Notes under the pieces: generated by a model | What the model was told of the DNA's origin: nothing | Databases searched by the model: none | The model's input: only the letters and a program-made list of their open reading frames with translations | Position numbers and translations under genes: made by a program | Shown here: positions 1 through 64,000 of the stretch, piece by piece | How the letters are laid out: each line of letters starts with the position of its first letter | How positions within the stretch are numbered: the first letter of the stretch is position 1 | From: Rhodobacter viridis | GTDB lineage: Bacteria > Pseudomonadota > Alphaproteobacteria > Rhodobacterales > Rhodobacteraceae | Length of the DNA: 64,000 nucleotides | NCBI RefSeq assembly: GCF_003217355.1 | Contig: NZ_QJTK01000001.1 | Span: 186,001-250,000, forward strand | Direction: 5' to 3'

Positions 1-144
1 CTCGCGCCGCTCGTCGTGATGACGCTGCTGCTCGGCATCTATCCGAGCCTTGTGACCGACATGATCGGGCCGTCCGTGGCCAATCTTGTCCAGACTTACC
101 ACGCCGACCTCGGCACCGTCGCGCAAGCGACCGCGGGCAACTGA
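1..144 (+). CDS. nuoM: NADH-quinone oxidoreductase subunit M, C-terminal end (partial)
   Basis: This is the last 47 codons of an open frame that enters from the left edge and stops 12 bases before nuoN. The visible peptide has one hydrophobic segment (LAPLVVMTLLLGIYPSLV) followed by a short soluble tail, as at the C-terminus of the proton-pumping antiporter-like subunit M of respiratory complex I. The identity rests mainly on position: nuoM directly precedes nuoN in bacterial nuo operons. The family cannot be confirmed from 47 residues alone. Confidence 0.85.
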   Translation, partial: LAPLVVMTLLLGIYPSLVTDMIGPSVANLVQTYHADLGTVAQATAGN

Positions 145-156
145 GGAGAAAGACCC

Positions 157-1593
157 ATGACCAAAGCGGAACTCTCTCTCGTCCTGCCCGAAGTGCTGCT
201 CGCCCTTTATGCGATGGGCGTGCTGCTGTTCGGCGTCTGGACCGGCAAGGACAAGGTCGCGAAGCCCATTCTGTGGGCTTCGGCGGCGACCATGCTGGCG
301 CTGGCGCTGATCATCGGCATGGGCACCGGCAAGGACACGGCCTTTGGCGGGCTTTTCATCGCCGACGGCTTTGCGCGCTTCTCGAAAGTGGTGATCCTGA
401 TCTCGGCCGCCGCCGTTCTGGCGATGAGCTCGGACTACATGGGCCGTCGCGGCCTGCTGCGGTTCGAATATCCGATCCTGATCGTGCTGGCCGTCGTCGG
501 CATGATGATGATGGTATCGGCGGGCGATCTGATGTCGCTTTACGTCGGGCTCGAGCTGCAATCGCTCGCGCTTTACGTCGTCGCGGCGCTGCGTCGGGAC
601 TCGGCGGTGTCGTCGGAAGCCGGTCTGAAATACTTCGTGCTCGGCTCGCTGTCGTCGGGTCTGCTGCTTTACGGCGCCTCGCTCGTCTATGGCTTCGCGG
701 GCACCACCACCTTCTCGGGCATCATCACCGTGGTCGAGCAAGGCCACCTGCCGATCGGCCTGCTGTTCGGTCTGGTGTTCCTGCTCGCGGGCCTTGCCTT
801 CAAGGTCTCGGCCGTGCCCTTCCACATGTGGACGCCCGACGTCTACGAAGGCTCGCCCACCCCGGTCACCGCCTTCTTTGCCACCGCGCCGAAACTGGCC
901 GCGATGGCGCTGATCGCGCGGGTCGTGCATGACGCCTTCGGTCAGGTGCCGGGCGAATGGGGTCAGGTTCTGGCCGCGCTCGCGCTCGCCTCGATGTATC
1001 TCGGCGCCATCGCCGGGATCGGTCAGCGCGACATCAAGCGCCTGATGGCCTATTCCTCGATCTCGCACATGGGCTTTGCGCTTCTGGGCCTGAGCGCGGG
1101 CAGTGCCGAGGGCGTGCAGTCGATGCTGATCTACATGACGATCTATATCGTGATGAACGTCGGCACCTTCGCCTTCATCCTGTCGATGGAGCGCGACGGC
1201 AAGCCGGTGACGGAAATCGCGGCGCTGAACATGCTGTCGAAGACCGACCCGGTGAAGGCCTTTGCGCTCTTGGTGCTGCTGTTCAGCTTGGCCGGTGTGC
1301 CGCCGATGCTCGGCTTCTTCGCGAAATTCGCCGTCATCAAGGCGTCGATCGCGGCGGGCTTCGTCTGGGTGCCGGTGGCGGCGGTCGTGGCCTCGGTCAT
1401 CGGTGCCTTCTACTACCTGCGCATCGTCTACTTCATGTACTTCGGCGACAAATCCGAGCCGCTCGACGGCCGGATGCCGGTGCTGCAATTCGCCTTCCTC
1501 GTGCTGGCGGCTGTGGCGATGGTGGGCGGCGCGATCAACATGGTCGGCATCGAAGGCGCGGCGCAGGCTGCGGCGGCCTCCCTTGTCCAGTGA
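157..1593 (+). CDS. nuoN: NADH-quinone oxidoreductase subunit N
   Basis: This is a 478-residue polytopic membrane protein, the usual length for NuoN, an antiporter-like proton-translocating subunit of complex I in the cytoplasmic membrane. It is hydrophobic throughout, with about 14 predicted helices. Family landmarks are the [11 protein letters not shown] segment with its buried glutamate, and the [20 protein letters not shown] segment near residues 213-232 carrying the conserved lysine, HMW and PDVYEGSP. The ATG follows a GAGGAGAAAGA ribosome site 12 bases after the nuoM stop, so the two are co-transcribed. It is the last nuo gene here, and its 3' end overlaps the next gene by 11 bases. Confidence 0.97.
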
Positions 1594-2341
1594 GGACGAC
1601 TGGCCCGAGGGTGTGGCCCGCCACGTCCTTGGGCAGACAGACTCGACCATGGCCGAAGCGGCCAGACTGGCTCCGCATCTTGCGGGGCCAGCTTGGGTTT
1701 TTGCCCATCGTCAAACCGCGGGGCGGGGCAGGCGGGGCCGCGACTGGCTGATGCCGGAGGGCAATTTCGCCGCGACGCTGGTGCTGCGCCCGGCGGTGAC
1801 GCCCGCGACGGCGGCGCTGTATTCCTTTGTCGCGGCGCTCGCGCTCGATGCGGCGCTGGCCGAGGTTACCGGCCCCGGTCCCGTCACCGCGATCAAATGG
1901 CCCAATGACGTGCTGCTGAACGGCGGCAAGGTCGCCGGGATCTTGCTCGAAAGCGTCGGCACCGGCGGGCAGATCAGCCATCTTGCCATCGGCATCGGCG
2001 TCAATCTGGCCGAGGCGCCGCCCGCCGCGGCGCTCGAACCGGGCGCCGTCGTCCCGGTGTCGCTGGTGGGCGAAACCGGGCTGAAGATCGCCCCGCTGGA
2101 TTTCCTGTCGCCGCTCGCGCGGGCCTTCGCGCATTATGCCGCAACCTTCGAGCGCTATGGTTTCCCCCCCATTCGCGCGGCATGGCTTGCCCGCGCCGCA
2201 AGGATCGGGCAAAGGATCACCGCCCGCACCGGCACCGAGAGCACCACGGGCACCTTCGAGACGATCGACGACACCGGCGCGCTGATCCTTGTGACCGGCT
2301 CGGGGCGGCGGGCGATCTCGGCGGCGGACATCTTCTTCTGA
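1583..2341 (+). CDS. birA: Biotin-[acetyl-CoA carboxylase] ligase
   Basis: This enzyme activates biotin with ATP and attaches it to a lysine of biotin carboxyl carrier proteins. The catalytic landmarks are visible: the biotinyl-adenylate loop GRGRRGRDW near residues 46-54, KWPNDVLL near 105-112, and GILLE after it. The protein is about 252 residues and lacks an N-terminal helix-turn-helix, so it is a monofunctional (group I) ligase and not a biotin-operon repressor. No ATG occurs at the right place. The proposed start is TTG, overlapping the nuoN stop by 11 bases; a GTG further in is the alternative. Its position within the nuo transcript implies translational coupling. Confidence 0.9.
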
Positions 2342-2352
2342 GGGCAAGCCCC

Positions 2353-3129
2353 ATGCTTCTGTGCATCGACTGCGGCAACACCAACACCGTGTTTTCGGTC
2401 TGGGACGGGGTGGAGTTCACCGCCACCTGGCGCATCGCCACCGACCATCGCCGCACCGCCGACGAATATTTCGTCTGGCTGAACACGCTGATGCAACTCA
2501 AGGGCATGCAGGGCAGGATTTCCGAGGCGATCATCTCCTCGACCGCGCCGCGCGTCGTCTTCAACCTCCGAGTGCTCTGCAACCGCTATTTCGATTGCCG
2601 CCCCTATGTCGTCGGCAAGCCGGGCTGCGAATTGCCGGTCGCGCCGCGCGTCGATGTCGGCACCACCGTCGGGCCGGACCGTCTGGTGAACACCGTGGCA
2701 GGCTTCGAACGCCACGGCGGCGATCTGATCGTCGTCGATTTCGGCACCGCCACCACCTTCGACGTGGTCGCCCCCGATGGCGCCTATATCGGCGGCGTGA
2801 TCGCGCCGGGGGTGAACCTGAGCCTTGAGGCGCTGCATATGGCGGCAGCCGCCCTGCCGCATGTCGATGTCACGAAACCGCAAGGCGTGATCGGCACGAA
2901 TACGGTAGCCTGTATCCAATCCGGGGTGTATTGGGGCTATATCGGCCTTGTCGAAGGCATCGTGCGGCAGATCCGGATGGAGCGTGACCGCCCGATGAAG
3001 GTGATTGCCACCGGGGGTCTTGCCTCGCTCTTCGATCTGGGGTTCGATCTGTTCGATAAGGTCGAGGACGACCTGACCATGCATGGTCTGCGTCTGATCT
3101 TCGATTACAACAAGGGACTTGGGGCGTGA
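2353..3129 (+). CDS. coaX: Type III pantothenate kinase
   Basis: This enzyme catalyses the first step of coenzyme A synthesis, ATP-dependent phosphorylation of pantothenate. At 258 residues it matches the CoaX family of the ASKHA fold. The phosphate-binding motif DCGNTNTVFSVWDG is at residues 5-18, GPDRLVNTVAGF lies in the middle, and DFGTATTFDVV follows with the catalytic aspartate. The chosen ATG is 11 bases after the birA stop; the longer upstream frame only shadows birA. The stop overlaps the GTG of the next gene by four bases. coaD, the fourth step of the pathway, lies about 36 kb away in this window. Confidence 0.95.
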   Translation: MLLCIDCGNTNTVFSVWDGVEFTATWRIATDHRRTADEYFVWLNTLMQLKGMQGRISEAIISSTAPRVVFNLRVLCNRYFDCRPYVVGKPGCELPVAPRVDVGTTVGPDRLVNTVAGFERHGGDLIVVDFGTATTFDVVAPDGAYIGGVIAPGVNLSLEALHMAAAALPHVDVTKPQGVIGTNTVACIQSGVYWGYIGLVEGIVRQIRMERDRPMKVIATGGLASLFDLGFDLFDKVEDDLTMHGLRLIFDYNKGLGA

Positions 3130-4802
3130 GCGAGCGACTGATCTACCTTCCTCTGGGCGGTGCCGGCGAAGTCGGCATGAATGCCTATGTCTATGGCTAT
3201 GGGCCCGAGGGGAAGGAACGGCTGATCGTCGTCGATCTGGGTGTGACCTTCCCGGATATGGACGGCTCGCCCGGGGTCGATCTGATCATGGCCGACACGG
3301 CTTGGCTTGAAGCCAACGTCAACCGGATCGATGCGATCTTCCTCACCCACGGTCACGAGGACCATATCGGCGCGATGCCGCATCTGTGGCCCAAGCTGCG
3401 CGCGCCGGTCTTCACCCGCCGCTTCACCGCCGCGCTTGTCGCAATCAAGATGGAAGAGGCCGGGATGGCCTCGGACATGATCCGCGTGGTCGAGCCGCGG
3501 CCGAAGGCGGTCGATGTCGGCCCGTTCCGGGTGCAATTCGTCCCCGTCAGCCACTCGATCCCGGAAAGCTCGGCCTTGATCATCGACACGCCCGCGGGGC
3601 GCATCGTGCATACGGGCGACTTCAAGCTTGATGGCAATCCGGTGGTGGGCGAGCCCTTCGACCCGCTCGAATGGCACGAGATCGCGAACGAGGGCGCGGG
3701 CATCAAGGTGCTCTGCTGCGACTCGACGAACGTCTTCACCCACAACCCGGGCCGGTCGGAATCGACGCTGGTGGCGCCGCTGCGCGATTTCATCGCCTCG
3801 CAAAAGGGGATGGTGGTGGCGACCACCTTCGCCTCGAACGTCGCGCGTCTGAAAACGCTGGCCGAAGCGGGCCGGGCCGCCGGTCGGTCCGTCTGTCTTC
3901 TCGGCCGGGCCATGCGCAAGATGGTGCAGGTCGCGGAAGAGGCGAATGTTCTCAAGGGCTTTCCGGGCACAATTCAGCCCGAGGATGCGGTCGATGTGCC
4001 GCGTGACAGCCTGATGCTGATCGTCACCGGCTCGCAGGGCGAACGCCGGGCGGCGACGGCGCAGCTCAGCCGCGGCAAATATCTGGGCCTGTCGATGAAG
4101 GAAGGGGACACGTTCCTCTTCTCCTCGAAGGTCATTCCGGGCAACGAGCGTGGCGTGATCCGGATCATGAACGCGTTTTCCGAAATGGGCGTCGATGTGG
4201 TCGATGACCGGGGCGGGCTTTACCACGTCTCGGGCCACGCGAACCGCCCCGACCTCGAGGCGGTGCATGACCTGCTGCGGCCGCAGATCCTCATTCCGAT
4301 GCATGGCGAGCACCGCCACCTGCGCGAGCACGCGAAGATCGCGCTGTCGAAGGGCATCGCGACCGAGGTGGCGACGAACGGCACGATGCTTGACCTGACC
4401 GGCCCCGCGCCGAAGGTGGTCGAATATATCGAGACCGGGCGGTTTTATCTGGATGGCACGGTGCTGATCGGCGCGCTCGACGGGGTGGTGCGTGAGCGTA
4501 TCCGCATGGCGCTGAACGGCCATGTGCTGATCACCGTGATCATCGACGAGGACGACGTGCCCTTGGGCGATGCCTGGGTCGAGCTGATGGGCCTGCCCGA
4601 GCGCGGCAAGTCAGGCGGCGACATGATGAAGATCATCGAGGACGAGCTCTCGGCCTTCCTTGAAACCGCGCCCGAGAAGATCGTGCGCGATGACGACAAG
4701 CTGGACGAGGCGCTGCGCCGCATCGCCCGGCAGGTCGCGATGGAAGAGATCGGCAAGAAGCCCGAGGTGACGGTCGTCGTCTCGCGGCTGATGGCCGACT
4801 GA
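3126..4802 (+). CDS. rnj: Ribonuclease J
   Basis: This is a metallo-beta-lactamase/beta-CASP ribonuclease with 5'-3' exonuclease and endonuclease activity on mRNA and rRNA precursors, in the cytoplasm. The zinc-binding signature HGHEDHIGA is at about residues 75-83, and a second metal motif HTGDFKLD and the beta-CASP region follow. The C-terminal GDAWVELMG and QVAMEEIGKKPEVTVVV segments are typical of the RNase J C-terminal domain. At 558 residues it has family length. The start is GTG, in a GTGA overlap with the coaX stop, so it should be coupled to coaX. A terminator hairpin follows. Confidence 0.95.
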   Translation: MSERLIYLPLGGAGEVGMNAYVYGYGPEGKERLIVVDLGVTFPDMDGSPGVDLIMADTAWLEANVNRIDAIFLTHGHEDHIGAMPHLWPKLRAPVFTRRFTAALVAIKMEEAGMASDMIRVVEPRPKAVDVGPFRVQFVPVSHSIPESSALIIDTPAGRIVHTGDFKLDGNPVVGEPFDPLEWHEIANEGAGIKVLCCDSTNVFTHNPGRSESTLVAPLRDFIASQKGMVVATTFASNVARLKTLAEAGRAAGRSVCLLGRAMRKMVQVAEEANVLKGFPGTIQPEDAVDVPRDSLMLIVTGSQGERRAATAQLSRGKYLGLSMKEGDTFLFSSKVIPGNERGVIRIMNAFSEMGVDVVDDRGGLYHVSGHANRPDLEAVHDLLRPQILIPMHGEHRHLREHAKIALSKGIATEVATNGTMLDLTGPAPKVVEYIETGRFYLDGTVLIGALDGVVRERIRMALNGHVLITVIIDEDDVPLGDAWVELMGLPERGKSGGDMMKIIEDELSAFLETAPEKIVRDDDKLDEALRRIARQVAMEEIGKKPEVTVVVSRLMAD

Positions 4803-4827
4803 GCCTTTCGGTCTTCCGAAGGACGCG

Positions 4828-4857
4828 GGCCTCGGCACAGCCGGGGCCTTTCGTTTT
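4828..4857 (+). terminator. Rho-independent terminator after the RNase J gene
   Basis: An 8-base-pair stem (4828-4835 with 4841-4848, one G-U pair) with loop CACAG is followed by TTTCGTTTT. It lies 26 bases after the stop of the RNase J gene and probably ends the nuo-birA-coaX-rnj transcript. Confidence 0.75.
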
Positions 4858-5000
4858 GGGGCTTCGCTGTTGCAGCAATGCCCGTATGCGCCGGTATGCC
4901 GCAAAGCTGCGTGAATTCCGCCTCTTCCGTTCTTGCGCCGTCACTGTGCAGGATTATCTGGACCGCAGATCAGAACAAGAAATCAGCCAAAGGCTTTGAC

Positions 5001-6287
5001 ATGACGCCCATCGACGACCATCCGCTGCGCTATGCGTTGGTGAACGAGCTTCACGCCCGGCCGTTTCCCTCGGTCGGTGTTCCTGCCCATGTCGTCTATC
5101 TTGCGATCAAGGAGCCCTTCGACGCGGCCAACCGCGACCGCGCCAAGGATCACACCCATCTGTGCAACCTGCTGACCCGCTATGGCGCGGCGATCCCGCC
5201 CGCCGATGTCACGCATTACTCGGGCGAGATCGGCCGTCACACGCTGAAATGGGACAGCCACACCGAATTCACCACCTTCCTTGCCTATGCGCCGGGGATT
5301 TCCGCGCGGCCCTTCGATCCGGCCGAGGCCGAGGTGTTTCCGACCGACTGGATTCAGTCGGCGCCGGGGCGACGGCTGGCGGCGGTCTCGATCCGCATTG
5401 ACGAGCTGCCCGAGGATACCGAGGCGATCCTGCCCTTGATCGACAGCTGGTTCGTGCCCGAAAGCCTTGTGTGCACCTGGGTGCTCGAGGAAACCGCGGT
5501 GATCGCCACCGACTTCCGCATCGACCCGGCGGGGCAGATGCGCTTTGCGGTCTTTGCCAAGCCCGGCACGGGGCAGGGGCGGATTGGTCGCATCGTGCAG
5601 CGGATCTGCGAGCTCGAGACCTATCGCGCGATGTCGATGCTGGGTCTGGGCCGGGCGCGGGCGCTGACGCAGACGCTGAATGCGCTCGACCCCGAGCTGA
5701 CCAATCTCGTCGCGCTGATGAACGACGACGCCCATCCGGCCGAGGATACGCTGCACCGGCTGCTGGAGGTCTCGACCGAGCTTGAAAGCCTTGCGGTGAC
5801 GAACACGTTCCGGTTCTCGGCCACCGCGGCCTATGAGGCGATCGTGAACGAGCGGGTCGAGGTGCTTCGTGAAAGCCGCTTCCACGGGCGGCAGAAGTTC
5901 TCCGAATTCATGAACCGCCGCTATGATCCGGCGATGCGGACGGTGAAATCGGCCGAGGTGCGTCTGAATGCGATGGTCGAACGCGCGGCACGGGCGGGCG
6001 AATTGCTGCGCACCCGGGTCGATGTGGCGCGGCAGGCGCAGAACCAGAAACTCTTGGAAAGCATGGACCGGCGCTCGGATCTGCAATTGCAGCTGCAACG
6101 CACGGTCGAGGGGCTGTCGGTGGTGGCGATCAGCTATTACGCGGTCAGCCTTGCGGGCTATGCCGTCTATCCGATCGCCAAGGAGCTGGGCCTGTCGAAG
6201 GAAATGGCCGTCGCCGGTCTGACGCCCTTCGTCGTCGCGATCGTCTGGCTGGCCCTGCGCCGGATCCGGAACGGCGTCGGGCACTGA
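5001..6287 (+). CDS. DUF3422 family membrane-anchored protein
   Basis: This 428-residue protein matches DUF3422, which is of unknown function and common in proteobacteria. The N-terminus HPLRYALVNELHARPFPS is the most recognisable family stretch. The middle is soluble and partly helical. Two hydrophobic helices lie at the C-terminus (LSVVAISYYAVSLAGYAVY, then MAVAGLTPFVVAIVWLAL), so the bulk is probably cytoplasmic with a C-terminal membrane anchor. The ATG was chosen because family similarity begins right there. The gene stands alone between two terminators. Confidence 0.85.
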   Translation: MTPIDDHPLRYALVNELHARPFPSVGVPAHVVYLAIKEPFDAANRDRAKDHTHLCNLLTRYGAAIPPADVTHYSGEIGRHTLKWDSHTEFTTFLAYAPGISARPFDPAEAEVFPTDWIQSAPGRRLAAVSIRIDELPEDTEAILPLIDSWFVPESLVCTWVLEETAVIATDFRIDPAGQMRFAVFAKPGTGQGRIGRIVQRICELETYRAMSMLGLGRARALTQTLNALDPELTNLVALMNDDAHPAEDTLHRLLEVSTELESLAVTNTFRFSATAAYEAIVNERVEVLRESRFHGRQKFSEFMNRRYDPAMRTVKSAEVRLNAMVERAARAGELLRTRVDVARQAQNQKLLESMDRRSDLQLQLQRTVEGLSVVAISYYAVSLAGYAVYPIAKELGLSKEMAVAGLTPFVVAIVWLALRRIRNGVGH

Positions 6288-6316
6288 CCTCTTTCCGGCC
6301 GCAACAGCTTCAATGA

Positions 6317-6344
6317 CAAAAGAAAAGGGGGCCGGTTGGCCCCC
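6317..6344 (-). terminator. Terminator downstream of ilvN
   Basis: A perfect 7-base-pair stem, GGGGGCC with GGCCCCC, has a four-base loop. On the minus strand it is followed by a TTTTCTTTTG tract, giving a classic intrinsic terminator 24 bases after the ilvN stop. On the plus strand the following tract is weaker (TGATGCTTTT), so it may also stop transcripts from the DUF3422 gene. Confidence 0.85.
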
Positions 6345-6367
6345 TGATGCTTTTCCGGATCGGCTGT

Positions 6368-6928
6368 TCAGACGCCGCGCGCCAGCGCCGCGACGCCGGT
6401 GCGGGCCACGTCGACCAGACCGAGCGGCCGCATCAGCTCGGCAAAGGCGTCGATCTTTTCCGAGGTGCCGGTGATCTCGAAGATGAAGCTTTCGAGCGTG
6501 CTGTCGACCACCGAAGCGCGGAAGATATCGGCTAGACGCAAAGATTCCACCCGCTTCTCCCCGGTCGCCGTGACCTTGAACAGCGCCAGTTCCCGCTCGA
6601 CCGCGCGGGCCTCGGTCGTCAGGTCATGGACCTCGTGCACCGGCACGATACGGCCAAGCTGGGCGCGGATCTGCTCGATCACCGCTTCGGTGCCGCGGGT
6701 CACGATGGTGATGCGGCTCCGGTGCCCCTTGTGGTCGATCTCGGCCACGGTGAGGCTGTCGATGTTGTAGCCGCGCCCGGAAAAGAGCCCGATCACGCGG
6801 GCTAGAACCCCTGGTTCGTTCTCGACGATGACGGCGAGCGTGTGGCTGCGTTCGATATCCGAATGGAAGTCGCGCAGGTCATAGGCGGAGTGGCTCGACG
6901 AGCCTTTCTTGATGTTCAGAGCGGCCAT
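6368..6928 (-). CDS. ilvN: Acetolactate synthase small (regulatory) subunit
   Basis: This is the regulatory subunit of acetohydroxyacid synthase; it binds branched-chain amino acids and gives feedback inhibition and full activity. At 186 residues it has the typical size of the long small-subunit type, with an N-terminal ACT domain (HTLAVIVENEPGVLARVIGLFSGRGYN divided by the usual glycine turn) and a C-terminal domain (EKIDAFAELMRPLGLVDVARTG). The start is the ATG of MAALNIKKG, preceded by a GGAGAG ribosome site. It lies 77 bases downstream of ilvB, with a dispersed repeat in between, and is the second gene of the operon. Confidence 0.96.
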   Translation of the reverse strand: MAALNIKKGSSSHSAYDLRDFHSDIERSHTLAVIVENEPGVLARVIGLFSGRGYNIDSLTVAEIDHKGHRSRITIVTRGTEAVIEQIRAQLGRIVPVHEVHDLTTEARAVERELALFKVTATGEKRVESLRLADIFRASVVDSTLESFIFEITGTSEKIDAFAELMRPLGLVDVARTGVAALARGV

Positions 6929-6950
6929 GGGCTCTCTCCTCTCAACGTAT

Positions 6951-7000
6951 GTCTTCTTCTTGGCGCAAATACGCCGGGGGTCCGGGGGCAGCGCCCCCGG
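6951..7000 (+). repeat. Dispersed intergenic repeat, copy 1 (between ilvB and ilvN)
   Basis: The core reads CTTCTTGGCGCAAATACGCC. It is followed by a G-rich inverted repeat: an 8-base arm at 6982-6989 pairs with 6993-7000 around a 3-base loop. It belongs to a family with at least eleven copies in this window, always outside genes. Here it fills the ilvB-ilvN spacer, where its hairpin could affect the ilvB to ilvN ratio. Confidence 0.75.
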
Positions 7001-7005
7001 CGCTC

Positions 7006-8751
7006 TCACACCAGCGCGGCGCCGCCGCGGAAGGCCTCGGCATCGGCCGACAGCAGCATGTCGTTATGCGGCTTGCCCGAGGGGATCATCGGGAAGCAGT
7101 TCTCGTGCTTCTCGACGAGGCAATCGAACAGCACCGGACCGTCGTGGTTGATCATTTCCATGATCGCGTCGTCCAGTTCCTTCGGATCGCGGCAGAGGAT
7201 GCCCTTCCAGCCGAAGCTCTCGGCCAGTTTCACGAAATCGGGCAGGCTTTCCGACCAGCTTTGCGAATAGCGCCCGCCATGCAGCAGATCCTGCCATTGC
7301 CGCACCATCCCCAGACGCTCGTTGTTCAGGATGAACTGCTTGACCGGGGTGCGGAACTGCGTCGCCGTGCCCATTTCCTGCATGTTCATCAGCCACGAGG
7401 CCTCGCCGGCGATGTTGATCACAAGCGCGTCCGGATGCGCGATCTGCACCCCGATCGAGGCCGGGAAGCCATAGCCCATCGTGCCGAGACCGCCCGAGGT
7501 CATCCAGCGGTTCGGCGCCTCGAAGCCCAGATATTGCGCCGCCCACATCTGATGCTGGCCCACTTCCGTGGTGATGTAGCGGTTGCGCCCCTTGGTCAGG
7601 GCCTCCAGCCGCTCCAGCGCATATTGCGGTTTGATGATGCTGTCCGAATTCGTGTAGGCGAGGCAGCGGATCTTCTTCCACTCCTCGATCTTGTGCCACC
7701 ACTTGGCCAGACCGTCCTTGTTCACCTTGCGCCCGCGCGCCTTCCAGACCTTCAGCAGGTCTTCCAGCACATGGCCGATGTCGCCCACGATCGGCAGATC
7801 GACGGTGATGATCTTGTTGATCGACGAGGCGTCGATATCGACATGCGCCTTGGTCGAATGGGGGCTGAAATCGGCGACGCGCCCGGTGATGCGGTCGTCA
7901 AACCGCGCGCCGAGGTTGATCATCAGATCGCAGCCATGCATCGCGAGGTTGGCCTCGTAGAGCCCATGCATGCCGAGCATGCCCAGCCACGACTTTCCGG
8001 AGGCCGGATAGGCGCCGAGCCCCATCAGCGTCGAGGTGATCGGGAAGCCCGTCGCATCGACGAGTTCGCGCAGCAGCTGCGACGCCCCGGCGCCCGAGTT
8101 GATCACGCCACCGCCGGTGTAGAACACCGGCCGCTCGGCCTTTTCGATCAGCTCGACGAGCTTGGTGATCGCGTCGAGATCGCCTTTCACCTTCGGCTGA
8201 TAGTGATCGACACGGGCGAGCTTCGGCCCGGTATATTGGCCGGTGGCGAATTGCACGTCCTTCGGCAGGTCGATCAGCACCGGGCCCGGACGGCCCGAGG
8301 TGGCGACATGGAAGGCCTGATGGATCGTTTCGCTCAGCTTCGCCGGGTCCTTCACCAGCCAGTTGTGCTTGGTGCAGGGACGGGTGATGCCGATCGTGTC
8401 GGCCTCCTGAAAGCCGTCGGTGCCGATCATGAAGGTCGGCACCTGACCCGAGAAGACGACGAGCGGAATGCTGTCCATCAGCGCGTCCGTCAGGCCCGTC
8501 ACGGCATTCGTCGCGCCGGGGCCAGAGGTCACCAGCACCACCCCCGGCTTGCCGGTCGAGCGGGCATAGCCCTCGGCCATGTGCACCGCCGCCTGTTCAT
8601 GCCGCACGAGGATGTGGCGGATGTCGTTTTGCTGGAAGATCGCGTCATAGATCGGAAGAACCGCGCCGCCCGGATATCCGAAGATCGTATCGACCCCCTG
8701 ATCCTTCAGCGCCTGCACCACCATTTCCGCGCCGGTCATCTGCCGCGACAT
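7006..8751 (-). CDS. ilvB: Acetolactate synthase large (catalytic) subunit
   Basis: This is the thiamine-diphosphate- and FAD-dependent enzyme that joins two pyruvates, or pyruvate and 2-oxobutyrate, at the start of valine, leucine and isoleucine synthesis. It has 581 residues. The proton-relay glutamate lies in RHEQAAVHMAEGYAR (E52). The FAD region (GRVADFSPH) and the C-terminal TPP motif with GEASWLMNMQEMGTA are present. The start is the ATG of MSRQMTGAE, 9 bases after an AAAGGACGGAG site. A longer in-frame ATG at 8841 would read through the attenuator and is rejected. Expression should be controlled by the upstream leader. Confidence 0.96.
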   Translation of the reverse strand: MSRQMTGAEMVVQALKDQGVDTIFGYPGGAVLPIYDAIFQQNDIRHILVRHEQAAVHMAEGYARSTGKPGVVLVTSGPGATNAVTGLTDALMDSIPLVVFSGQVPTFMIGTDGFQEADTIGITRPCTKHNWLVKDPAKLSETIHQAFHVATSGRPGPVLIDLPKDVQFATGQYTGPKLARVDHYQPKVKGDLDAITKLVELIEKAERPVFYTGGGVINSGAGASQLLRELVDATGFPITSTLMGLGAYPASGKSWLGMLGMHGLYEANLAMHGCDLMINLGARFDDRITGRVADFSPHSTKAHVDIDASSINKIITVDLPIVGDIGHVLEDLLKVWKARGRKVNKDGLAKWWHKIEEWKKIRCLAYTNSDSIIKPQYALERLEALTKGRNRYITTEVGQHQMWAAQYLGFEAPNRWMTSGGLGTMGYGFPASIGVQIAHPDALVINIAGEASWLMNMQEMGTATQFRTPVKQFILNNERLGMVRQWQDLLHGGRYSQSWSESLPDFVKLAESFGWKGILCRDPKELDDAIMEMINHDGPVLFDCLVEKHENCFPMIPSGKPHNDMLLSADAEAFRGGAALV

Positions 8752-8797
8752 CTTCTCCGTCCTTTCCGGGGGTTTCGAACCCCGCCCGTTCGTCAAC

Positions 8798-8867
8798 AAA
8801 AAGCCCCCGCTGGGTTGGCGAGGGCGCATGGGAACCATCATGGTCGACCGTCACCGGCCCATGCGCC
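8798..8867 (-). promoter_or_regulatory. ilvBN transcription attenuator
   Basis: Two competing hairpins lie between the leader peptide and ilvB. The terminator has arms 8818-8825 and 8803-8810 (8 pairs, one U-G), a 7-base loop and five U residues at 8798-8802. The antiterminator pairs 8858-8867 with 8823-8832, ten perfect base pairs. The two share positions 8823-8825, so they are mutually exclusive. The 8858-8867 arm lies inside codons 11-14 of the leader peptide. A ribosome stalled at the early Leu/Val codons would leave it free to form the antiterminator, whereas a ribosome at the stop would cover it. Confidence 0.88.
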
Positions 8868-8898
8868 AATCCTTCCCTACGACAAGAAGCGAGAGCAT
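8851..8898 (-). CDS. ilvBN leader peptide
   Basis: This is a 15-codon open frame, MLSLLVVGKDWRMGR, with an AAAGGA ribosome site 7 bases before the ATG. Five of codons 2-7 are leucine or valine (Leu, Ser, Leu, Leu, Val, Val), two of the end products of the enzyme encoded downstream. It begins about 22 bases after the predicted transcription start and ends just before the attenuator loop region. Its likely role is to sense charged Leu and Val tRNA and not to make a functional protein. No isoleucine codon is present. Confidence 0.85.
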   Translation of the reverse strand: MLSLLVVGKDWRMGR

Positions 8899-8926
8899 CG
8901 CTGATCCTTTCCCACTATCGCGGCGG

Positions 8927-8955
8927 ACATTAGGGGGCTGCGGCAACAGCGTCAA
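8927..8955 (-). promoter_or_regulatory. Sigma-70-type promoter of the ilvBN leader
   Basis: On the minus strand, TTGACG (8955-8950) and TAATGT (8932-8927) are separated by exactly 17 bases. Transcription should start near 8920, about 22 bases before the leader peptide ATG. Confidence 0.6.
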
Positions 8956-9070
8956 CGGCAAAACCGTGAATATAATGTCGCGCTTTGGGCAAATTGCATT
9001 GCGAAAATTGCGCAAACCGGCAAGTCGCGCGACATTTCCGAAAATTCGCCCCCGGTTCTGGCGGCGCAAG

Positions 9071-9094
9071 GGCGTATTTGGACCAAGAAGAAAC
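9071..9094 (-). repeat. Dispersed intergenic repeat, copy 2
   Basis: Read on the minus strand this is TTTCTTCTTGGTCCAAATAC followed by GCC, the core of the family without the G-rich hairpin. It faces copy 3, about 70 bases away. Confidence 0.65.
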
Positions 9095-9161
9095 CGCCGC
9101 CGAGTCGGGAGAGATGCAGTTTCCCGCCTCGGTTGCAAAGGCCGGGGGCGGCGCGTTTTCG

Positions 9162-9183
9162 CTTTTCTTCTTTGGTCAAATCT
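9162..9183 (+). repeat. Dispersed intergenic repeat, copy 3 (diverged)
   Basis: TTTTCTTCTTTGGTCAAATC is a diverged core of the same family. It has one extra T and lacks the ATACGCC end. It is opposite in orientation to copy 2. Confidence 0.5.
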
Positions 9184-9349
9184 TTAGGTTAAGGGCAGTT
9201 CGGACCGTCTCTTCGTCGAATTTTCGCGGGATTGGTAAGAAAAGCGGACCGGATCGGCCCGAATTTCTTGATTTACGCAGCACAACCCGGCAAGGAAGTC
9301 CGCAGCCCCCGCAGTGGGGTCAAGGGAAATAAGGGAAGGGGAGGAGACG

Positions 9350-9922
9350 ATGGGCGCTTTGCTTGCCCTCGCACGGGGCATCGACCGCATCAACGAATTC
9401 ATCGGCAAATCGGTGTCGTGGCTCATTCTGGTGGCGGTGCTGGTCTCTGCCATCAACGCGGCCATCCGCAAGATCTTCGACGTCTCGTCGAACGCCTGGC
9501 TTGAAGCGCAGTGGTATCTGTTCGGCGCGGCCTTCCTGCTCGCCGCCGCCTATACGCTGAAGCAAAACGAGCATATCCGCATCGACATCGTTTACGGCGC
9601 CTTCTCGCGCCGCATCCAGCACTGGATCGATCTGTTCGGCCATGTCTTCTTCCTGATGCCCTTCCTTGTGCTGATGCTGTGGCTGATGTTCCCCTGGCTG
9701 ATGATGTCGGTGCGCTCGGGCGAGGTTTCGACCAACTCCGGCGGTCTGATCATCTGGCCGGCGAAATCGCTGCTGCTGATCGGCTTCGGGCTGCTTTTCC
9801 TGCAGGGCATTTCTGAAATCATCAAGAAGGTCGGCGTGATGCTGGGGCTGATCCCCGATCCGCATACCTTCACGGGCCACCATGGCGCTGCCGAGGCCTT
9901 CGTCGAAGAGGAAGGCATCTGA
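9350..9922 (+). CDS. TRAP transporter small permease (DctQ family)
   Basis: This is a 190-residue membrane protein with four predicted helices, matching the DctQ small subunit of tripartite ATP-independent periplasmic transporters, which use an ion gradient to import organic acids. Family landmarks are the N-terminal LARGIDRINEFIGKSVSWLILVAVL divided by the first helix, and LFGAAFLLAAAYTLKQNEHIRIDI in the second. The ATG follows a GGGGAGGAGACG site. Its stop overlaps the start of the large permease by one base (TGATG), so the pair is coupled. No DctP-type binding protein gene is adjacent. Confidence 0.92.
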   Translation: MGALLALARGIDRINEFIGKSVSWLILVAVLVSAINAAIRKIFDVSSNAWLEAQWYLFGAAFLLAAAYTLKQNEHIRIDIVYGAFSRRIQHWIDLFGHVFFLMPFLVLMLWLMFPWLMMSVRSGEVSTNSGGLIIWPAKSLLLIGFGLLFLQGISEIIKKVGVMLGLIPDPHTFTGHHGAAEAFVEEEGI

Positions 9923-11769
9923 TGCTGATGGAACTCATCGCGCAGAACATGGCGCCGATCATGTTCGTCTCGCTGATCATCTTCCTGCTGCTCGGCTATC
10001 CCGTCGCCTTTTCGCTCGCCGCGAACGGTCTGGTGTTCTTTATCGTCGGCGTCGAACTTGCGCCGCTCTCGGGCGGTTCGATCAACCTTGACTGGCCGCT
10101 TCTGCTGGCGATGCCGGAACGGTTCTGGGGGGTCTTGTCGAACGAGACATTGCTCGCCATTCCCTTCTTCACCTTCATGGGGATCGTGCTGGAGAAATCC
10201 GGCATGGCCGAGGATCTGCTCGACACCATCGGGCAGCTTTTCGGGCCGATCCGCGGTGGTCTCGCCTATGCGGTGATCATCGTCGGCGCGCTTCTGGCCG
10301 CGACGACCGGCGTCGTGGCCGCTTCCGTGATCGCGATGGGGCTGATCTCGCTGCCGATCATGCTGCGTTACGGCTATGACCGGCGGATTGCGAGCGGTGT
10401 CATTGCCGCCTCGGGGACGCTGGCGCAGATCATCCCGCCCTCGCTTGTGCTGATCGTTCTGGCCGACCAGCTCGGCCGCTCGGTGGGCGACATGTACAAG
10501 GGCGCGATGATCCCGGGGCTCGTGCTGACCGGGCTTTACATGCTCTATGTGCTCGTCATGTCGATCGTGAAACCGGCCTCGATGCCCGCGCTGCCGAAAG
10601 AGGCGCGCACGCTCGGCTCGGGGGTGATGTCCTTCTTTGTCGCCATGGCGATCGCGATTGCGGTCTATTTCCTTGCCGCGCAGTGGCTGGCGACGACGGC
10701 TGCGGCGAAGAACACGCCGATCCTGGCCTCGTCGATCGCGGTGATCTTCGTGTATCTGATGGCGCTGATCGACAAGGCGAGCGGGCTCGACCGGATGAGC
10801 CACCTGGCGCAACAGGTGATCATCGTGCTGATCCCGCCGCTGGCGCTGATCTTCCTCGTGCTGGGCACCATCTTCCTTGGCGTCGCGACGCCGACCGAGG
10901 GCGGCGCGATGGGCGCGGTGGGGGCCTTGATCCTGTCGGGGGTGAAGAAGCGGCTGTCGATGGAGGTCGTGCGCGAGGCGCTGGCCGCCACGACCCGGCT
11001 CTCGGCCTTCGTGATGTTCATCCTGCTCGGCGCGCGGGTGTTCTCGCTCACCTTCTACGGGGTGAACGGGCATATCTGGGTCGAGCATCTGCTGGTGTCG
11101 CTGCCGGGCGGCGAGATGGGCTTCCTGATCTTCGTCTCGATGCTGGTGTTCTTCCTCGCCTTCTTCCTCGATTTCTTCGAGCTGGCCTTCATCATCGTGC
11201 CGCTGCTGGTCGCGCCTGCCGAGAAGCTGGGCATCGACCTGATCTGGTTCGGGGTGATCCTGGGCGTGAACATGCAGACCTCGTTCATGCACCCGCCGTT
11301 CGGCTTTGCGCTGTTCTTCCTGCGCTCGGTTGCGCCGAAGGTGCCGTTCCTCGACAAGGTGACGGGCAAGCTGACCGATCCGGTGAAGACCTCCGAGATC
11401 TATTGGGGCGCGGTGCCGTTCGTCGGCATCCAGATCCTGATGATCGGGGTGGTGATCGCCTTCCCGAGCCTTGTGATGCATTACAAGGGCAAGCCGGTGG
11501 ATGTGTCGCATGTCAAGGTCGTGGTGCCGGGCGGTGGCGTCGGCGGTGGTCTGGGCGGCGGGTTGAGCCTGCCGGGGGGCATGGGCCTGCCGCCGATCGG
11601 GGGCAAGCCCGCGGCCGGTGGCGCGATCCCCGCGCCGGGCGGGCTTGGCGGTCTGCCGCCGGGTCTGGGTGCGCCCTCGGGCAAGCCGGTGACCCCGCCT
11701 GCAGGCGGCGCGAGCCTCGGCATTCCGGCGCCGATGGGTCTGGGCGGAGCGCCGATCTCGGGCAACTGA
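9922..11769 (+). CDS. TRAP transporter large permease (DctM family) with Gly/Pro-rich tail
   Basis: This is the main translocation subunit of a TRAP transporter, with about 12-14 membrane helices over residues 1-520 and family stretches such as LGYPVAFSLAANGLVFF and ASGTLAQIIPPSLVLIVLADQLG. It is 615 residues, much longer than the basic 430-residue DctM, in line with a long-type subfamily. From about residue 534 to the end the sequence becomes a low-complexity glycine- and proline-rich tail (GGGVGGGLGGG, GGLPPGLGAPSG and similar). That tail is unusual for a permease and is probably a disordered cytoplasmic or periplasmic extension. The substrate cannot be predicted. A terminator follows. Confidence 0.92.
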   Translation: MLMELIAQNMAPIMFVSLIIFLLLGYPVAFSLAANGLVFFIVGVELAPLSGGSINLDWPLLLAMPERFWGVLSNETLLAIPFFTFMGIVLEKSGMAEDLLDTIGQLFGPIRGGLAYAVIIVGALLAATTGVVAASVIAMGLISLPIMLRYGYDRRIASGVIAASGTLAQIIPPSLVLIVLADQLGRSVGDMYKGAMIPGLVLTGLYMLYVLVMSIVKPASMPALPKEARTLGSGVMSFFVAMAIAIAVYFLAAQWLATTAAAKNTPILASSIAVIFVYLMALIDKASGLDRMSHLAQQVIIVLIPPLALIFLVLGTIFLGVATPTEGGAMGAVGALILSGVKKRLSMEVVREALAATTRLSAFVMFILLGARVFSLTFYGVNGHIWVEHLLVSLPGGEMGFLIFVSMLVFFLAFFLDFFELAFIIVPLLVAPAEKLGIDLIWFGVILGVNMQTSFMHPPFGFALFFLRSVAPKVPFLDKVTGKLTDPVKTSEIYWGAVPFVGIQILMIGVVIAFPSLVMHYKGKPVDVSHVKVVVPGGGVGGGLGGGLSLPGGMGLPPIGGKPAAGGAIPAPGGLGGLPPGLGAPSGKPVTPPAGGASLGIPAPMGLGGAPISGN

Positions 11770-11786
11770 GACAGGTGACAGAAAAG

Positions 11787-11818
11787 ACGGCGGTCCTTCG
11801 GGGCCGCCGTTTTCGTTT
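11787..11818 (+). terminator. Terminator after the TRAP genes
   Basis: ACGGCGG (11787-11793) pairs with CCGCCGT (11804-11810), closed by a CCTTCGG inner loop, and is followed by TTTCGTTT. It lies 18 bases after the stop of the large permease. Confidence 0.8.
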
Positions 11819-12253
11819 GAGCCGATCCAACGGAGGATCGGGCGGAACAGGAAAGGCACCGCCTTTCCCCGCCCGCTGGCGCACCTGCGTCTGCAAGACC
11901 GCATCCCCAAGCGACCGAGAGGCCGGCGCCTGCCCCGGCGGGCGAGAAGCGCCCGCCATGGGCGGGGCGGGCGCTGGCCGAGGGCCTTTGGGCCCCCGGC
12001 GGTCACGGGGCCACTGTTGCGCGGGGCCTCGGCGATGGCCTCGGCCAGGCTTGGTCCTTGCCCGTTCAACCCTTGCGTGATTTCCGCCGCATCGCGGCAA
12101 ATGCCGTAACGTCAATTCTGCGCTGCGGCCTTTCGCCCGTGCGACCGCTTGACACGAGGACCCCGAGCCGTCGGAATAGGCGCGAGGAGTGAGGACCCTC
12201 GCGCGCAGCCCCGAGGAAGGCCGCCGTGCGGGGTCGTATCGAGGGAGGGACCC
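11819..12253. other. Gene-poor intergenic region with serial hairpins
   Basis: I see no gene in these 435 bases. The first part holds perfect inverted repeats: 11822-11828 with 11835-11841 (7 pairs, loop AACGGA), 11850-11857 with 11861-11868 (8 pairs, loop ACC), and 11937-11944 with 11950-11957 (8 pairs, loop AGAAG). The last part contains a possible promoter and the ribosome site of the acyl-CoA ligase gene. The hairpins lack T tracts, so they are not simple terminators. Confidence 0.5.
12149..12178 (+). promoter_or_regulatory. Possible promoter of the acyl-CoA ligase gene
   Basis: A perfect -35 hexamer, TTGACA at 12149-12154, is followed 18 bases later by GGAATA, a poor -10 element. It lies about 75 bases before the ATG. 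The -35 is convincing and the -10 is not. Confidence 0.35.
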
Positions 12254-13888
12254 ATGCAGAATTCGATGATGCACATGCCGCTGGTGATCGGCTCGCTGGC
12301 CGATCATGCCGAGCGCTTTCACACCGCGACCGAGGTGGTCTCGGTCGAAACCACGGGCGAGGTGACGCATACCAGCTGGGGCGAGGTGATCGGCAACGCC
12401 CGCCGTCTGGCCTCGGCTTTGGAGATGCACGGCGTGATGCAGGGCGACCGCTGCGGCACCATCGCCTGGAACACCCGCCGCCATCTGGAAATCTATTTCG
12501 GCGTCTCGGGCGGCGGCATGGTCTGCCACACGCTGAACCCCCGCCTGTCGGCCGAGCAGCTGGTCTATATCGTCAATGACGCGCGCGACCGGGTGCTGTT
12601 CATCGACCGCGGCTTCGTGGCGACCATCGCCGGGCTGATCGACCAGATGCCGACGGTGAAGATGGTGGTGATGATGGGTGCGCGCGACGAGGCGCTGGCG
12701 CTGCAACTCGAAGGCATGGTCTTTTACGACGAGCTGATCGCGCAGGGCGATGTCACCTTCAAATGGCCGAAGTTTGCCGAAACCGAGCCCTCGTCGCTGT
12801 GCTACACCTCGGGCACGACCGGGCACCCGAAGGGCGTGCTTTACACCCACCGCTCGACGCTGCTGCACACGCTGGCGGGCAATTCGCCCGACGGGCTGGC
12901 GCTGTCGGCGCGTGACACGGTGATGCCCGCGGTGCCGATGTTCCACGTCAACGCCTGGGGCATTCCCTATATCGCCGCCGCGGTTGGGGCGAAACTGGTG
13001 CTGCCCGGCCCGAAGCTGGATGGCGAGAGCCTTGCGCGGCTGATCGCGGGCGAGCGGGTGACGCTGGCGCTTGGCGTGCCGACGGTCTGGCTTGGTCTTC
13101 TGCAGGGGCTCGAGGCGACCGGGGCGGATGTCTCCTGCCTGCGCCGCGCCATGGTCGGCGGCACGGCGCTGCCGCCCTCGATGATCGCCGAATTCCGCGA
13201 CAAATACGGCGTTGACCTCGTGCATATCTGGGGCATGACGGAAACCAGCCCCTTGGGCACGGTGAACCAGCTTTTGCAAAAGCACGTCGAACTGCCGCCC
13301 GAGGACCAGGCCGAACGCCGTCTGGCGCAGGGGCGCCCGCCCTTTGGCGTGCAGCTGCGTCTGGTGGACAGCGCCGGTCACGTCCTGCCGCATGATGGCG
13401 TCACGCAAGGCGAATTGCAGATTCGCGGCCATTGGGTCGTCGACACCTATTACAACAAGGACCGCTCGGCCCTGACCTTCGACGGCTGGTTCGATACCGG
13501 CGACATCGCCACCATCGATCCCGATGGCTTCATGGTGATCCGCGACCGCTCGAAGGACATCATCAAATCGGGCGGCGAGTGGATCTCCACGGTCGAGCTT
13601 GAAAACATCGCCATCGCCCATCCCGCCGTGGTCAATGCCGCCGCCATCGCCGCGCGGCATCCGAAATGGGACGAGCGCCCGGTGGTGATCGTGCAGCGCC
13701 ATCTGCGCATGGAAGTGTCCGAGGAAGAGATCCTCGCCTGCTACAAGGGCAAGGTGCCGAGCTGGCAGATCCCCGACCGGGTGCTCTTCATCGACAACCT
13801 GCCTCTGGGTGCCACGGGCAAGGTGGTCAAGGCGCGGCTGCGCGAGCTTTACGGCGATGTGCTGATGCCGGAAGAAGAGGCCGTCTGA
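12254..13888 (+). CDS. Fatty-acyl-CoA ligase (AMP-forming)
   Basis: This 544-residue enzyme of the ANL superfamily activates a fatty acid with ATP and joins it to CoA. The AMP-binding signature YTSGTTGHPKGVLYTHR is at about residues 184-200, followed by the A5-type motif WGMTETSP, the hinge aspartate in DGWFDTGDIA, the RDRSKDIIKSGGEWIS loop and the C-terminal lysine in LPLGATGKVVKARL. Length and the N-terminal MMHMPLVIGSL stretch resemble medium- or long-chain ligases of the AlkK/FadD type. The ATG is preceded by GGGAGGGAC. Chain-length preference cannot be read from sequence alone. Confidence 0.93.
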   Translation: MQNSMMHMPLVIGSLADHAERFHTATEVVSVETTGEVTHTSWGEVIGNARRLASALEMHGVMQGDRCGTIAWNTRRHLEIYFGVSGGGMVCHTLNPRLSAEQLVYIVNDARDRVLFIDRGFVATIAGLIDQMPTVKMVVMMGARDEALALQLEGMVFYDELIAQGDVTFKWPKFAETEPSSLCYTSGTTGHPKGVLYTHRSTLLHTLAGNSPDGLALSARDTVMPAVPMFHVNAWGIPYIAAAVGAKLVLPGPKLDGESLARLIAGERVTLALGVPTVWLGLLQGLEATGADVSCLRRAMVGGTALPPSMIAEFRDKYGVDLVHIWGMTETSPLGTVNQLLQKHVELPPEDQAERRLAQGRPPFGVQLRLVDSAGHVLPHDGVTQGELQIRGHWVVDTYYNKDRSALTFDGWFDTGDIATIDPDGFMVIRDRSKDIIKSGGEWISTVELENIAIAHPAVVNAAAIAARHPKWDERPVVIVQRHLRMEVSEEEILACYKGKVPSWQIPDRVLFIDNLPLGATGKVVKARLRELYGDVLMPEEEAV

Positions 13889-13987
13889 GGTCTTTGGCGG
13901 GCGGGAAGGACATGGCCTTTCCCGCCCCCCTTGCCCGAGACGCGCGGGGATTGTATGACCCGGCCAACCCCGCGAAAGGACAGTGCC

Positions 13988-15115
13988 ATGCGCGCCGAAA
14001 TGCTCAATATCGTGGAAGCGATCCGCAAGACGCTCAAGCTGCTTGCGCAGCGCATGGATCTCGAGACCGCGCCGCACCGGCTCGAGGAATTCAACGCCAT
14101 GATCGAACATGGCGATCTGTGGTCCGACCCGGCCCGCGCGCAAAAGCTGATGCGCGAGCGCCAGACCCTGATGGACAAGCTCGAAACCTATCGCCGGATC
14201 GACCGCGATCTGACCGACAACATCGAGCTGATCGAACTGGGCGAGATGGAGGACGATCCGGAAATCGTCTCGGAAGCCGAGAAATCCCTGCGCGCGCTGA
14301 AGGAACTCGCCGCGGCGAAGGAGCTTGAGGCGCTGCTCGATGGCGAGGCCGACGGCAACGACACCTTCCTTGAAATCAACGCGGGCGCGGGCGGCACGGA
14401 AAGCTGCGACTGGGCCTCGATGCTGGCGCGGATGTATACCCGCTGGGCCGAGAAAAAAGGCTACACGGTCGAGTTGCAATCGGAAACCGCGGGTGACGAA
14501 GCGGGCATCCGCTCGGTCGCCTACAAGATTTCCGGGCAGAACGCCTATGGCTGGCTGAAGTCGGAATCGGGCGTGCATCGCCTCGTGCGGATCTCGCCCT
14601 ATGACTCTGCCGCGCGGCGGCATACCTCGTTCAGCTCGGTCTGGGTCTATCCGGTCGTTGACGACAATATCGAGATCGAGATCCCGGCCTCCGATATCCG
14701 CATCGACACCTATCGCTCGTCGGGCGCCGGTGGGCAGCACGTCAACACCACCGACTCGGCGGTGCGGATCACCCACTTGCCGACCAATATCGTCGTGACC
14801 TCGTCGATGAAATCGCAGCACCAGAACCGCGAAGCCGCGATGATCGCGCTGCGCGCGCGGCTCTATCAGCTCGAACTCGACAAGCGCAACGCGGCGATCA
14901 ACGCGCAGCACGAAGCCAAGGGCGATGCGGGCTGGGGCAACCAGATCCGCTCTTACGTCCTGCAGCCCTATCAGATGGTGAAAGACCTGCGCACCGGCCA
15001 CGAGACCTCGGACACGCAGGGCGTGCTCGATGGCGACATCGACGCCTTCATGGCGGCGACTTTGGCGATGGATGTGGCGGGCAAATCGCGCGCCGACGCG
15101 AATTCGGACGATTGA
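13988..15115 (+). CDS. prfB: Peptide chain release factor 2
   Basis: This protein releases finished polypeptides at UGA and UAA stop codons. It has 375 residues. The GGQ catalytic motif is in SSGAGGQHVNTTDSAVR near residue 248. The codon-recognition loop reads SPYD at about 203-206 in place of the enterobacterial SPFD. The frame is continuous from the N-terminal helices onward, so the autoregulatory +1 frameshift of the E. coli gene is absent. The chosen ATG gives a standard-length N-terminus beginning MRAEMLNIVEAIRK. Confidence 0.96.
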   Translation: MRAEMLNIVEAIRKTLKLLAQRMDLETAPHRLEEFNAMIEHGDLWSDPARAQKLMRERQTLMDKLETYRRIDRDLTDNIELIELGEMEDDPEIVSEAEKSLRALKELAAAKELEALLDGEADGNDTFLEINAGAGGTESCDWASMLARMYTRWAEKKGYTVELQSETAGDEAGIRSVAYKISGQNAYGWLKSESGVHRLVRISPYDSAARRHTSFSSVWVYPVVDDNIEIEIPASDIRIDTYRSSGAGGQHVNTTDSAVRITHLPTNIVVTSSMKSQHQNREAAMIALRARLYQLELDKRNAAINAQHEAKGDAGWGNQIRSYVLQPYQMVKDLRTGHETSDTQGVLDGDIDAFMAATLAMDVAGKSRADANSDD

Positions 15116-15119
15116 GCCG

Positions 15120-15674
15120 GTGGCGGCACGGATCTACATCACCGGCGCCGCCGGGTCAGGAACCTCGACGCTGGGCCGCGCGCTTGCTGCCGACCTCGAT
15201 CTGCCCTTTCTCGATACCGACGATTTCTACTGGGCGCCGACCGCGCAGCCCTTCACACAAAAACGCCCTGTGACCGAACGGCTGGCGCTGATCTCGGCGG
15301 CGCAGCTGGGGCAGGGGCTGGATGGCGGCTGGGTGCTGGCGGGCTCCTGCGACGGCTGGGGCGACACGGCGATTGCCGGGGCCGAGCTGATCGTCTTCCT
15401 GACCGCGCCGACGCCGGTGCGGCTGGCGCGCATCCGCCGCCGCGAGGGCGAGAAATTCGGCGCCCGCATCAAGCCCGGCGGCGACATGGAACATGCCCAC
15501 GCGCAATTCCTGAAATGGGCGGCGAGCTATGACGAGCCCTATTTCTCGGGCCGGTCGCTGACACGCCATCGCAACTGGCTCTCGGGCCGTCCCGAGCCGG
15601 TGCTGGAACTGTCCGGCTCGATGCCGCTTGAGGAATTGCTGGCGAAGGTGCTGGCGCGGCTCGCGGCGCTCTGA
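15120..15674 (+). CDS. P-loop NTPase, shikimate/adenylate-kinase-like
   Basis: This is a 184-residue protein with a Walker A motif, TGAAGSGTST, at residues 8-17, a following LDTDDFYW segment and an arginine-rich lid region RLARIRRREGEKFG. The layout is that of small-molecule kinases of the adenylate/shikimate kinase-like group; the substrate is unknown. The frame begins with GTG five bases after the prfB stop, so it is probably translated from the prfB transcript. No ATG is available near the P-loop, which supports the GTG start. Confidence 0.8.
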   Translation: MAARIYITGAAGSGTSTLGRALAADLDLPFLDTDDFYWAPTAQPFTQKRPVTERLALISAAQLGQGLDGGWVLAGSCDGWGDTAIAGAELIVFLTAPTPVRLARIRRREGEKFGARIKPGGDMEHAHAQFLKWAASYDEPYFSGRSLTRHRNWLSGRPEPVLELSGSMPLEELLAKVLARLAAL

Positions 15675-15683
15675 GCCGCATCC

Positions 15684-15730
15684 TCTTTATCTTGCCACAA
15701 ATACCTCGGGGTCCGGGGCAGAGCCCCGGC
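15684..15730 (+). repeat. Dispersed intergenic repeat, copy 4
   Basis: The core TTTATCTTGCCACAAATACC is followed by TCGGGGTCCGGGGC-AGA-GCCCCGG, whose last part forms a 7-pair hairpin. It begins 10 bases after the stop of the P-loop NTPase gene and may help end that transcript. Confidence 0.8.
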
Positions 15731-15757
15731 CTTTGCCTCAAGCCCCCCGGCCAAAGA

Positions 15758-15783
15758 AAAAGGGCGGCCAAAGCCGCCCTTTC
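15758..15783. terminator. Bidirectional terminator between convergent genes
   Basis: GGGCGGC (15762-15768) pairs with GCCGCCC (15773-15779) around a CAAA loop. It is flanked by an A tract on the left and TTTCG on the right. It sits between the convergent P-loop NTPase and bactofilin genes and can serve both. Confidence 0.75.
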
Positions 15784-15803
15784 GTCCCGGTCAAGGGAAA
15801 GAC

Positions 15804-16310
15804 TTACTTGCCCGTATAGGGCAGGTCGGCCGCCGGCGGCATCAGCTTGGGGGCATTCGCGCCTTGCAGCGGGTCGTCCTGACGCTGCACCGAGCCTTCG
15901 AAATGCGCGCCGCTTTCGATCGCGATGGTCTTGTGGATGATGTCGCCTTCGACCCGAGCGGTCGAGGTCAGACGCACCTTCAGGCCGCGCACGCGACCGA
16001 CGACGCGGCCATGCACGACGACGTCATCGGCGACGATCTCGCCCTTGATCGTGGCGCTTTCGCCAACGGTCAGCAGATGCGCGCGGATATCGCCTTCGAC
16101 GATCCCTTCGACCTGCACGTCGCCGGTGGTCTTGATGTTGCCGGTCACCGTCAGGTCTGCCGACAGCACCGAAGCGGCTGCCTTCGGCCGCGGCGCGGCG
16201 GGAACGAAATCGCCCAGCGAGCGCGGCGGGATGGTGCCCGACTCGGGTTTCTTCTCGGGTTCGGAGGCCGCTTTCGGGCCGGGTTCGTGGATCTTGCTTT
16301 TAGAAAACAT
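15804..16310 (-). CDS. Bactofilin family cytoskeletal protein
   Basis: This is a 168-residue protein with a central bactofilin (DUF583) domain at about residues 45-150, built of repeated beta-helix turns such as VEGIVEGDIRAHLLTVGESATIKGEI. It is flanked by a proline/lysine-rich N-terminal tail and a short C-terminal tail. Bactofilins form nucleotide-independent filaments at the membrane and often position cell-wall enzymes. The start overlaps the end of the upstream M23 peptidase gene by 11 bases, a gene pairing seen in many bacteria where the two act together in shaping the wall. Confidence 0.93.
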   Translation of the reverse strand: MFSKSKIHEPGPKAASEPEKKPESGTIPPRSLGDFVPAAPRPKAAASVLSADLTVTGNIKTTGDVQVEGIVEGDIRAHLLTVGESATIKGEIVADDVVVHGRVVGRVRGLKVRLTSTARVEGDIIHKTIAIESGAHFEGSVQRQDDPLQGANAPKLMPPAADLPYTGK

Positions 16311-17616
16311 CCTGAGCCGCCTTGATGAAGGTCATCGGATTGATGGGGGCGCCACCGATCCGGATTTCATAGTGCAGATGCGGTCCCGTGGACCGTCCGG
16401 TATTTCCACTATCACCAATTACATCCCCGCGCGACACCTTTTGCCCGACCTTCACGCGGATTTTGGACAGATGGCCATAGACGGTGGAGACGCCGAACTT
16501 GTGGCGCAGCTTGATCACCTGACCATAGCCGTTCTCCCAGCCCGCATCGGTGACGACCCCATCGGCGGGCGCATGCACGTCCATGCCGACCGGACCGGCC
16601 AGATCGATCCCCGCATGCAGCCGCCCCCAGCGATAGCCCATCGGCGAGGTGAAACGGTAGCCGCCTTTCAGCGGAATCGCATAGGGCAGCTGATCGACGG
16701 CGATGCGATACATGTTCATCTCGTCGAGCTGTTTCAGGATGCCCTTGGCGCGGGCAAGGTCTTCGCTGTTGTCGACAAAGCCCTTGGTCGAGATCGCCGC
16801 CGACAAGAGCGGCCCGCCCGAGCCCGAGTAGCCGCGGCGGATCTCGCGCAGGATGTCGTCCGGGTCCATGCCCGACTTGCGGAACATCCGGTCGAGCGGC
16901 TCCATCGAGACCGTCACCGCGCCTTCGAGCGTGTCGAAGATCTCGGCGTTGCGTTCCTCGATCTGGCGGCGTTCCTGCAGCGCCTGATCGGCTTCGGCGC
17001 GCGCGCTTTCGGCGGTGCGGGTGGCGCGGTCGCGCTCGCGCGCCGTGGTGTCGAGCGCCGAGGACAGCAGATCGACGGTGCCGTCCATCTCGCCGACGCG
17101 CTGGCGCAGCGCCGCGGCGCTGCCCGAGCCGGTGCCGCGGGTCTTGTCCAGTTCCGCCCGCGCGGTGTCGCGCTCGGTCATCGTGCGCTTCAGCGTCGTC
17201 TGGATCACGTTGATGCCGGTTTCCAGCTCGCGGCGGCGTTCTTCCGACAAAAGCAGCTGCGACTGCATCCGCGACACCTGATCGAGCGCCAGCTGAAAAC
17301 GTTTTTGCGCCGCCAGCGCCTCGGCCGCGCGGGCATCGCGCTCATGCGACAGGCTTTCGAGACGCGCCTCGAATTGCGCCCGCGCGATCGCCGATTGCTC
17401 GCGCGCGCCGCCCGAGGAAATCCCGTCGATGAACAGAAGCGAGGTCGCGATCACCGACCACAGGAACAGCACCAGCCCCGCCATCAGCGTCATGGCCTGC
17501 GTGAGCGGGCGCATCCGCACGAAGCGGGTCGCATCCTCCGATTTCAGGAACAGGCGTTGTTCGGGAAGCCACCGGTCAAGCACCACATTGATGCGGTCGA
17601 GTATCCGTCTGGGCAA
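16300..17616 (-). CDS. M23 family metallopeptidase, membrane-anchored with coiled coil
   Basis: This is a peptidoglycan endopeptidase of the LytM type or an activator of one. It has a cytoplasmic N-terminus, one membrane helix at about residues 41-62, a long periplasmic coiled coil (about 75-200) and a C-terminal M23 domain. The zinc ligands appear in HAGIDLAG and in PHLHYEI, with VYGHLSKI between them, so the site looks intact. No ATG precedes the helix. The proposed TTG start has an AGGA site 8 bases upstream and yields 438 residues. It overlaps the downstream bactofilin gene, which suggests joint function. Confidence 0.85.
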   Translation of the reverse strand: MPRRILDRINVVLDRWLPEQRLFLKSEDATRFVRMRPLTQAMTLMAGLVLFLWSVIATSLLFIDGISSGGAREQSAIARAQFEARLESLSHERDARAAEALAAQKRFQLALDQVSRMQSQLLLSEERRRELETGINVIQTTLKRTMTERDTARAELDKTRGTGSGSAAALRQRVGEMDGTVDLLSSALDTTARERDRATRTAESARAEADQALQERRQIEERNAEIFDTLEGAVTVSMEPLDRMFRKSGMDPDDILREIRRGYSGSGGPLLSAAISTKGFVDNSEDLARAKGILKQLDEMNMYRIAVDQLPYAIPLKGGYRFTSPMGYRWGRLHAGIDLAGPVGMDVHAPADGVVTDAGWENGYGQVIKLRHKFGVSTVYGHLSKIRVKVGQKVSRGDVIGDSGNTGRSTGPHLHYEIRIGGAPINPMTFIKAAQDVF

Positions 17617-17803
17617 AGCGGTTTTCCTGTCTTGCGGGCAGGGCCCGGTCTTACCACGCGGGCAGCGCCCGGTCCTTGCCGGACTTACCAACTGCCGTGG
17701 CCACGGTGCAACCGCTTTCACCCGCGCGGGCGGGACGCGCCGCGTCGGGGGGGGCGGTTTGGGCGAAAACCTGCCGAAAACCGCCCCTTGGACCAGAGGC
17801 GGA

Positions 17804-18280
17804 TCAGGCCAGCGCCTGTACCGCCGCCAGAACCGCCTCGGCATGGCCCTTGACCGAGACCTTGGGCCAGACCTGCGCCACCGTGCCCGTGGCGTCGATC
17901 AGGAAGGTGGCGCGCTGGATCCCCATCGAGGTGCGGCCATACATGCTTTTCTCGACCCAGGTGCCGTAAGCGTCGCAAACCGCGCCGCTTTCATCCGAGA
18001 CGAGCGCGACACCGAGCGCGTGCTTGGCGCAGAATTTCGCATGCGATTTCGTGCTGTCCTTGGAAATCCCCACCACGATCGCGCCCGCCGCGTCGAAATC
18101 GGGGCCGAGACGGGTGAAATCCAGCGCCTCGGTGGTGCAGCCGGGGGTATCGTCCTTGGGGTAGAAATAGAGCACCACCTTGCGCGGTGCGAGGCTGGAG
18201 AGCGTCAATTCCCCCGTCTCTTCGCCCTGACGGGTGACGGGAAGGGTGAAATCTGGCGCCTTTTCGCCGATAGCGATCAT
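17804..18280 (-). CDS. bcp: Thiol peroxidase, Bcp/PrxQ family
   Basis: This is a thioredoxin-dependent peroxiredoxin that reduces hydrogen peroxide and organic peroxides in the cytoplasm. It has 158 residues. The peroxidatic cysteine is in YPKDDTPGCTTEALDF. The resolving cysteine that many Bcp proteins carry five residues later is missing (leucine is there instead). Two other cysteines, in KFCAKH and AVCDAYG, could take that role. The ATG start is preceded by AAGGAGGAACGC. It is divergent from the large AsmA-like gene across 81 bases. Confidence 0.93.
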   Translation of the reverse strand: MIAIGEKAPDFTLPVTRQGEETGELTLSSLAPRKVVLYFYPKDDTPGCTTEALDFTRLGPDFDAAGAIVVGISKDSTKSHAKFCAKHALGVALVSDESGAVCDAYGTWVEKSMYGRTSMGIQRATFLIDATGTVAQVWPKVSVKGHAEAVLAAVQALA

Positions 18281-18361
18281 TTGCGTTCCTCCTTGTCGGA
18301 TGCGTAAATTAGAGTAGGGCAGAAGAACGCGCGGTCAAAGGGGCGCGACGCCAAGGGCAGG

Positions 18362-21300
18362 ATGAACGAAACGAACGACATTTCGGATCTCGGGGGGCCT
18401 CCTCGCGAGCATGAGACGGCAGCGCCGTCGCTGTTGGCATGGCCGCGGCGGCGGCTGGGGATCTGGCTGGTTCTGGGGCTGGCTTTGCTCGCCGCGATGT
18501 TGGCGGTCGCAACGGTGGCCCTGACGCATCTGCCGGTGCCGGTGCCGCATGCGCTTGTCAGCCGGATCGAGGCGCGCGCCAATGCCGCGCTGGCCGGGCG
18601 GATGGTGCTGCATGTGGGCTCGGCCTCGCTTGTCATCGAAGAGGGCTTCGCCCCCGAGGTGCGGCTGGGCATGGTGCAGATCGCCCAGCCCTCCGGCCTG
18701 CCGCTGGCGGTTCTGCCCGAACTGCGCACGCGCCTGCGGCCCGAGGAACTTTTGCGCGGTCGGGTACTGCCGCAGCGGCTGCAGATCGCCGGGGCTTCGG
18801 TGGCGCTTTTCCGCGGGGCGGATGGGCGGATCGATCTCAATCTCGGCAATGGCGGGGCGATCAAACTTGATCTGACCGATCCGCTGAAGGTCACCGACAG
18901 TATCGAGGCGATCTTTGCCACTCCGGCGCTGCAGGGCGTGACCGAGGTCTCGGCCGAGGATCTGCATATCCGCATGGTCGACGAGCGGCTGGAGCGGATC
19001 TGGGAAGTGTCGCAGGGGCGGTTCCGCCTGACCCAGACGGCCGAGGCGATCGGGCTGACGCTGGCCTTCGATGTCGGCGCCAAGGATGCGCTGCCCGCGC
19101 AGGTGGCGCTGACCGCCTCGACGCAAAAGCACAGCCCCGCCGCCGAATTCGGCGCCGCCGTGACCGGGATGCCCGCCGCCGATCTGGCGGTGCAATCGCC
19201 TGCGCTGGCGGTTTTGCGCACGCTCGATGCGCCGATCTCGGGCACGCTGCGCTCGGGCATCACCGAGGAAGGCGTGGTGCGTCAGCTTGATGCGAGCCTG
19301 CATATCGGGCAGGGCGCGCTGCAACCCTCCGAGGCGGTGAAGCCCGTGCCCTTCGACGCGGCCGATCTGCGGCTGAGCTATCAGCCCCACAGCGGCGTGG
19401 TCGAGATCAGCCGTCTTGATCTGCAAAGCCGGGCCTTGCGGCTGGCGGCGACCGGCACGGTGCGGCTGGCCGATTTCGAAAAGGGCCTGCCGCGCGAGGC
19501 GTTGGCGCAGGTGACGCTCTCGGACATCGCTTCCGACCCGGAGGGGCTGTTCGAGAAACCGGCGCGGTTTTCGCAAGGCGCGATCGACCTGCGGCTGCGG
19601 CTTGATCCGTTCCGCGTCGATCTGGGGCAGGTGCAACTGGTCGAGGGCAGCCGCCGGATTTCCGCCAAGGGGCAGGTTCTGGCCGGGCCCGCGGGCTGGC
19701 GCGTGGCCTTCGATGCCGGGGTGGGGGCGATCAGCAGCGCGGATCTGCTGGCGCTCTGGCCGAAATCGCTGGTGCCGCCGACCCGCGAATGGCTGGCAGA
19801 AAACGTCGCCACCGGCGAATTGCGCAATGTTCACGCGGCCTTGCGGCTGGTTCCGAAAGTGCCGCCGCGGCTTGAGCTCGGCTATGAATTCCGCGGTGCC
19901 GAGGTGAAGGTGCTGCGCACGCTGCCCCCTGTGCGCGAAGGGCGTGGCTTCGCCGGCATCACCGAGAACAAGCACACGCTGATGGTCGAGGAGGGCACGT
20001 TGCAGGCGCCCTCGGGCGGGCAGATCGAGGTGGCGGATTCGGTGATGACCGTGCCCGACATCCGCGAAAAACCCGCGCGCGCCGAGGTGAAGCTGGTCAC
20101 CCGCGCCCCGATTCCCGCGGCGCTGTCGCTGCTTGATCAGGAGCCGTTCCATTTCATGTCGAAGGCCGGGCGCGGCACCGACATTGCCACCGGCTGGGCC
20201 GAGGCCCGCACGCAGCTGCGCTTTCAGATGAAGAAGCGCATCCTGACCGAGGATGTCGATTTTCAGGTCGCGGCGCGGCTGACCGACGTCGTCTCCGACA
20301 AGATCGTGCCGGGCCACACGCTGACCTCGCCGCGGCTGACGCTGACCGCCGATCGCGCCGGGATGGTGATTTCGGGCGCGGGAACCTTTGATATCGTGCC
20401 GTTCCAGGGCCGCTGGGCGCAGCGCTTCGGGCCGGAGTTCCGCGGCATCTCGCGCGTCGATGGCTTTGTCGAGGTGACGCCCGAGGGGCTCGATCATTTC
20501 AAGATCGCGCTGCCCAAGGGCTCGGTTCTGGGCGAGGGCTGGGGCTCGCTTGTGATCGATCTGCACAAGGATCAGGTGCCGGCCTATCGCTTTGCCTCGG
20601 ACCTGAAGGGGCTGAAGCTTGCGATCCCCGAAGTGGGCTGGTCGAAGGGCGCGGCGGCGACGGGGCGGATCGAGGTGGCAGGGCATCTGGGCCCGGTGGC
20701 CTCGGTCGACAGTCTGAAGGCCAGCGCGCCCGGGATCGCGGCCGAAGGGCGGCTGCAGATTTCCGACAAGGGCTTCGAGAAGGCGATCTTCAGCAAGCTT
20801 GCGATCGGCAAATGGTTCGATGGCGTCGTCGATCTGATCGGCCGCGGCAAGGGGCGGGTGCCCGATGTGAAGGTGCATTCCGGCTGGCTCGATCTGCGCA
20901 GCGCAAGCTTTGGCGGTGCGGCAGCTGGCGGCGGAACCGGCGGCGCAGGTCGCGCGGGCGCGGGCGGTGGCGCTGCGACAGGGGCGGGCAACCGGATCGA
21001 CGCGCAGCTCGACCGGCTGACGGTCTCGAGCGGCATCGCGCTCACGCCGCTTTCGGGGCAGTTCACCAGCAAGAGCGGCTTTTCGGGCGATTTTCGCGGC
21101 AGGGTGAATGGCGGCCCCGAAGTGACGGGCGCGGTGCTGCCGACCGGAAACGGGCGTTCCGCGGTGCGGATCACCGGGCCCGATGCCGGGGCGGCGCTGG
21201 CCGCGGCGGGGGTGTTCTCGAAGGCCCGCGGCGGCACGCTCGATCTGACGCTGATGCCGGTCGAGACGAAAAGCTACGACGGGCGTCTGGCCGTGTCGAA

Positions 21301-21730
21301 CCTGCGGGTGAAGGACGCGCCGGTGCTGGCCTCGATGCTGTCGGCGGCCTCGGTGATCGGGCTTCTGGAACAGCTCAACGGCGAGGGCATCCTGTTTTCC
21401 GATGTGTCGGGGCGGTTCCATCTGTCGCCGCAGGGCGTCTCGGTCACCTCGGGGCAGGCGGTCGGCGCCTCGATGGGCGTGACGATGAACGGCAATTATT
21501 ACCCCGACACCAAGGCCATCGACATGCAGGGCGTGGTGACGCCCTTCTATCTGGTCAATGCCATCGGGCAGATCTTCGCGCGCAAGGGCGAGGGGCTCTT
21601 TGGCTTCAACTACCGCATGCGGGGCACCTCGGACGCGCCGCGCATCGCGATCAACCCGCTGTCGATCTTCACCCCCGGCATGTTCCGCGAGATCTTCCGC
21701 CGCGCTCCGCCGAAACTGGTAACCGAATGA
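18362..21730 (+). CDS. Large AsmA-like/DUF3971 envelope protein
   Basis: This is a 1122-residue protein with a single N-terminal membrane helix (about residues 33-55) and a long, mostly beta-sheet periplasmic part. The C-terminal third ([31 protein letters not shown] and on) resembles the AsmA-like domain of the YhdP/TamB group, proteins thought to bridge inner and outer membrane for phospholipid transport. A glycine/alanine-rich linker lies near residues 851-880, which is unusual. Its stop overlaps queA by four bases. A role in lipid transport is inference from family. Confidence 0.85.
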
Positions 21731-22779
21731 ACCTTTCCGACTTCGACTTCGACCTTCCCGAGGGGCTGATCGCCACCCGGCCCGCCCGTCCGCGCACCGC
21801 GGCGAAGCTGCTGGTGGCGACGCCCGAGGCGATCCGCGATCTGACCGTGGCGGATCTGCCCGATCTGCTTGGCCCCGGGGATCGGCTTGTGCTGAACACG
21901 ACGAAGGTCATTCCGGCGCGGCTCTCGGGCAGGCGCACGCGCCAAAGCGCGCAAGGCGAGGTGGTGGCGAAAGTCGAGGTGACGCTTCTCGAACCCGCTC
22001 CGGGCGGGGACTGGATGGCCTTGGCGAAACCGCTGCGCAAGCTGAAGGAAGGCGAGGAGATCGTCTTTTCCGCGTCCCTGTCGGCCCGGGTCGAGGCGAT
22101 CGCCGAGGCGCAGATGCGCATCCGCTTCAACCTGACCGGACCGGATTTCGACGCGGCGCTGGCGGAAGCCGGGGCGATGCCGCTGCCGCCCTATATCGCG
22201 GCCCTGCGCGCGCCCGACGAGCAGGACAAGACCGATTACCAGACCGTCTTCGCGCAAAATCCGGGGGCTGTCGCCGCGCCCACGGCCAGCCTGCATTTCA
22301 CCCCGGAACTTCTTGAAAAGCTGCGCGAAAAAGGCGTTCAGTTCACCGAGGTGACGCTGCATGTCGGCGCCGGAACCTTCCTGCCCGTCAAGGTCGAGGA
22401 TGTCACGACGCACAGAATGCATGCGGAATGGGGCGAGGTGTCCGCCCAAGCCGCGGCCGAGATCAACGCGACGAAGCTTGCTGGCGGGCGGGTGATTCCG
22501 GTCGGCACGACGGCGCTGCGGCTGATCGAGAGCGCCGCGACCGGGCCGGGCGTGATCGCGCCTTTCGCCGCCACGACCGACATCTTCATCTATCCGGGCT
22601 ACCGCTTCCGCATCGCCGATGCACTGATGACGAATTTCCACCTGCCGAAATCGACGCTGCTGATGCTGGTGTCCGCCCTGATGGGGCAAGAGCGCATTCG
22701 CGAAATCTATGCCCATGCGCTCACGAAGAATTATCGCTTCTTCTCTTATGGTGATGCCTCGCTTCTGCTACCCGGGTGA
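21727..22779 (+). CDS. queA: S-adenosylmethionine:tRNA ribosyltransferase-isomerase
   Basis: This enzyme transfers and isomerises the ribosyl part of S-adenosylmethionine onto 7-aminomethyl-7-deazaguanine in tRNA, giving epoxyqueuosine at the wobble position. It has 350 residues, the family length. Recognisable parts are the N-terminal [23 protein letters not shown], the [16 protein letters not shown] segment, and the C-terminal [18 protein letters not shown] and [13 protein letters not shown]. The ATG overlaps the stop of the AsmA-like gene by four bases, so the two are coupled although functionally unrelated. Confidence 0.96.
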
Positions 22780-22803
22780 CGACCCCAAACTGCGAGTATT
22801 CCG

Positions 22804-24063
22804 ATGCTGTCCGTTCTGCGTTCCACCTGGCCACTGCTTCTGGGCGTGATGCTGCTGATGGTCGGCAACGGCATGCAGGGCACGCTTTTGGGCATCCGCG
22901 GCGCGCTTGAAGGCATCGGCACCTACAAGATGTCGATGGTGATGTCGGCCTATTTCGTGGGCTTCCTGCTGGGCTCGCATTTCACCCCGCAGATGATCGC
23001 GCGGGTGGGCCATGTGCGGGTCTTCGCCGCCCTTGGCAGCATGATTTCCGCGGTGCTGATCCTCTATCCGGCCTGGCCGAACTGGATCGGCTGGGCGGCG
23101 ATGCGGGTGGTGATCGGATTTTCCTTCTCGGGCGTCTATATCACCGCCGAAAGCTGGCTGAACGCCTCGGTCAGCAACCGGATGCGGGGGCAGGCGCTTT
23201 CGGCCTATATGATCGTGCAGATGATCGGCATCATCTCGGGGCAGGCGCTGATGAACGTCGGCGATCCGGGCGGGTATCTGTTGTTCGTCATCCCCTCGGT
23301 GCTGGTCTCGGTCGCCTTCACGCCGATACTTTTGTCGGTCGCGCCCGCCCCCGAATTTTCCGAGGTGCGGCGGCTGAATTTCCGCAAGCTTTTCGCCGTC
23401 TCGCCGCTCGGCGTCGTGGCGATGTTCCTGATGGGAGGCGTCTTCTCGGCGCTGTTCGGGATGGTCTCGGTCTGGGGCACCTCGGCGGGTCTGTCGGTCA
23501 AGCAGATTTCGATCTTCGTTGGTGCGATCTATCTGGGCGGGCTTGTGGCGCAATATCCGATTGGCTGGATGTCCGACCGGATGGACCGGCGCAAGCTGAT
23601 CCTGCAGGTGGCGATCATCGGCGCGGCGGCGATGTTTGCGGCTGCGGTGCTGAATCCCGGCTTCTGGGCGCTGGTCGGCCTTGGCGCGGTGATCGGCGGC
23701 GTCGCCAACCCCCTTTACGGCCTGCTCATCGCCTATACGAACGACTATCTCGACAAGACCGACATGGCTGCGGCCTCGGGCGGGCTTCTTTTCGTCAACG
23801 GCGTCGGGGCGATCAGCGGCCCGCCGGTCACCGGCTGGCTGATGGAGCGCACGGGCTCGGGCGGCTTCTTCCTGTATGTCGCGATCCTGATGGCGGGCAT
23901 CGCGCTTTACGCGGGTTGGCGCATCCTGCGCGCGCCCGGACGGGCCGGGGCTTATCCGGCCTCTTTCGCGGTGGTCTCCCCCGCCGCAACCGCGCTCGCG
24001 GTCGAGGCGGTGCTCGACTCGGGGGGTGAGGGCGGCAAGTCGCGCGGTTCGCATACTGCCTGA
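22804..24063 (+). CDS. Major facilitator superfamily transporter
   Basis: This is a 419-residue membrane protein with about 12 predicted helices and MFS-style loop motifs, including GWMSDRMDRRKLI after the sixth helix region. It resembles the YcaD/YfkF-like group (sugar-efflux-like MFS), but the substrate is unknown. It starts 24 bases after queA and is probably in the same transcript. The last about 30 residues are soluble. Confidence 0.85.
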   Translation: MLSVLRSTWPLLLGVMLLMVGNGMQGTLLGIRGALEGIGTYKMSMVMSAYFVGFLLGSHFTPQMIARVGHVRVFAALGSMISAVLILYPAWPNWIGWAAMRVVIGFSFSGVYITAESWLNASVSNRMRGQALSAYMIVQMIGIISGQALMNVGDPGGYLLFVIPSVLVSVAFTPILLSVAPAPEFSEVRRLNFRKLFAVSPLGVVAMFLMGGVFSALFGMVSVWGTSAGLSVKQISIFVGAIYLGGLVAQYPIGWMSDRMDRRKLILQVAIIGAAAMFAAAVLNPGFWALVGLGAVIGGVANPLYGLLIAYTNDYLDKTDMAAASGGLLFVNGVGAISGPPVTGWLMERTGSGGFFLYVAILMAGIALYAGWRILRAPGRAGAYPASFAVVSPAATALAVEAVLDSGGEGGKSRGSHTA

Positions 24064-24200
24064 GCCTTGGGCAATCTGCCGCAGTTTTGGGCAAAATGGG
24101 GCAGAGTTGCGGACCAATTCTCTGCGGATGCGGGGCGGGCTTGCAATTCTCGGGCCGGTTGGCACGCTGACAGGGCTGCTCCTAACCCAAGGGGGGACAC

Positions 24201-24764
24201 ATGGATGAGATCACCGAAGTGATCGCGTACTGGCACGACGATGTCGGCCCGGATCGCTGGTACAACGCAACACCCGAACTCGATGCCGAGATCCGCACCC
24301 GCTATCAGGGGTTGTGGGAGCGCGCACGAACGGGCGCCTGTGATGATTGGGCGCAATCGGCCGTGGGCGCGCTCGCGCTCTGCATCCTCTTCGATCAGAT
24401 GCCGCGCAACATGTTCCGCGGCGAGAAACTGGCCTTCGCGACGGACGCGCAGGCCCGCAAGGTGGCCGATGCCGCGATCGAGCGTGGCTTCGACATGGAA
24501 ATCGTCGATCCGCTGCGGCAGTTCTTCTATGTGCCGTTCATGCATTCCGAAAGCCTTGCCGATCAGGAACGCGGTGTGCGTCTGGCGGCGGAACGGATGC
24601 CGGACGAGCATCTGCTGCACGCCAAAGCCCATCGCGCGGTGATCGCGCGGTTCGGCCGCTTCCCGTGGCGCAACGAACTCGTTGGCCGTTATTCCTCGGA
24701 CGAGGAAGCCGTCTTCCTGTGGCAGGGCGGTTACGAGCGGATGCTGGCGCACGTCGCCCGCTGA
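24201..24764 (+). CDS. DUF924 family protein
   Basis: This is a 187-residue soluble protein of the DUF924 family (all-helical, TPR-like fold by family). Landmarks are VIAYWHDDVGPDRWYN at the start, LCILFDQMPRNMFRG, RQFFYVPFMHSE and the C-terminal FPWRNELVGR. The function is unknown. The ATG follows AAGGGGGGACAC. It stands alone and is followed by a strong terminator. Confidence 0.9.
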   Translation: MDEITEVIAYWHDDVGPDRWYNATPELDAEIRTRYQGLWERARTGACDDWAQSAVGALALCILFDQMPRNMFRGEKLAFATDAQARKVADAAIERGFDMEIVDPLRQFFYVPFMHSESLADQERGVRLAAERMPDEHLLHAKAHRAVIARFGRFPWRNELVGRYSSDEEAVFLWQGGYERMLAHVAR

Positions 24765-24783
24765 ATGATCGCACCAGATCCCG

Positions 24784-24812
24784 AAACGCGCCCTTTTCGG
24801 GGCGCGTTTTCC
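24784..24812 (+). terminator. Terminator after the DUF924 gene
   Basis: A perfect 10-base-pair stem, AAACGCGCCC (24784-24793) with GGGCGCGTTT (24800-24809), has a six-base loop and ends in a T run. Confidence 0.85.
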
Positions 24813-24885
24813 ATTTCGGGGTGCGGCTTCTTGAAGCGGCTGCGAAAATAGTTTAATGCCAAACCATCTTGAGATGGAGGGACGG

Positions 24886-26280
24886 ATGGCCGCCAAGAGC
24901 TTCGACATGATCGTGATCGGTGCGGGACCGGGGGGCTATGTCGCCGCGATCCGCGGCGCGCAGCTGGGGCTTTCGGTGGCCGTGGTCGAGCGCGAGCATC
25001 TGGGCGGCATCTGTCTGAACTGGGGCTGCATCCCGACGAAGGCGCTTCTGCGCTCGGCCGAGGTGTTCCACCTGATGCATCGCGCCAAGGACTTCGGTCT
25101 GAAGGCCGAGGGGCTGGGCTATGATCTTGATGCCGTAGTGGCGCGGTCGCGGGCGGTGGCGAAGCAGCTCTCGGGCGGCATCGGGCATCTTTTGAAAAAG
25201 AACAAGGTCACCGTGCTGATGGGCGAGGCGAGCCTGCCGCGCGCCGGTGTGGTGGCGGTGAAATCCGCCGCGGGGGTCGAGGAAATCACCGGCAAGGCGA
25301 TCGTTCTGGCCACCGGCGCCCGGGCGCGGACCCTGCCGGGGCTCGAGGCGGATGGCGATCTGGTCTGGACCTACAAGCATGCGCTGGTGCCCAAGCGGAT
25401 GCCGAAGAAGCTGCTGGTGATCGGCTCGGGCGCGATCGGGATCGAATTTGCCTCCTTCTTCAACACGTTGGGCGCCGATACCACGGTGGTCGAGGTGATG
25501 GACCGCGTGCTGCCCGTTGAAGATGCGGAGATTTCGGCTTTCGCGAAGAAGCAATTCGTCAAACAGGGGATGAAGATCCTGGAAAAGACGACGGTGGTGA
25601 AGCTCGACCGCAGCCCGGGCAAGGTCGTCGCGCATCTGCAGGATGCCAAGGGCACCACGACCGCCGAGTTCGACACGGTGATTTCGGCCGTCGGCATCGT
25701 CGGCAATGTCGAGGGGCTGGGGCTGGAGGCGCTTGGCGTGAAGATCGACCGGACCCATGTGGTCGTCGATGAATTCTGCCGCACCGGCGTGCCGGGGCTT
25801 TACGCCATCGGCGACATCGCCGGGGCGCCGTGGCTGGCGCACAAGGCCAGCCATGAAGGCGTGATGGTGGCCGAGCTGATCGCGGGCAAGCATGCCCATC
25901 CGATCAAGCCGGGCACGATCGCGGGCTGCACCTATTGCACGCCGCAGGTGGCCTCGGTCGGCATGACCGAGGAAAAGGCGAAAGCCGCGGGTTACGAGGT
26001 CAAGGTCGGCCGCTTCCCCTTCATCGGCAACGGCAAGGCGATTGCATTGGGCGAGCCCGAGGGGATGGTGAAAACCGTCTTTGACGCGAAGACCGGGGAG
26101 TTGCTTGGCGCGCATATGGTCGGCGCCGAGGTGACCGAGATGATCCAGGGCTATGTGATCGGCCGCACGCTGGAAACCACCGAGGAAGACCTGATGCACA
26201 CCGTCTTCCCGCATCCGACGCTGAGCGAGATGATGCATGAAGCGGTGCTCGACGCCTATGGGCGCGCGCTGCACATGTGA
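24886..26280 (+). CDS. lpdA: Dihydrolipoyl dehydrogenase
   Basis: This is the FAD flavoenzyme (E3) that reoxidises dihydrolipoyl groups of 2-oxoacid dehydrogenase or glycine cleavage complexes with NAD+. It has 464 residues. The FAD motif GAGPGG is at 12-17, the redox-active cysteines C43 and C48 are in CLNWGC, a second nucleotide motif GSGAIG follows, and the catalytic base is in HPTLSEMMHEAV near the C-terminus. The ATG follows GGAGGGACGG. No E1 or E2 gene is adjacent, so the partner complex cannot be told from context; the CLNWGC form is often seen in pyruvate dehydrogenase E3 of alphaproteobacteria. Confidence 0.96.
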   Translation: MAAKSFDMIVIGAGPGGYVAAIRGAQLGLSVAVVEREHLGGICLNWGCIPTKALLRSAEVFHLMHRAKDFGLKAEGLGYDLDAVVARSRAVAKQLSGGIGHLLKKNKVTVLMGEASLPRAGVVAVKSAAGVEEITGKAIVLATGARARTLPGLEADGDLVWTYKHALVPKRMPKKLLVIGSGAIGIEFASFFNTLGADTTVVEVMDRVLPVEDAEISAFAKKQFVKQGMKILEKTTVVKLDRSPGKVVAHLQDAKGTTTAEFDTVISAVGIVGNVEGLGLEALGVKIDRTHVVVDEFCRTGVPGLYAIGDIAGAPWLAHKASHEGVMVAELIAGKHAHPIKPGTIAGCTYCTPQVASVGMTEEKAKAAGYEVKVGRFPFIGNGKAIALGEPEGMVKTVFDAKTGELLGAHMVGAEVTEMIQGYVIGRTLETTEEDLMHTVFPHPTLSEMMHEAVLDAYGRALHM

Positions 26281-26307
26281 CAGAGCGGGGGCGCCGCCCC
26301 CTGCCGC

Positions 26308-26685
26308 TCAGACCCGCACCACCGCGCCGCCGCCCGACACCCAGTCGCCGAAGCCGCCGAGGTTGTAGACCTCCTTGTAGCCCATCTCGACGAGCATCTG
26401 CGCCGCGCCCGCGCTGCGCCCGCCCGCGGCACAAAACAGCACGACGGGTTTTTCAAGCGACAGCTCCTTCAGGCATTCCGGGCTCGACGGGTCGCATTTC
26501 ATTTTCACCGTGGCCAGCGGCACATGCAGCGCCCCCTTGGCCGTGCCCGAGGCGCGCAGTTCCATCCCGTCGCGCACGTCGATCAGCACCACGTCGCCCT
26601 TGGCCGCTTTCGCCACCGCATCGGCGGGCGCGATCCGTTGCACGTGGGCGCCACCCGACACGGCAGACCGCAGGAAGTTGAACAT
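26308..26685 (-). CDS. Single-domain rhodanese-like protein
   Basis: This is a 125-residue rhodanese-fold protein. The active-site loop reads CAAGGRS, with C85 as the persulfide-forming cysteine, and the domain has the usual DVRDGMEL and GYKEVYNLGGFGDW parts. Two further cysteines lie in KCDPSSPEC. The start is set by an AAGGAG site six bases before the ATG of MFNFLRSAV; an ATG six codons earlier is less well placed. It probably carries sulfur in a persulfide form. A promoter with palindromic DNA lies upstream. It is convergent with lpdA and divergent from uvrA. Confidence 0.9.
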   Translation of the reverse strand: MFNFLRSAVSGGAHVQRIAPADAVAKAAKGDVVLIDVRDGMELRASGTAKGALHVPLATVKMKCDPSSPECLKELSLEKPVVLFCAAGGRSAGAAQMLVEMGYKEVYNLGGFGDWVSGGGAVVRV

Positions 26686-26769
26686 CGAAAACTCCTTCTC
26701 CATGCGCCCCGACCGGCGCCTTGATGCTGTTCATGCGGCCAAACCGCCGCGGCTTTCAAGCTATTTCAT

Positions 26770-26798
26770 ATTATACATGCGAAGATTTGCATGCAATG
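26770..26798 (-). promoter_or_regulatory. Promoter with palindromes before the rhodanese gene
   Basis: On the minus strand a perfect -10 hexamer TATAAT (26775-26770) has TTGCAT (26796-26791) 15 bases upstream as a possible -35. The -35 overlaps a perfect 10-base palindrome TTGCATGCAA (26787-26796). A second inverted repeat CATGC-N8-GCATG (26776-26793) spans the spacer. The stretch is strikingly AT-rich. This is the layout of a repressor-controlled promoter; the regulator is unknown. Confidence 0.55.
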
Positions 26799-26835
26799 CC
26801 CGCCGTTGTCCTATTTCCGGGCACGGCAGGGAAAA

Positions 26836-26850
26836 GTTCTCGTTACGTTC
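26836..26850 (+). promoter_or_regulatory. SOS (LexA) box upstream of uvrA
   Basis: GTTC (26836-26839) and GTTC (26847-26850) are separated by exactly seven bases. GTTC-N7-GTTC is the LexA site known from Rhodobacter and other alphaproteobacteria, including before uvrA. It lies 66 bases upstream of the uvrA ATG. Confidence 0.82.
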
Positions 26851-26915
26851 GCAATTTCTCGTTGGAGACTCGGGCGCAAGCCCCTATCTATGGGGCCTGA
26901 CATCTGGGGGCGGGC

Positions 26916-29789
26916 ATGGCCGAGCAAAAGTTCATCGAAGTGCGCGGGGCGCGCGAGCATAACCTCAAGGGTGTCGATCTCGACATTCCCCGCGATGCGC
27001 TGACGGTGATCACCGGGCTGTCCGGCTCGGGCAAGTCCTCGCTCGCCTTCGACACGATCTATGCCGAGGGGCAGCGCCGCTATGTCGAAAGCCTGTCGGC
27101 CTATGCGCGGCAGTTTCTCGATCAGATGGGCAAGCCCGATGTCGATCACATCTCGGGGCTGAGCCCCGCGATTTCGATCGAGCAGAAGACGACCTCGAAG
27201 AACCCGCGCTCGACCGTTGGCACGGTGACCGAGATCTACGACTATCTGCGTCTGCTGTTCGCCCGCGCGGGCACGCCCTATTCGCCCGCCACCGGCCTGC
27301 CGATCGAGGCGATGCAGGTGCAGGACATGGTGGACCGTGTCATGGCGATGGAGGAGGGGGCGCGGGGCTATCTGCTGGCCCCGGTCATTCGCGACCGCAA
27401 GGGCGAATATCGCAAGGAATTCGCCGAATGGCGCAAGGCGGGCTTTCAGCGGGTGAAGGTGAACGGGGCGTTTTACGACCTTGAAGACCCGCCGGTGCTC
27501 GACAAGAAATTTCGCCACAACATCGATGTGGTGGTGGACCGGATCGTCGTTCGCGCGGGGCTGGAGACGCGGCTGGCCGACAGTTTCCGCACGGCGCTCG
27601 ATCTGGCCGATGGCATCGCGCTTTGGGAAGATGCGCTCTCAACCGAAGAAACCGAGGCGGGCAAGGAAGCCGGACGGATCACCTTCTCGGAAAAATTCGC
27701 CTGTCCGGTCAGCGGCTTCACCATTGCCGAGATCGAGCCGCGGCTGTTTTCCTTCAACGCGCCCTTTGGCGCCTGTCCGGTCTGCGACGGGCTGGGGGTG
27801 GAGCTGTTCTTCGACGAGCGGCTGGTGGTGCCCGATACCTCGCTGACGCTGGCGGCGGGGGCCTTGGCGCCCTGGTCGAAGTCGAAAAGCCCCTATTTCA
27901 CCCAGACCATCGACGCGCTGTCGAAGCACTATGGGTTCGACAAGCGCAAGCAATGGAAGGATCTGGCCCCCGAGGTGCAGCGGCTTTTCCTTTATGGCTC
28001 CGGCAAGGACGAGATCAAGTTCCGCTTCGACGAGGGTGGGCGGGTCTATGAGGTCGCGCGCAGCTTCGAGGGCATCATTCCGAACATGGAACGGCGCTAC
28101 CGCGAGACCGACTCTGCCTGGTCGCGCGAGGAGATGGAGCGGTATCAGAACAACCGCCCCTGCGGGGTCTGCGGCGGCTACCGGCTCAAGCCCGAGGCGC
28201 TGGCGGTGAAGATCGGCGGGCTGCACATCGGGCAGGTCGTGGAAATGTCGATCAAGGAAGCCTATGCGAAGATCGAGGAAGTCCCCGAGCATCTGAGCAG
28301 GCAGAAGAACGAGATCGCCCGCCCGATCCTGAAGGAAATCCGCGAGCGGCTGGGCTTCCTGATCAATGTGGGGCTGGATTACCTGACGCTGAGCCGCGCG
28401 GCGGGAACGCTTTCGGGGGGCGAAAGCCAGCGGATCCGGCTGGCGAGCCAGATCGGCTCGGGGCTGACCGGGGTGCTTTATGTGCTTGATGAACCGAGCA
28501 TCGGGCTGCATCAGCGCGACAACGACCGGCTGCTGCAAACGCTGAAGAACCTGCGCGATCAGGGCAATACGGTGCTCGTGGTCGAGCATGACGAAGACGC
28601 GATCCGCCACGCGGATTACGTCTTCGACATCGGTCCGGGGGCGGGGGTGCATGGCGGGCAGGTGGTGGCGCAGGGCACGCCCGCCGAGATTGCCGCTGAT
28701 CCGGCGAGCCTCACCGGGCAATATCTGGCGGGCACGCGGCGTATCGAAGTGCCCGTGCAACGGCGCGAGGGCAATGGCAAGAAGCTCAAGATTTCAAAGG
28801 CCTGCGGCAATAACCTGAAGGATGTGACGGCCGAGTTCCCCCTGGGCAAGTTCGTCTGCGTGACGGGCGTTTCGGGCGGCGGCAAATCCACGCTGACGAT
28901 CGAGACGCTGTACAAGACCGCGGCGATGCGGCTGAATGGGGCGCGGGAAACGCCTGCACCTTGTGACAGCATCAAGGGGTTCGAGCATCTCGACAAGGTC
29001 ATCGACATCGACCAGCGGCCGATCGGGCGCACGCCGCGCTCGAACCCCGCGACCTACACAGGCGCCTTCACCCCCATTCGCGACTGGTTCGCGGGCCTGC
29101 CCGAGGCGCAGGCGCGCGGCTACAAGCCGGGGCGGTTCAGCTTCAACGTCAAGGGCGGGCGCTGCGAGGCCTGTCAGGGCGATGGCGTGATCAAGATCGA
29201 GATGCACTTCCTGCCCGATGTCTACGTCACCTGCGAAACCTGCAAGGGCCACCGCTACAATCGCGAGACGCTGGAGATCAAGTTCAAGGACAAGAGCATC
29301 GCCGATGTCCTTGAAATGACGGTGGAAGACGCGCAGGAGTTCTTCAAGGCCGTGCCCTCGATCCGCGAAAAGATGGATGCGCTGGTCGAGGTGGGGCTGG
29401 GCTATATCAAGGTCGGGCAGCAGGCGACGACGCTGTCTGGCGGCGAGGCGCAGCGGGTGAAGCTGTCGAAGGAACTGGCGCGGCGGGCCACCGGACGGAC
29501 GCTTTACATCCTTGATGAACCGACCACGGGGCTGCATTTCGAGGATGTGCGCAAGCTTCTGGAAGTGCTGCATTCGCTGGTCGATCAGGGCAATACCGTC
29601 GTGGTGATCGAACACAATCTGGATGTGATCAAGACCGCCGACTGGATCATCGACATCGGGCCGGAGGGCGGCGATGGCGGCGGCCGGATCGTCGCCGAGG
29701 GCACGCCGGAGAAGGTGGCCGCCAATCCGGCCAGCCATACCGGGCGCTATCTGGCGCCGATGCTGGGGATGAAGGTGGCCGCGGAGTAA
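26916..29789 (+). CDS. uvrA: Excinuclease ABC subunit A
   Basis: This is the DNA damage-recognition ATPase of nucleotide excision repair; it works as a dimer with UvrB in the cytoplasm. It has 957 residues, full length. Two ABC-type ATPase modules are present: Walker [10 protein letters not shown] near residue 31 and GVSGGGKST in the second half, with signature motifs [12 protein letters not shown] and [12 protein letters not shown]. Zinc-binding CxxC pairs are in CPVCDG, CGVCGG, CEACQG and CETCKG. The ATG sits downstream of an SOS box, so damage induction is expected. Confidence 0.97.
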
Positions 29790-29811
29790 CCCGCGGCCAG
29801 CGCGTGCGAAG

Positions 29812-31716
29812 TCAGAGCAGATCGGCCATGGCCAGGGAGCCATCCGCGAAGCGGAGGAATTCGGCCTCGTAGATCGTATCGGTGCCGTCGCTGGCGGTGC
29901 CGCGGGCATGGACGACTTCGATGTAAGAGCCGTGCGAGATCAGGTCGTATTCGGCGCTCATGCCCGAAAAGATCACCGTGTCGGTGCCCGCGGAGCCGCT
30001 GATCATGTCATTGCCCGCGCCGCCGGTCAGCAGGTCGTCGCCGCGCCCGGAAAAGATGCCATCGTCCCCGCCACCGCCGGAGATGGTGACGCCGTGATCC
30101 GAGTCGAACAGGAATTGGTCCGCCTGCGCGCTGCCCACCAGCGCAAGGCTGCGCCCGAAATCGAAAAAGACCATGCTGATCCCGGCGCCCTGCAGGTCGT
30201 GGCAATCAATGCTGCTGACGCCGTCAAGATAGCCGAGCGAGGTCGTCGTGCCTGCGGCGTCATTGTCCGACAGTCCGCAAATGCCGGGGTCGCAATAGAG
30301 GCTGACGAGCCCCTCCGTGCGCGCCGCGGCGCCGCTGATGACGAGGATGGAGCCCTCCTGCGTCGCCTTGAACGCGTTGGTCGCTTCCGTCAGCGCCATC
30401 ACCCCGTCGCGGAATTCAAGGAATTCGACATCCGTCAGCACGTCGACCCCGCCGCCTCCGCCATGCGACACATCTTCGACGCGCCAGGTCGACCCGTCTT
30501 GCGTGACGAGGTAATCGGCCCGGTTCCCCGCGAAGACCACGGTATCGGCGCCCTGGTCGCCAAAGATGCTGTCGTTGCCCTTCTGCCCGCTCAACCGGTC
30601 ATCGCCGTGGCCGCCGCGCAGGAAGTCATCGCCGCTCCCGCCCAGAAGCGTGTCATTGCCGCGACCGGCGATGATGACGTCATTGCCGCCAAGCCCCTGC
30701 ACGCGCCGTGTGCCCGCGCCCCGGTCCACGTTGATGTAATCCGCCTGTTCGGTGGCGGTGACAGAACTGGTTCCGGGCAGATACCAGCGCAGGTAGAGAC
30801 CGGTCTCGAGCCCGCTCGCATCAAGGCGGTTCACCTGCGACAGATCCCCGTCGATCGGCAGGCCGACATGGCCGAGGTTGTTTTCGTAGATGCGGATCCC
30901 GCCCAGCATGGTCGCATTCATTGTGACCGGGTTTTCCGCAACGAAGGGCGTCCCGGCAAGGATCAGCGTGCCACCTGTCACCGCCGCCTGCAGGGCGCTC
31001 GCGGCGTGGGGCAGGGCGATGGTCTGGTCACTGAACTGCAGCATTTCGACGTTGCCGATTGTGTCCTGCCCGTCCGCATGGCCCGCGCGCAGATCGGTGA
31101 TCACGTAATCGCCCGCGACGATGCTGATCCGGTACTCCGACCGGGCCCCGGTGAGCAGCAGCATATCCCGGCCGCCGCCGCCGAGGATCAGATCGTCGCC
31201 GCCGCGCCCCGCGAGGGTGTCGTCCCCCGCATTGCCCCGCAACGTGTCATTGCCCGCGCCGCCGATGAGCACATCGGCCATCTTGTCGCCCGCAAGAAGG
31301 TCATCGCCCGCGCCACCGCGGAGGGTGACGGCGCCGCCAAAGGACATCAGGCTGTCATTCGCCGCGGTGCCGATCGCCGCGATCGACCCGCCTTCGATGT
31401 CGAAGGTGAAGTCGACCCCGGCACCGGTCACCGCGCTGAGGTCGATCCGCCGCATCCCGCTCAGATCGGAGGGCAGGGCGATGGCGCTGCCGTCGGTATC
31501 CTCGGCCGTGGTGCCGAGGCCCGAGACAGTCACATAGAACGCATAGCTGCCATTGCCGGTATCGGGGGCCGCCGTCCCGCTCAGGCGCAGCGTGGGACCC
31601 GCAAGCGTTGCCACCAGATCGGTCTGGGCCACGGCGTCAAGGTAGGAGGCCGCGGTGCGAAGGCTGTGGAAATCGGGCGAAAACACGCCCCTGCGGGCGG
31701 GATCGGAAAAGCTCAT
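29812..31716 (-). CDS. RTX-type calcium-binding protein with three repeat modules
   Basis: This is a 634-residue acidic protein with hemolysin-type nonapeptide repeats (GGxGxDxLx) in three blocks, near residues 130-180, 345-395 and 550-585. Each block is preceded by a beta-rich segment and followed by a capping stretch of the form DTVVFAGNRADYLV...GVDVLTDVEFLEFRDG. No classical signal peptide is present, as expected for type I secretion with a C-terminal signal. No ABC exporter genes are adjacent. The start MSFSDPARRG lacks a strong ribosome site. It is likely an extracellular or surface Ca2+-binding protein; no enzymatic domain is seen. Confidence 0.85.
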   Translation of the reverse strand: MSFSDPARRGVFSPDFHSLRTAASYLDAVAQTDLVATLAGPTLRLSGTAAPDTGNGSYAFYVTVSGLGTTAEDTDGSAIALPSDLSGMRRIDLSAVTGAGVDFTFDIEGGSIAAIGTAANDSLMSFGGAVTLRGGAGDDLLAGDKMADVLIGGAGNDTLRGNAGDDTLAGRGGDDLILGGGGRDMLLLTGARSEYRISIVAGDYVITDLRAGHADGQDTIGNVEMLQFSDQTIALPHAASALQAAVTGGTLILAGTPFVAENPVTMNATMLGGIRIYENNLGHVGLPIDGDLSQVNRLDASGLETGLYLRWYLPGTSSVTATEQADYINVDRGAGTRRVQGLGGNDVIIAGRGNDTLLGGSGDDFLRGGHGDDRLSGQKGNDSIFGDQGADTVVFAGNRADYLVTQDGSTWRVEDVSHGGGGGVDVLTDVEFLEFRDGVMALTEATNAFKATQEGSILVISGAAARTEGLVSLYCDPGICGLSDNDAAGTTTSLGYLDGVSSIDCHDLQGAGISMVFFDFGRSLALVGSAQADQFLFDSDHGVTISGGGGDDGIFSGRGDDLLTGGAGNDMISGSAGTDTVIFSGMSAEYDLISHGSYIEVVHARGTASDGTDTIYEAEFLRFADGSLAMADLL

Positions 31717-31881
31717 CGGAAAGTCCTGCTCTTGGGATGGTCAGTTGTTGTCTATATTTTGGTCCCCATCTTTCCTGCTCACGTGCGCTTGGCAAGCCGG
31801 GCGCTTGGCGCGACCATCCGGGGCCTTGTCGCTGTGGTTGTGGTGCATCATCTTGGGGCGGGTGACGGGCGCGGAGGCCAC

Positions 31882-32496
31882 ATGACCGACAAGATCGATT
31901 TCTGGAACCGGGTGGCCGGGCGCTATGCCGCGCGGCCCGTCCGCGATACCGCCGCTTACGAGGCGATGCTGGCCGAGATCGCGGCGCGGCTGCACCCCGG
32001 GGATCGCGTGCTCGAGATCGGCGCGGGCACCGGCTCGACCGCGCTGCGGCTTGGGCCGAGCGTGGCGCTGTGGCTTGCCACCGACCTCTCGCCCGAGATG
32101 CACCGGATCGCCTGCGCCAAGCCCGGCTCCGACCGGGTGCAGTTCCGGCTGGCTGCGGCCGAGACCTGCCATGCCGAGGCGCCCTTCGATGCGATCTGCG
32201 CCTTTCACATCCTGCATCTGGTGCCCGATGCCGGGGCGACACTTCAGGCGCTTTTCGCGCAGCTGAAACCGGGCGGGCTTTTTCTGTCGAAAACCTGGTG
32301 TCTGGCCGATCTGCCGTTCTGGATGAAGGCGATCTTGCCGCTTCTGCGGCTGCGCGGCTGGATGCCGCCCGCCCGCGCCCTGAAGGCGCCGGAACTGCGG
32401 GCGCTGATCACCGCTGCGGGTTTCGCGATCGAGGGCGAGATGACCTTCGGCAAGGGGCGGCACAGCCGCTACATCGTCGCGCGCAAGCCGGGCTGA
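31882..32496 (+). CDS. Class I SAM-dependent methyltransferase
   Basis: This is a 204-residue methyltransferase. Motif I, VLEIGAGTGST, is near residues 40-50, then LATDLSPEMHRIA (motif II) and FDAICAFHILHLVPD (the motif IV region). The C-terminal FGKGRHSRYIVARK is commonly seen in small ubiquinone/menaquinone-type methyltransferase relatives. The substrate is unknown. The ATG follows GCGGAGGCCAC. It is divergent from the RTX gene, with 165 bases between. Confidence 0.88.
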   Translation: MTDKIDFWNRVAGRYAARPVRDTAAYEAMLAEIAARLHPGDRVLEIGAGTGSTALRLGPSVALWLATDLSPEMHRIACAKPGSDRVQFRLAAAETCHAEAPFDAICAFHILHLVPDAGATLQALFAQLKPGGLFLSKTWCLADLPFWMKAILPLLRLRGWMPPARALKAPELRALITAAGFAIEGEMTFGKGRHSRYIVARKPG

Positions 32497-32498
32497 AC

Positions 32499-32846
32499 CT
32501 AGTTGGTGTGGGCCGGACCGACGACCCCGATCACCCTGCCGGTCTCGGCCGAGACCTTGTAGATGATCCCGTCGCGCAGGTAATAGCGCCAGCGCCCGTC
32601 GACCGGGGGCAGGTCGTAGCGATCCAGATCGATCAGCATCGACTGGCTCGCGACCGGGAAGTCATCGCCGAACTGGAACGCAGGCGGGCGGGGGGTCTGC
32701 AGCCGCCAGCGATTCCCGAACTTGCAAAACGTGTCTTGGGTCGATTGCATCACCTTGCAAGCCGTCGCGCCGGGCGGCAGCGGCAGATCCGCCGCGAGGG
32801 CGGGCAGCGGCAGGGTCAGGCACAGCAGAAGCAGGGGCGCGCGCAT
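32499..32846 (-). CDS. Small secreted protein, hypothetical
   Basis: This is a 115-residue protein with a clear signal peptide (MRAPLLLLCLTLPLPALAA, cleavage likely after ALAA). The mature part has two cysteines (ACKVM, FCKFG) that could form a disulfide, and a C-terminal RWRYYLRDGIIYKVSAETGRV stretch. The latter weakly resembles RcnB-like periplasmic proteins, but I do not assign a function. Its stop nearly touches that of the convergent methyltransferase gene. Confidence 0.75.
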   Translation of the reverse strand: MRAPLLLLCLTLPLPALAADLPLPPGATACKVMQSTQDTFCKFGNRWRLQTPRPPAFQFGDDFPVASQSMLIDLDRYDLPPVDGRWRYYLRDGIIYKVSAETGRVIGVVGPAHTN

Positions 32847-32871
32847 GGGACGAATTTAGGCGCAGGCCGCG

Positions 32872-32907
32872 CAAAAGAAAACCCGCCGCCGCCGGGGCGC
32901 GGCGGGT
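32872..32907 (-). terminator. Terminator after the Crp-DUF2892 pair
   Basis: On the minus strand ACCCGCCGC (32907-32899 side) pairs with GCGGCGGGT (32889-32881 side), nine pairs, followed by TTTTCTTTTG. It begins 9 bases after the DUF2892 stop. Confidence 0.85.
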
Positions 32908-32915
32908 CGATTTGG

Positions 32916-33116
32916 TCAGCGTTTGCAGGTGTTGATCCCCACCAGCGTGTAAAGCGGGCAGGTGTTCAGAAGTCCGGTCGCCAGCGGCACGACGCCAATG
33001 AGGAAAATCCAGTTGTAGGCGCCCTCGCCGCGGGTGAGGACCCCGGCCAGCAGCAAAAGGACCCCGGCGACGATGCGGGCGATCTTGTCGATCCCGCCAA
33101 CATTGGTCTTGAACAT
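32916..33116 (-). CDS. DUF2892 small membrane protein (YgaP-like)
   Basis: This is a 66-residue protein with two hydrophobic helices (IARIVAGVLLLLAGVL and WIFLIGVVPLATGLL) and the family end CPLYTLVGINTCKR, the YgaP/DUF2892 pattern. In other bacteria this domain is often fused or adjacent to a rhodanese. Here it follows a Crp/Fnr regulator by 78 bases and is closed by a terminator. The ATG of MFKTNVGG has a GGAAGGGAG site five bases upstream; a longer frame without such a site is rejected. The function may concern sulfur transfer, by family association only. Confidence 0.85.
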   Translation of the reverse strand: MFKTNVGGIDKIARIVAGVLLLLAGVLTRGEGAYNWIFLIGVVPLATGLLNTCPLYTLVGINTCKR

Positions 33117-33194
33117 ATGTGCTCCCTTCCGGGCCGGGCAGATCCGGCCGATGCGGAAGGGTAACAAAGCCGCGGGGCGCTGTCGGTGACCTCG

Positions 33195-33851
33195 TCACAC
33201 AGTCTCGGTCGCGGCGAGCTTCGAGAGTGCGGCGGCATCGCAGAGTTCGACCGCGCCGCGTTCGGTGCGCACCCAGCCGCGGCGGGCAAAGGCATCAAGG
33301 CGGCGCGACACCACCTCGCGCGCCGAGCCGATCTGCACCGCGATCTCGGCATGGGTGGCAGCGACGCGCCCGGCCTCGGCCCGCGCCACCAGCCAGCCCG
33401 CCAGACGGCTTTCGACCGACTGGAACGAGACCCGCTCCATCAGCCGGATCAGATCCTCCATCCGCACCGCCATCGCGGCAAAGACGAGGCTGCGAAACCC
33501 GGCCGAGCTTTCCATCAGTTTCAGAAAGACGGGCCGCGGCACCAGCACAAGGCGGCTTGTCTGCGTGGTGATCGCCTCGCCGCTGTAGCTGGCCTCGCCC
33601 AGCAGGCCAAGCGTCGTCTGCACGCAGGTCTGGCCCGGTTCGACCGCGTAAAGCAGCAGCTCGCGGCCGTTCGCCCCGGTCAGAAAGACCTCGATCCGGC
33701 CCTCGAGCATCAGAACGAAGCCCTGCACCGCATCGCCGGGACGAAAGAGCACCGTGCCCTTGGGCACCTCGACCGGCCCCAGCGGCGCAAGCGCGGCGCG
33801 GGCGGTGTCGTCAAGGCAGGCAAGGGCGGGGGCGGCGTCGATCCATGTCAT
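33195..33851 (-). CDS. Crp/Fnr family transcriptional regulator
   Basis: This is a 218-residue regulator with an N-terminal cyclic-nucleotide-binding-type beta barrel (GTVLFRPGDAVQGFVLMLEGRIEV) and a C-terminal winged helix with recognition helix SAREVVSRRLDAFARRGWV. The N-terminal cysteine cluster of oxygen-sensing FNR is absent; only two cysteines (ACLDD, QTCVQT) are in the sensor half. The start MTWIDAAPAL was chosen by family length. It lies upstream of the DUF2892 gene on the same strand, a pairing found in many proteobacteria, and probably controls it. Confidence 0.9.
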   Translation of the reverse strand: MTWIDAAPALACLDDTARAALAPLGPVEVPKGTVLFRPGDAVQGFVLMLEGRIEVFLTGANGRELLLYAVEPGQTCVQTTLGLLGEASYSGEAITTQTSRLVLVPRPVFLKLMESSAGFRSLVFAAMAVRMEDLIRLMERVSFQSVESRLAGWLVARAEAGRVAATHAEIAVQIGSAREVVSRRLDAFARRGWVRTERGAVELCDAAALSKLAATETV

Positions 33852-33900
33852 ATGCGCATGTTTAGCGCCGCCGCGCGCCCGCCCGCAAGGGGGCGGACCG

Positions 33901-34773
33901 TCAGCCGCGCCCGCGTTTCTCGAACCGCGGCAGCATGGCGGAAAAATCCATCCCCTTGCCGTCTTCTTCCTCGACGAAGCGGGCGTAAAGCGCGGCCGCA
34001 AGCGCGCCCATCGGCGTGTCGGCATCCGCACCCTCGGCCGCCTGCTGGCTCAGCCGCAGGTCTTTCAGCATCAGTTCGGCCGCGAAACCGGGCTTGTAAC
34101 CGTTGTCCGCCGGGCTTTTCGGACCGACGCCGGGGGCGGGGCAATAGGCGTTCATCGTCCAGCTGTACCCGGACGAGGTCGAGACGACATCGAACATCTT
34201 CGCCCGGTCAAGGCCCAGCTTGTCGGCGAGCGCAAAGGCCTCGCAGGTGGCGATCATGGTGACGCCCAGGATCATGTTGTTGCAGATCTTCGCCGCCTGT
34301 CCGGCGCCGGAAGCGCCGCAATGCACCGCCTTCTGGCCCATCACGTCGAAAAGCGGTTTCACCGTGGCGAAAGCCGCATCCGAGCCGCCGACCATGAAGG
34401 TGAGCGTGCCCGCCGTCGCCCCGCCGACGCCGCCCGAGACCGGCGCATCAAGCGCGCCCATGCCCGCGGTGGCCGCCTCGGCCGCGACCTGACGGGCGCT
34501 TTCGACATCGACGGTCGAGCAATCGCACAGCACCGCGCCCGGGGTCATCGCGCGAAGCGCCTCGTCGGCGACAAGCCGCAGGATCGCGCCATTGGGCAGC
34601 ATGGTGATGACGACTTCGGCGCCGCGCGCGGCCTCGGCGATCGATTTCGCCTGCGCGACACCTTCGGGGCAAGGCGCGGCCAGATCGAAGCCCATCACCC
34701 GGTGCCCCGCTTTCGCCAGATTGGCCGCCATCGGCGCGCCCATGTTCCCAAGTCCGATGAATCCGACTTTCAT
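33901..34773 (-). CDS. mmsB: 3-hydroxyisobutyrate dehydrogenase
   Basis: This is an NAD-dependent dehydrogenase of valine degradation, oxidising 3-hydroxyisobutyrate to methylmalonate semialdehyde. It has 290 residues. The nucleotide-binding motif GFIGLGNMGAPMA is at the N-terminus, the substrate motif DAPVSGGVGGATAGTL in the middle, and the catalytic-lysine region GQAAKICNNM follows. The ATG has a GGGAGGACAC site. Three valine-pathway genes lie upstream on the same strand, which supports this substrate over other beta-hydroxyacids. Confidence 0.93.
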   Translation of the reverse strand: MKVGFIGLGNMGAPMAANLAKAGHRVMGFDLAAPCPEGVAQAKSIAEAARGAEVVITMLPNGAILRLVADEALRAMTPGAVLCDCSTVDVESARQVAAEAATAGMGALDAPVSGGVGGATAGTLTFMVGGSDAAFATVKPLFDVMGQKAVHCGASGAGQAAKICNNMILGVTMIATCEAFALADKLGLDRAKMFDVVSTSSGYSWTMNAYCPAPGVGPKSPADNGYKPGFAAELMLKDLRLSQQAAEGADADTPMGALAAALYARFVEEEDGKGMDFSAMLPRFEKRGRG

Positions 34774-34803
34774 GTGTCCTCCCAAAGATTTGTGACGCGA
34801 TGT

Positions 34804-35844
34804 TCAGGCGTCGAAAGGAATTTCCCAGCCCTTCGGCAGGGGGGCGAGCAACTCGGCCAAAAGCGCTTCGGGCAGGGTGTCGAGCGCGTAGCGCCAGACC
34901 GGCTTGCGGTCCTTGTCGATGATCTGCGCCCGCACGCCTTCGAGGAACTCCGCCTTTTCGACCGCGCGCAGGGTGAAGCGGAACTCGTTCGAGAGCGCCT
35001 CGCGGATCGTCGGCGTCGCCCGGGTCATCCGCACCAGCCGCAGCGTCGCCTCGGCCGAGAGCGCCGAGACCCGGCGCAAGGTGGTGGCAGTCTCCTGCGC
35101 GAAATCGCCGGGCATCCGGTCAAGAGTTCCGACGATTTCGCGCAGGTTCCCCCCGCCAAAGGCCGCGTCGATCTCGGGGCGGAAATCGGCAAGGCGGCCC
35201 TTCTGGGCGGGGGTATGGTGTTTCGGCAGACAGGACGGATCGCCGGTCGCGGTGATTTTCGCGATCAGCTCGGGCCAGTCCGCCTCGGGGATGTAAAGAT
35301 CGGCAAAGCCCGCATCAATCGCATCGGCGGCGTTGATGCGTCCGCCGGTCAGGCCGAGATATTCGCCGACCCGCCCGGGGGCGAGGGCGAGGATCAGCGT
35401 GCCGCCGACATCGGGAATGAGGCCGATCCCGGTCTCGGGCATGGCGATTTGCGTCGTGTCGCCGACGATGCGGTGGCTGGCGTGACCGCCGACACCGACG
35501 CCGCCGCCCATGACGAAGCCCTGCATGAAGGCGACGATCGGCTTTTCATATTCCTTGATCAGCGCATTCAGCCGATATTCGGCCCGCCAGAACCGCGGCC
35601 CGATCTCGAAATCGCCTTCCTTGCCAAGGTGATAGATCGTGGCAATGTCGCCGCCCGCGCAAAAGGCGCGTGGCCCCTCGGCGTCGATGATCACGACCTC
35701 GACCGCGGGGTCATGTCGCCAGTCGTCGAGCGCCTTCTCGATCGCCCCGGCCATGTCGTGATCGAGCGCATTGAGCGCTTGCGGGCGGTTGAAGGTGATG
35801 CGGCCCGCGCGGCCCTCCTTGCGGGCCAGGATCCAGTCGCTCAT
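34804..35844 (-). CDS. Enoyl-CoA hydratase/isomerase family, probable 3-hydroxyisobutyryl-CoA hydrolase
   Basis: This is a 346-residue crotonase-fold enzyme. The oxyanion-hole parts AFCAGGDIATIY and GFVMGGGVGVGGHASHRIV are present, with the catalytic glutamate in MPETGIGLIPDVGGT. Length and the extended C-terminus match 3-hydroxyisobutyryl-CoA hydrolase, which precedes mmsB in the valine pathway. Its ATG overlaps the stop of the upstream acyl-CoA dehydrogenase by four bases. A hydratase role cannot be excluded, but no second candidate hydrolase is present in the cluster. Confidence 0.88.
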   Translation of the reverse strand: MSDWILARKEGRAGRITFNRPQALNALDHDMAGAIEKALDDWRHDPAVEVVIIDAEGPRAFCAGGDIATIYHLGKEGDFEIGPRFWRAEYRLNALIKEYEKPIVAFMQGFVMGGGVGVGGHASHRIVGDTTQIAMPETGIGLIPDVGGTLILALAPGRVGEYLGLTGGRINAADAIDAGFADLYIPEADWPELIAKITATGDPSCLPKHHTPAQKGRLADFRPEIDAAFGGGNLREIVGTLDRMPGDFAQETATTLRRVSALSAEATLRLVRMTRATPTIREALSNEFRFTLRAVEKAEFLEGVRAQIIDKDRKPVWRYALDTLPEALLAELLAPLPKGWEIPFDA

Positions 35845-36989
35845 CGGTCGCGCTCCGCAATCAGGCTGCGGCCCACGATCAACCGCATGATTTCATTGGT
35901 GCCTTCGAGGATCTGATGGACGCGCAGATCGCGCACCAGCTTCTCGATGCCGTAATCGGCCAGATAGCCGTAGCCGCCATGCAGCTGCAGGCATTGGTTG
36001 GCCACGTCGAAAGCGGCATCGGTGACGTAAAGCTTTGCCATCGCACAGAATTTCGTCGCATCCGGGCTGGCGTGATCAAGCTTCCACGCCGCCTGCCGCA
36101 GGAAGATCCGCGCCGATTGCAGCTTGACCTCCTGCTCGGCGAGCCGGAATTGCAGCGCCTGAAACTGATCGAGCGACTGGCCAAAGGCCTTGCGCTCGCC
36201 CATGTAGCGCAGCGTCGCATTCAACGCCGCCTGCGCGCCCCCAAGCGCCGAGGCCGCGATGTTGAGCCGCCCGCCATCGAGCCCCGCCATCGCATAGCTG
36301 AACCCCTTGCCCTCGTCGCCGACAAGGTTCTCGGCCGGGATCACGCAATCGTCGAAGTTCACCTGCGCCGTCGGTTGCGCCCGCCAGCCCATCTTGTCCT
36401 CGAGCCCGCCGAACGAAAGGCCCTTCGTGCCCGCCGCGACCACCACGGTCGAGATGCCCTTCGGCCCGTCCCCCCCGGTGCGCACCATCGTCAGATAGGC
36501 GTCGGAATAGCCGCCGCCCGAGATGAAGGCCTTTGTCCCGTTGATCTTGTAGCCCTCCGGCACGGGTTCGGCCCGGGTGCGCAGGGCTGCGGCGTCCGAG
36601 CCCGAGCCGGGTTCGGTCAGGCAATAGGAAAAGATCGTCTCCATCGTGCAGAGCTTCGGCAGGAGCCGGGCTTTCGTCTCGGGCGCGCCGAATTTGTCGA
36701 TCATGCCGCCGCACATGTTGTGGATCGACAGGAACGACCCCACCGCCGGGCAGGCCATGGCAAGTGCCTCGAAGACGAGCGTCGCATCCAGCCGCGACAG
36801 CCCCGAGCCGCCGTAGTCCTCGGAAACATAGATGCCGCCCAGCCCCAGCGCGGCCACCTTGGGCCACAGAGCGCGCGGAATCGTGCCCGCCGCCTCCCAG
36901 TCGCGCGCGTGCGGCGCGATCTCTTCCTGCCCGAAGGCGAAGGCCATGTCGAAGATGGCCTGTTGCTCCTCGCTCAGCGCGAAATCCAT
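35841..36989 (-). CDS. Acyl-CoA dehydrogenase, probable isobutyryl-CoA dehydrogenase
   Basis: This is a 382-residue FAD enzyme that introduces a double bond into an acyl-CoA. Landmarks are CLTEPGSGSDAAALRT (FAD/substrate region), DKMGWRAQPTAQVNFDDCVIP, and the C-terminal HGGYGYLADYGIEKLVRDLR with QILEGTNEIMR. Co-location with mmsA, mmsB and the hydrolase gene points to isobutyryl-CoA as substrate. The ATG of MDFALSEEQQ has a GGGAGGGGCGC site. It is separated from mmsA by about 215 bases carrying two facing dispersed repeats. Confidence 0.9.
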   Translation of the reverse strand: MDFALSEEQQAIFDMAFAFGQEEIAPHARDWEAAGTIPRALWPKVAALGLGGIYVSEDYGGSGLSRLDATLVFEALAMACPAVGSFLSIHNMCGGMIDKFGAPETKARLLPKLCTMETIFSYCLTEPGSGSDAAALRTRAEPVPEGYKINGTKAFISGGGYSDAYLTMVRTGGDGPKGISTVVVAAGTKGLSFGGLEDKMGWRAQPTAQVNFDDCVIPAENLVGDEGKGFSYAMAGLDGGRLNIAASALGGAQAALNATLRYMGERKAFGQSLDQFQALQFRLAEQEVKLQSARIFLRQAAWKLDHASPDATKFCAMAKLYVTDAAFDVANQCLQLHGGYGYLADYGIEKLVRDLRVHQILEGTNEIMRLIVGRSLIAERDR

Positions 36990-37098
36990 GCGCCCCTCCC
37001 AAAGTGCCTGAATTGAACGTCTGTTTAATTTCGAATCCTTGCACGAGTTTTGCAAGGGAACGGGGAGGGGCGCTGCCCCTCTTGGCCTGCGGCCAATT

Positions 37099-37130
37099 CA
37101 CCCCGAGGTATTTCGGGCAAGATGAAACGC
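37099..37130 (-). repeat. Dispersed intergenic repeat, copy 5
   Basis: On the minus strand it reads CGTTTCATCTTGCCCGAAAT followed by ACCTCGGGG. It abuts the next copy, in opposite orientation, with almost no spacer. Confidence 0.7.
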
Positions 37131-37131
37131 G

Positions 37132-37160
37132 ATGTTTCTTCTTGGCGCAAATACGCCTCT
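37132..37160 (+). repeat. Dispersed intergenic repeat, copy 6
   Basis: TTTCTTCTTGGCGCAAATAC is followed by GCCTCTGGCCC. It lies back to back with copy 5 in the spacer between mmsA and the acyl-CoA dehydrogenase gene. Confidence 0.75.
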
Positions 37161-37206
37161 GGCCCGAAGGGCAGGCCGCGCCGAAGCGCGGCCCGCTGTC
37201 GTTCGA

Positions 37207-38706
37207 TCAGTCGAGCGCCTTGAAGTTCAGCGCCACGCCGTCCTTGATCCCCGAGAACCAGCGCGCGGTGACCGTCTTCGTCTTGGTGTAGAAGCGGAAG
37301 GCATCCGGCCCGTATTGGTTCAGATCGCCAAAGGCCGATTTCTTCCAGCCGCCGAAGGTGTAGTAGGACAGCGGCACCGGGATCGGGAAGTTGATGCCGA
37401 CCATGCCGACATTGACGCGGCTGGCGAAATCGCGCGCGGTGTCGCCGTCGGCGGTGAAGATCGCCGTGCCGTTGCCGTAGTCGTTGTCGATCACCAGCTT
37501 CAGCGCGTCTTCATAGGTGTCCTTGCGCACGACGCTCAGCACCGGCCCGAAGATCTCCTGCTTGTAGATCTCCATCTCGGTCGTCACCTCGTCAAAGAGG
37601 GTCGGGCCGACGTAATAGCCGTTCTCGTAGCCCTGGATCTTCAGCCCGCGGCCGTCGACGACAAGTTTCGCGCCTTGCTCGACGCCCGAGCCGATCAGCC
37701 CTTCGATCCGGTCTTTCGCCTGTTTGGTGATGACCGGCCCGAAATCGACATCGGCGCCGCCGGTGTAGGGACCGACCTTCAGCTTTTCGATCTTCGGAAT
37801 GAGCCGCGAAACCAGCGCCTCGGCCGTGCCCTGGCCCACCGGCACCGCGACCGAGATCGCCATGCAGCGCTCGCCCGCCGCGCCGTAACCGGCGCCGACC
37901 AGCGCATCCGCCGCCTTGTCCATGTCGGCGTCGGGCATGATGATCATGTGGTTCTTGGCGCCGCCGAAGCACTGCGCGCGTTTGCCATTCGCACAGGCGC
38001 GGCCATAGATATATTGCGCGATCGGCGTCGAGCCGACGAAGCCCACGGCCTGAATGGTCTCGTTGTCAAGGATCGCATCGACCGCTTCCTTGTCGCCGTT
38101 CACCACCTGCAGCACGCCATCGGGCAGGCCCGCTTCCTTGGCGAGTTCCGCCAGACGCAGCGCGGTCGAGGGGCAGCGTTCCGAGGGTTTCAGCACCATC
38201 GCGTTCCCGGCCGAGAGCGCCGGGCCCATTTTCCACAGCGGGATCATCGCCGGGAAGTTGAAAGGCGTGATGCCGGCGACGACGCCGAGCGGCTGGCGCA
38301 TCGAATAGATGTCGATGCCCGGGCCCGCGCCATCGGTGTATTCGCCCTTCAGAAGCGCCGGGGCGCCCATGCAGACCTCGATCACCTCAAGGCCGCGTTG
38401 CACGTCGCCGCGGCCATCCGCCAGCACTTTGCCATGCTCGACCGAGACGAGTTCGGCCAGCTCGTCCATATGGGCGTTGATCAGATCGGCGAATTTCATC
38501 ATCACGCGCGCACGGCGCTGCGGGTTCGTCGCGGCCCAGCCCAGTTGCGCCTTTTCGGCCTCGGCGACGGCGGCGTCGAGTTCCGCCTTGGTCGCCAGCG
38601 CCACTTTCGCGCGCACTTCCCCGGTGGCCGGGTTCATCACATCGGTGAAACGGCCCGAGGTGCCCGCAACCATCTTGCCGTTGATCCAGTGTCCGATCTC
38701 TTTCAT
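37207..38706 (-). CDS. mmsA: Methylmalonate-semialdehyde dehydrogenase (acylating)
   Basis: This is a CoA-dependent aldehyde dehydrogenase converting methylmalonate semialdehyde to propionyl-CoA, the last step of valine degradation. It has 499 residues. The cofactor region PFNFPAMIPLWKMGPALSAG, the ENH-like FGGAKNHMIIMPDADMD segment and the catalytic cysteine in GERCMAIS are all present, a set specific to MmsA among aldehyde dehydrogenases. The start MKEIGHW has a GGGAGGACGAC site. It is the first gene of the cluster and faces a LysR regulator across 102 bases. Confidence 0.96.
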   Translation of the reverse strand: MKEIGHWINGKMVAGTSGRFTDVMNPATGEVRAKVALATKAELDAAVAEAEKAQLGWAATNPQRRARVMMKFADLINAHMDELAELVSVEHGKVLADGRGDVQRGLEVIEVCMGAPALLKGEYTDGAGPGIDIYSMRQPLGVVAGITPFNFPAMIPLWKMGPALSAGNAMVLKPSERCPSTALRLAELAKEAGLPDGVLQVVNGDKEAVDAILDNETIQAVGFVGSTPIAQYIYGRACANGKRAQCFGGAKNHMIIMPDADMDKAADALVGAGYGAAGERCMAISVAVPVGQGTAEALVSRLIPKIEKLKVGPYTGGADVDFGPVITKQAKDRIEGLIGSGVEQGAKLVVDGRGLKIQGYENGYYVGPTLFDEVTTEMEIYKQEIFGPVLSVVRKDTYEDALKLVIDNDYGNGTAIFTADGDTARDFASRVNVGMVGINFPIPVPLSYYTFGGWKKSAFGDLNQYGPDAFRFYTKTKTVTARWFSGIKDGVALNFKALD

Positions 38707-38772
38707 GTCGTCCTCCCTGACAGGTTTGCGGCATTTTACCCTTGCGAAAATGCCGTCAAAAGAGGAAGTCAG

Positions 38773-38798
38773 GCAAAAGCGTTTTGCAGTATTGCAAA
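38773..38798. promoter_or_regulatory. Candidate LysR operator between mmsA and its divergent regulator
   Basis: Two overlapping inverted repeats lie just before the LysR gene: GCAAAA-N3-TTTTGC (38773-38787) and TTTGCA-N4-TGCAAA (38783-38798). The second fits the T-N11-A pattern of LysR-type sites. They lie in the shared promoter region of mmsA and the regulator gene. Confidence 0.6.
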
Positions 38799-38808
38799 GG
38801 GTGCGACG

Positions 38809-39738
38809 ATGGACTGGGATGATCTGCGGGTGTTTCTGGCGGTGGCGCGGGCGGAAAGCCTGTCGGGCGCGGGCCGTCAGCTCAAATGCGATGCCGCCAC
38901 CGTCGGGCGGCGGGTGGCGCGGCTCGAAGAAGCCGTGGGCGCGAAGCTTTTTGCGAAATCCCCGCAGGGCTATGCGCTGACCGCCGAGGGCGCGCGGCTG
39001 ATGCCCCATGCCGAGGCGGCGGAAGCCGCCTTTGCGGGCGCGGCCGAGGAGCTTTCGGGCGGGGCCGGGCAGATCACCGGGCAGTTGCGCATCGGTGCGC
39101 CGGATGGCTGCGCAAATTACCTGCTGCCGCAGGTCTGCGCCGCGATCTGTGACGCGCATCCGGGGCTTGAGATTCAGATCGTCGCGCTGCCGCGGGTCTT
39201 CAACCTCTCGAAGCGCGAGGCGGATATGGCGATTGCGGTGTCGCCCCCCTCGGCCGGGCGGCTGACGGTGCAAAAACTGGTGGATTATCAACTGCATCTG
39301 GCCGCGCACGAGGCCTATCTGCGCCGCCATCCGCCGATCACCGAGCGGGCGCAGCTGAAGGGGCACCGGATCGTCGGCTATATTCCCGACATGATCTTTG
39401 ACAAGGAGCTCGACTATCTGGCGCAGACCGGGGCGGACAAGGTCGAGCTCGCCTCGAATTCGGTCTCAGTGCAGATGCAGATGCTGCGGGCAGGGGCGGG
39501 GCTGGGCATCGTGCATGATTTCGCGCTGCCCTTCACGCCCGGGGTCGTGCGGGTTCTGCCCGAGGATATCGCGCTTTCGCGGGCGTTCTGGCTCATTCGC
39601 CATGCCGATGACCGCCGCTCCGAGCGGCTCGACCGGCTGGCCGAGGCTTTGGGGCGCGGCATGCGGCGCGAGGTGGCGCGGCTCGAAGCCCTGGCCGTCG
39701 CGGGCGAGGGCGTCGGCTCGCCCACGCGCGCGCTGTGA
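38809..39738 (+). CDS. LysR family transcriptional regulator
   Basis: This is a 309-residue regulator with an N-terminal winged helix-turn-helix (WDDLRVFLAVARAESLSGAGRQL, then the recognition helix CDAATVGRRVARLEEAVGAKLF) and a C-terminal substrate-binding domain. It is divergent from mmsA, the usual position for the local activator or repressor, so control of the valine cluster is likely. This differs from the AraC-type MmsR known in Pseudomonas. The first 120 bases upstream hold its candidate operator. Confidence 0.92.
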   Translation: MDWDDLRVFLAVARAESLSGAGRQLKCDAATVGRRVARLEEAVGAKLFAKSPQGYALTAEGARLMPHAEAAEAAFAGAAEELSGGAGQITGQLRIGAPDGCANYLLPQVCAAICDAHPGLEIQIVALPRVFNLSKREADMAIAVSPPSAGRLTVQKLVDYQLHLAAHEAYLRRHPPITERAQLKGHRIVGYIPDMIFDKELDYLAQTGADKVELASNSVSVQMQMLRAGAGLGIVHDFALPFTPGVVRVLPEDIALSRAFWLIRHADDRRSERLDRLAEALGRGMRREVARLEALAVAGEGVGSPTRAL

Positions 39739-39829
39739 CGCTGCGGCGCGGCAGGGGGTGCTTGCAAATCCCGCGCTGATGCTGTTGCTTGCGCTCACCT
39801 TTCGGTGAACGCGGTCTGAGGAGGACTGG

Positions 39830-40324
39830 ATGCGGATCGGCCTTTACCCCGGAACCTTCGACCCGGTGACGCTTGGGCATATCGATATCATCGAGCGCGC
39901 TTTGGCGCTGGTGGATCGGCTGGTGATCGGGGTGGCGATCAACCGCGACAAGGGGCCGCTGTTTTCGCTCGAAGAGCGGGTGGAAATGTTGCAGGCCGAA
40001 TGCGCGCCGATCACCGCGCGGCGCGGCGGCGAGATCATCGTGCATCCGTTCGAGAACCTGCTGATCGACTGTGCCCGCGATGTCGGCGCCGGGGTGATCG
40101 TGCGCGGGCTGCGGGCGGTCGCGGATTTCGAATATGAATTCCAGATGGTGGGGATGAACCGCGCGCTGGATGCCAGCGTCGAGACGGTGTTCCTGATGGC
40201 CGATGCGCGGCGGCAGGCGATCGCCTCGAAGCTGGTCAAGGAAATCGCCCGGCTCGGCGGTGACGTGTCGAAATTCGTCACGCCGATGGTGGCCGAGCGG
40301 CTCTCGTCGCGTCTGCACCGCTAG
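39830..40324 (+). CDS. coaD: Phosphopantetheine adenylyltransferase
   Basis: This enzyme adenylates 4'-phosphopantetheine to dephospho-CoA, the penultimate step of coenzyme A synthesis. It has 164 residues. The nucleotidyltransferase motif GTFDPVTLGHIDII is at the start and RGLRAVADFEYEFQM in the middle; both are diagnostic. The ATG follows GAGGAGGACTGG. The next gene begins nine bases after its stop. Confidence 0.96.
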   Translation: MRIGLYPGTFDPVTLGHIDIIERALALVDRLVIGVAINRDKGPLFSLEERVEMLQAECAPITARRGGEIIVHPFENLLIDCARDVGAGVIVRGLRAVADFEYEFQMVGMNRALDASVETVFLMADARRQAIASKLVKEIARLGGDVSKFVTPMVAERLSSRLHR

Positions 40325-40332
40325 GCGGCCCG

Positions 40333-40839
40333 GTGTCGGGCGCGCGCGGATTTCATCAGATCTCCGGCCGCTTCTATCGCATCGTTCCGGCGGCTCATGT
40401 CGAAACCGCCCTCGATCCCGCCCCAAGCCGCGAGGGGCGGTTTCACCATGACTTCCAGCCGACGCTTTATGTCTCGTCACGGCGCGACTGGGCGGAGCAT
40501 GCGGTGCGGGTCTATGTCGGCCCCGACGATCCGCCCCGGGTGATCTGCGAGCTGATCCTCGAACCGACCGCGGTGCTGGATCTGCGCGACGCCCGCCAAT
40601 GCGCGGACTGGGGCCTTGATCCGCGGCTTGCGGCGGTGCCTTGGCTGCCCGAGCGCGCACTGGGCCTTGCGGCGTCAAGCTGGCAGGTGGCCGATGCGGC
40701 CCGCGCAAGTGGCGCGGCGGGGATGATCTACACCGCCCGCACTGCGCCCGAACGCTGGCATCTGGTGCTGTTCCATTGGACTGCGTGCGGGATCCGGGCG
40801 CGGCTGACGGGGCGGCGCTGGCCTGTCGATTTCGGCTGA
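40333..40839 (+). CDS. RES domain protein
   Basis: This 168-residue protein matches the RES domain. The conserved arginine is in GRFYRIV, the glutamate region in LYVSSRRDWAEHAVRVY, and the serine in LAASSWQVADAARASG. RES proteins act as NAD+-degrading toxins in Xre-RES toxin-antitoxin pairs, but no Xre-like antitoxin gene is next to it. The start is GTG, nine bases after coaD, so it rides on the coaD transcript. A non-toxin role is possible for solitary copies. Confidence 0.75.
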   Translation: MSGARGFHQISGRFYRIVPAAHVETALDPAPSREGRFHHDFQPTLYVSSRRDWAEHAVRVYVGPDDPPRVICELILEPTAVLDLRDARQCADWGLDPRLAAVPWLPERALGLAASSWQVADAARASGAAGMIYTARTAPERWHLVLFHWTACGIRARLTGRRWPVDFG

Positions 40840-40885
40840 GGCGATCAGCTTCACCGCGGGCCTCGGCGAGGCTCCTTTGGGCTGT

Positions 40886-40936
40886 GCTTTTATCTTGCCT
40901 TAAATATCTCGGGGGTCCGGGGGCAGAGCCCCCGGC
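40886..40936 (+). repeat. Dispersed intergenic repeat, copy 7
   Basis: TTTTATCTTGCCTTAAATAT is followed by CTCGGGGGTCCGGGGGC-AGA-GCCCCCGG, an 8-pair hairpin. It lies between the convergent RES and purF genes. Confidence 0.8.
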
Positions 40937-40958
40937 TTGCCCGAGGCGAAAGACGTTC

Positions 40959-42425
40959 TCAGCCCTTCATCTTGAAGCCCTTGCCGATCTGATCGGAGGG
41001 TTTCACCGGATAATCGCCCGAGAAACAGGCGTCGCAATATTGCGGGCAGGCGTTGTCACGCCCGGCCTCGGCGCCTGCGGCCCGGTAAAGACCGTCGAGC
41101 GAAATGAATTCAAGGCTGTTCACCCCGATCCAGTCGCGCATCTCCGCGACCGACATCCGCGCCGCCAGCAGTTTGTTGCGGTCGGGCGTGTCGACGCCAT
41201 AGAAGCAGGGCCAGGCGGTCGGCGGCGAGGCGATGCGGAAATGCACCTCGGCCGCGCCGGCCTCAAGGATCATGTCCTTGATCTTGCGGCTCGTCGTGCC
41301 GCGCACGACCGAGTCGTCCACCAGCACCACGCGCTTGCCCTTGATCAGGCATTTGTTGACGTTCAGCTTCAGACGCACGCCCATGTTGCGGATGTGCTCG
41401 GTCGGTTCGATGAAGGTGCGGCCCATGTATTGGTTGCGGGTGATGCCAAGCGCAAACGGGATCCCCGATTCCTGACTGTAGCCGATCGCCGCGGGCGTGC
41501 CGCTGTCGGGCACCGGGCAGACCAGATCCGCCTCGACCGGGGCCTCGCGGGCCAGTTCCACACCGATCTGACGGCGGGTTTCATAGACCGAGCGGCCGCC
41601 GATGATGCTGTCGGGACGCGAGAAATACACATGTTCGAAGATGCAGAACCGCGACTGCGCCGGATAGAACGGCCGCGTGCTTTCGATCTGGCCTTCGTGG
41701 ATGATCACCATCTCGCCCGGCTCGATTTCACGCACCAGTTCCGCGCCGATGATGTCGAGCGCACAGGTCTCGGAGGCGAGCACATAGCCGCTCTCGCCCA
41801 GACGGCCGAGCACGAGCGGGCGCACGCCGAGCGGATCGCGCACGCCGATCAGTTTCGTGCGCGTCATCGCGATCACCGAGAAGGCGCCCTCGACGCGGCG
41901 CAAAGCATCGGCGATGCGGTCGGCATGGTTCGTCTGGATCGAGCGCGCCATCAGGTGGATGATGCATTCGCTGTCCGAACCCGACTGGAAGATCGCGCCG
42001 CGGTCGATCAGCTCGCGGCGCAAAGCATCGGCATTCGTCAGGTTGCCGTTATGGGCGATCGCACAGCCGCCCATCGAAAACTCGCCGAAGAAGGGCTGGA
42101 TGTCGCGGATCACCGCGGCTTTCGAGCCCGCCGTCGAATAGCGCACATGGCCGATGGCCAGGGGCCCCGGCAGCGTTTCCATCAGCGAGGCCTTGGTGAA
42201 ATTGTCGCGCACATAGCCGAAGCGATGCGCCGAGTTGAAGCCCTTGGCGGGATCATGGGCGACGATGCCGCCCGCTTCCTGACCGCGGTGCTGCAGCGCA
42301 TGCAGGCCAAGCGCCACGAAGTTCGCTGCATCGGCCACGCCGATCACGCCAAAGACGCCGCATTCCTCCTTCAGCTTGTCGTCGTCGAACGGATGCGACA
42401 GGAAGGTCTTTTCGGCAGCGGTCAT
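40959..42425 (-). CDS. purF: Amidophosphoribosyltransferase
   Basis: This enzyme commits PRPP to purine synthesis, using glutamine to form phosphoribosylamine. It has 488 residues. A short propeptide precedes the N-terminal nucleophile C22 in EECGVFGV, with the glutaminase region HALQHRGQEAGG after it. The PRPP-binding motif is VVLVDDSVVRGTTSRKI. Cysteines in CPQYCDACF near the end suggest the iron-sulfur form of the enzyme. The start MTAAEKTF is placed by the need for the propeptide. It lies downstream of cvpA. Confidence 0.96.
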   Translation of the reverse strand: MTAAEKTFLSHPFDDDKLKEECGVFGVIGVADAANFVALGLHALQHRGQEAGGIVAHDPAKGFNSAHRFGYVRDNFTKASLMETLPGPLAIGHVRYSTAGSKAAVIRDIQPFFGEFSMGGCAIAHNGNLTNADALRRELIDRGAIFQSGSDSECIIHLMARSIQTNHADRIADALRRVEGAFSVIAMTRTKLIGVRDPLGVRPLVLGRLGESGYVLASETCALDIIGAELVREIEPGEMVIIHEGQIESTRPFYPAQSRFCIFEHVYFSRPDSIIGGRSVYETRRQIGVELAREAPVEADLVCPVPDSGTPAAIGYSQESGIPFALGITRNQYMGRTFIEPTEHIRNMGVRLKLNVNKCLIKGKRVVLVDDSVVRGTTSRKIKDMILEAGAAEVHFRIASPPTAWPCFYGVDTPDRNKLLAARMSVAEMRDWIGVNSLEFISLDGLYRAAGAEAGRDNACPQYCDACFSGDYPVKPSDQIGKGFKMKG

Positions 42426-42539
42426 GGGAAGGCTCCAGAGGGTCGGGGGCTTGGCGCGGCTTTAACGCGAAACGGGGGGGCTGTTAAGCCCTCCCGCTCG
42501 GATTTCCTTACAAAGCTGTCACGATTTCGCGCGGGAGCC

Positions 42540-43142
42540 TCAGTTCGAGGCGGGCGGGGTCACGGCACCTGGCAGAACCGTGTCGGTCGCGGGAGCGCAT
42601 TTCGCCACCAGCGCCTCGTAGCGGCCGACGATCCAGCCCGGCGCATCGTCGGGCATGGTGTCGTCCATCTGCCCGCTCAGCTTCGAAAACACCTTTGCCG
42701 AGCGCGAGTTGTCGACGATCGGCATCGCCTGCGCGGCAACGAGCTTGTCATAGACGATGAAGGCCACCGCGACGAGGATCACGCCCCGCGCGACGCCAAA
42801 GAGAAAGCCCAGCCCCTGATCAAGCCCGCCCAGAGCCGACCGCTGCACCAGCGTCGCAAAGAGCGGCGTCAGGATCGAGAACAGCACGAGCGACAGCGCG
42901 AAGACCGCGGCGAAGCCGCCGATCGTCGCCAATTCGCAGCTGTCGGCCAGAAACTTGTTCAGCACCGGCAATTGCGCGATCAGCGGCTTTGCGGCATCGG
43001 CGAAGGTGTAGGCCATCACCGCAGCGGCGATCCAGCCCATGATGGCAAGACCTTCGCGGACAAAACCGCGGCTGTAGGCGAGGATCGCCGACAGGATGAT
43101 GGTGACCGCCACGATGGCGTCGACAATGGTGAACCCTTCCAT
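42540..43142 (-). CDS. cvpA: CvpA family membrane protein
   Basis: This is a 200-residue protein with about four membrane helices and the family N-terminus TIVDAIVAVTIILSAILAYSRGFVRE. CvpA proteins are often encoded next to purF, as here, and are linked to colicin V production and to envelope stress in other bacteria, without a known biochemical activity. It lies between radA and purF on the same strand. Confidence 0.92.
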   Translation of the reverse strand: MEGFTIVDAIVAVTIILSAILAYSRGFVREGLAIMGWIAAAVMAYTFADAAKPLIAQLPVLNKFLADSCELATIGGFAAVFALSLVLFSILTPLFATLVQRSALGGLDQGLGFLFGVARGVILVAVAFIVYDKLVAAQAMPIVDNSRSAKVFSKLSGQMDDTMPDDAPGWIVGRYEALVAKCAPATDTVLPGAVTPPASN

Positions 43143-43163
43143 GGTCCCGAACCCCCTGCGACG

Positions 43164-44531
43164 CTAGCCTGCGCCGAACATGTCCCCAACGAATGTCACG
43201 AGGTCGGGCAGCTTGCGCAGCACCATCCCCGCCCCGCCTTCAAGCTTGGTACCCACCGGCAGGATCGCCTGTGAGAAACCAAGTTTCTCGGCCTCTTTCA
43301 ACCTGTTTTCCGCCTGTCCCACCGGGCGCAGCGCCGCAGAGAGCGAGATTTCCCCGAAAATCACCAGATCGGCCGGAAGCGCCACATCCTCGCGCGCGCT
43401 CAGAAGCGCGGCGGCGAGCGCCAGATCGGCGGCGGGTTCGAGCACCTTCAACCCGCCCGCGACGTTCAGGAAGACATCAAGCCCGGCAAAGGGAATGCCG
43501 CAGCGGCTTTCCAGAACGGCCAGAATGGTCGAGACGCGGCCCGAATCGAGGCCCACGACGGTACGCCGGGGGCTCGCGAGCGAGGAGGGCGCGACCAGCG
43601 CTTGAATTTCCGTCAAGACCGGGCGCGTGCCCTCGATGCCTGCGAACACCGCCGAGCCGGGCGCGGGCTGGCCGCGTTCACTGAGAAACAGCGCCGAGGG
43701 GTTGGCGACTTCGGCCAAGCCCCCGCCGGTCATCTCGAAAACGCCGATTTCGCTGGCCGGGCCGAAGCGGTTCTTCACCGCGCGCAGGATGCGGAACTGA
43801 TGGCCGCGCTCGCCCTCGAAATAAAGCACGGTATCGACCATGTGCTCGACCACGCGCGGCCCGGCGATCTGGCCTTCCTTGGTGACATGGCCGACAAGGA
43901 TCACCGAGACGCCGCGGGATTTCGCGAAAGTCACCAGCTCATGCGCGGCGGCGCGGACCTGAGAGACCGAGCCCGGCGCGGCTTCGACCATGTCGGCCCA
44001 CATCGTCTGAATGGAATCGATCACGACGAGATCGGGCCGCTCGGCCTCCAGCGTCGTCAGGATGTCGCGCAGGTTGGTTTCGGCGCCAAGGCTCACCGGC
44101 GCATCGGCGAGACCGAGCCGCATCGCCCGCATCCGCACCTGCGCCGAGGCTTCTTCGCCCGAGATATAAAGGCATTTCAGGCCTTTGCGGGCGAAGGCGG
44201 CAACGGCCTGCAAGAGCAGCGTCGATTTCCCGATGCCCGGATCGCCGCCGACAAGGATCGCCGAGGCGGGCACAAGGCCGCCCCCCAGCACCCGGTCGAA
44301 TTCCGCCATGCCGCAAAGTGTGCGCGGCGGCGGCGCCTCTTCATGGGCGAGCGTCGTCAGATCGATGCGCCGCCCCTTCGCCCCGCCCAAGCTTTTGCCC
44401 GCCGGGCCGGCCGACAGCGGGGCTTCCTCGACGATCGAGTTCCACGCGCCGCAGGCGTCGCAGCGCCCCGACCATTTGCGATGGACGGCACCACAGTCGG
44501 TGCAGGTGAATTGTGCGGATGCCTTGGCCAT
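43164..44531 (-). CDS. radA: DNA repair protein RadA
   Basis: This is a RecA-like ATPase/helicase that processes recombination intermediates. It has 455 residues in the standard order: a zinc finger at the N-terminus (CTDCGAVHRKWSGRCDACG), Walker A GGDPGIGKSTLLLQ, the RadA-specific VKNRFGPASEIGVFEM motif, and a Lon-protease-like C-terminal domain (VGLDSGRVSTILAVLE). It is 21 bases upstream of cvpA and probably in the same transcript. Confidence 0.96.
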   Translation of the reverse strand: MAKASAQFTCTDCGAVHRKWSGRCDACGAWNSIVEEAPLSAGPAGKSLGGAKGRRIDLTTLAHEEAPPPRTLCGMAEFDRVLGGGLVPASAILVGGDPGIGKSTLLLQAVAAFARKGLKCLYISGEEASAQVRMRAMRLGLADAPVSLGAETNLRDILTTLEAERPDLVVIDSIQTMWADMVEAAPGSVSQVRAAAHELVTFAKSRGVSVILVGHVTKEGQIAGPRVVEHMVDTVLYFEGERGHQFRILRAVKNRFGPASEIGVFEMTGGGLAEVANPSALFLSERGQPAPGSAVFAGIEGTRPVLTEIQALVAPSSLASPRRTVVGLDSGRVSTILAVLESRCGIPFAGLDVFLNVAGGLKVLEPAADLALAAALLSAREDVALPADLVIFGEISLSAALRPVGQAENRLKEAEKLGFSQAILPVGTKLEGGAGMVLRKLPDLVTFVGDMFGAG

Positions 44532-44581
44532 GCGCCCTTGTGGCAGAGGCCCGCGCGGGCGGCAAGCGCCGCCTGCAGGCG

Positions 44582-45325
44582 TCAGCGGATCGCGGCGATC
44601 GGGCCCTCGGCGCGGCCGTGAATGAATTGCGTCACGTAAGGGTCTGACGTTTCATCCATTTCTGCAATCGAGCCATGCCAGCGAATGAGCCCGTCATGCA
44701 GCATCGCCACCCGGTCGGCGATTGCCCGGACCGAGGACATGTCATGCGTGATGGTGATCGCGGTCGCGCCCATCTCGCGCACGACCGAGTTGATCAGATC
44801 GTTGATGACGCCGGACATGATCGGATCAAGGCCGGTCGTCGGCTCGTCAAAAAAGATCACCGTCGGATCGGTGGCGATGGCACGCGCAAGGCCGACGCGT
44901 TTTTGCATCCCGCCCGAGAGCTCGGCCGGGAACAGATCTGCGACCTCCGGGCCAAGGCCGACGCGGGCGAGTTTCTCGACCGCCACGGCACGGGCCTCGG
45001 CCTTCGCGCGTTTCTGCGGACCGCGCAGCAGCCGGAAGGCGACGTTTTGCCAGACGGTCAGGCTGTCAAACAGCGCGGCACCCTGAAACAGCATGCCAAA
45101 GCGCGACAGGAACTCCTCGCGCGCTTCGATCACGGGGGCGCCGTTGACCCGGATTGTGCCCGCATCCGGCGCCACAAGGCCAAGGATGCATTTCAGCAGC
45201 ACCGACTTCCCGGTGCCCGAGCCGCCGATGACGACAAGGCTTTCACCACGCTCGACCCGCAGCGAGACGCCGCGCAGCACCGTCTTCGACCCGAAGGATT
45301 TGTGGAGGTTTTCGATCTCGATCAT
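44582..45325 (-). CDS. mlaF: ABC transporter ATP-binding protein, MlaF type
   Basis: This is the ATPase of an MCE-type phospholipid transport system that keeps outer-membrane lipid asymmetry. It has 247 residues. Walker A is GGSGTGKSVLLK, the signature LSGGMQKRVGLARA, Walker B VIFFDEPTTGLDP, and the H-loop ITHDM. It overlaps the permease gene by four bases. The mlaD (MCE) and mlaC partners are not in this window after it; the next gene is radA. Confidence 0.92.
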   Translation of the reverse strand: MIEIENLHKSFGSKTVLRGVSLRVERGESLVVIGGSGTGKSVLLKCILGLVAPDAGTIRVNGAPVIEAREEFLSRFGMLFQGAALFDSLTVWQNVAFRLLRGPQKRAKAEARAVAVEKLARVGLGPEVADLFPAELSGGMQKRVGLARAIATDPTVIFFDEPTTGLDPIMSGVINDLINSVVREMGATAITITHDMSSVRAIADRVAMLHDGLIRWHGSIAEMDETSDPYVTQFIHGRAEGPIAAIR

Positions 45326-46101
45326 TTGGAGAAGAACACCTCGGTCAGCAGGTAGTTGGAGGCGAGGATCAGCACCGAAGCCGCGACGACCGCGGATTTG
45401 GTGGCCCGGCCCACGCCCTGCGCGCCGCGGCCCGAATTCATGCCGTAATAGCAGCCCATCAGCGCGACCAGAAAGCCGAAGGCCGCGCCTTTGACGAGGC
45501 CCGAGCCGACATCCCAGCCCTCGAGATATTCCCAGGTGTTGCGGATGTAGCTGGCCGAGTTGAAGCCCAGCCGTTCGGTCCCAATGAGCCAGCCGCCCAT
45601 GACGCCGATCACATCGCCCACGGCGACGAGCAGCGGCACCGAGAGCGTCGCCGCCAGAACGCGAGGAACAGCAAGATATTTCAACGGGTTGGTGGACAGC
45701 GTCACGAGCGCGTCGATCTGCTCGGTCACCTTCATCGTGCCGATCTCGGCGGCGATGGAACTGGCCACCCGCGCGGCAACCATCAGGCCGCCCAGCACCG
45801 GGCCAAGCTCACGCACCATCCCGATTGCGACGATCGAGGGCACGACGCTTTCGGCCGAAAACCGCGCCCCGCCCGCGTAGATCTGCAGCGCCAGCGCCGC
45901 GCCGGTGAAGAGCGCGGTCATGCCGACGACCGGCAGCGACAGCCAGCCGATCTGCAGCATCGCCTGCAGGAATTCGCGGCTGTAAAACGGCGGGCGCGCC
46001 AGATGGCTCAGCACCGCGCCGGTGAAAAGCGCAACCCGGCCCGCGCCCGCAAGCGCCGAAAGAACGGTGCGGCCAAGCGCGGCCAGAGCAGACAGGATCA
46101 C
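45322..46101 (-). CDS. mlaE: ABC transporter permease, MlaE type
   Basis: This is a 259-residue membrane protein with about five to six helices and the MlaE family stretches [34 protein letters not shown] and [20 protein letters not shown]. It is the permease partner of the adjacent ATPase in phospholipid transport. Its start overlaps the stop of the alanine racemase gene by four bases and its stop overlaps the ATPase start, so alr-mlaE-mlaF form a tight operon. Confidence 0.93.
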
Positions 46102-47147
46102 ACCAATCCCCCGGCATAGACGCGCTGGTAGCGATGGCCGAGCGAGGTCAGGATTTCATAGCCGATCGTGCCCGCGACATCGGCGAGCGCATCGACGCCC
46201 TGATGCGGCCCGAGGATATCGAGGCTGCGCGGGGGCTCGGCCAGATCGGTGACATCGACGGTGATCAGGTCCATCGAGACGCGGCCGACAAGCGGGCAGG
46301 GGGTGTCGTCGGCCCAGAGCGTCGCCTTGCCCGAGAGCCTGCGCGACAGCCCGTCGGCATAGCCCGCGGCGACGGTGGCGATGCGGCTGACCCGCGTTGC
46401 GGTCCAGCTGTTCGCATAGCCCACGGTCTCGCCCGGTTCGACGGTGCGGATCTGCACCACCGGCAGCGAGAGCCGCACGACCGGGCGGGCTTTCTCGAAG
46501 GGCTGACCGCCATAAAGGCCGATGCCCGGCCGGGTGACGTCGAAATGATACTCGGGGCCCAGCAGGATGCCGCCCGTGGCCGAAAGCGCGCGTTTCAGCC
46601 CCATCCCGTCGGTCATGTCGCGGAAGGTCTTCAGCTGCAGCGCATTCATCGGGTGATCCGGCTCATCCGAACAGGCAAGGTGACTCATCACAAGCTTCGG
46701 CCCGGCGGCCAGAATCTCGGTGGAAACCGCGGCCCAATCGGCGGGCTCGAGCCCGAGCCGGTTCATGCCCGTGTCCAGTTGCACGCCGAAAGCCGCGCCG
46801 GGCAGGGCGTCGAAATGGCGCTTCACCTGTTCGGCCGAATTCAGCATCGGCGTCAGGGCCAGATCGCCGATCATCTCGGTATCGCCCGCCATATGGCCGG
46901 AGAAGACGAAGATCTCGGGGCCTTCGCCAAGCGCCTGGCGCACGGCCGCGCCTTCCTCGGCGGCGGCGACAAAGAACTTGCGCACCCCCGCCTGAGCCAG
47001 AACCCGCGCCACCTTGGCGGCGCCAAGGCCGTAGCTGTCGGCCTTGACCACCGCCCCGGTCTCGGTGGCGGCGGAAGTCATTGCGTCAAGCGCCCGCCAG
47101 TTGGCAAGCACGGCGTCAAGATCGATGCGGAGCGATGCTGTGGTCAT
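46098..47147 (-). CDS. alr: Alanine racemase
   Basis: This is a PLP enzyme that interconverts L- and D-alanine for peptidoglycan. It has 349 residues. The PLP lysine is K35 in [11 protein letters not shown]. The C-terminal domain carries the catalytic-tyrosine region ([24 protein letters not shown]) and [14 protein letters not shown]. It is the first gene of an operon with mlaE and mlaF, linking wall-precursor and envelope-lipid functions. Confidence 0.95.
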
Positions 47148-47221
47148 GCGGTTTTCTTGAGCCTGAGGGGCAGAAGGTCAAGCGCAAACATCCGTGAGCG
47201 GATGCGCCTGCGGCAGATGTG

Positions 47222-47285
47222 GCAGGGGGGCTCTGCCCCCCGTCCGCAAGCGGACTCCCCCCGGGATATTTGTCGCAAGATAAAA
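47222..47285 (-). repeat. Dispersed intergenic repeat, copy 8
   Basis: On the minus strand TTTATCTTGCGACAAATATC is followed by CCGGGGGG and a G-rich hairpin arm. It faces copy 9 across about ten bases, between alr and dnaB. Confidence 0.8.
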
Positions 47286-47295
47286 CCAAAGGTTT

Positions 47296-47350
47296 CCCTT
47301 TATCTTGCCACAAATATCCCGCGGGGGTCCGGGGGCGCGAAGCCCCCGGC
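47296..47350 (+). repeat. Dispersed intergenic repeat, copy 9
   Basis: TTTATCTTGCCACAAATATC is followed by a GGGGGTCCGGGGGC arm and a GCCCCCGG arm. With copy 8 it forms an approximately 125-base inverted structure immediately after the dnaB stop. Confidence 0.82.
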
Positions 47351-47356
47351 TTTGGC

Positions 47357-48847
47357 TCAGAACCCGTCCGAACCATCGCCCTGCCAGGGCCGGGCCAGGT
47401 CCGAGAACCGGGTGAAGCGGCTTTCAAACGCGACTTCGACGGTGCCGATCGGTCCGTGGCGCTGCTTGCCGAGGATCACCTCGGCCTTGCCATGCACGCG
47501 CTCGGCCTTTTGCATCCATTCGGCGAATTTCGGATCGTCTTCCGGCGGCTTCAGGCGTTCGTGGTAATATTCATCGCGATAGACGAACATCACCACGTCG
47601 GCGTCCTGTTCGATCGAGCCCGATTCGCGCAGGTCCGACAGCTGGGGCCGCTTGTCTTCGCGGCTTTCCACCGTCCGGCTGAGCTGCGACAGCGCCATCA
47701 CCGGAATGTTCAGCTCTTTCGCAATCGCCTTCAGGCCCATCGAGATCTCGCCGATTTCCTGCACCCGGTTGTCGGTCCGCCCGGAACCGCGCAAAAGCTG
47801 CAGGTAGTCGACGATCACCACGTCGAGCCCATGCGTGCGCTTGAGCCGCCGACAGCGCGCCGCCACCTGCGAAATTGGCAGGGCGGGGGTGTCGTCGATG
47901 TAAAGCGGGCAGGTTTCGAGCGCCTTCGCCGCCTCGACGAAGCGGCGGAACTCGGCCTCGGTCATGTCGCCGCGGCGGATCTGTTCCGAAGGCACTTCCG
48001 AGGCTTCCGAAAGCACCCGCGCGGCGAGCTGCTCGGCGCTCATTTCGAGCGAGAAGAAGCCGACGACGCCGCCCTCGACCGCGCCTTCGGTGCCGTCATG
48101 GCGCATCCCGCGCTTGTAGGCCTTGGCGATGTTGAAGGCGATGTTGGTGGCGAGCGAGGTCTTCCCCATCGAGGGACGACCGGCCAGGATCAGAAGGTCG
48201 GAGGGGTGCAGACCGCCCAGCTTGCGGTCGAGATCGCGCAGGCCGGTCGAGACGCCCGCGAGCCCGCCCTCGCGCTGGTAAGCGGCGTTGGCCGATTGCA
48301 CGGCCTCGGTCACAGCCTTGAGAAAGCTCACAAATCCCTTGTCCGCCGTGCCCGATTCTGCAAGCTTGTAAAGCGCGCCCTCGGTTTTCACGATCAGGTC
48401 TTCGGGTTCCAGCCCGACCTCGACCTTCTGCGCCGAGGCAGACAGATCCTTGCCCAGCCGGATCAACTCGCGCCGCAGCGCAAGGTCATGGATCATCTGC
48501 GCATAGTCGCGCGCCGCATAGGACGAGATCGCCGCCCCGGCCAGACGCGCCAGATAGGTGGCGCCGCCAAGCGCCTTGAGCCCCTCGTCGTCCTCCAGAT
48601 AGGCCTTGAGCGTCACCGGCGAGGCGAGCGCGTTCTTTTGAATCCGCGCCGCCGCCACTTCGAAAATCGTGCGGTGCACGGGTTCGAAGAAATGCTCGGC
48701 CCGCACCACCGAAGCGATGCGGTCCATGACGTCGTTGTTCGTCAGGATCAGCCCCAGAAGCTGCTGTTCCGCCTCGATGTTATGCGGCAGCGCTTCCTCT
48801 TCGGGAAGGGCAGGCAGGTCGGATTTGATCGGTGCAAGCGTGTTCAT
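47357..48847 (-). CDS. dnaB: Replicative DNA helicase
   Basis: This is the hexameric 5'-3' helicase of the replication fork. It has 496 residues: an N-terminal DnaB domain (LPHNIEAEQQLLGLIL), a linker, and a RecA-like C-terminal domain with Walker A GRPSMGKTS, Walker B region VVIVDYLQLLRG and the final RDEYYHERL. The ATG of MNTLAPIKSD was chosen; an in-frame TTG seven codons earlier lacks a ribosome site. The upstream 240 bases contain a tandem GGATAAGCC pair and a DnaA-box-like sequence. Confidence 0.96.
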   Translation of the reverse strand: MNTLAPIKSDLPALPEEEALPHNIEAEQQLLGLILTNNDVMDRIASVVRAEHFFEPVHRTIFEVAAARIQKNALASPVTLKAYLEDDEGLKALGGATYLARLAGAAISSYAARDYAQMIHDLALRRELIRLGKDLSASAQKVEVGLEPEDLIVKTEGALYKLAESGTADKGFVSFLKAVTEAVQSANAAYQREGGLAGVSTGLRDLDRKLGGLHPSDLLILAGRPSMGKTSLATNIAFNIAKAYKRGMRHDGTEGAVEGGVVGFFSLEMSAEQLAARVLSEASEVPSEQIRRGDMTEAEFRRFVEAAKALETCPLYIDDTPALPISQVAARCRRLKRTHGLDVVIVDYLQLLRGSGRTDNRVQEIGEISMGLKAIAKELNIPVMALSQLSRTVESREDKRPQLSDLRESGSIEQDADVVMFVYRDEYYHERLKPPEDDPKFAEWMQKAERVHGKAEVILGKQRHGPIGTVEVAFESRFTRFSDLARPWQGDGSDGF

Positions 48848-49089
48848 TTCTGCCTCGTGACCCAACACCCGGGGGGTCTTCTAACGGGAGATGGGAAGAA
48901 AGCATACCCGAGCGCGGGATCGGATAAGCCTGGGGATAAGCCGGGCGGGATGGCCCAGCTTAGCGCATTCATAGGTGAAAACACAGCGGCAACCCCAAGA
49001 TACGGTGCAAAGAAACCGGCCTGCGCGAGTCGCCGTGACCTGTCCCCAATTCATCCACAGCCGTATCCCCGGGGTTGTCCCCGGAAATC

Positions 49090-49770
49090 TCAGGCCTTCT
49101 TGTGGGCGTCCTGCCAGGCGCGCGGGGCGCTGAGAAACGCCTCGACCTCGTTCAGGGTCGCGGCGTCAAACGCGCCCTGCGCGCGGGCCTCGGCCAGCAC
49201 GTCCCACCAGGTGCAGAGGTGGTGCAATTGCACCCCATGCGCGGCAAGCGTCGGCACGGTTTCCGGGAAGATGCCATAGTAGAAAATCACCGCGGTATGG
49301 GCGCAGGAGGCGCCGGTTTCGCGGATCGCATCGACGAAGCTCAGTTTCGAGCCGCCATCGGTGGTCAGATCCTCGACCAGCAGCACGCGCTGGCCCTCGG
49401 TCATCGCGCCCTCGATCCGGGCATTGCGGCCGTAGCCCTTGGGCTTCTTGCGTACATAGGTCATCGGCAGCGCCAGCCGCTCGGCCACCATCGCGGCGAA
49501 GGGAATCCCCGCGGTTTCGCCGCCGGCGATGTTGTCAAACGCCTCGAAGCCCGCATCGCGCAGCACGGTGACAGCAAGGAAATCCATCAGCGTCGAGCGG
49601 ATGCGCGGGTAGCTGATCAGCTTGCGGCAGTCGATATAGGTCGGCGAGGGCAGGCCCGAAGCCAGCGTGAAGGGCGTCTCGGCGTTGAAATGCACCGCCT
49701 TGATTTCCAGAAGCATCCGCGCGGTCAGGCGGGCGATTTCTTCCTTGGCGGGATAGGAGGAGGGGATCAT
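49090..49770 (-). CDS. pyrE: Orotate phosphoribosyltransferase
   Basis: This enzyme forms orotidine 5'-phosphate from orotate and PRPP in pyrimidine synthesis. It has 226 residues. The PRPP-binding motif is [13 protein letters not shown], and the flexible-loop region [17 protein letters not shown] precedes it. The start [11 protein letters not shown] has a GAGGACACGC site; an 11-residue longer frame is possible. It lies downstream of pyrC with a pair of dispersed repeats between the two. Confidence 0.95.
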
Positions 49771-49787
49771 GTGCGTGTCCTCATGCT

Positions 49788-49812
49788 GTTTTTCCTGGCT
49801 CAAATACGCCTC
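49788..49812 (+). repeat. Dispersed intergenic repeat, copy 10
   Basis: TTTTTCCTGGCTCAAATACG is followed by CCTC, the core of the family. It pairs with copy 11 as a long inverted repeat whose complementarity extends into the flanking CTCTTTTC/GAAAAGAG stretches. Confidence 0.75.
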
Positions 49813-49845
49813 TTTTCGACCGTGGCGCCGTGTGCGCGGGTGGAA

Positions 49846-49872
49846 AAGAGCGTATTTGGGCCAAGAAGAAGG
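49846..49872 (-). repeat. Dispersed intergenic repeat, copy 11
   Basis: On the minus strand it reads CCTTCTTCTTGGCCCAAATA followed by CGCTC. It faces copy 10 about 35 bases away and lies right at the pyrC stop codon. Confidence 0.78.
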
Positions 49873-49873
49873 A

Positions 49874-50914
49874 TCAGTCGATTGCGTGCCAGAAGACCGG
49901 GAAACCCGGGTCGAAGACGGTGACGGGACCGGCGCCGGTCTCGATCTTGGCGGGCCAGGTCGCGGCGCTGGCGGTCTTTTCGAGCGTCAGCGTTTCTTTG
50001 TTCACCGGCAGGCGATAGAAACGCGGCCCGTTTTCCGAGGCGAAGGCGGCGAGATTGGCGAGCTTGCCCTCTTCCTCGAAGACATGGGCGAGAAGGCTCA
50101 TCGTGTTCGTCGCGGTGAAGCAGCCCGCGCAGCCGCAGGCACATTCCTTCAGCGGGTCGACATGCGGCGCGGAATCGGTGCCAAGGAAGAACCGTGCCTC
50201 GCCGCTGGTCGCCGCTGCGCGCAGGGCAAGGCGGTGATGTTCGCGTTTCGCCACCGGCAGGCAGTAGTAATGCGGCTTGATGCCGCCAACCAGAATGTGG
50301 TTGCGGTTGATGATCAGGTGATGCGTGGTGATCGTCGCGCCCAGATCGTCGCCTTGCGAGCGGGCATAGTCCACGCCGTCCTTCGTGGTGATATGTTCCA
50401 TCACCACGCGCAGGCCGGGGGTCGCGCGGCGGATCGGATCAAGGACGGTCTCGATGAACACCGCCTCGCGGTCGAAGATGTCGACGGCGGGATCGACGAC
50501 CTCGCCATGCACGCAAAGGGGCAGGCCGATCTCGGCCATTTTTTCCAGCACGCCGCGGACCTTGTCGAAGTCGCGCACGCCCGAATGCGAATTCGTCGTC
50601 GCCCCGGCCGGGTAAAGCTTCACCGCTTTCACCAGCCCCGAAGCCGCCGCCGCCGCGACATCGGCCGGATCGGTGGTCTCGGTCAGGTAAAGCGTCATCA
50701 AGGGGTCGAAGGTCGCGCCTTCGGGCATCGCGACCAGGATGCGGTCGCGATAGGCCGCAGCCTCGGCCCCGGTCACCACCGGCGGCACCAGATTGGGCAT
50801 CACGATGGCGCGGGCGAAATGGCGCGTGGTTTCGGGCAGGACACCCGAAAGCATCGCGCCGTCGCGCAGATGCAGGTGCCAATCATCGGGGCGGGGAAGG
50901 GTGATGCGGGTCAT
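49874..50914 (-). CDS. pyrC: Dihydroorotase, class II
   Basis: This is a zinc enzyme that closes carbamoyl-aspartate to dihydroorotate in pyrimidine synthesis. It has 346 residues. Metal-binding parts are visible in order: WHLHLRDG at residues 11-18, the carbamylated lysine region [32 protein letters not shown] and the catalytic aspartate in GTDSAPH. The start [12 protein letters not shown] fits the family. pyrE follows on the same strand. Confidence 0.95.
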
Positions 50915-51055
50915 GGCTTCCGATACACAATCGGGTCCGGCATTTCCAGTGCCAAGCGGCGCAGGCGGCTTCGCGCTGATGTGACCGCGGGGCTCTGGAC
51001 GGCGGCTTCCCCATGCGTCACCCTGCAGGGGCCTCGGGGGAGGATGGAGAGACAT

Positions 51056-51370
51056 ATGACGACACGGTTCATCGCTTTGGCGGGCCTTGCCGCCGCCACC
51101 GCCCTTGCGGGCTGCAACGACCCGGGCTTTCGCGGCGTGCCCGAAGTGCGCATCGCCACCTCGGCCGAGGTGATGCAGTGCAGGATGACAAGCACGATCA
51201 CCAACGAGCCCGGGCTTTATGGCCCGCTCGTCGGGCACGAGGCAGAGCGCTACGCCCGCAACAAGATCCTCGACATGGCGAAGGGCGACGGCGCCAACAC
51301 CGTCGTCTTCGATCCGGTGATCCCGGGCGAGCCGGTCTATCAGCTTTCGGCCAAGGCCTATCGCTGCTGA
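51056..51370 (+). CDS. DUF4156-like lipoprotein
   Basis: This is a 104-residue protein with a lipoprotein signal peptide; the lipobox LAGC places the lipidated cysteine at residue 20. The mature part resembles DUF4156 ([20 protein letters not shown]), a family of small lipoproteins of unknown function. It has two further cysteines (MQCRM and the last residue). An ATG four codons upstream is in frame, but the GGAGA site fits the chosen one better. Confidence 0.82.
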
Positions 51371-51504
51371 GGCGCGCGGCGGCTCACGCTGCGTTGCAGA
51401 AAACGCAGGGCGGGGTTTCGGCAATCGCGATTGTCGGGCCTCGGCCCGCCCCCTATGGTGCCGCGATGGGAGGAAACATTCTGTCACCCTGTCAGGAGGT
51501 TTCC

Positions 51505-51741
51505 ATGACTTTTGTCGAACTGCACGACGCGCCGGCCAAGACACCGTTCAAGGGCATCGCCACGCGTCTGAGCCGTCTCCCCGCGGCCTTGGGCGAGGGG
51601 CTCGTTGATGTGCTTGAAACCGGCGCGCGTCTGCGCGAGGTGTCGCGCCTGCGCGCGATGTCGGATGCCGAACTGGCGCTGCATCACATCACCCGCGAGG
51701 AGATCGTGCCGCACGTCTTCCGCGACCGCTACTGCTACTGA
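51505..51741 (+). CDS. DUF1127 small protein
   Basis: This is a 78-residue, arginine-rich protein whose C-terminal half matches DUF1127 ([25 protein letters not shown]). Proteins of this family in Rhodobacter and Rhizobium bind RNA and take part in small-RNA turnover or stress responses. A near-perfect ribosome site, AGGAGG, is seven bases upstream of the ATG, suggesting strong translation. I see no Cuckoo-type small RNA directly downstream. Confidence 0.85.
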
Positions 51742-51826
51742 GCCCCCCTGCGGCGGCCAATCCTCTTGCGCGGGGCTCGCGCGCGGTCGATACTGGCCGC
51801 GATGAAGATTGCGGAAGGAGCGGGCG

Positions 51827-52156
51827 ATGTCGCAGGAAACCCTGACCGAAGTGCGCGGTGATCTGGTTTTGGCGGCGCTTTGCGTGGGACAATTCCGGGC
51901 GCCCTGCCAGATCGAGGCGGAACGGCTGCTGGTGCGGGCCGATGAAGCGCTGATGCAGGCGCTGCGCGCGCTCGGGCTCGATACCACCGCGGTCTTCGAA
52001 GCCTTCACCCCCGCGCCGCTCTTCGCGCCCGACGATGTGATCCTGGATCAGGTGGCGCGTGGCATCATCCGCCGTCAGGTCACGACGCATGTCTTCCGCC
52101 CGCATGATGACGAGACCGCCGAGGAAGACAGCGATTCCGTGGTGGCCGCGGTCTGA
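51827..52156 (+). CDS. Hypothetical acidic protein
   Basis: This is a 109-residue protein with a helical middle (AERLLVRADEALMQALRALG) and an acidic C-terminus (DDETAEEDSDS). I recognise no family. The GGAAGGAGCGGGCG site before the ATG and the compact frame support a real gene. It follows the DUF1127 gene by 85 bases on the same strand. Confidence 0.7.
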   Translation: MSQETLTEVRGDLVLAALCVGQFRAPCQIEAERLLVRADEALMQALRALGLDTTAVFEAFTPAPLFAPDDVILDQVARGIIRRQVTTHVFRPHDDETAEEDSDSVVAAV

Positions 52157-52183
52157 GACCCGGCACCTGAGGTTCGCCCAGCC

Positions 52184-53155
52184 TCAGGCCGGGGTGCGCC
52201 CCACTGCGGGTCCGGGCAGGGGATGGCCCGATTTTTCCAGCTGATCCTCGAGCGCGACCAGACGGTTGCGGAACCGCGGACCGCCGAGGCGTGTCACCAC
52301 ATTGCGGCACAGGAGCGCCTCGAGCCAGGGGCGGCCGGAGCTGTCGAGATAGCCCGCCAACCGGCGCAGATAGCGCGTCGCATTGCGCCGTCCGCGCCAG
52401 AGTCGCCAGAATGCCGACGCCGTGAACGTGCCCGCGCAAGCCTGCGCCAGCAACGGTTCGATCGCGTCGATCTCGGCCAGCGCGGTTTCGGGCGTGCTGC
52501 CCAGATTGCGGCAGGGCAGCAGCGTCACATGCGGACGCGCCATCAGCGCGGCGTGCATCGCGTCTTCGGCGATCAGCGGATCGTAGATCACATAGGCAGC
52601 CCCGGCCCCGTCAAGCATGTCGGGGGCAAAGCCGTAGCGATCGGTGAAATTCTGCCGCCGCCGCCGCCGGAAGCGGTCGTCCCAGGCGGTCAGCCGCGCC
52701 TCGAGCGTGGCCTGCGGGGCAAGCATGATCACCGTCGCCCCGGGGGCCGTCACGGAATAGGCCGCCGCCGCATAGCCGCAGCTGCCCGCGCCGTAAAACA
52801 CGACGCGGTCGAAATCTTCGAAGAACGCCTCGTCCACGAGACGGTCGAAATAGGCATAGACCCTCGGATCGCGAAACCAGCTTTCGTCATGACCGATGAT
52901 CGTCAGGCTGGAATGGCCATTTGCCTCGGCAATGGAAAAGCCGATTGGCAACTGTTCCTCCGACCGGGCGCGGATCGCGGCGCGAATCTCGAAGCTGACC
53001 AGAAGCACCGGGCCGCGATCGGCAAAGAGCACCGAATGCGCTTGACCGAGCGGCTCGCAATAGCCCTCGAGATCGCCGAGTTCCTCGATATGGTGCAGCC
53101 AGTCGCTGTCGCTGAGATCCCGCATGGCTTTGGTTTCCAGTTTTCCCGCGTCCAT
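52184..53155 (-). CDS. Unknown protein with alpha/beta-hydrolase-like nucleophile elbow
   Basis: This is a 323-residue soluble protein. In the middle, RVVFYGAGSCGYAAAAYSV is followed by a hydrophobic beta strand (TVIMLAPQATL), which resembles the nucleophile elbow of alpha/beta hydrolases, although the motif is AGSCG and not the canonical GxSxG. A late APDMLDGAGAAYVIYDP strand could carry the acid. Similar proteins occur beside glycosyltransferases in Rhodobacterales, as here. I do not assign a reaction. The start MDAGKLE has a GGGAGGG site seven bases before the ATG. Confidence 0.7.
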   Translation of the reverse strand: MDAGKLETKAMRDLSDSDWLHHIEELGDLEGYCEPLGQAHSVLFADRGPVLLVSFEIRAAIRARSEEQLPIGFSIAEANGHSSLTIIGHDESWFRDPRVYAYFDRLVDEAFFEDFDRVVFYGAGSCGYAAAAYSVTAPGATVIMLAPQATLEARLTAWDDRFRRRRRQNFTDRYGFAPDMLDGAGAAYVIYDPLIAEDAMHAALMARPHVTLLPCRNLGSTPETALAEIDAIEPLLAQACAGTFTASAFWRLWRGRRNATRYLRRLAGYLDSSGRPWLEALLCRNVVTRLGGPRFRNRLVALEDQLEKSGHPLPGPAVGRTPA

Positions 53156-53314
53156 TGCAGCCCTCCCGCGCATCGCTGCAAGAGAGTGACCTGAACAAGG
53201 TTAATCTATCATTGCTCCAGCCTGTCGGAAATGCAGGGAGGCCGGGAAAATGTGTCGGATTGTAACGGATCGCGCGTCAGTGCCGTTTTGCGGGGCGCTT
53301 TGTTTCCATGCAGT

Positions 53315-54364
53315 TTACACTGGCGCCGACTTCGCTGCGGCCGCAAGGCCGAGCGCCTGCATCCGCGCCGCCAGCGGGGCGGGCAACGGGCGCGAGGGCG
53401 GCGTCAGCATCAGCCGCCCGAAAAGCGCGCGGAAGGGTTCCTCGGCCATCAGGTCGGCAAAGCGTCTCTGCCGCCAGACGACGCCCGCGCGGTGCAGCCG
53501 GTCGACCTCGGGATCGGCGCGCAGCCGGGTGATCGCTTCGGCGGTGGCGGGGGCATAGCGGGCGATGCTGCGATCTTCGATGTCGCAGAAATTGCGCTCG
53601 ACCCAGTAGCTCAGATCGAAGGTCGAGGCCTCGCGATTCGCCCGGCCGCGGTCGCATTTGAGCACATAGCCCTGCATCGACCCAAGCGCGTAGTGATTGA
53701 GCTGCACGAGCTGCCAGGGGTCCTCGCCCAGCGGCGTGAAGAGCCGCCCGGTGCGGTAGGTCTCGGGCAGCGCCCGGCCGCTGCCATCGACCCAGACCGC
53801 CTGCTTCAGCCGGTCATGATCCGGCGCGCGGGGGCGGTGCACGCCCAGCTTGCCGTAGACGCCATCGTTGCGAAAGAGCGTCTTGATCAGGCTTGCGCGC
53901 CAGGGCCAGGTCATGCCCGGGGGCGCGGCACGGGTGAATTGCGCGGTCACCGGGGCATCGCGAAAATCGACCACGCCCGCATTGCCGAAAAGCCGCCAGG
54001 TCAGCGCGATGGCGGTGGCCTGTGGCAGCGCGGTCCAAAGCGCCGAAAGCGTGCCGTCGCCCGCATGGATGTTGACGAATTCGTCGATATCCGCGACCAG
54101 AATCCAATCGGCGGCGCGGGTGAGCGGGTGTTTGTCGGCTAGCTTCAATGCCGCCCATTGCGGCCCCTCGCGCCATGGCCCCGGGTTGCGGACATGGGTC
54201 AGTTCTCCCATCGCCTGCAGCCGGTCCAGAAGCGCATCGGTGCCATCGCTGCAATCGTTCGAAAACACCAGAAAATCTGTGAAGCCCACGGCGCGGTGAT
54301 GGGCGAGCCATTCGAGCAGGAACGCCGCCTCGTTCTTCACCGTCAGGATGGCCAGCGCGCGCAT
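53315..54364 (-). CDS. Glycosyltransferase, GT2/GT92-like
   Basis: This is a 349-residue glycosyltransferase. The N-terminal LTVKNEAAFLLEWLAHHRAVGFTDFLVF is divided by the usual turn, and a DxD-type metal site is in WILVADIDEFVNI. The later WRLFGNAGV, LGVHRPR and LNHYALGS stretches are shared with the next gene upstream. Membrane helices are absent, so it is cytosolic or peripheral. Its ATG overlaps the stop of the upstream 796-residue protein by one base, so the two are coupled. The acceptor is unknown; a surface polysaccharide is likely. Confidence 0.86.
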   Translation of the reverse strand: MRALAILTVKNEAAFLLEWLAHHRAVGFTDFLVFSNDCSDGTDALLDRLQAMGELTHVRNPGPWREGPQWAALKLADKHPLTRAADWILVADIDEFVNIHAGDGTLSALWTALPQATAIALTWRLFGNAGVVDFRDAPVTAQFTRAAPPGMTWPWRASLIKTLFRNDGVYGKLGVHRPRAPDHDRLKQAVWVDGSGRALPETYRTGRLFTPLGEDPWQLVQLNHYALGSMQGYVLKCDRGRANREASTFDLSYWVERNFCDIEDRSIARYAPATAEAITRLRADPEVDRLHRAGVVWRQRRFADLMAEEPFRALFGRLMLTPPSRPLPAPLAARMQALGLAAAAKSAPV

Positions 54365-56754
54365 CAGTGGTTTGCCTCGCCCTCGTGCTCGACGGTGAAG
54401 AAGAAGCCGGGCGGCAGGTTGTCGAGCGGCATGTCGACCGGGATCACCCCGGGACCGGCGTTGAACACGGCCGAGCCGAAGACATGGAGAATACGCGAGA
54501 GCTTCTCGAACCGCTCCGAACACAGCTCGGCGTAGAAATTCGCGTAAGCCTCGGTCGCGCGCAGCTCCGCGATCTTTGCCCGATGCGCGGCGACGGAAAA
54601 CTCATGCGCGGCGCGGATTTCCGGATCGGCCAGAAGCCGGTCGAACTCGGCCCGGGCTTGCGGGATCATCCGCTGGATCGAGCGATCTTCCACCGCGTTG
54701 TGGTTCATCCGGAACCAGTAATTCAGCCCCTGATCGCGATCGACATGGTTCACCCGGCCGCGGTCGCGCTTGACCAGAAAGCTTTCGGCCGAGCGCACGG
54801 CGTAATGGTTGAGCTGCACCCAGTCATAGCCATAGGTCGTCGCGGTCGAGCGCCAGCCGTTGCGATACATCTCGCGCGGCATCGGCTTGCCCGATCCGTT
54901 CAGCCAGATCACCTGATCCCAGAGGTCGGGCAACAGCCCCTTCGGCCGGTGCACGCCCAGCTTCTTGTAGATGTCGATGTTGCGAAACAGCGTCTTGAAC
55001 CCCCAGGCCTGATGCGGCTTGCGCACGATCTCGGGGGCGCAGGTGGTGAATTGCTCGATCAGGAAGCGGTCTTCGTAGCCGTGCACGTCGCAATTGCCGA
55101 AAAGCCGCCAGGTGAGGGCGATCATGTTCGCCTCGCCCATCGCCTCATACAAAGCGCGCAACGTGCCGTCGCCGATCTTCACGTCGATGAATTCATCGAC
55201 ATCCATGCAGATCGCCCAGCCGCAATTCTGAATCAGCGGCTCTTTCTCGGCGCTTTCCAAGGCCGCGTGCTGGGGCGGCATGTCCATCGTCCGAAACGGG
55301 TTGTCGCGGTGCTGGCAGATCCCCTTCCTTTGCAGCAGGTCGAGCATCGTGTCGGTGCCGTCGGTGCAGTCATTGGTGTAGATCAGGAAATCATCAACGC
55401 CGATGGCGCGGTGATAGGCGATCCATTCGAGGATGAACGGACCCTCGTTCTTCATCGTGGTGACGATGCAGGTGCGTCCGGCCTCGGTGGCGCGTTGGGG
55501 CGCGGGGCGCGGTTTCGAGATCGGCGGGCGGATCGGTTTCGCGCCCCAGATCCCGGTTGCGGCCTGCAACAGTTCGGGGTCTTCGATCAACGAGGTTTTC
55601 GGCGCCAGTTCCGAGGCCGCCCGTCCCGGCACCCGCAGTCCCATCGCCCGCCAGAACGGAAAGAGGCTCGCCGGATCGGGCTTCGTATAGGCGATGCGCA
55701 GAAGCCGCCACGTCGCGTCAAGGCCGGTCTTGCCGGGCGCGACACCCCAGCGGGCAATGCCGCGCGTCGCATCGAATTGCCGGCACAGGTGATCGGAAAA
55801 CCGCGTTTCGGCCCCCGCGCGCACCCGCCACGGATAGATGCGCCGCCCGACGAGCGTGACCATGCCGGTGGGGGCAGCCAGACAGGCCTCGAAGGCCGAG
55901 GGGGCGCCTTCGGGGCGTGGTTGCAGGATGTCGGTCACGTCCAGCTGCAAGACGACGCGGGCGCGGGCGAGGAAGCGCCATTTCGCCAGTTCCAGAACGA
56001 TCCCCTGACCGAGCGGCGCCCGCCACGGGTCGTTCGGCGGCACCTCCATCCGGTCCTTGCCGGGCGCGTCGGGGGCGTGGAAGGGATGGTTCTCCGGCCC
56101 GTGGTCGGGTTTGCCCAGAGGCACGGGGGAGTGCAGCACGACGACGGTCATCGCCATCTCGCGCGCCTCAAGCGCGCGCGCCACTGCCGCTGCCAGATCG
56201 GCGCCATGCAGGGAAGCGCTGTCGGGCGGCGAGCGGTCAAGGATCAGCGCCGCCTCGGCCCCGTGCAGGTCGTGATGCCAGCTCAGCCAATCGGCGATGC
56301 AGAGCGCGCTTTCCTCAAGCCGTTGCGCGAAAAGACAGAACTTGCCCGCGAAGAGATCGGTCTCGGCCACGGCGGGGGCGATCTCGACCGGCAGCACCGG
56401 GCCTTGCGGCGCCTCGACGGCGGCGGGGGCGTCGCTCTCGCCCTCGACCTTCACCGGGCGCTGCGCCTCGGGGCATAAACCAAGCACCAGCGGGCCTTCC
56501 GGCGCGGCGCGACCATGCACCATCAGGCCGCCCGCCACTTCGCGCCGGTCGATCACCTCGATCCCTCCCGCGGGGGAAATGGCGGCAATCTGCCCGGCAA
56601 AGGCGGGATGGGCGAAAAAGAGCCGCAGCGTGCGCCCCGGACGGCCGTTGCGCAGCTCGGGCCAGATCACGGCGTCGAGCAGTCGCAACCCCTCGGGGCC
56701 GCCCTCGAAGGGGCTTGTCTGCATCTGCCGCGCGACGACCGTCGATCCCACCAT
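54364..56754 (-). CDS. Large glycosyltransferase with degenerate N-terminal GT-like half
   Basis: This is a 796-residue protein. Residues from about 435 on are a canonical GT2/GT92-like domain (IVTTMKNEGPFILEWIAYHR, NDCTDGTDTM, metal motif AICMDVDEFIDV, WRLFGNCDV, LGVHRPKG), closely similar to the next gene. Residues about 145-400 show a fainter copy of the same plan: IADWLSWHHDLHGAEAALIL and VVLQLDVTDILQP match WIAYHRAIG and MDVDEF positions, but NDC is lost. The first 140 residues are unassigned. The ATG with GGAG five bases upstream is preferred over a GTG two codons earlier. Confidence 0.84.
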   Translation of the reverse strand: MVGSTVVARQMQTSPFEGGPEGLRLLDAVIWPELRNGRPGRTLRLFFAHPAFAGQIAAISPAGGIEVIDRREVAGGLMVHGRAAPEGPLVLGLCPEAQRPVKVEGESDAPAAVEAPQGPVLPVEIAPAVAETDLFAGKFCLFAQRLEESALCIADWLSWHHDLHGAEAALILDRSPPDSASLHGADLAAAVARALEAREMAMTVVVLHSPVPLGKPDHGPENHPFHAPDAPGKDRMEVPPNDPWRAPLGQGIVLELAKWRFLARARVVLQLDVTDILQPRPEGAPSAFEACLAAPTGMVTLVGRRIYPWRVRAGAETRFSDHLCRQFDATRGIARWGVAPGKTGLDATWRLLRIAYTKPDPASLFPFWRAMGLRVPGRAASELAPKTSLIEDPELLQAATGIWGAKPIRPPISKPRPAPQRATEAGRTCIVTTMKNEGPFILEWIAYHRAIGVDDFLIYTNDCTDGTDTMLDLLQRKGICQHRDNPFRTMDMPPQHAALESAEKEPLIQNCGWAICMDVDEFIDVKIGDGTLRALYEAMGEANMIALTWRLFGNCDVHGYEDRFLIEQFTTCAPEIVRKPHQAWGFKTLFRNIDIYKKLGVHRPKGLLPDLWDQVIWLNGSGKPMPREMYRNGWRSTATTYGYDWVQLNHYAVRSAESFLVKRDRGRVNHVDRDQGLNYWFRMNHNAVEDRSIQRMIPQARAEFDRLLADPEIRAAHEFSVAAHRAKIAELRATEAYANFYAELCSERFEKLSRILHVFGSAVFNAGPGVIPVDMPLDNLPPGFFFTVEHEGEANH

Positions 56755-56778
56755 CTGCACTCCGGGTTTTTCCCTGTC

Positions 56779-56807
56779 TTATCAGGGCCGCGCCAGTTTT
56801 CAAACAA
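56779..56807 (-). promoter_or_regulatory. Promoter of the glycosyltransferase pair
   Basis: On the minus strand TTGTTT (56807-56802) and TGATAA (56784-56779) are 17 bases apart. They lie about 25 bases before the start codon of the 796-residue protein. Confidence 0.45.
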
Positions 56808-56971
56808 GGGCTGGGCGCGGCGGCAACTTTGCCCGGCGGTTCGGGCGATTGTTGTGCATGGGTCAACAGCGATCCAAAATTGTCGCGCATCTGGGGATGC
56901 CCGGAAATTGCCCGAAAATCGCTGCCGTTTCGGCCAATGCCCGTGGTTTCACCGGGCCAAGGGCGCTCTCC

Positions 56972-56999
56972 TTGCCAAGCCATGGGGAGCGGATAGAAT
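56972..56999 (+). promoter_or_regulatory. Promoter of the methyltransferase-GT61 pair
   Basis: TTGCCA (56972-56977) and TAGAAT (56994-56999) are 16 bases apart, about 30 bases upstream of the methyltransferase ATG. The two promoters of the cluster diverge from the same 275-base intergenic region. Confidence 0.5.
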
Positions 57000-57029
57000 G
57001 CGAAAGCAGAAAACAAGAGGGTGGGCAGC

Positions 57030-57800
57030 ATGGACGAGTCAGGCAAACCGGTGGGATTTCGCCGCAATCCGGGGCAGAAATACAGCCTGTTTCTGGACGA
57101 TCTGCACAGCCGCATGGTCTTTGACTGGTATATGGAGATCGGCTGCCGCGCCGGGCGCAGTTTCGCGCCGGTGACGGGCAAGACGATTGCGGTGGATCCC
57201 TTCTTCAAGGCCGAGGCGAACATCATCGGCGCCAAGCCGCAGCTGTTCATCTTCCAGCAGACGAGCGACGATTTCTTTGCCTCCGGCATGCTTGAACGCA
57301 TGGGGATCAAGCTGTCGCTGTCGTTCCTTGACGGGATGCATCTCTTTGAATTCCTGCTGCGCGACTTCATGAACACCGAGGCACTTTCGGACCCGAACGG
57401 GGTGATTGCGCTGCATGACTGTGTGCCCTTCAACGAAAAGATGCTGACGCGCGATCTGAAGAACCTGCCGAAGGGACCGTGGACGGGCGATGTCTGGAAG
57501 CTGATCCCGATCTTGCGCAAATATCGCCCGGATCTGGAGCTGACGGTGCTGAACTGCCGTCCGACCGGGCTGGTGTTCGTCTCGAACCTTGATCCGACGA
57601 ATACCGTGCTGCGCGACAATTACGAGGCGATTCTGGCCGAATGGACCTCGGTCGATCTGGTGCCCTATGGCGTCGGGCGGTTCTACGATGCCTTTGAAAG
57701 CGTCGATGCCGAGGCTTTTGCCGCTGCAGATTACCCGATCTTTTCGAAGATCCGGCAGGCGCCGACGACGATTCGCAAGCCGACCAAGGTCACGAAGTAA
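57030..57800 (+). CDS. Class I methyltransferase-like protein
   Basis: This is a 256-residue protein with a SAM-binding plan of the Methyltransf_24 type: MEIGCRAGRSF (motif I), TIAVDPFF (motif II), LSFLDGMHLFEFLLRDF and GVIALHDCVPFN. This version, with DGxHxYExxxRDF and HDCxP, is common in polysaccharide clusters. The start MDESGKPVGF has a GAGGGTGGG site; a GTG three codons upstream is possible. It is co-transcribed with the GT61-like gene 14 bases downstream. Confidence 0.82.
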   Translation: MDESGKPVGFRRNPGQKYSLFLDDLHSRMVFDWYMEIGCRAGRSFAPVTGKTIAVDPFFKAEANIIGAKPQLFIFQQTSDDFFASGMLERMGIKLSLSFLDGMHLFEFLLRDFMNTEALSDPNGVIALHDCVPFNEKMLTRDLKNLPKGPWTGDVWKLIPILRKYRPDLELTVLNCRPTGLVFVSNLDPTNTVLRDNYEAILAEWTSVDLVPYGVGRFYDAFESVDAEAFAAADYPIFSKIRQAPTTIRKPTKVTK

Positions 57801-57814
57801 CCGCGGGGGGTCAG

Positions 57815-59125
57815 ATGGTTGCCCACGAAGACGATCCTTGCAGCGCCCCGCAGCCGCTTGGTGGCTGGTCCACGAAGATCGTGACCGTGCCGCAGGCGCT
57901 GGTCGTGCCCGCGACCGTGTCCGACATGGTGCAGCCGATGGGCATCTTCGACGCCGACGGCGCCTATGTGCATGAGGGGGTGCTTTGGCGCGGCCGTCGC
58001 CTGATGGTCGAGCCGGAGCCGCGCCCCGAGCCCTTGGCCGCGTTGCCCGGGCGCTGGATCTGGGCCGGTGTCCTGCTCAATCACTTCGGCCATTTTCTCG
58101 TTGAAAGCACGCCGCGGCTCTGGGCGCTCGATGCGCTGAAGGGGGCGGTCGATGGTCTCGTCTTCACCGTCAAGCGCGAGACGCTCGAGGTCGCGGGCGA
58201 GCTGAAGCTGCAGCCGTTCCAGCGGCTTTTCTTCGATCTTCTGGGGATCGACGTGCCGATCCGCATTCTTGCACAGCCGACGCGGGTCGAATGTCTGGAA
58301 GTGCCCGGACAGGGCTTCGGCCTTGGCGCGATTGCAGCCGGGACCGAGCCGTTCCGCGCCTTCTTCCAGTCCCGCTTCGCGCGCGATATCGCGCCGCAAG
58401 GGGCGGAAAAGCTTTACATTTCCCGGTCCGCGCTGGGCGCCAGTCGGGGTGGCGTGCTGGGCGAGGACCGGATCGAGGCGGCGCTGGCTGCCGCTGGCTA
58501 CGAGATTTTCCACCCGCAGAAACACAGCCTTGAAGCGCAGATCGCCCATTACAAGGCGGCGCGGCAGGTGGTGGCGCTCGACGGCTCGGCGCTGCATATG
58601 GTGGCGATGGTGGGGCGCCGCGATCAGCAGGTGGCGATGATCCGCCGCCGGGTCAGTGACGTGTCCGACAGCATCGTCACCCATCTGACCGCCTTCACCG
58701 GGCAGGCGCCGCTGGTGATCGACGTGATCGAACAGGATTGGGTGCGCTCGGACCGCAAGCGCGCGGATCGGCATTCGGTCGGTCAGCTTGATCTGCCCGC
58801 GCTGGGGCGCGCGCTGGTCGCGGGCGGCTTCCTGCCCGAAGGCACCGAGATCCCGGCGATGTCCGAGGCCGACATTCAGGCGGGCGTGCATCTGTTCGAA
58901 GATGCGCTGAGCGGCAAGCTCACGTTCGAGCCGCTGGCGCGCGGCGCCCGGCGCGAGTTGCCCGAGGCCGACAACGGTGCGCGGCGGCGCAAGGACAAGC
59001 CCGGCACGAAGCCGGGCAAGGAAGGCAAGCTCAAGGGCGAGGAACGCCGGGCGGCGCGGATGGCGCGGCAGGCGGACAAGACCGAGCGACGCGAAAAACG
59101 CGCGGCGGCCCGGCCCGAGGGCTGA
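57815..59125 (+). CDS. Glycosyltransferase family 61-like protein with basic tail
   Basis: This is a 436-residue protein resembling the GT61/DUF563 group: NHFGHFLVESTPRLWAL and KLYISRSALGASRGGVLGED, then HSLEAQIAHYKAARQVVALDGSALHM are typical parts. GT61 enzymes transfer pentoses or GlcNAc to proteins or polysaccharides. The last about 55 residues are a lysine/arginine/alanine/glutamate-rich, low-complexity tail (RRRKDKPGTKPGKEGK, EERRAARMARQ). Similar tails end the GSCFA protein and the 343-residue protein nearby. Confidence 0.83.
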   Translation: MVAHEDDPCSAPQPLGGWSTKIVTVPQALVVPATVSDMVQPMGIFDADGAYVHEGVLWRGRRLMVEPEPRPEPLAALPGRWIWAGVLLNHFGHFLVESTPRLWALDALKGAVDGLVFTVKRETLEVAGELKLQPFQRLFFDLLGIDVPIRILAQPTRVECLEVPGQGFGLGAIAAGTEPFRAFFQSRFARDIAPQGAEKLYISRSALGASRGGVLGEDRIEAALAAAGYEIFHPQKHSLEAQIAHYKAARQVVALDGSALHMVAMVGRRDQQVAMIRRRVSDVSDSIVTHLTAFTGQAPLVIDVIEQDWVRSDRKRADRHSVGQLDLPALGRALVAGGFLPEGTEIPAMSEADIQAGVHLFEDALSGKLTFEPLARGARRELPEADNGARRRKDKPGTKPGKEGKLKGEERRAARMARQADKTERREKRAAARPEG

Positions 59126-59149
59126 GGCCGCCTGAGCCTGTTTCCGCCT

Positions 59150-60220
59150 TTATTTTCGGCGCTTTGCCCGGCGTTCTTCGCGCGCGGCCTTGCGTTCCTG
59201 ACGCTCGGCCCGGCGCGCGGCGCGGTCTTCGCTCGGGGTCTCCTCGACGGCCTCGATCGGCGCGGCCGCGTCCCCCAGATGCGCGCGGGTAAAGACCGCC
59301 ATCACCTGCGCCACCGACGCCTCGCGCACCGAGCGCAGGTTCGGCTCGAACCACGCCCCCCCGGCCTTCACCGAGGTGACCAGTTCATAGGAGGGGAAAT
59401 AATCCACCTCCGGGTGATCGGCCTGCATCTCGCCCGCGACGGCGCGCAGCACGGATTTCGAGAGCGTGGTGGCCGTCAGCACATGCGCCTCCGAAGCGGT
59501 CGCGGTCAGCGGCACCGGCGAGACGGTGAGCAGCACCCGCAGCGCCGGGTTCAGCGCCTTGAGCCGGGCGAGCGCGGCTTCCAGATCGGCCTTCACCTCG
59601 GCCGTGCGGAAATTCGCGAAAGCATGGATCTCGGGGTCGTAGCTGCCCGCGATCGTGCCGGGCGCGGTCGCATAGACCTGACCCGAGGGCTTGTGCAGCC
59701 AGGCCTCGGTCAGGCCCAGCGTGAAGATGAAGACATCGGCTTGGCCGAAGACCTCGCGCACCTTTTCAAGGTGCTTTGCCCGCTCCGCCTTGACCGCTTC
59801 GGCGCTGGCAAAGCCGCTCGGTTCGATATTGGGGCGCAGCGCGTCGTAGAAGCGGCCGTCCTTTTCCCAGATCGCATCGAAATCGCGGGGGCTGCCCCAG
59901 GCCTCCTCGATCAGCTGGCGCAGCTGGCGGGTGGTGTAGAGGTTGCCGTACCGCGCCGAATACATGTCATAGCCGTGGTTCGGCCCGTCTTCGGGGGCGA
60001 TGTGGCCCGGGCGCGGCTCGGCGTCAAGCACGTTGAAGCCGTTTCTGCGCAAGGCCCGGCCGACATGCTGGGCAAAGCAGGACCCCGCGGTGACGATGCG
60101 GTCGGTCTTTGTCAGCTCCCAGCGCGGGCGATAGAGGTCGGGCGGCGGATAGGCGGCCTCGGCCATGCCGGTGCGCCAGAAGGCGCGGGCGTCGATGCCT
60201 TGATAGGGCGAGCGGGTCAT
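59150..60220 (-). CDS. GSCFA domain protein
   Basis: This is a 356-residue protein of the GSCFA family, named after the motif seen here as TAGSCFAQHVGRALRR. The family belongs to the SGNH/GDSL hydrolase fold; the motif serine would be the nucleophile. Other family stretches are MYSARYGNLYTTRQL, FIFTLGLTEAW and LTVSPVPLTATA. A role in adding or removing acyl groups on a glycan is inference. The C-terminal about 30 residues are a basic, repetitive tail (RRAERQERKAAREERR). It overlaps the upstream SGNH-like gene by four bases. Confidence 0.88.
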   Translation of the reverse strand: MTRSPYQGIDARAFWRTGMAEAAYPPPDLYRPRWELTKTDRIVTAGSCFAQHVGRALRRNGFNVLDAEPRPGHIAPEDGPNHGYDMYSARYGNLYTTRQLRQLIEEAWGSPRDFDAIWEKDGRFYDALRPNIEPSGFASAEAVKAERAKHLEKVREVFGQADVFIFTLGLTEAWLHKPSGQVYATAPGTIAGSYDPEIHAFANFRTAEVKADLEAALARLKALNPALRVLLTVSPVPLTATASEAHVLTATTLSKSVLRAVAGEMQADHPEVDYFPSYELVTSVKAGGAWFEPNLRSVREASVAQVMAVFTRAHLGDAAAPIEAVEETPSEDRAARRAERQERKAAREERRAKRRK

Positions 60221-61029
60221 GCGGGCACTCCTTCAATATCGCAGGCCGCGGTCAGGGCGGGATGGATCGCCGCCCAGCAGGCCAGTCCGAAATCGGCATT
60301 CATATGCGAGGCGTCGGTGCCGCCGCCCTCGCCGGAAATCAGCCGCGAGGCCTCCTTGTTATAGGCGCCGCGGGTGGTCACGCCATCGGCGACGGTCTCG
60401 GGCGGTTGCGGCACGAAGATCGCATGGGGCGCAAGCGCCGCACCGACCGCGCGCAGGAACATCTCGCCGATCGCCGGACCGTCGCCCGCGCGGATCGCCT
60501 TGTCCCAGCCGTAATCCGAGACCCCCTCGGGCGCCTGTCGCGCCCAGTCGGCCCAATGCGGCTCGGCCAGCGCCAGAACCGGTTTGTCGGTGGCGCCGCG
60601 CAACCGCTCCGCATGCTCGAAAAGCTGCGTGCTGCGATAGCGTTCGGTCAGGAACGCCTCGGCGAAGGCCGGATGCACCAGTGTCTTGCCCGCCGTGCCC
60701 GAAAGCCCGACCCAGGCGTGGCTCTTGTAAAAGCGCAAGATGCGCTTCGAGGACATGTTGAGCCCGATCAGCAGGAAGGCGTCGAAGCGCGCCAGATCGA
60801 TCCGGTCATAGCCGCCCGACAACTGGCGGAAATGGCTGGTGATCTTTTGCCGCGTCGGCACGAGCGCGCCGTCTTGCAGCGCGACATGGCGCATCCCGTC
60901 CGAGGGCGCGCCGAAGAAGGTCGGCTCGATGGCGTCCCAGCCCGGAACCGCCTCGGCCATCAGCCGGTCCCAGCCCAGTTTGATCGCCCCGATATGGGAA
61001 TTGCCGATCACGCACAGCCGCAGGGTCAT
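60217..61029 (-). CDS. SGNH-hydrolase-like protein
   Basis: This is a 270-residue soluble protein. Near the N-terminus, LCVIGNSHIGAIK resembles the GDSL/GNSH serine block. Near the C-terminus, GGTDASHMNADFG offers a DxxH pair, the usual acid-base of SGNH enzymes. Both together suggest an esterase or acyltransferase active site, but intermediate blocks are not clear. The ATG overlaps the stop of the upstream gene by four bases and its stop overlaps the GSCFA gene, forming a three-gene operon. Confidence 0.72.
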   Translation of the reverse strand: MTLRLCVIGNSHIGAIKLGWDRLMAEAVPGWDAIEPTFFGAPSDGMRHVALQDGALVPTRQKITSHFRQLSGGYDRIDLARFDAFLLIGLNMSSKRILRFYKSHAWVGLSGTAGKTLVHPAFAEAFLTERYRSTQLFEHAERLRGATDKPVLALAEPHWADWARQAPEGVSDYGWDKAIRAGDGPAIGEMFLRAVGAALAPHAIFVPQPPETVADGVTTRGAYNKEASRLISGEGGGTDASHMNADFGLACWAAIHPALTAACDIEGVPA

Positions 61030-62057
61030 TTCGAAAACGCCTCCAGCAGCTCGTCTTCGCACATCACTTTCGCGGTTCTTCCCTTGTCCCTTGCTTCGGC
61101 TTTCGCCTTGCGTTTGGCGCGGCGCTCGGGGTCTTTCTGCCGGGCCTTGCGGTCTGTCTCGGGCGGGGGGGCGAGCGGTGCCGCCGTGCCCTCGACCAGA
61201 TCGAGCAGATCCGCCCCGCCACAGAGCCGCGTGATCAGCGTGGCAAGGCGGTCGAAATCACGGCCCTCGGCGGGCAGAGTGGCAAGCCGCGCCACCAGCG
61301 CATCCAGCACCGGGTCCTGTGCGACACGGTCTTCGGCGCGCGCCCAGGCGGCGGCCCGGGACGCGACAAGGGCATGGGCGGCCCGCGTCTCGCTCGAGGC
61401 CTCCGCCGGGGCGGGCAGCACGATCAGCCGCAGCGCCGCCTTCGGGGCCAGTGTCGTCAGCGCCGCTTGCAGCCGGGCAAAGCCCGCGTCAAGCGCGTCG
61501 GCTGTTCCCGGCGCCTCGGGCCAGCCGGGGGGGACGACGCCCGGCGCCGGGCGGGGCGCGAGGCGCCCGCTCTGCGGATCGCACAGAAGCACGGGGGCGG
61601 AAAGCGGCAGGATCAGCGTTTCAGTCTCGCCCAGAAGCTTCGCCAGCGCATCAAGATGCGCCGCGCGATAGGCGGTGGCGGCCGCCACATCGGGCAGGCC
61701 CGCCGGATCGACTTCGGGACGGGCGGCATCGATCTGCGTGCCATCGGGCTGCGGCCAGAGGAGCGGGGCAGGGCGAGCCGCGACCTCTTCAAGCAACTGC
61801 GCGATCAGCCGCACATCGCCCAGACGCCCGGCGCGGGCCGAAGCCAGCCCATAGTGAAACCGCGCCAGAAGCTCTGCCGAGGCCTGTTTCGGCCCGGGTT
61901 CGGCATCGGCGAGCGCGGCCCCGCCGCGTCGCAGCGCCTGCGCCAGCGGCAGGGCGGGATCGGCGCCCAGAAGGCTGAGCCGGATCGTGCCCGCCACCAC
62001 AGGCGCTGCCGGCGCGTCCACGGCGTCGGTGTCGGGCTCGTCATCTGCGTCGGTCAT
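61026..62057 (-). CDS. Unknown alanine-rich protein with basic tail
   Basis: This is a 343-residue alanine/leucine-rich protein without a recognised domain. One hydrophobic strand pattern (LILPLSAPVLLCDPQSGRLAP) and later (ALRLIVLPAP) hint at an alpha/beta fold. The C-terminus is a basic low-complexity tail (DRKARQKDPERRAKRKAKAEARD) ending in MCEDELLEAFSK. The start MTDADDEPD has an AGGA site. It is the first gene of the operon with the SGNH-like and GSCFA genes, and its promoter region faces the candidate small RNA. Confidence 0.7.
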   Translation of the reverse strand: MTDADDEPDTDAVDAPAAPVVAGTIRLSLLGADPALPLAQALRRGGAALADAEPGPKQASAELLARFHYGLASARAGRLGDVRLIAQLLEEVAARPAPLLWPQPDGTQIDAARPEVDPAGLPDVAAATAYRAAHLDALAKLLGETETLILPLSAPVLLCDPQSGRLAPRPAPGVVPPGWPEAPGTADALDAGFARLQAALTTLAPKAALRLIVLPAPAEASSETRAAHALVASRAAAWARAEDRVAQDPVLDALVARLATLPAEGRDFDRLATLITRLCGGADLLDLVEGTAAPLAPPPETDRKARQKDPERRAKRKAKAEARDKGRTAKVMCEDELLEAFSK

Positions 62058-62213
62058 CTGTCCTGCCTTCTTTTCGCTGCAGAGTATGCGTCGTGCCCGC
62101 AGTTTGAAAGCCAATCATGGACAATTCAGGGCAAAGCCGGGGTTCTTTGCGACGCTCTGCGGGGCGTCGCGATGCTGCGCTGCCAAAATGTCGCAGCGAT
62201 CGTTAACGGCGTA

Positions 62214-62262
62214 TTGACCTATGTCAAAGTAGTTTCGCCCCCGAAGCCGCTAGAAACGGCCC
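62214..62262 (+). promoter_or_regulatory. FNR/FixK-type site and promoter of a candidate small RNA
   Basis: A perfect palindrome TTGAC-CTAT-GTCAA at 62214-62227 matches the FNR/CRP-superfamily pattern TTGA-N6-TCAA. A -10-like TAGAAA lies at 62251-62256. Transcription from about 62262 would put the palindrome centre near -41.5, the exact class II activator position. The site is also about 155 bases upstream of the divergent 343-residue protein gene, which it could alternatively control. Confidence 0.6.
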
Positions 62263-62387
62263 ATCAGGTTCCCGATCTCCCTGAAACGGCGCAAGCCAGC
62301 GGAACCTGAACAAAGAACCCGGACGTTCTCCCTCGTCGGGTTCCAAATAACGCGCTGCGGGCCTCCCTCCCGCAGCGCTTTATTTTT
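62262..62387 (+). ncRNA. Candidate small RNA with three CUCCCU-bearing hairpins
   Basis: The predicted transcript is about 126 nt. Hairpin 1 pairs 62265-62272 with 62301-62308 (8 perfect pairs). Hairpin 2 pairs 62315-62320 and 62322-62325 with 62334-62337 and 62338-62343 (10 pairs, one bulge). Hairpin 3 is the terminator (62352-62361 with 62369-62378, 10 pairs, then TTTATTTTT). Each loop contains CUCCCU: GAUCUCCCUGAA, UUCUCCCU and CCUCCCU. This motif is complementary to Shine-Dalgarno sequences, as in the Cuckoo and AbcR-type small RNAs of alphaproteobacteria. No open frame runs through it. Confidence 0.6.
62352..62387 (+). terminator. Terminator of the candidate small RNA
   Basis: A perfect 10-base-pair stem GCGCTGCGGG with CCCGCAGCGC has loop CCTCCCT and is followed by TTTATTTTT. 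On the minus strand it is followed by GTTATTT, so it may also terminate the L,D-transpeptidase gene. Confidence 0.85.
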
Positions 62388-62410
62388 GGCCCATCGCTTT
62401 CGGGACGGGG

Positions 62411-62998
62411 TCAGAGCACCTTCACCTGCGTGCCGACAGGGCAAAGCGGATAGAGCACCTCGACCTGCGCGTTGAAGAGCCCGATGCAGCCCGACGAGCT
62501 TTTGCGGCCGATCTTGCGGGTGTCGTGGGTGCCGTGGATGATGTAGGCGGGCCAATCGAGATACATCGCCCGCGTGCCCAAGGGATTGTCCGGCCCCGGA
62601 CCCATCGGATGCAGGCTCGGATCGGCGGCCATCATCGAGGCAGTGGGCGTCCAGCTTGGATTTTCGCGCTTGCGCACGATCTCGGTATAGCCGGTGCGGG
62701 TCAGTTCCGGGCTTTTCGGCACCGAGGTCGGATAGACGCGGTAATCCGCCCCCTCGGCCGCCCAGTAATGCAGCGCCTTCGACACCGTGTCGGCGATCAG
62801 CGTCACCCGGTCGAGCCGGTCGAAATGCTCGCGCCAGTCGATCGTGCGGAAGGCCGAGACATTGGCGCGCGTCGGCGGGGCCACGATCGCGGGCTGGGCG
62901 GCCATCGGCACGTCCTGCGTGCCCGCCCGCAGAACCGACGGCGCGAACAGCGCGACGGCGCCGGAACCGATGAGCAGACGACGGGTGAGACGGGGCAT
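62411..62998 (-). CDS. L,D-transpeptidase (YkuD family)
   Basis: This is a 195-residue secreted enzyme that forms or modifies L,D cross-links in peptidoglycan or attaches proteins to it. An N-terminal twin-arginine-like or Sec signal (RRLLIGSGAVALFAPSVLRA) precedes the mature part. The YkuD active site is HGTHDTRKIGRKSSSGCIGL, with the catalytic cysteine in SGC and the histidine upstream. The ATG follows GGAGGCAAGG. An inverted repeat lies directly upstream of the ribosome site. Confidence 0.92.
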   Translation of the reverse strand: MPRLTRRLLIGSGAVALFAPSVLRAGTQDVPMAAQPAIVAPPTRANVSAFRTIDWREHFDRLDRVTLIADTVSKALHYWAAEGADYRVYPTSVPKSPELTRTGYTEIVRKRENPSWTPTASMMAADPSLHPMGPGPDNPLGTRAMYLDWPAYIIHGTHDTRKIGRKSSSGCIGLFNAQVEVLYPLCPVGTQVKVL

Positions 62999-63009
62999 CC
63001 TTGCCTCCT

Positions 63010-63038
63010 GAATTATGAATATTGCAGATGCATAATTC
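63010..63038. promoter_or_regulatory. Inverted repeat before the L,D-transpeptidase gene
   Basis: GAATTATG (63010-63017) and CATAATTC (63031-63038) are perfect inverted repeats separated by 13 bases. They abut the AGGAGG ribosome site (63004-63009) and lie in an AT-rich island. This could be an operator or, if transcribed, a hairpin that gates the ribosome site. Confidence 0.5.
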
Positions 63039-63100
63039 GAAAAAGGCGGGGCGGGTTCCAGTCAATTCCTGTCACGAGCGAGTGAGAGGGGGACGAGATG

Positions 63101-63127
63101 AAAAAGGCCCCCCGGACGGGAGGCCGT
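63101..63127 (-). terminator. Terminator after infC
   Basis: On the minus strand GGCCTCCC (63125-63118) pairs with GGGGGGCC (63113-63106), with one wobble, and ends in TTTTT at 63105-63101. The plus strand also ends in T residues. Confidence 0.75.
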
Positions 63128-63150
63128 TTTTCGTGCCGAGATCGCAGCGC

Positions 63151-63690
63151 TTATTTCGGCGCGATCATCATCACCATCTGGCGGCCTTCAAGCTTCGGCA
63201 TCGATTCGACCTTGCCGGCATCGCCGACATCGCCCACGACCCGGTTCAGAAGTTCCATGCCAAGCTGCTGGTGCGCCATCTCGCGGCCGCGGAAGCGAAG
63301 GGTGACCTTCACCTTGTCGCCTTCCTCCAGGAATTTCATCACCGAGCGCATCTTGACCTCGTAGTCATGCGTATCGGTGCCCGGGCGGAACTTGATTTCC
63401 TTGATCTCGATGACCTTCTGCTTCTTGCGAGCTTCGGCCTCTTTCTTCTGCTGTTCGTATTTGAACTTGCCGAAGTCCATGATCTTGCAGACCGGCGGAA
63501 CGGCGGTCGGCGAGATTTCCACGAGGTCGAGCCCGGCCTCTTCGGCCATCTGCATCGCACGGGCGGGCGTGACCACGCCGACGTTCTCCCCATCCGCCCC
63601 GATCAGGCGGATTTCAGGCGCGCGGATGCGGTCGTTGATCCGGGGGCCGGTCTCGCGTTGCGGCGGGGCATTGTGCGGTCTGCGGGCTAT
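63151..63690 (-). CDS. infC: Translation initiation factor IF-3
   Basis: IF-3 binds the 30S subunit and checks the start codon and initiator tRNA. The full family frame is 179 codons: the N-domain with [19 protein letters not shown] and [22 protein letters not shown], then the C-domain with [17 protein letters not shown] and [12 protein letters not shown]. The N-domain can only be complete if translation begins at an ATA codon (63690-63688), eight bases after an AAAGGA site; no ATG, GTG or TTG is in frame before the conserved RINDRIR. E. coli infC uses the equally rare AUU and is autoregulated through it. Confidence 0.93.
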
Positions 63691-63899
63691 GGCTCTGATC
63701 CTTTTGTGGTGAGCGAATGGCGCGCAAAATAGGGGCAGGGGCCTTGTCTTTCAACCGGATTCCGCAGCCGTCTCGGCGGGAATCGGCTTGTGCTTCGAAA
63801 AAGGCGGCAATGCGACACGTTTCCTTATTCCCAAGTGCAGGCGATAGTTGGAATTGTTGATCGTTCCCATGAGAATCCCAACATGAAAAGGGGGGAAGA

Positions 63900-64000
63900 A
63901 TGACCGAAGTGAAATGGAAAGACCTGCCGCAAAATGCCAAGGCGACGCTTGGCATTATCGGCGGGGGGATCCTGCTGGCCCTGATCCTTGGCCTGATGTC
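63900..64000 (+). CDS. Membrane protein, N-terminal part (runs off the window)
   Basis: The frame opens with ATG after a GGGGGGAAGA site and continues to the window edge, giving 33 full codons (MTEVKWKDLPQNAKATLG, then a glycine-rich hydrophobic helix IIGGGILLALILGLM). The N-terminal signal-anchor character is clear; the family cannot be told. It is divergent from infC. Confidence 0.6.
   Translation, partial: MTEVKWKDLPQNAKATLGIIGGGILLALILGLM

Follow-up and report, generated by a model that had tools for sequence, protein, structure and literature searches.

A candidate FnrL- and RegA-controlled small RNA with repeated anti-Shine-Dalgarno motifs in Rhodobacter viridis and its relatives

Within the 64,000-nucleotide stretch of the Rhodobacter viridis genome analyzed here (the window), the gap between a divergent gene on the left and a convergent L,D-transpeptidase gene on the right harbors an RNA gene that, as judged from its sequence and that of its relatives, is likely to be genuine and conserved and to have a redox promoter. 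In the reading we favor, to which we assign a probability of roughly 0.6, the gene encodes a stand-alone, trans-acting RNA of about 126 nt that would be activated by FnrL and RegA at low oxygen and would occlude Shine-Dalgarno sites of the AGGGAG type. When oxygen falls, FnrL bound to a palindrome centered at −41.5 and RegA bound to a box at about −75 would switch the gene on; the RNA would then present three separate copies of CUCCC(U), or four in six relatives from other genera (L115–L120), and these would pair with Shine-Dalgarno sequences of the AGGGAG or GGGAGA type in selected mRNAs and so keep them from being translated. An RNA acting in this way would thus be a repressing arm for FnrL and RegA. 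The mode of action by anti-Shine-Dalgarno pairing is plausible by analogy with known alphaproteobacterial RNAs. The first-pass annotation of this DNA had proposed an FNR-type-controlled RNA with repeated C/U-rich anti-Shine-Dalgarno loops, and strong conservation and covariation across relatives support that proposal. The features of the locus are as follows.

61026–62057, minus strand: left neighbor, divergent, with no Pfam match and an assumed start; adjoins GSCFA and glycosyltransferase-61 genes
62180–62194, plus strand: RegA (PrrA)-type box CTGCCAAAATGTCGC, centered at about −75; assigned from its match to a published RegA motif and its conservation
62214–62227, no strand assigned: FnrL-type palindrome TTGACCTATGTCAA, TTGAC-N4-GTCAA, centered at −41.5 from the predicted start
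62251–62256, plus strand: −10-like TAGAAA, placing the predicted start at about 62262; weakly conserved across copies
62262–62387, plus strand: small RNA of about 126 nt, both ends predicted, single-copy; assigned from fold, conservation and covariation
62264–62309, plus strand: hairpin 1, branched, with CUCCCU at 62277–62282 inside GATCTCCCTGAA; both partners altered in 8 of the 9 pairs of the outer stem
62315–62343, plus strand: hairpin 2, with apical loop UUCUCCCU (62326–62333); 8 of 10 pairs changed on both sides
62352–62387, plus strand: intrinsic terminator, with stem 62352–62378, loop CCUCCCU (62362–62368) and U tract TTTATTTTT at 62379–62387
62411–62998, minus strand: L,D-transpeptidase (YkuD) gene, ldt, convergent to the RNA; assigned by Pfam
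63151–63576, minus strand: infC, translation initiation factor IF-3, the most widely shared neighbor found

The palindrome, the TAGAAA element, the three CTCCCT copies (62277–62282, 62328–62333 and 62363–62368) and the terminator stem with its U tract all lie where the first-pass annotation had placed them. Its gap of about 350 bases is also recovered, provided that the left gene starts at the ATG at 62057, as we assume; the list of open reading frames gives a TTG at 62114. The statement that every loop carries CUCCCU is borne out for the three hairpins but not for three loops, the first copy being located on the 5′ side of the branched hairpin 1 and not in an apical loop. The fold of positions 62250–62400 has a predicted energy of −62.8 kcal/mol (z = −5.5), which none of 200 shuffled sequences equaled, and a U-rich tail, the one feature seen that bears on Hfq dependence, is present at the 3′ end of the RNA. 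In the five copies examined, CUCCCU is predicted to be mostly open (0.77–1.0), and the hairpin 2 motif is predicted to be fully unpaired in all five.

To follow the RNA across the genus, a DNA search was run on 18 genomes, the window genome counted, and 15 of them carry a copy, the nearest being 91–92% identical to that of the window. The search gave no match in G005, G011 and G013, the last of which is 81% complete and likewise yielded no infC. The 15 genus copies differ in their stems but agree throughout in GATCTCCCTGAA, in the second CTCCCT and in GGGCCTCCCTCCCGC. Together with the locus L020 and eight loci from other genera (L113–L120), these form an aligned set of 24 copies in 23 distinct rows. 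L016, a 70-base contig-end fragment that is a second match in G014, is left out of the alignments; other rows dropped are the repeats L111, L112, L193, L200 and L207 (of L001, L009, L008, L125 and L132, respectively), and the apparent repeats L017, L018 and L019 (of L002, L005 and L007). CUCCCU is found in all three hairpins of 23 of the 24 copies, the exception being L115, which has CUCCCA in hairpin 2. In L115–L120 the small inner hairpin of hairpin 1 has a further CUCCC, and the number of loops therefore varies. Base pairing is retained in 94.5% of alignment cells, and in 18 of 32 pairs both partners have changed; for the two large stems the figure is 16 of 19. None of 500 shuffles reached as high, and slid controls pair in only 36–48% of cells, although the alignment was fitted to the covariance model and thus leans towards structure.

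Covariance models extended the search. Model R1 was applied to 80 named loci, retained from 176, that surround relatives of the L,D-transpeptidase; it gave strong matches only in three Rhodobacter loci and in a locus under the title Defluviimonas nitratireducens, whose source may be among the other genera with strong matches. The first-pass annotation had suggested a covariance search of the three hairpins in other Rhodobacterales. R1 matched 22 of 394 genomes of the family, the other 372 having no model match at E 0.001, and a second model, R2, matched 28 of 390 genomes of the order. R1 scores above 60 bits were obtained in ten family genomes, two within the genus and eight in other genera, and R2 scores above 80 bits in nine genomes besides that of the window, all listed under the same genus or family. 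Loss of the loops and the palindrome beside conserved flanking genes, named at the outset as an observation that would count against the RNA, was not seen in any of the 24 aligned copies; at the same time, three genomes that have both FnrL and infC (G005, G011 and G067) show no credible copy within about 7–12 kb on each side of infC. G067 is taken as R. sphaeroides 2.4.1; it contains the published ccoN FnrL site with UspA- and FNR-like frames beside it, a site also found in one other, G035, of seven genomes.

The promoter region looks like a RegA plus FnrL promoter. With a matrix built from 29 published R. capsulatus FnrL sites, the two orientations of the palindrome rank 1 and 2 of 127,974 window positions, and the exact sequence TTGACCTANGTCAA occurs once in the genome, at the palindrome. 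TTGA-N6-TCAA is kept in 24 of 24 copies: 20 have TTGAC/GTCAA, two have TTGAT/ATCAA with both arms converted, and two are mixed. Across the genus, the interval between the palindrome and the conserved (C/T)ATC at the start varies by no more than two bases, and the center at −41.5 would be an activating position for an FNR-type site, a placement that depends on a start predicted from sequence. A sigma-70 scan called no promoter at the locus, as a −35 hexamer is absent at proper spacing. A missing −35 hexamer is usual for activator-dependent promoters. The FNR-type site had already been proposed for this DNA and it stands; what had been missed is a second operator upstream, the RegA-type box, whose TGTCGCA is likewise found in 24 of 24 copies, with a spacer between TGTCGC and the palindrome of 19 bp in 22 copies and 18 bp in two. 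In R. capsulatus, the motif reported for RegA ChIP-seq peak 17 is the very 15-mer of the window, CTGCCAAAATGTCGC; the peak is listed there for another gene, a chemotaxis transducer (PMC5359404, Table 2), and peak 27 of the same report has CAAAATGTCGC in common with the window box. With a matrix made from the other 31 RegA sites, peaks 17 and 27 being left out, the box ranks 39 of 127,972 window positions, a good but not outstanding score; fixed spacing and conservation are the stronger argument for it. For R. capsulatus, a sister species, the FnrL consensus is given as (T/C/A)TGA-N6-TCAA (PMC4634722). The window genome encodes a close FnrL homologue, a frame that shares 81% identity across 166 residues with the presumed FnrL of R. 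sphaeroides. Binding of FnrL upstream of small RNAs has a precedent, since two of the 13 R. sphaeroides FnrL ChIP-seq sites reported outside the upstream regions of annotated genes lie at the sRNAs RSs0019 and RSs2461 (PMC4263372).

Beyond the close relatives, a wider and more diverged class of such RNAs probably exists. The combination of palindrome, 115–145 nt and CTCCCTCCC was found in 17 of 394 family genomes, once in each, and a reversed control in none of the 394; the 17 comprise the ten genomes with strong model matches and seven others. One of these seven, L146 (G138), is without a terminator hairpin and probably a chance match. Low-scoring model matches (27–40 bits, 24 distinct ones scored, with L129 left out for its irregular length) were also checked for TTGA-N6-TCAA in a stretch reaching from 170 bases ahead of each match to 30 bases into it; 12 have it and 12 do not. 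All loci examined there, 111 kb together, contain 25 palindromes of this form, 22 of them within the stretch. Some of the low scorers that lack a palindrome are other things, e.g., L121, which by reading stands behind a DUF1127-like frame. The diverged loci L138, L139, L145, L197 and L198 show an FNR palindrome upstream of hairpins with C-rich loops, and more than one CTCCCTCCC is present in L138 and L145. These five may represent a wider class of FNR-coupled RNAs. That the Rhodobacteraceae hold a whole lineage of oxygen-switched anti-Shine-Dalgarno RNAs, in which the body of the RNA is replaced over time but the RegA box, the FNR palindrome and the CUCCCU loops persist, is a tentative extension that we regard as somewhat unlikely.

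The left gene adjoins the RNA in 4 of 15 genus loci (L001–L004). The ldt gene is near it in 14 of these 15 and in L020; the fifteenth genus locus, L004, is cut off by a contig edge. None of the eight loci from other genera, L113–L120, has ldt in its 1.5-kb flanks. The link to glycan and cell-wall genes drawn by the first-pass annotation therefore finds no support. In 11 of the 16 further genomes that show the pattern, infC and the RNA converge and share a contig, no more than 10 kb apart; infC is placed on a different contig in four and 345 kb away in G247, which has a low-scoring copy. The true start of infC in the window is upstream of the GTG of the listed frame, because the Pfam match starts at profile position 23. 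Just past the infC stop, at 63098–63160 on the minus strand, there is a terminator-like hairpin with a sub-threshold Rfam match to Phe_leader. On the far side of the locus, the adjoining stretch 57021–62057 holds genes of the glycosyltransferase-61, GSCFA and, with a score under the Pfam cut-off, methyltransferase-like types; the frames 60217–61062 and 61026–62057 have no Pfam match, the latter being about 32% identical to the GSCFA protein.

Three other readings were weighed. Both operators could serve the divergent left gene or operon, the hairpins being the shared terminator region of convergent genes; the operator sites do lie upstream of that gene and a terminator stem is called on both strands. 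We consider this very unlikely, as the left gene is present in few loci, yet both operators stand beside the RNA in 24 of 24 copies, and three motif-keeping hairpins with covarying stems exceed the needs of a terminator. The active transcript could instead be the minus strand, i.e., the 3′ UTR of ldt or infC, with AGGGAG loops that could hold a GGA-binding protein or mimic Shine-Dalgarno sequences. Fold energies hardly separate the two strands (that of the plus strand is the better one in only 5 of 24 copies, and a strand test counts 19 G–U versus 15 A–C cells), and in G029, G130, G241 and G270 the RNA lies convergent to infC, 73–276 bp past the end of its match. Nevertheless, the RegA box, palindrome, −10 element and U tract follow one another in plus-strand order with almost unchanging spacing, and infC is on another contig in the strong carriers G221 and G268; we consider a minus-strand transcript very unlikely. 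In the third reading, which we regard as unlikely, the palindrome is bound by another protein of the CRP/FNR family, e.g., an NnrR- or CrpK-like one, and not by FnrL. TTGAC-N4-GTCAA is commoner among the copies than TTGAT-N4-ATCAA, the window genome encodes a second, weak homologue, and CrpK and FnrL of R. sphaeroides are reported to have binding determinants in common (PMC4263372). On the other hand, the FnrL sites tabulated for R. capsulatus (PMC4634722, Table 1) include three of the form TTGAC-N4-GTCAA, and two of our copies use the canonical FNR palindrome.

A further possibility is that the RNA is a diverged member of the Cuckoo/CcsR/ar14 family, alphaproteobacterial RNAs (ar14/NfeR1, RF02344; CcsR1–4, RF02791) that likewise consist of repeated units exposing C/U-rich anti-Shine-Dalgarno motifs. 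The best Rfam match of the present RNA is indeed ar14, at 29 bits and E 0.011 against a gathering threshold of 58.8, and the design of three hairpins, each exposing an anti-Shine-Dalgarno motif, is alike. The kinship suggested by the first-pass annotation is, however, one of style. The family motif CCUCCUCCC, reported as identical among members and located in unpaired regions (PMC10746234), is absent from all 24 copies, which carry CUCCCU instead. In a scan of 19 loci that carry the RNA, and of L110, every Rfam family stayed below its threshold, and in eight loci CcsR1 was unmatched at E 0.5, with ar14 far below gathering in two and not listed in six. CcsR RNAs are co-transcribed with ccaF1, a DUF1127 gene (CIN1 locus), from an RpoHI/RpoHII-driven promoter, whereas the present RNA is single-copy with its own RegA/FNR-type promoter, and none of the seven neighbor proteins scanned matches DUF1127. 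The window genome also has a separate cluster of eight CCTCCTCCC motifs, which adds to the case against membership, and we judge it unlikely. This cluster, L110 (G000:C11:31271–31601, minus strand of the contig), is Cuckoo/CcsR-like, is preceded by a frame identified by reading as DUF1127-like (CcaF1-like), and scores 54.9 bits for ar14 and 50.5 for CcsR1 (range 43–55), which is below threshold but far above the present RNA. RF02344 is widespread: at E 0.001 it has a match in 245 of the 295 genomes of the family searched, and in 36 the score exceeds the cut-off; three matches were counted in the window genome, and the two that were placed both fall in the L110 cluster, on another contig.

NfeR1 (ar14) is described as a trans-acting RNA whose three hairpins with redundant anti-Shine-Dalgarno motifs silence mRNAs, and its promoter is activated by LsrB and repressed by NtrC (PMC10746234), in contrast to the RegA/FNR-type operators found here. 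PcrZ of R. sphaeroides, a 136-nt low-oxygen sRNA reported to depend on PrrA (= RegA) and FnrL (PMC8139620, PMC6238624), resembles the present RNA in its proposed control. As an orthologue PcrZ was rejected: in the genome taken as R. sphaeroides, the best model score was 8.9 bits in the 10 kb around the published PcrZ position, assumed to be transferable, and 13.8 bits around infC. FnrS of E. coli, described as an FNR-activated trans-acting sRNA (PMC8139620), is comparable to the regulation proposed here; the present RNA differs by its multi-loop anti-Shine-Dalgarno design and second redox operator, and FnrS is not among its Rfam matches. AbcR (ar15), described as an LsrB-linked alphaproteobacterial regulator of many mRNAs, has a different promoter. 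It is likewise not among the Rfam matches. The literature and Rfam searches turned up no description of the present RNA.

The 16S tail reads CCUCCU. Since CUCCCU differs from it, the RNA should favor sites of the GGGAG(A) type and not all mRNAs. The adjoining ldt gene, whose ribosome site AGGAGG the first-pass annotation had pointed out, fits poorly: AGGAGG is a poor match to the CUCCCU loops, and the best pairing reaches −13.1 kcal/mol against a 5% background of −14.7. Within infC, the window genome contains a perfect 11-base complement to loop 2. Among 13 loci, this complement is whole in L001, has one G–U pair in L002 and is broken in the other 11 by other codon spellings, with energies of −26.5 and −28.4 kcal/mol in L001 and L002 and −12.0 to −22.9 in the rest; we judge it probably a chance match. 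Neither gene is a convincing target.

A search for TCAGGGAGA-N3-9-ATG returned 33 rows in eight genus genomes and 42 in nine further genomes, and none in the reversed control of either set; a small number of rows are duplicates, and in G221 one row corresponds to the RNA gene read in antisense. Carriers have 1–8 rows in the eight genus genomes and 4–8 in six other genera, and the genome taken as R. sphaeroides, in which a copy was not found, has six. Because such Shine-Dalgarno matches are equally frequent there, no target stands out, and the excess over the reversed control mostly reflects Shine-Dalgarno usage. Several frames, all named by reading, recur downstream of these sites: an O-acetylhomoserine sulfhydrylase-like frame in G000, G002, G010 and G033, malic enzyme-like and omega-aminotransferase-like frames in G000, G002 and G241, and, within the genus, additionally a UbiH-like monooxygenase (G002, G010, G015) and a DapA-like frame (G000, G010, G017). 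When the frames of the nine further genomes were compared with the genus set (E 1e-8), relatives turned up for 6 of 30 in carriers and for 0 of 10 in G005, G011 and G067, the genomes lacking a credible copy. The recurring frames are candidates only, because orthologues keep their ribosome sites by descent and the numbers are small. For six candidates of the window genome, predicted duplexes range from −17.5 to −21.3 kcal/mol against a 1% background of −17.0, the candidates having been picked for complementarity.

If the more tentative reading, that of a whole lineage of oxygen-switched RNAs, is true, these would be the missing FnrS analogue of the Rhodobacteraceae, through which anoxia dampens the translation of mRNAs with AGGGAG-type ribosome sites, and their regulon would be defined by Shine-Dalgarno spelling. 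The present RNA would join two things known apart in these bacteria, namely the oxygen network of RegA and FnrL and the multi-loop anti-Shine-Dalgarno RNAs, whose known control is by stress or nitrogen. In the R. capsulatus FnrL ChIP-seq study, 34 of 82 peaks are reported without a responding neighbor gene (PMC4634722), and unannotated RNA genes of this kind could account for some of these orphan peaks. Such genes would give FnrL and RegA a direct repressing arm.
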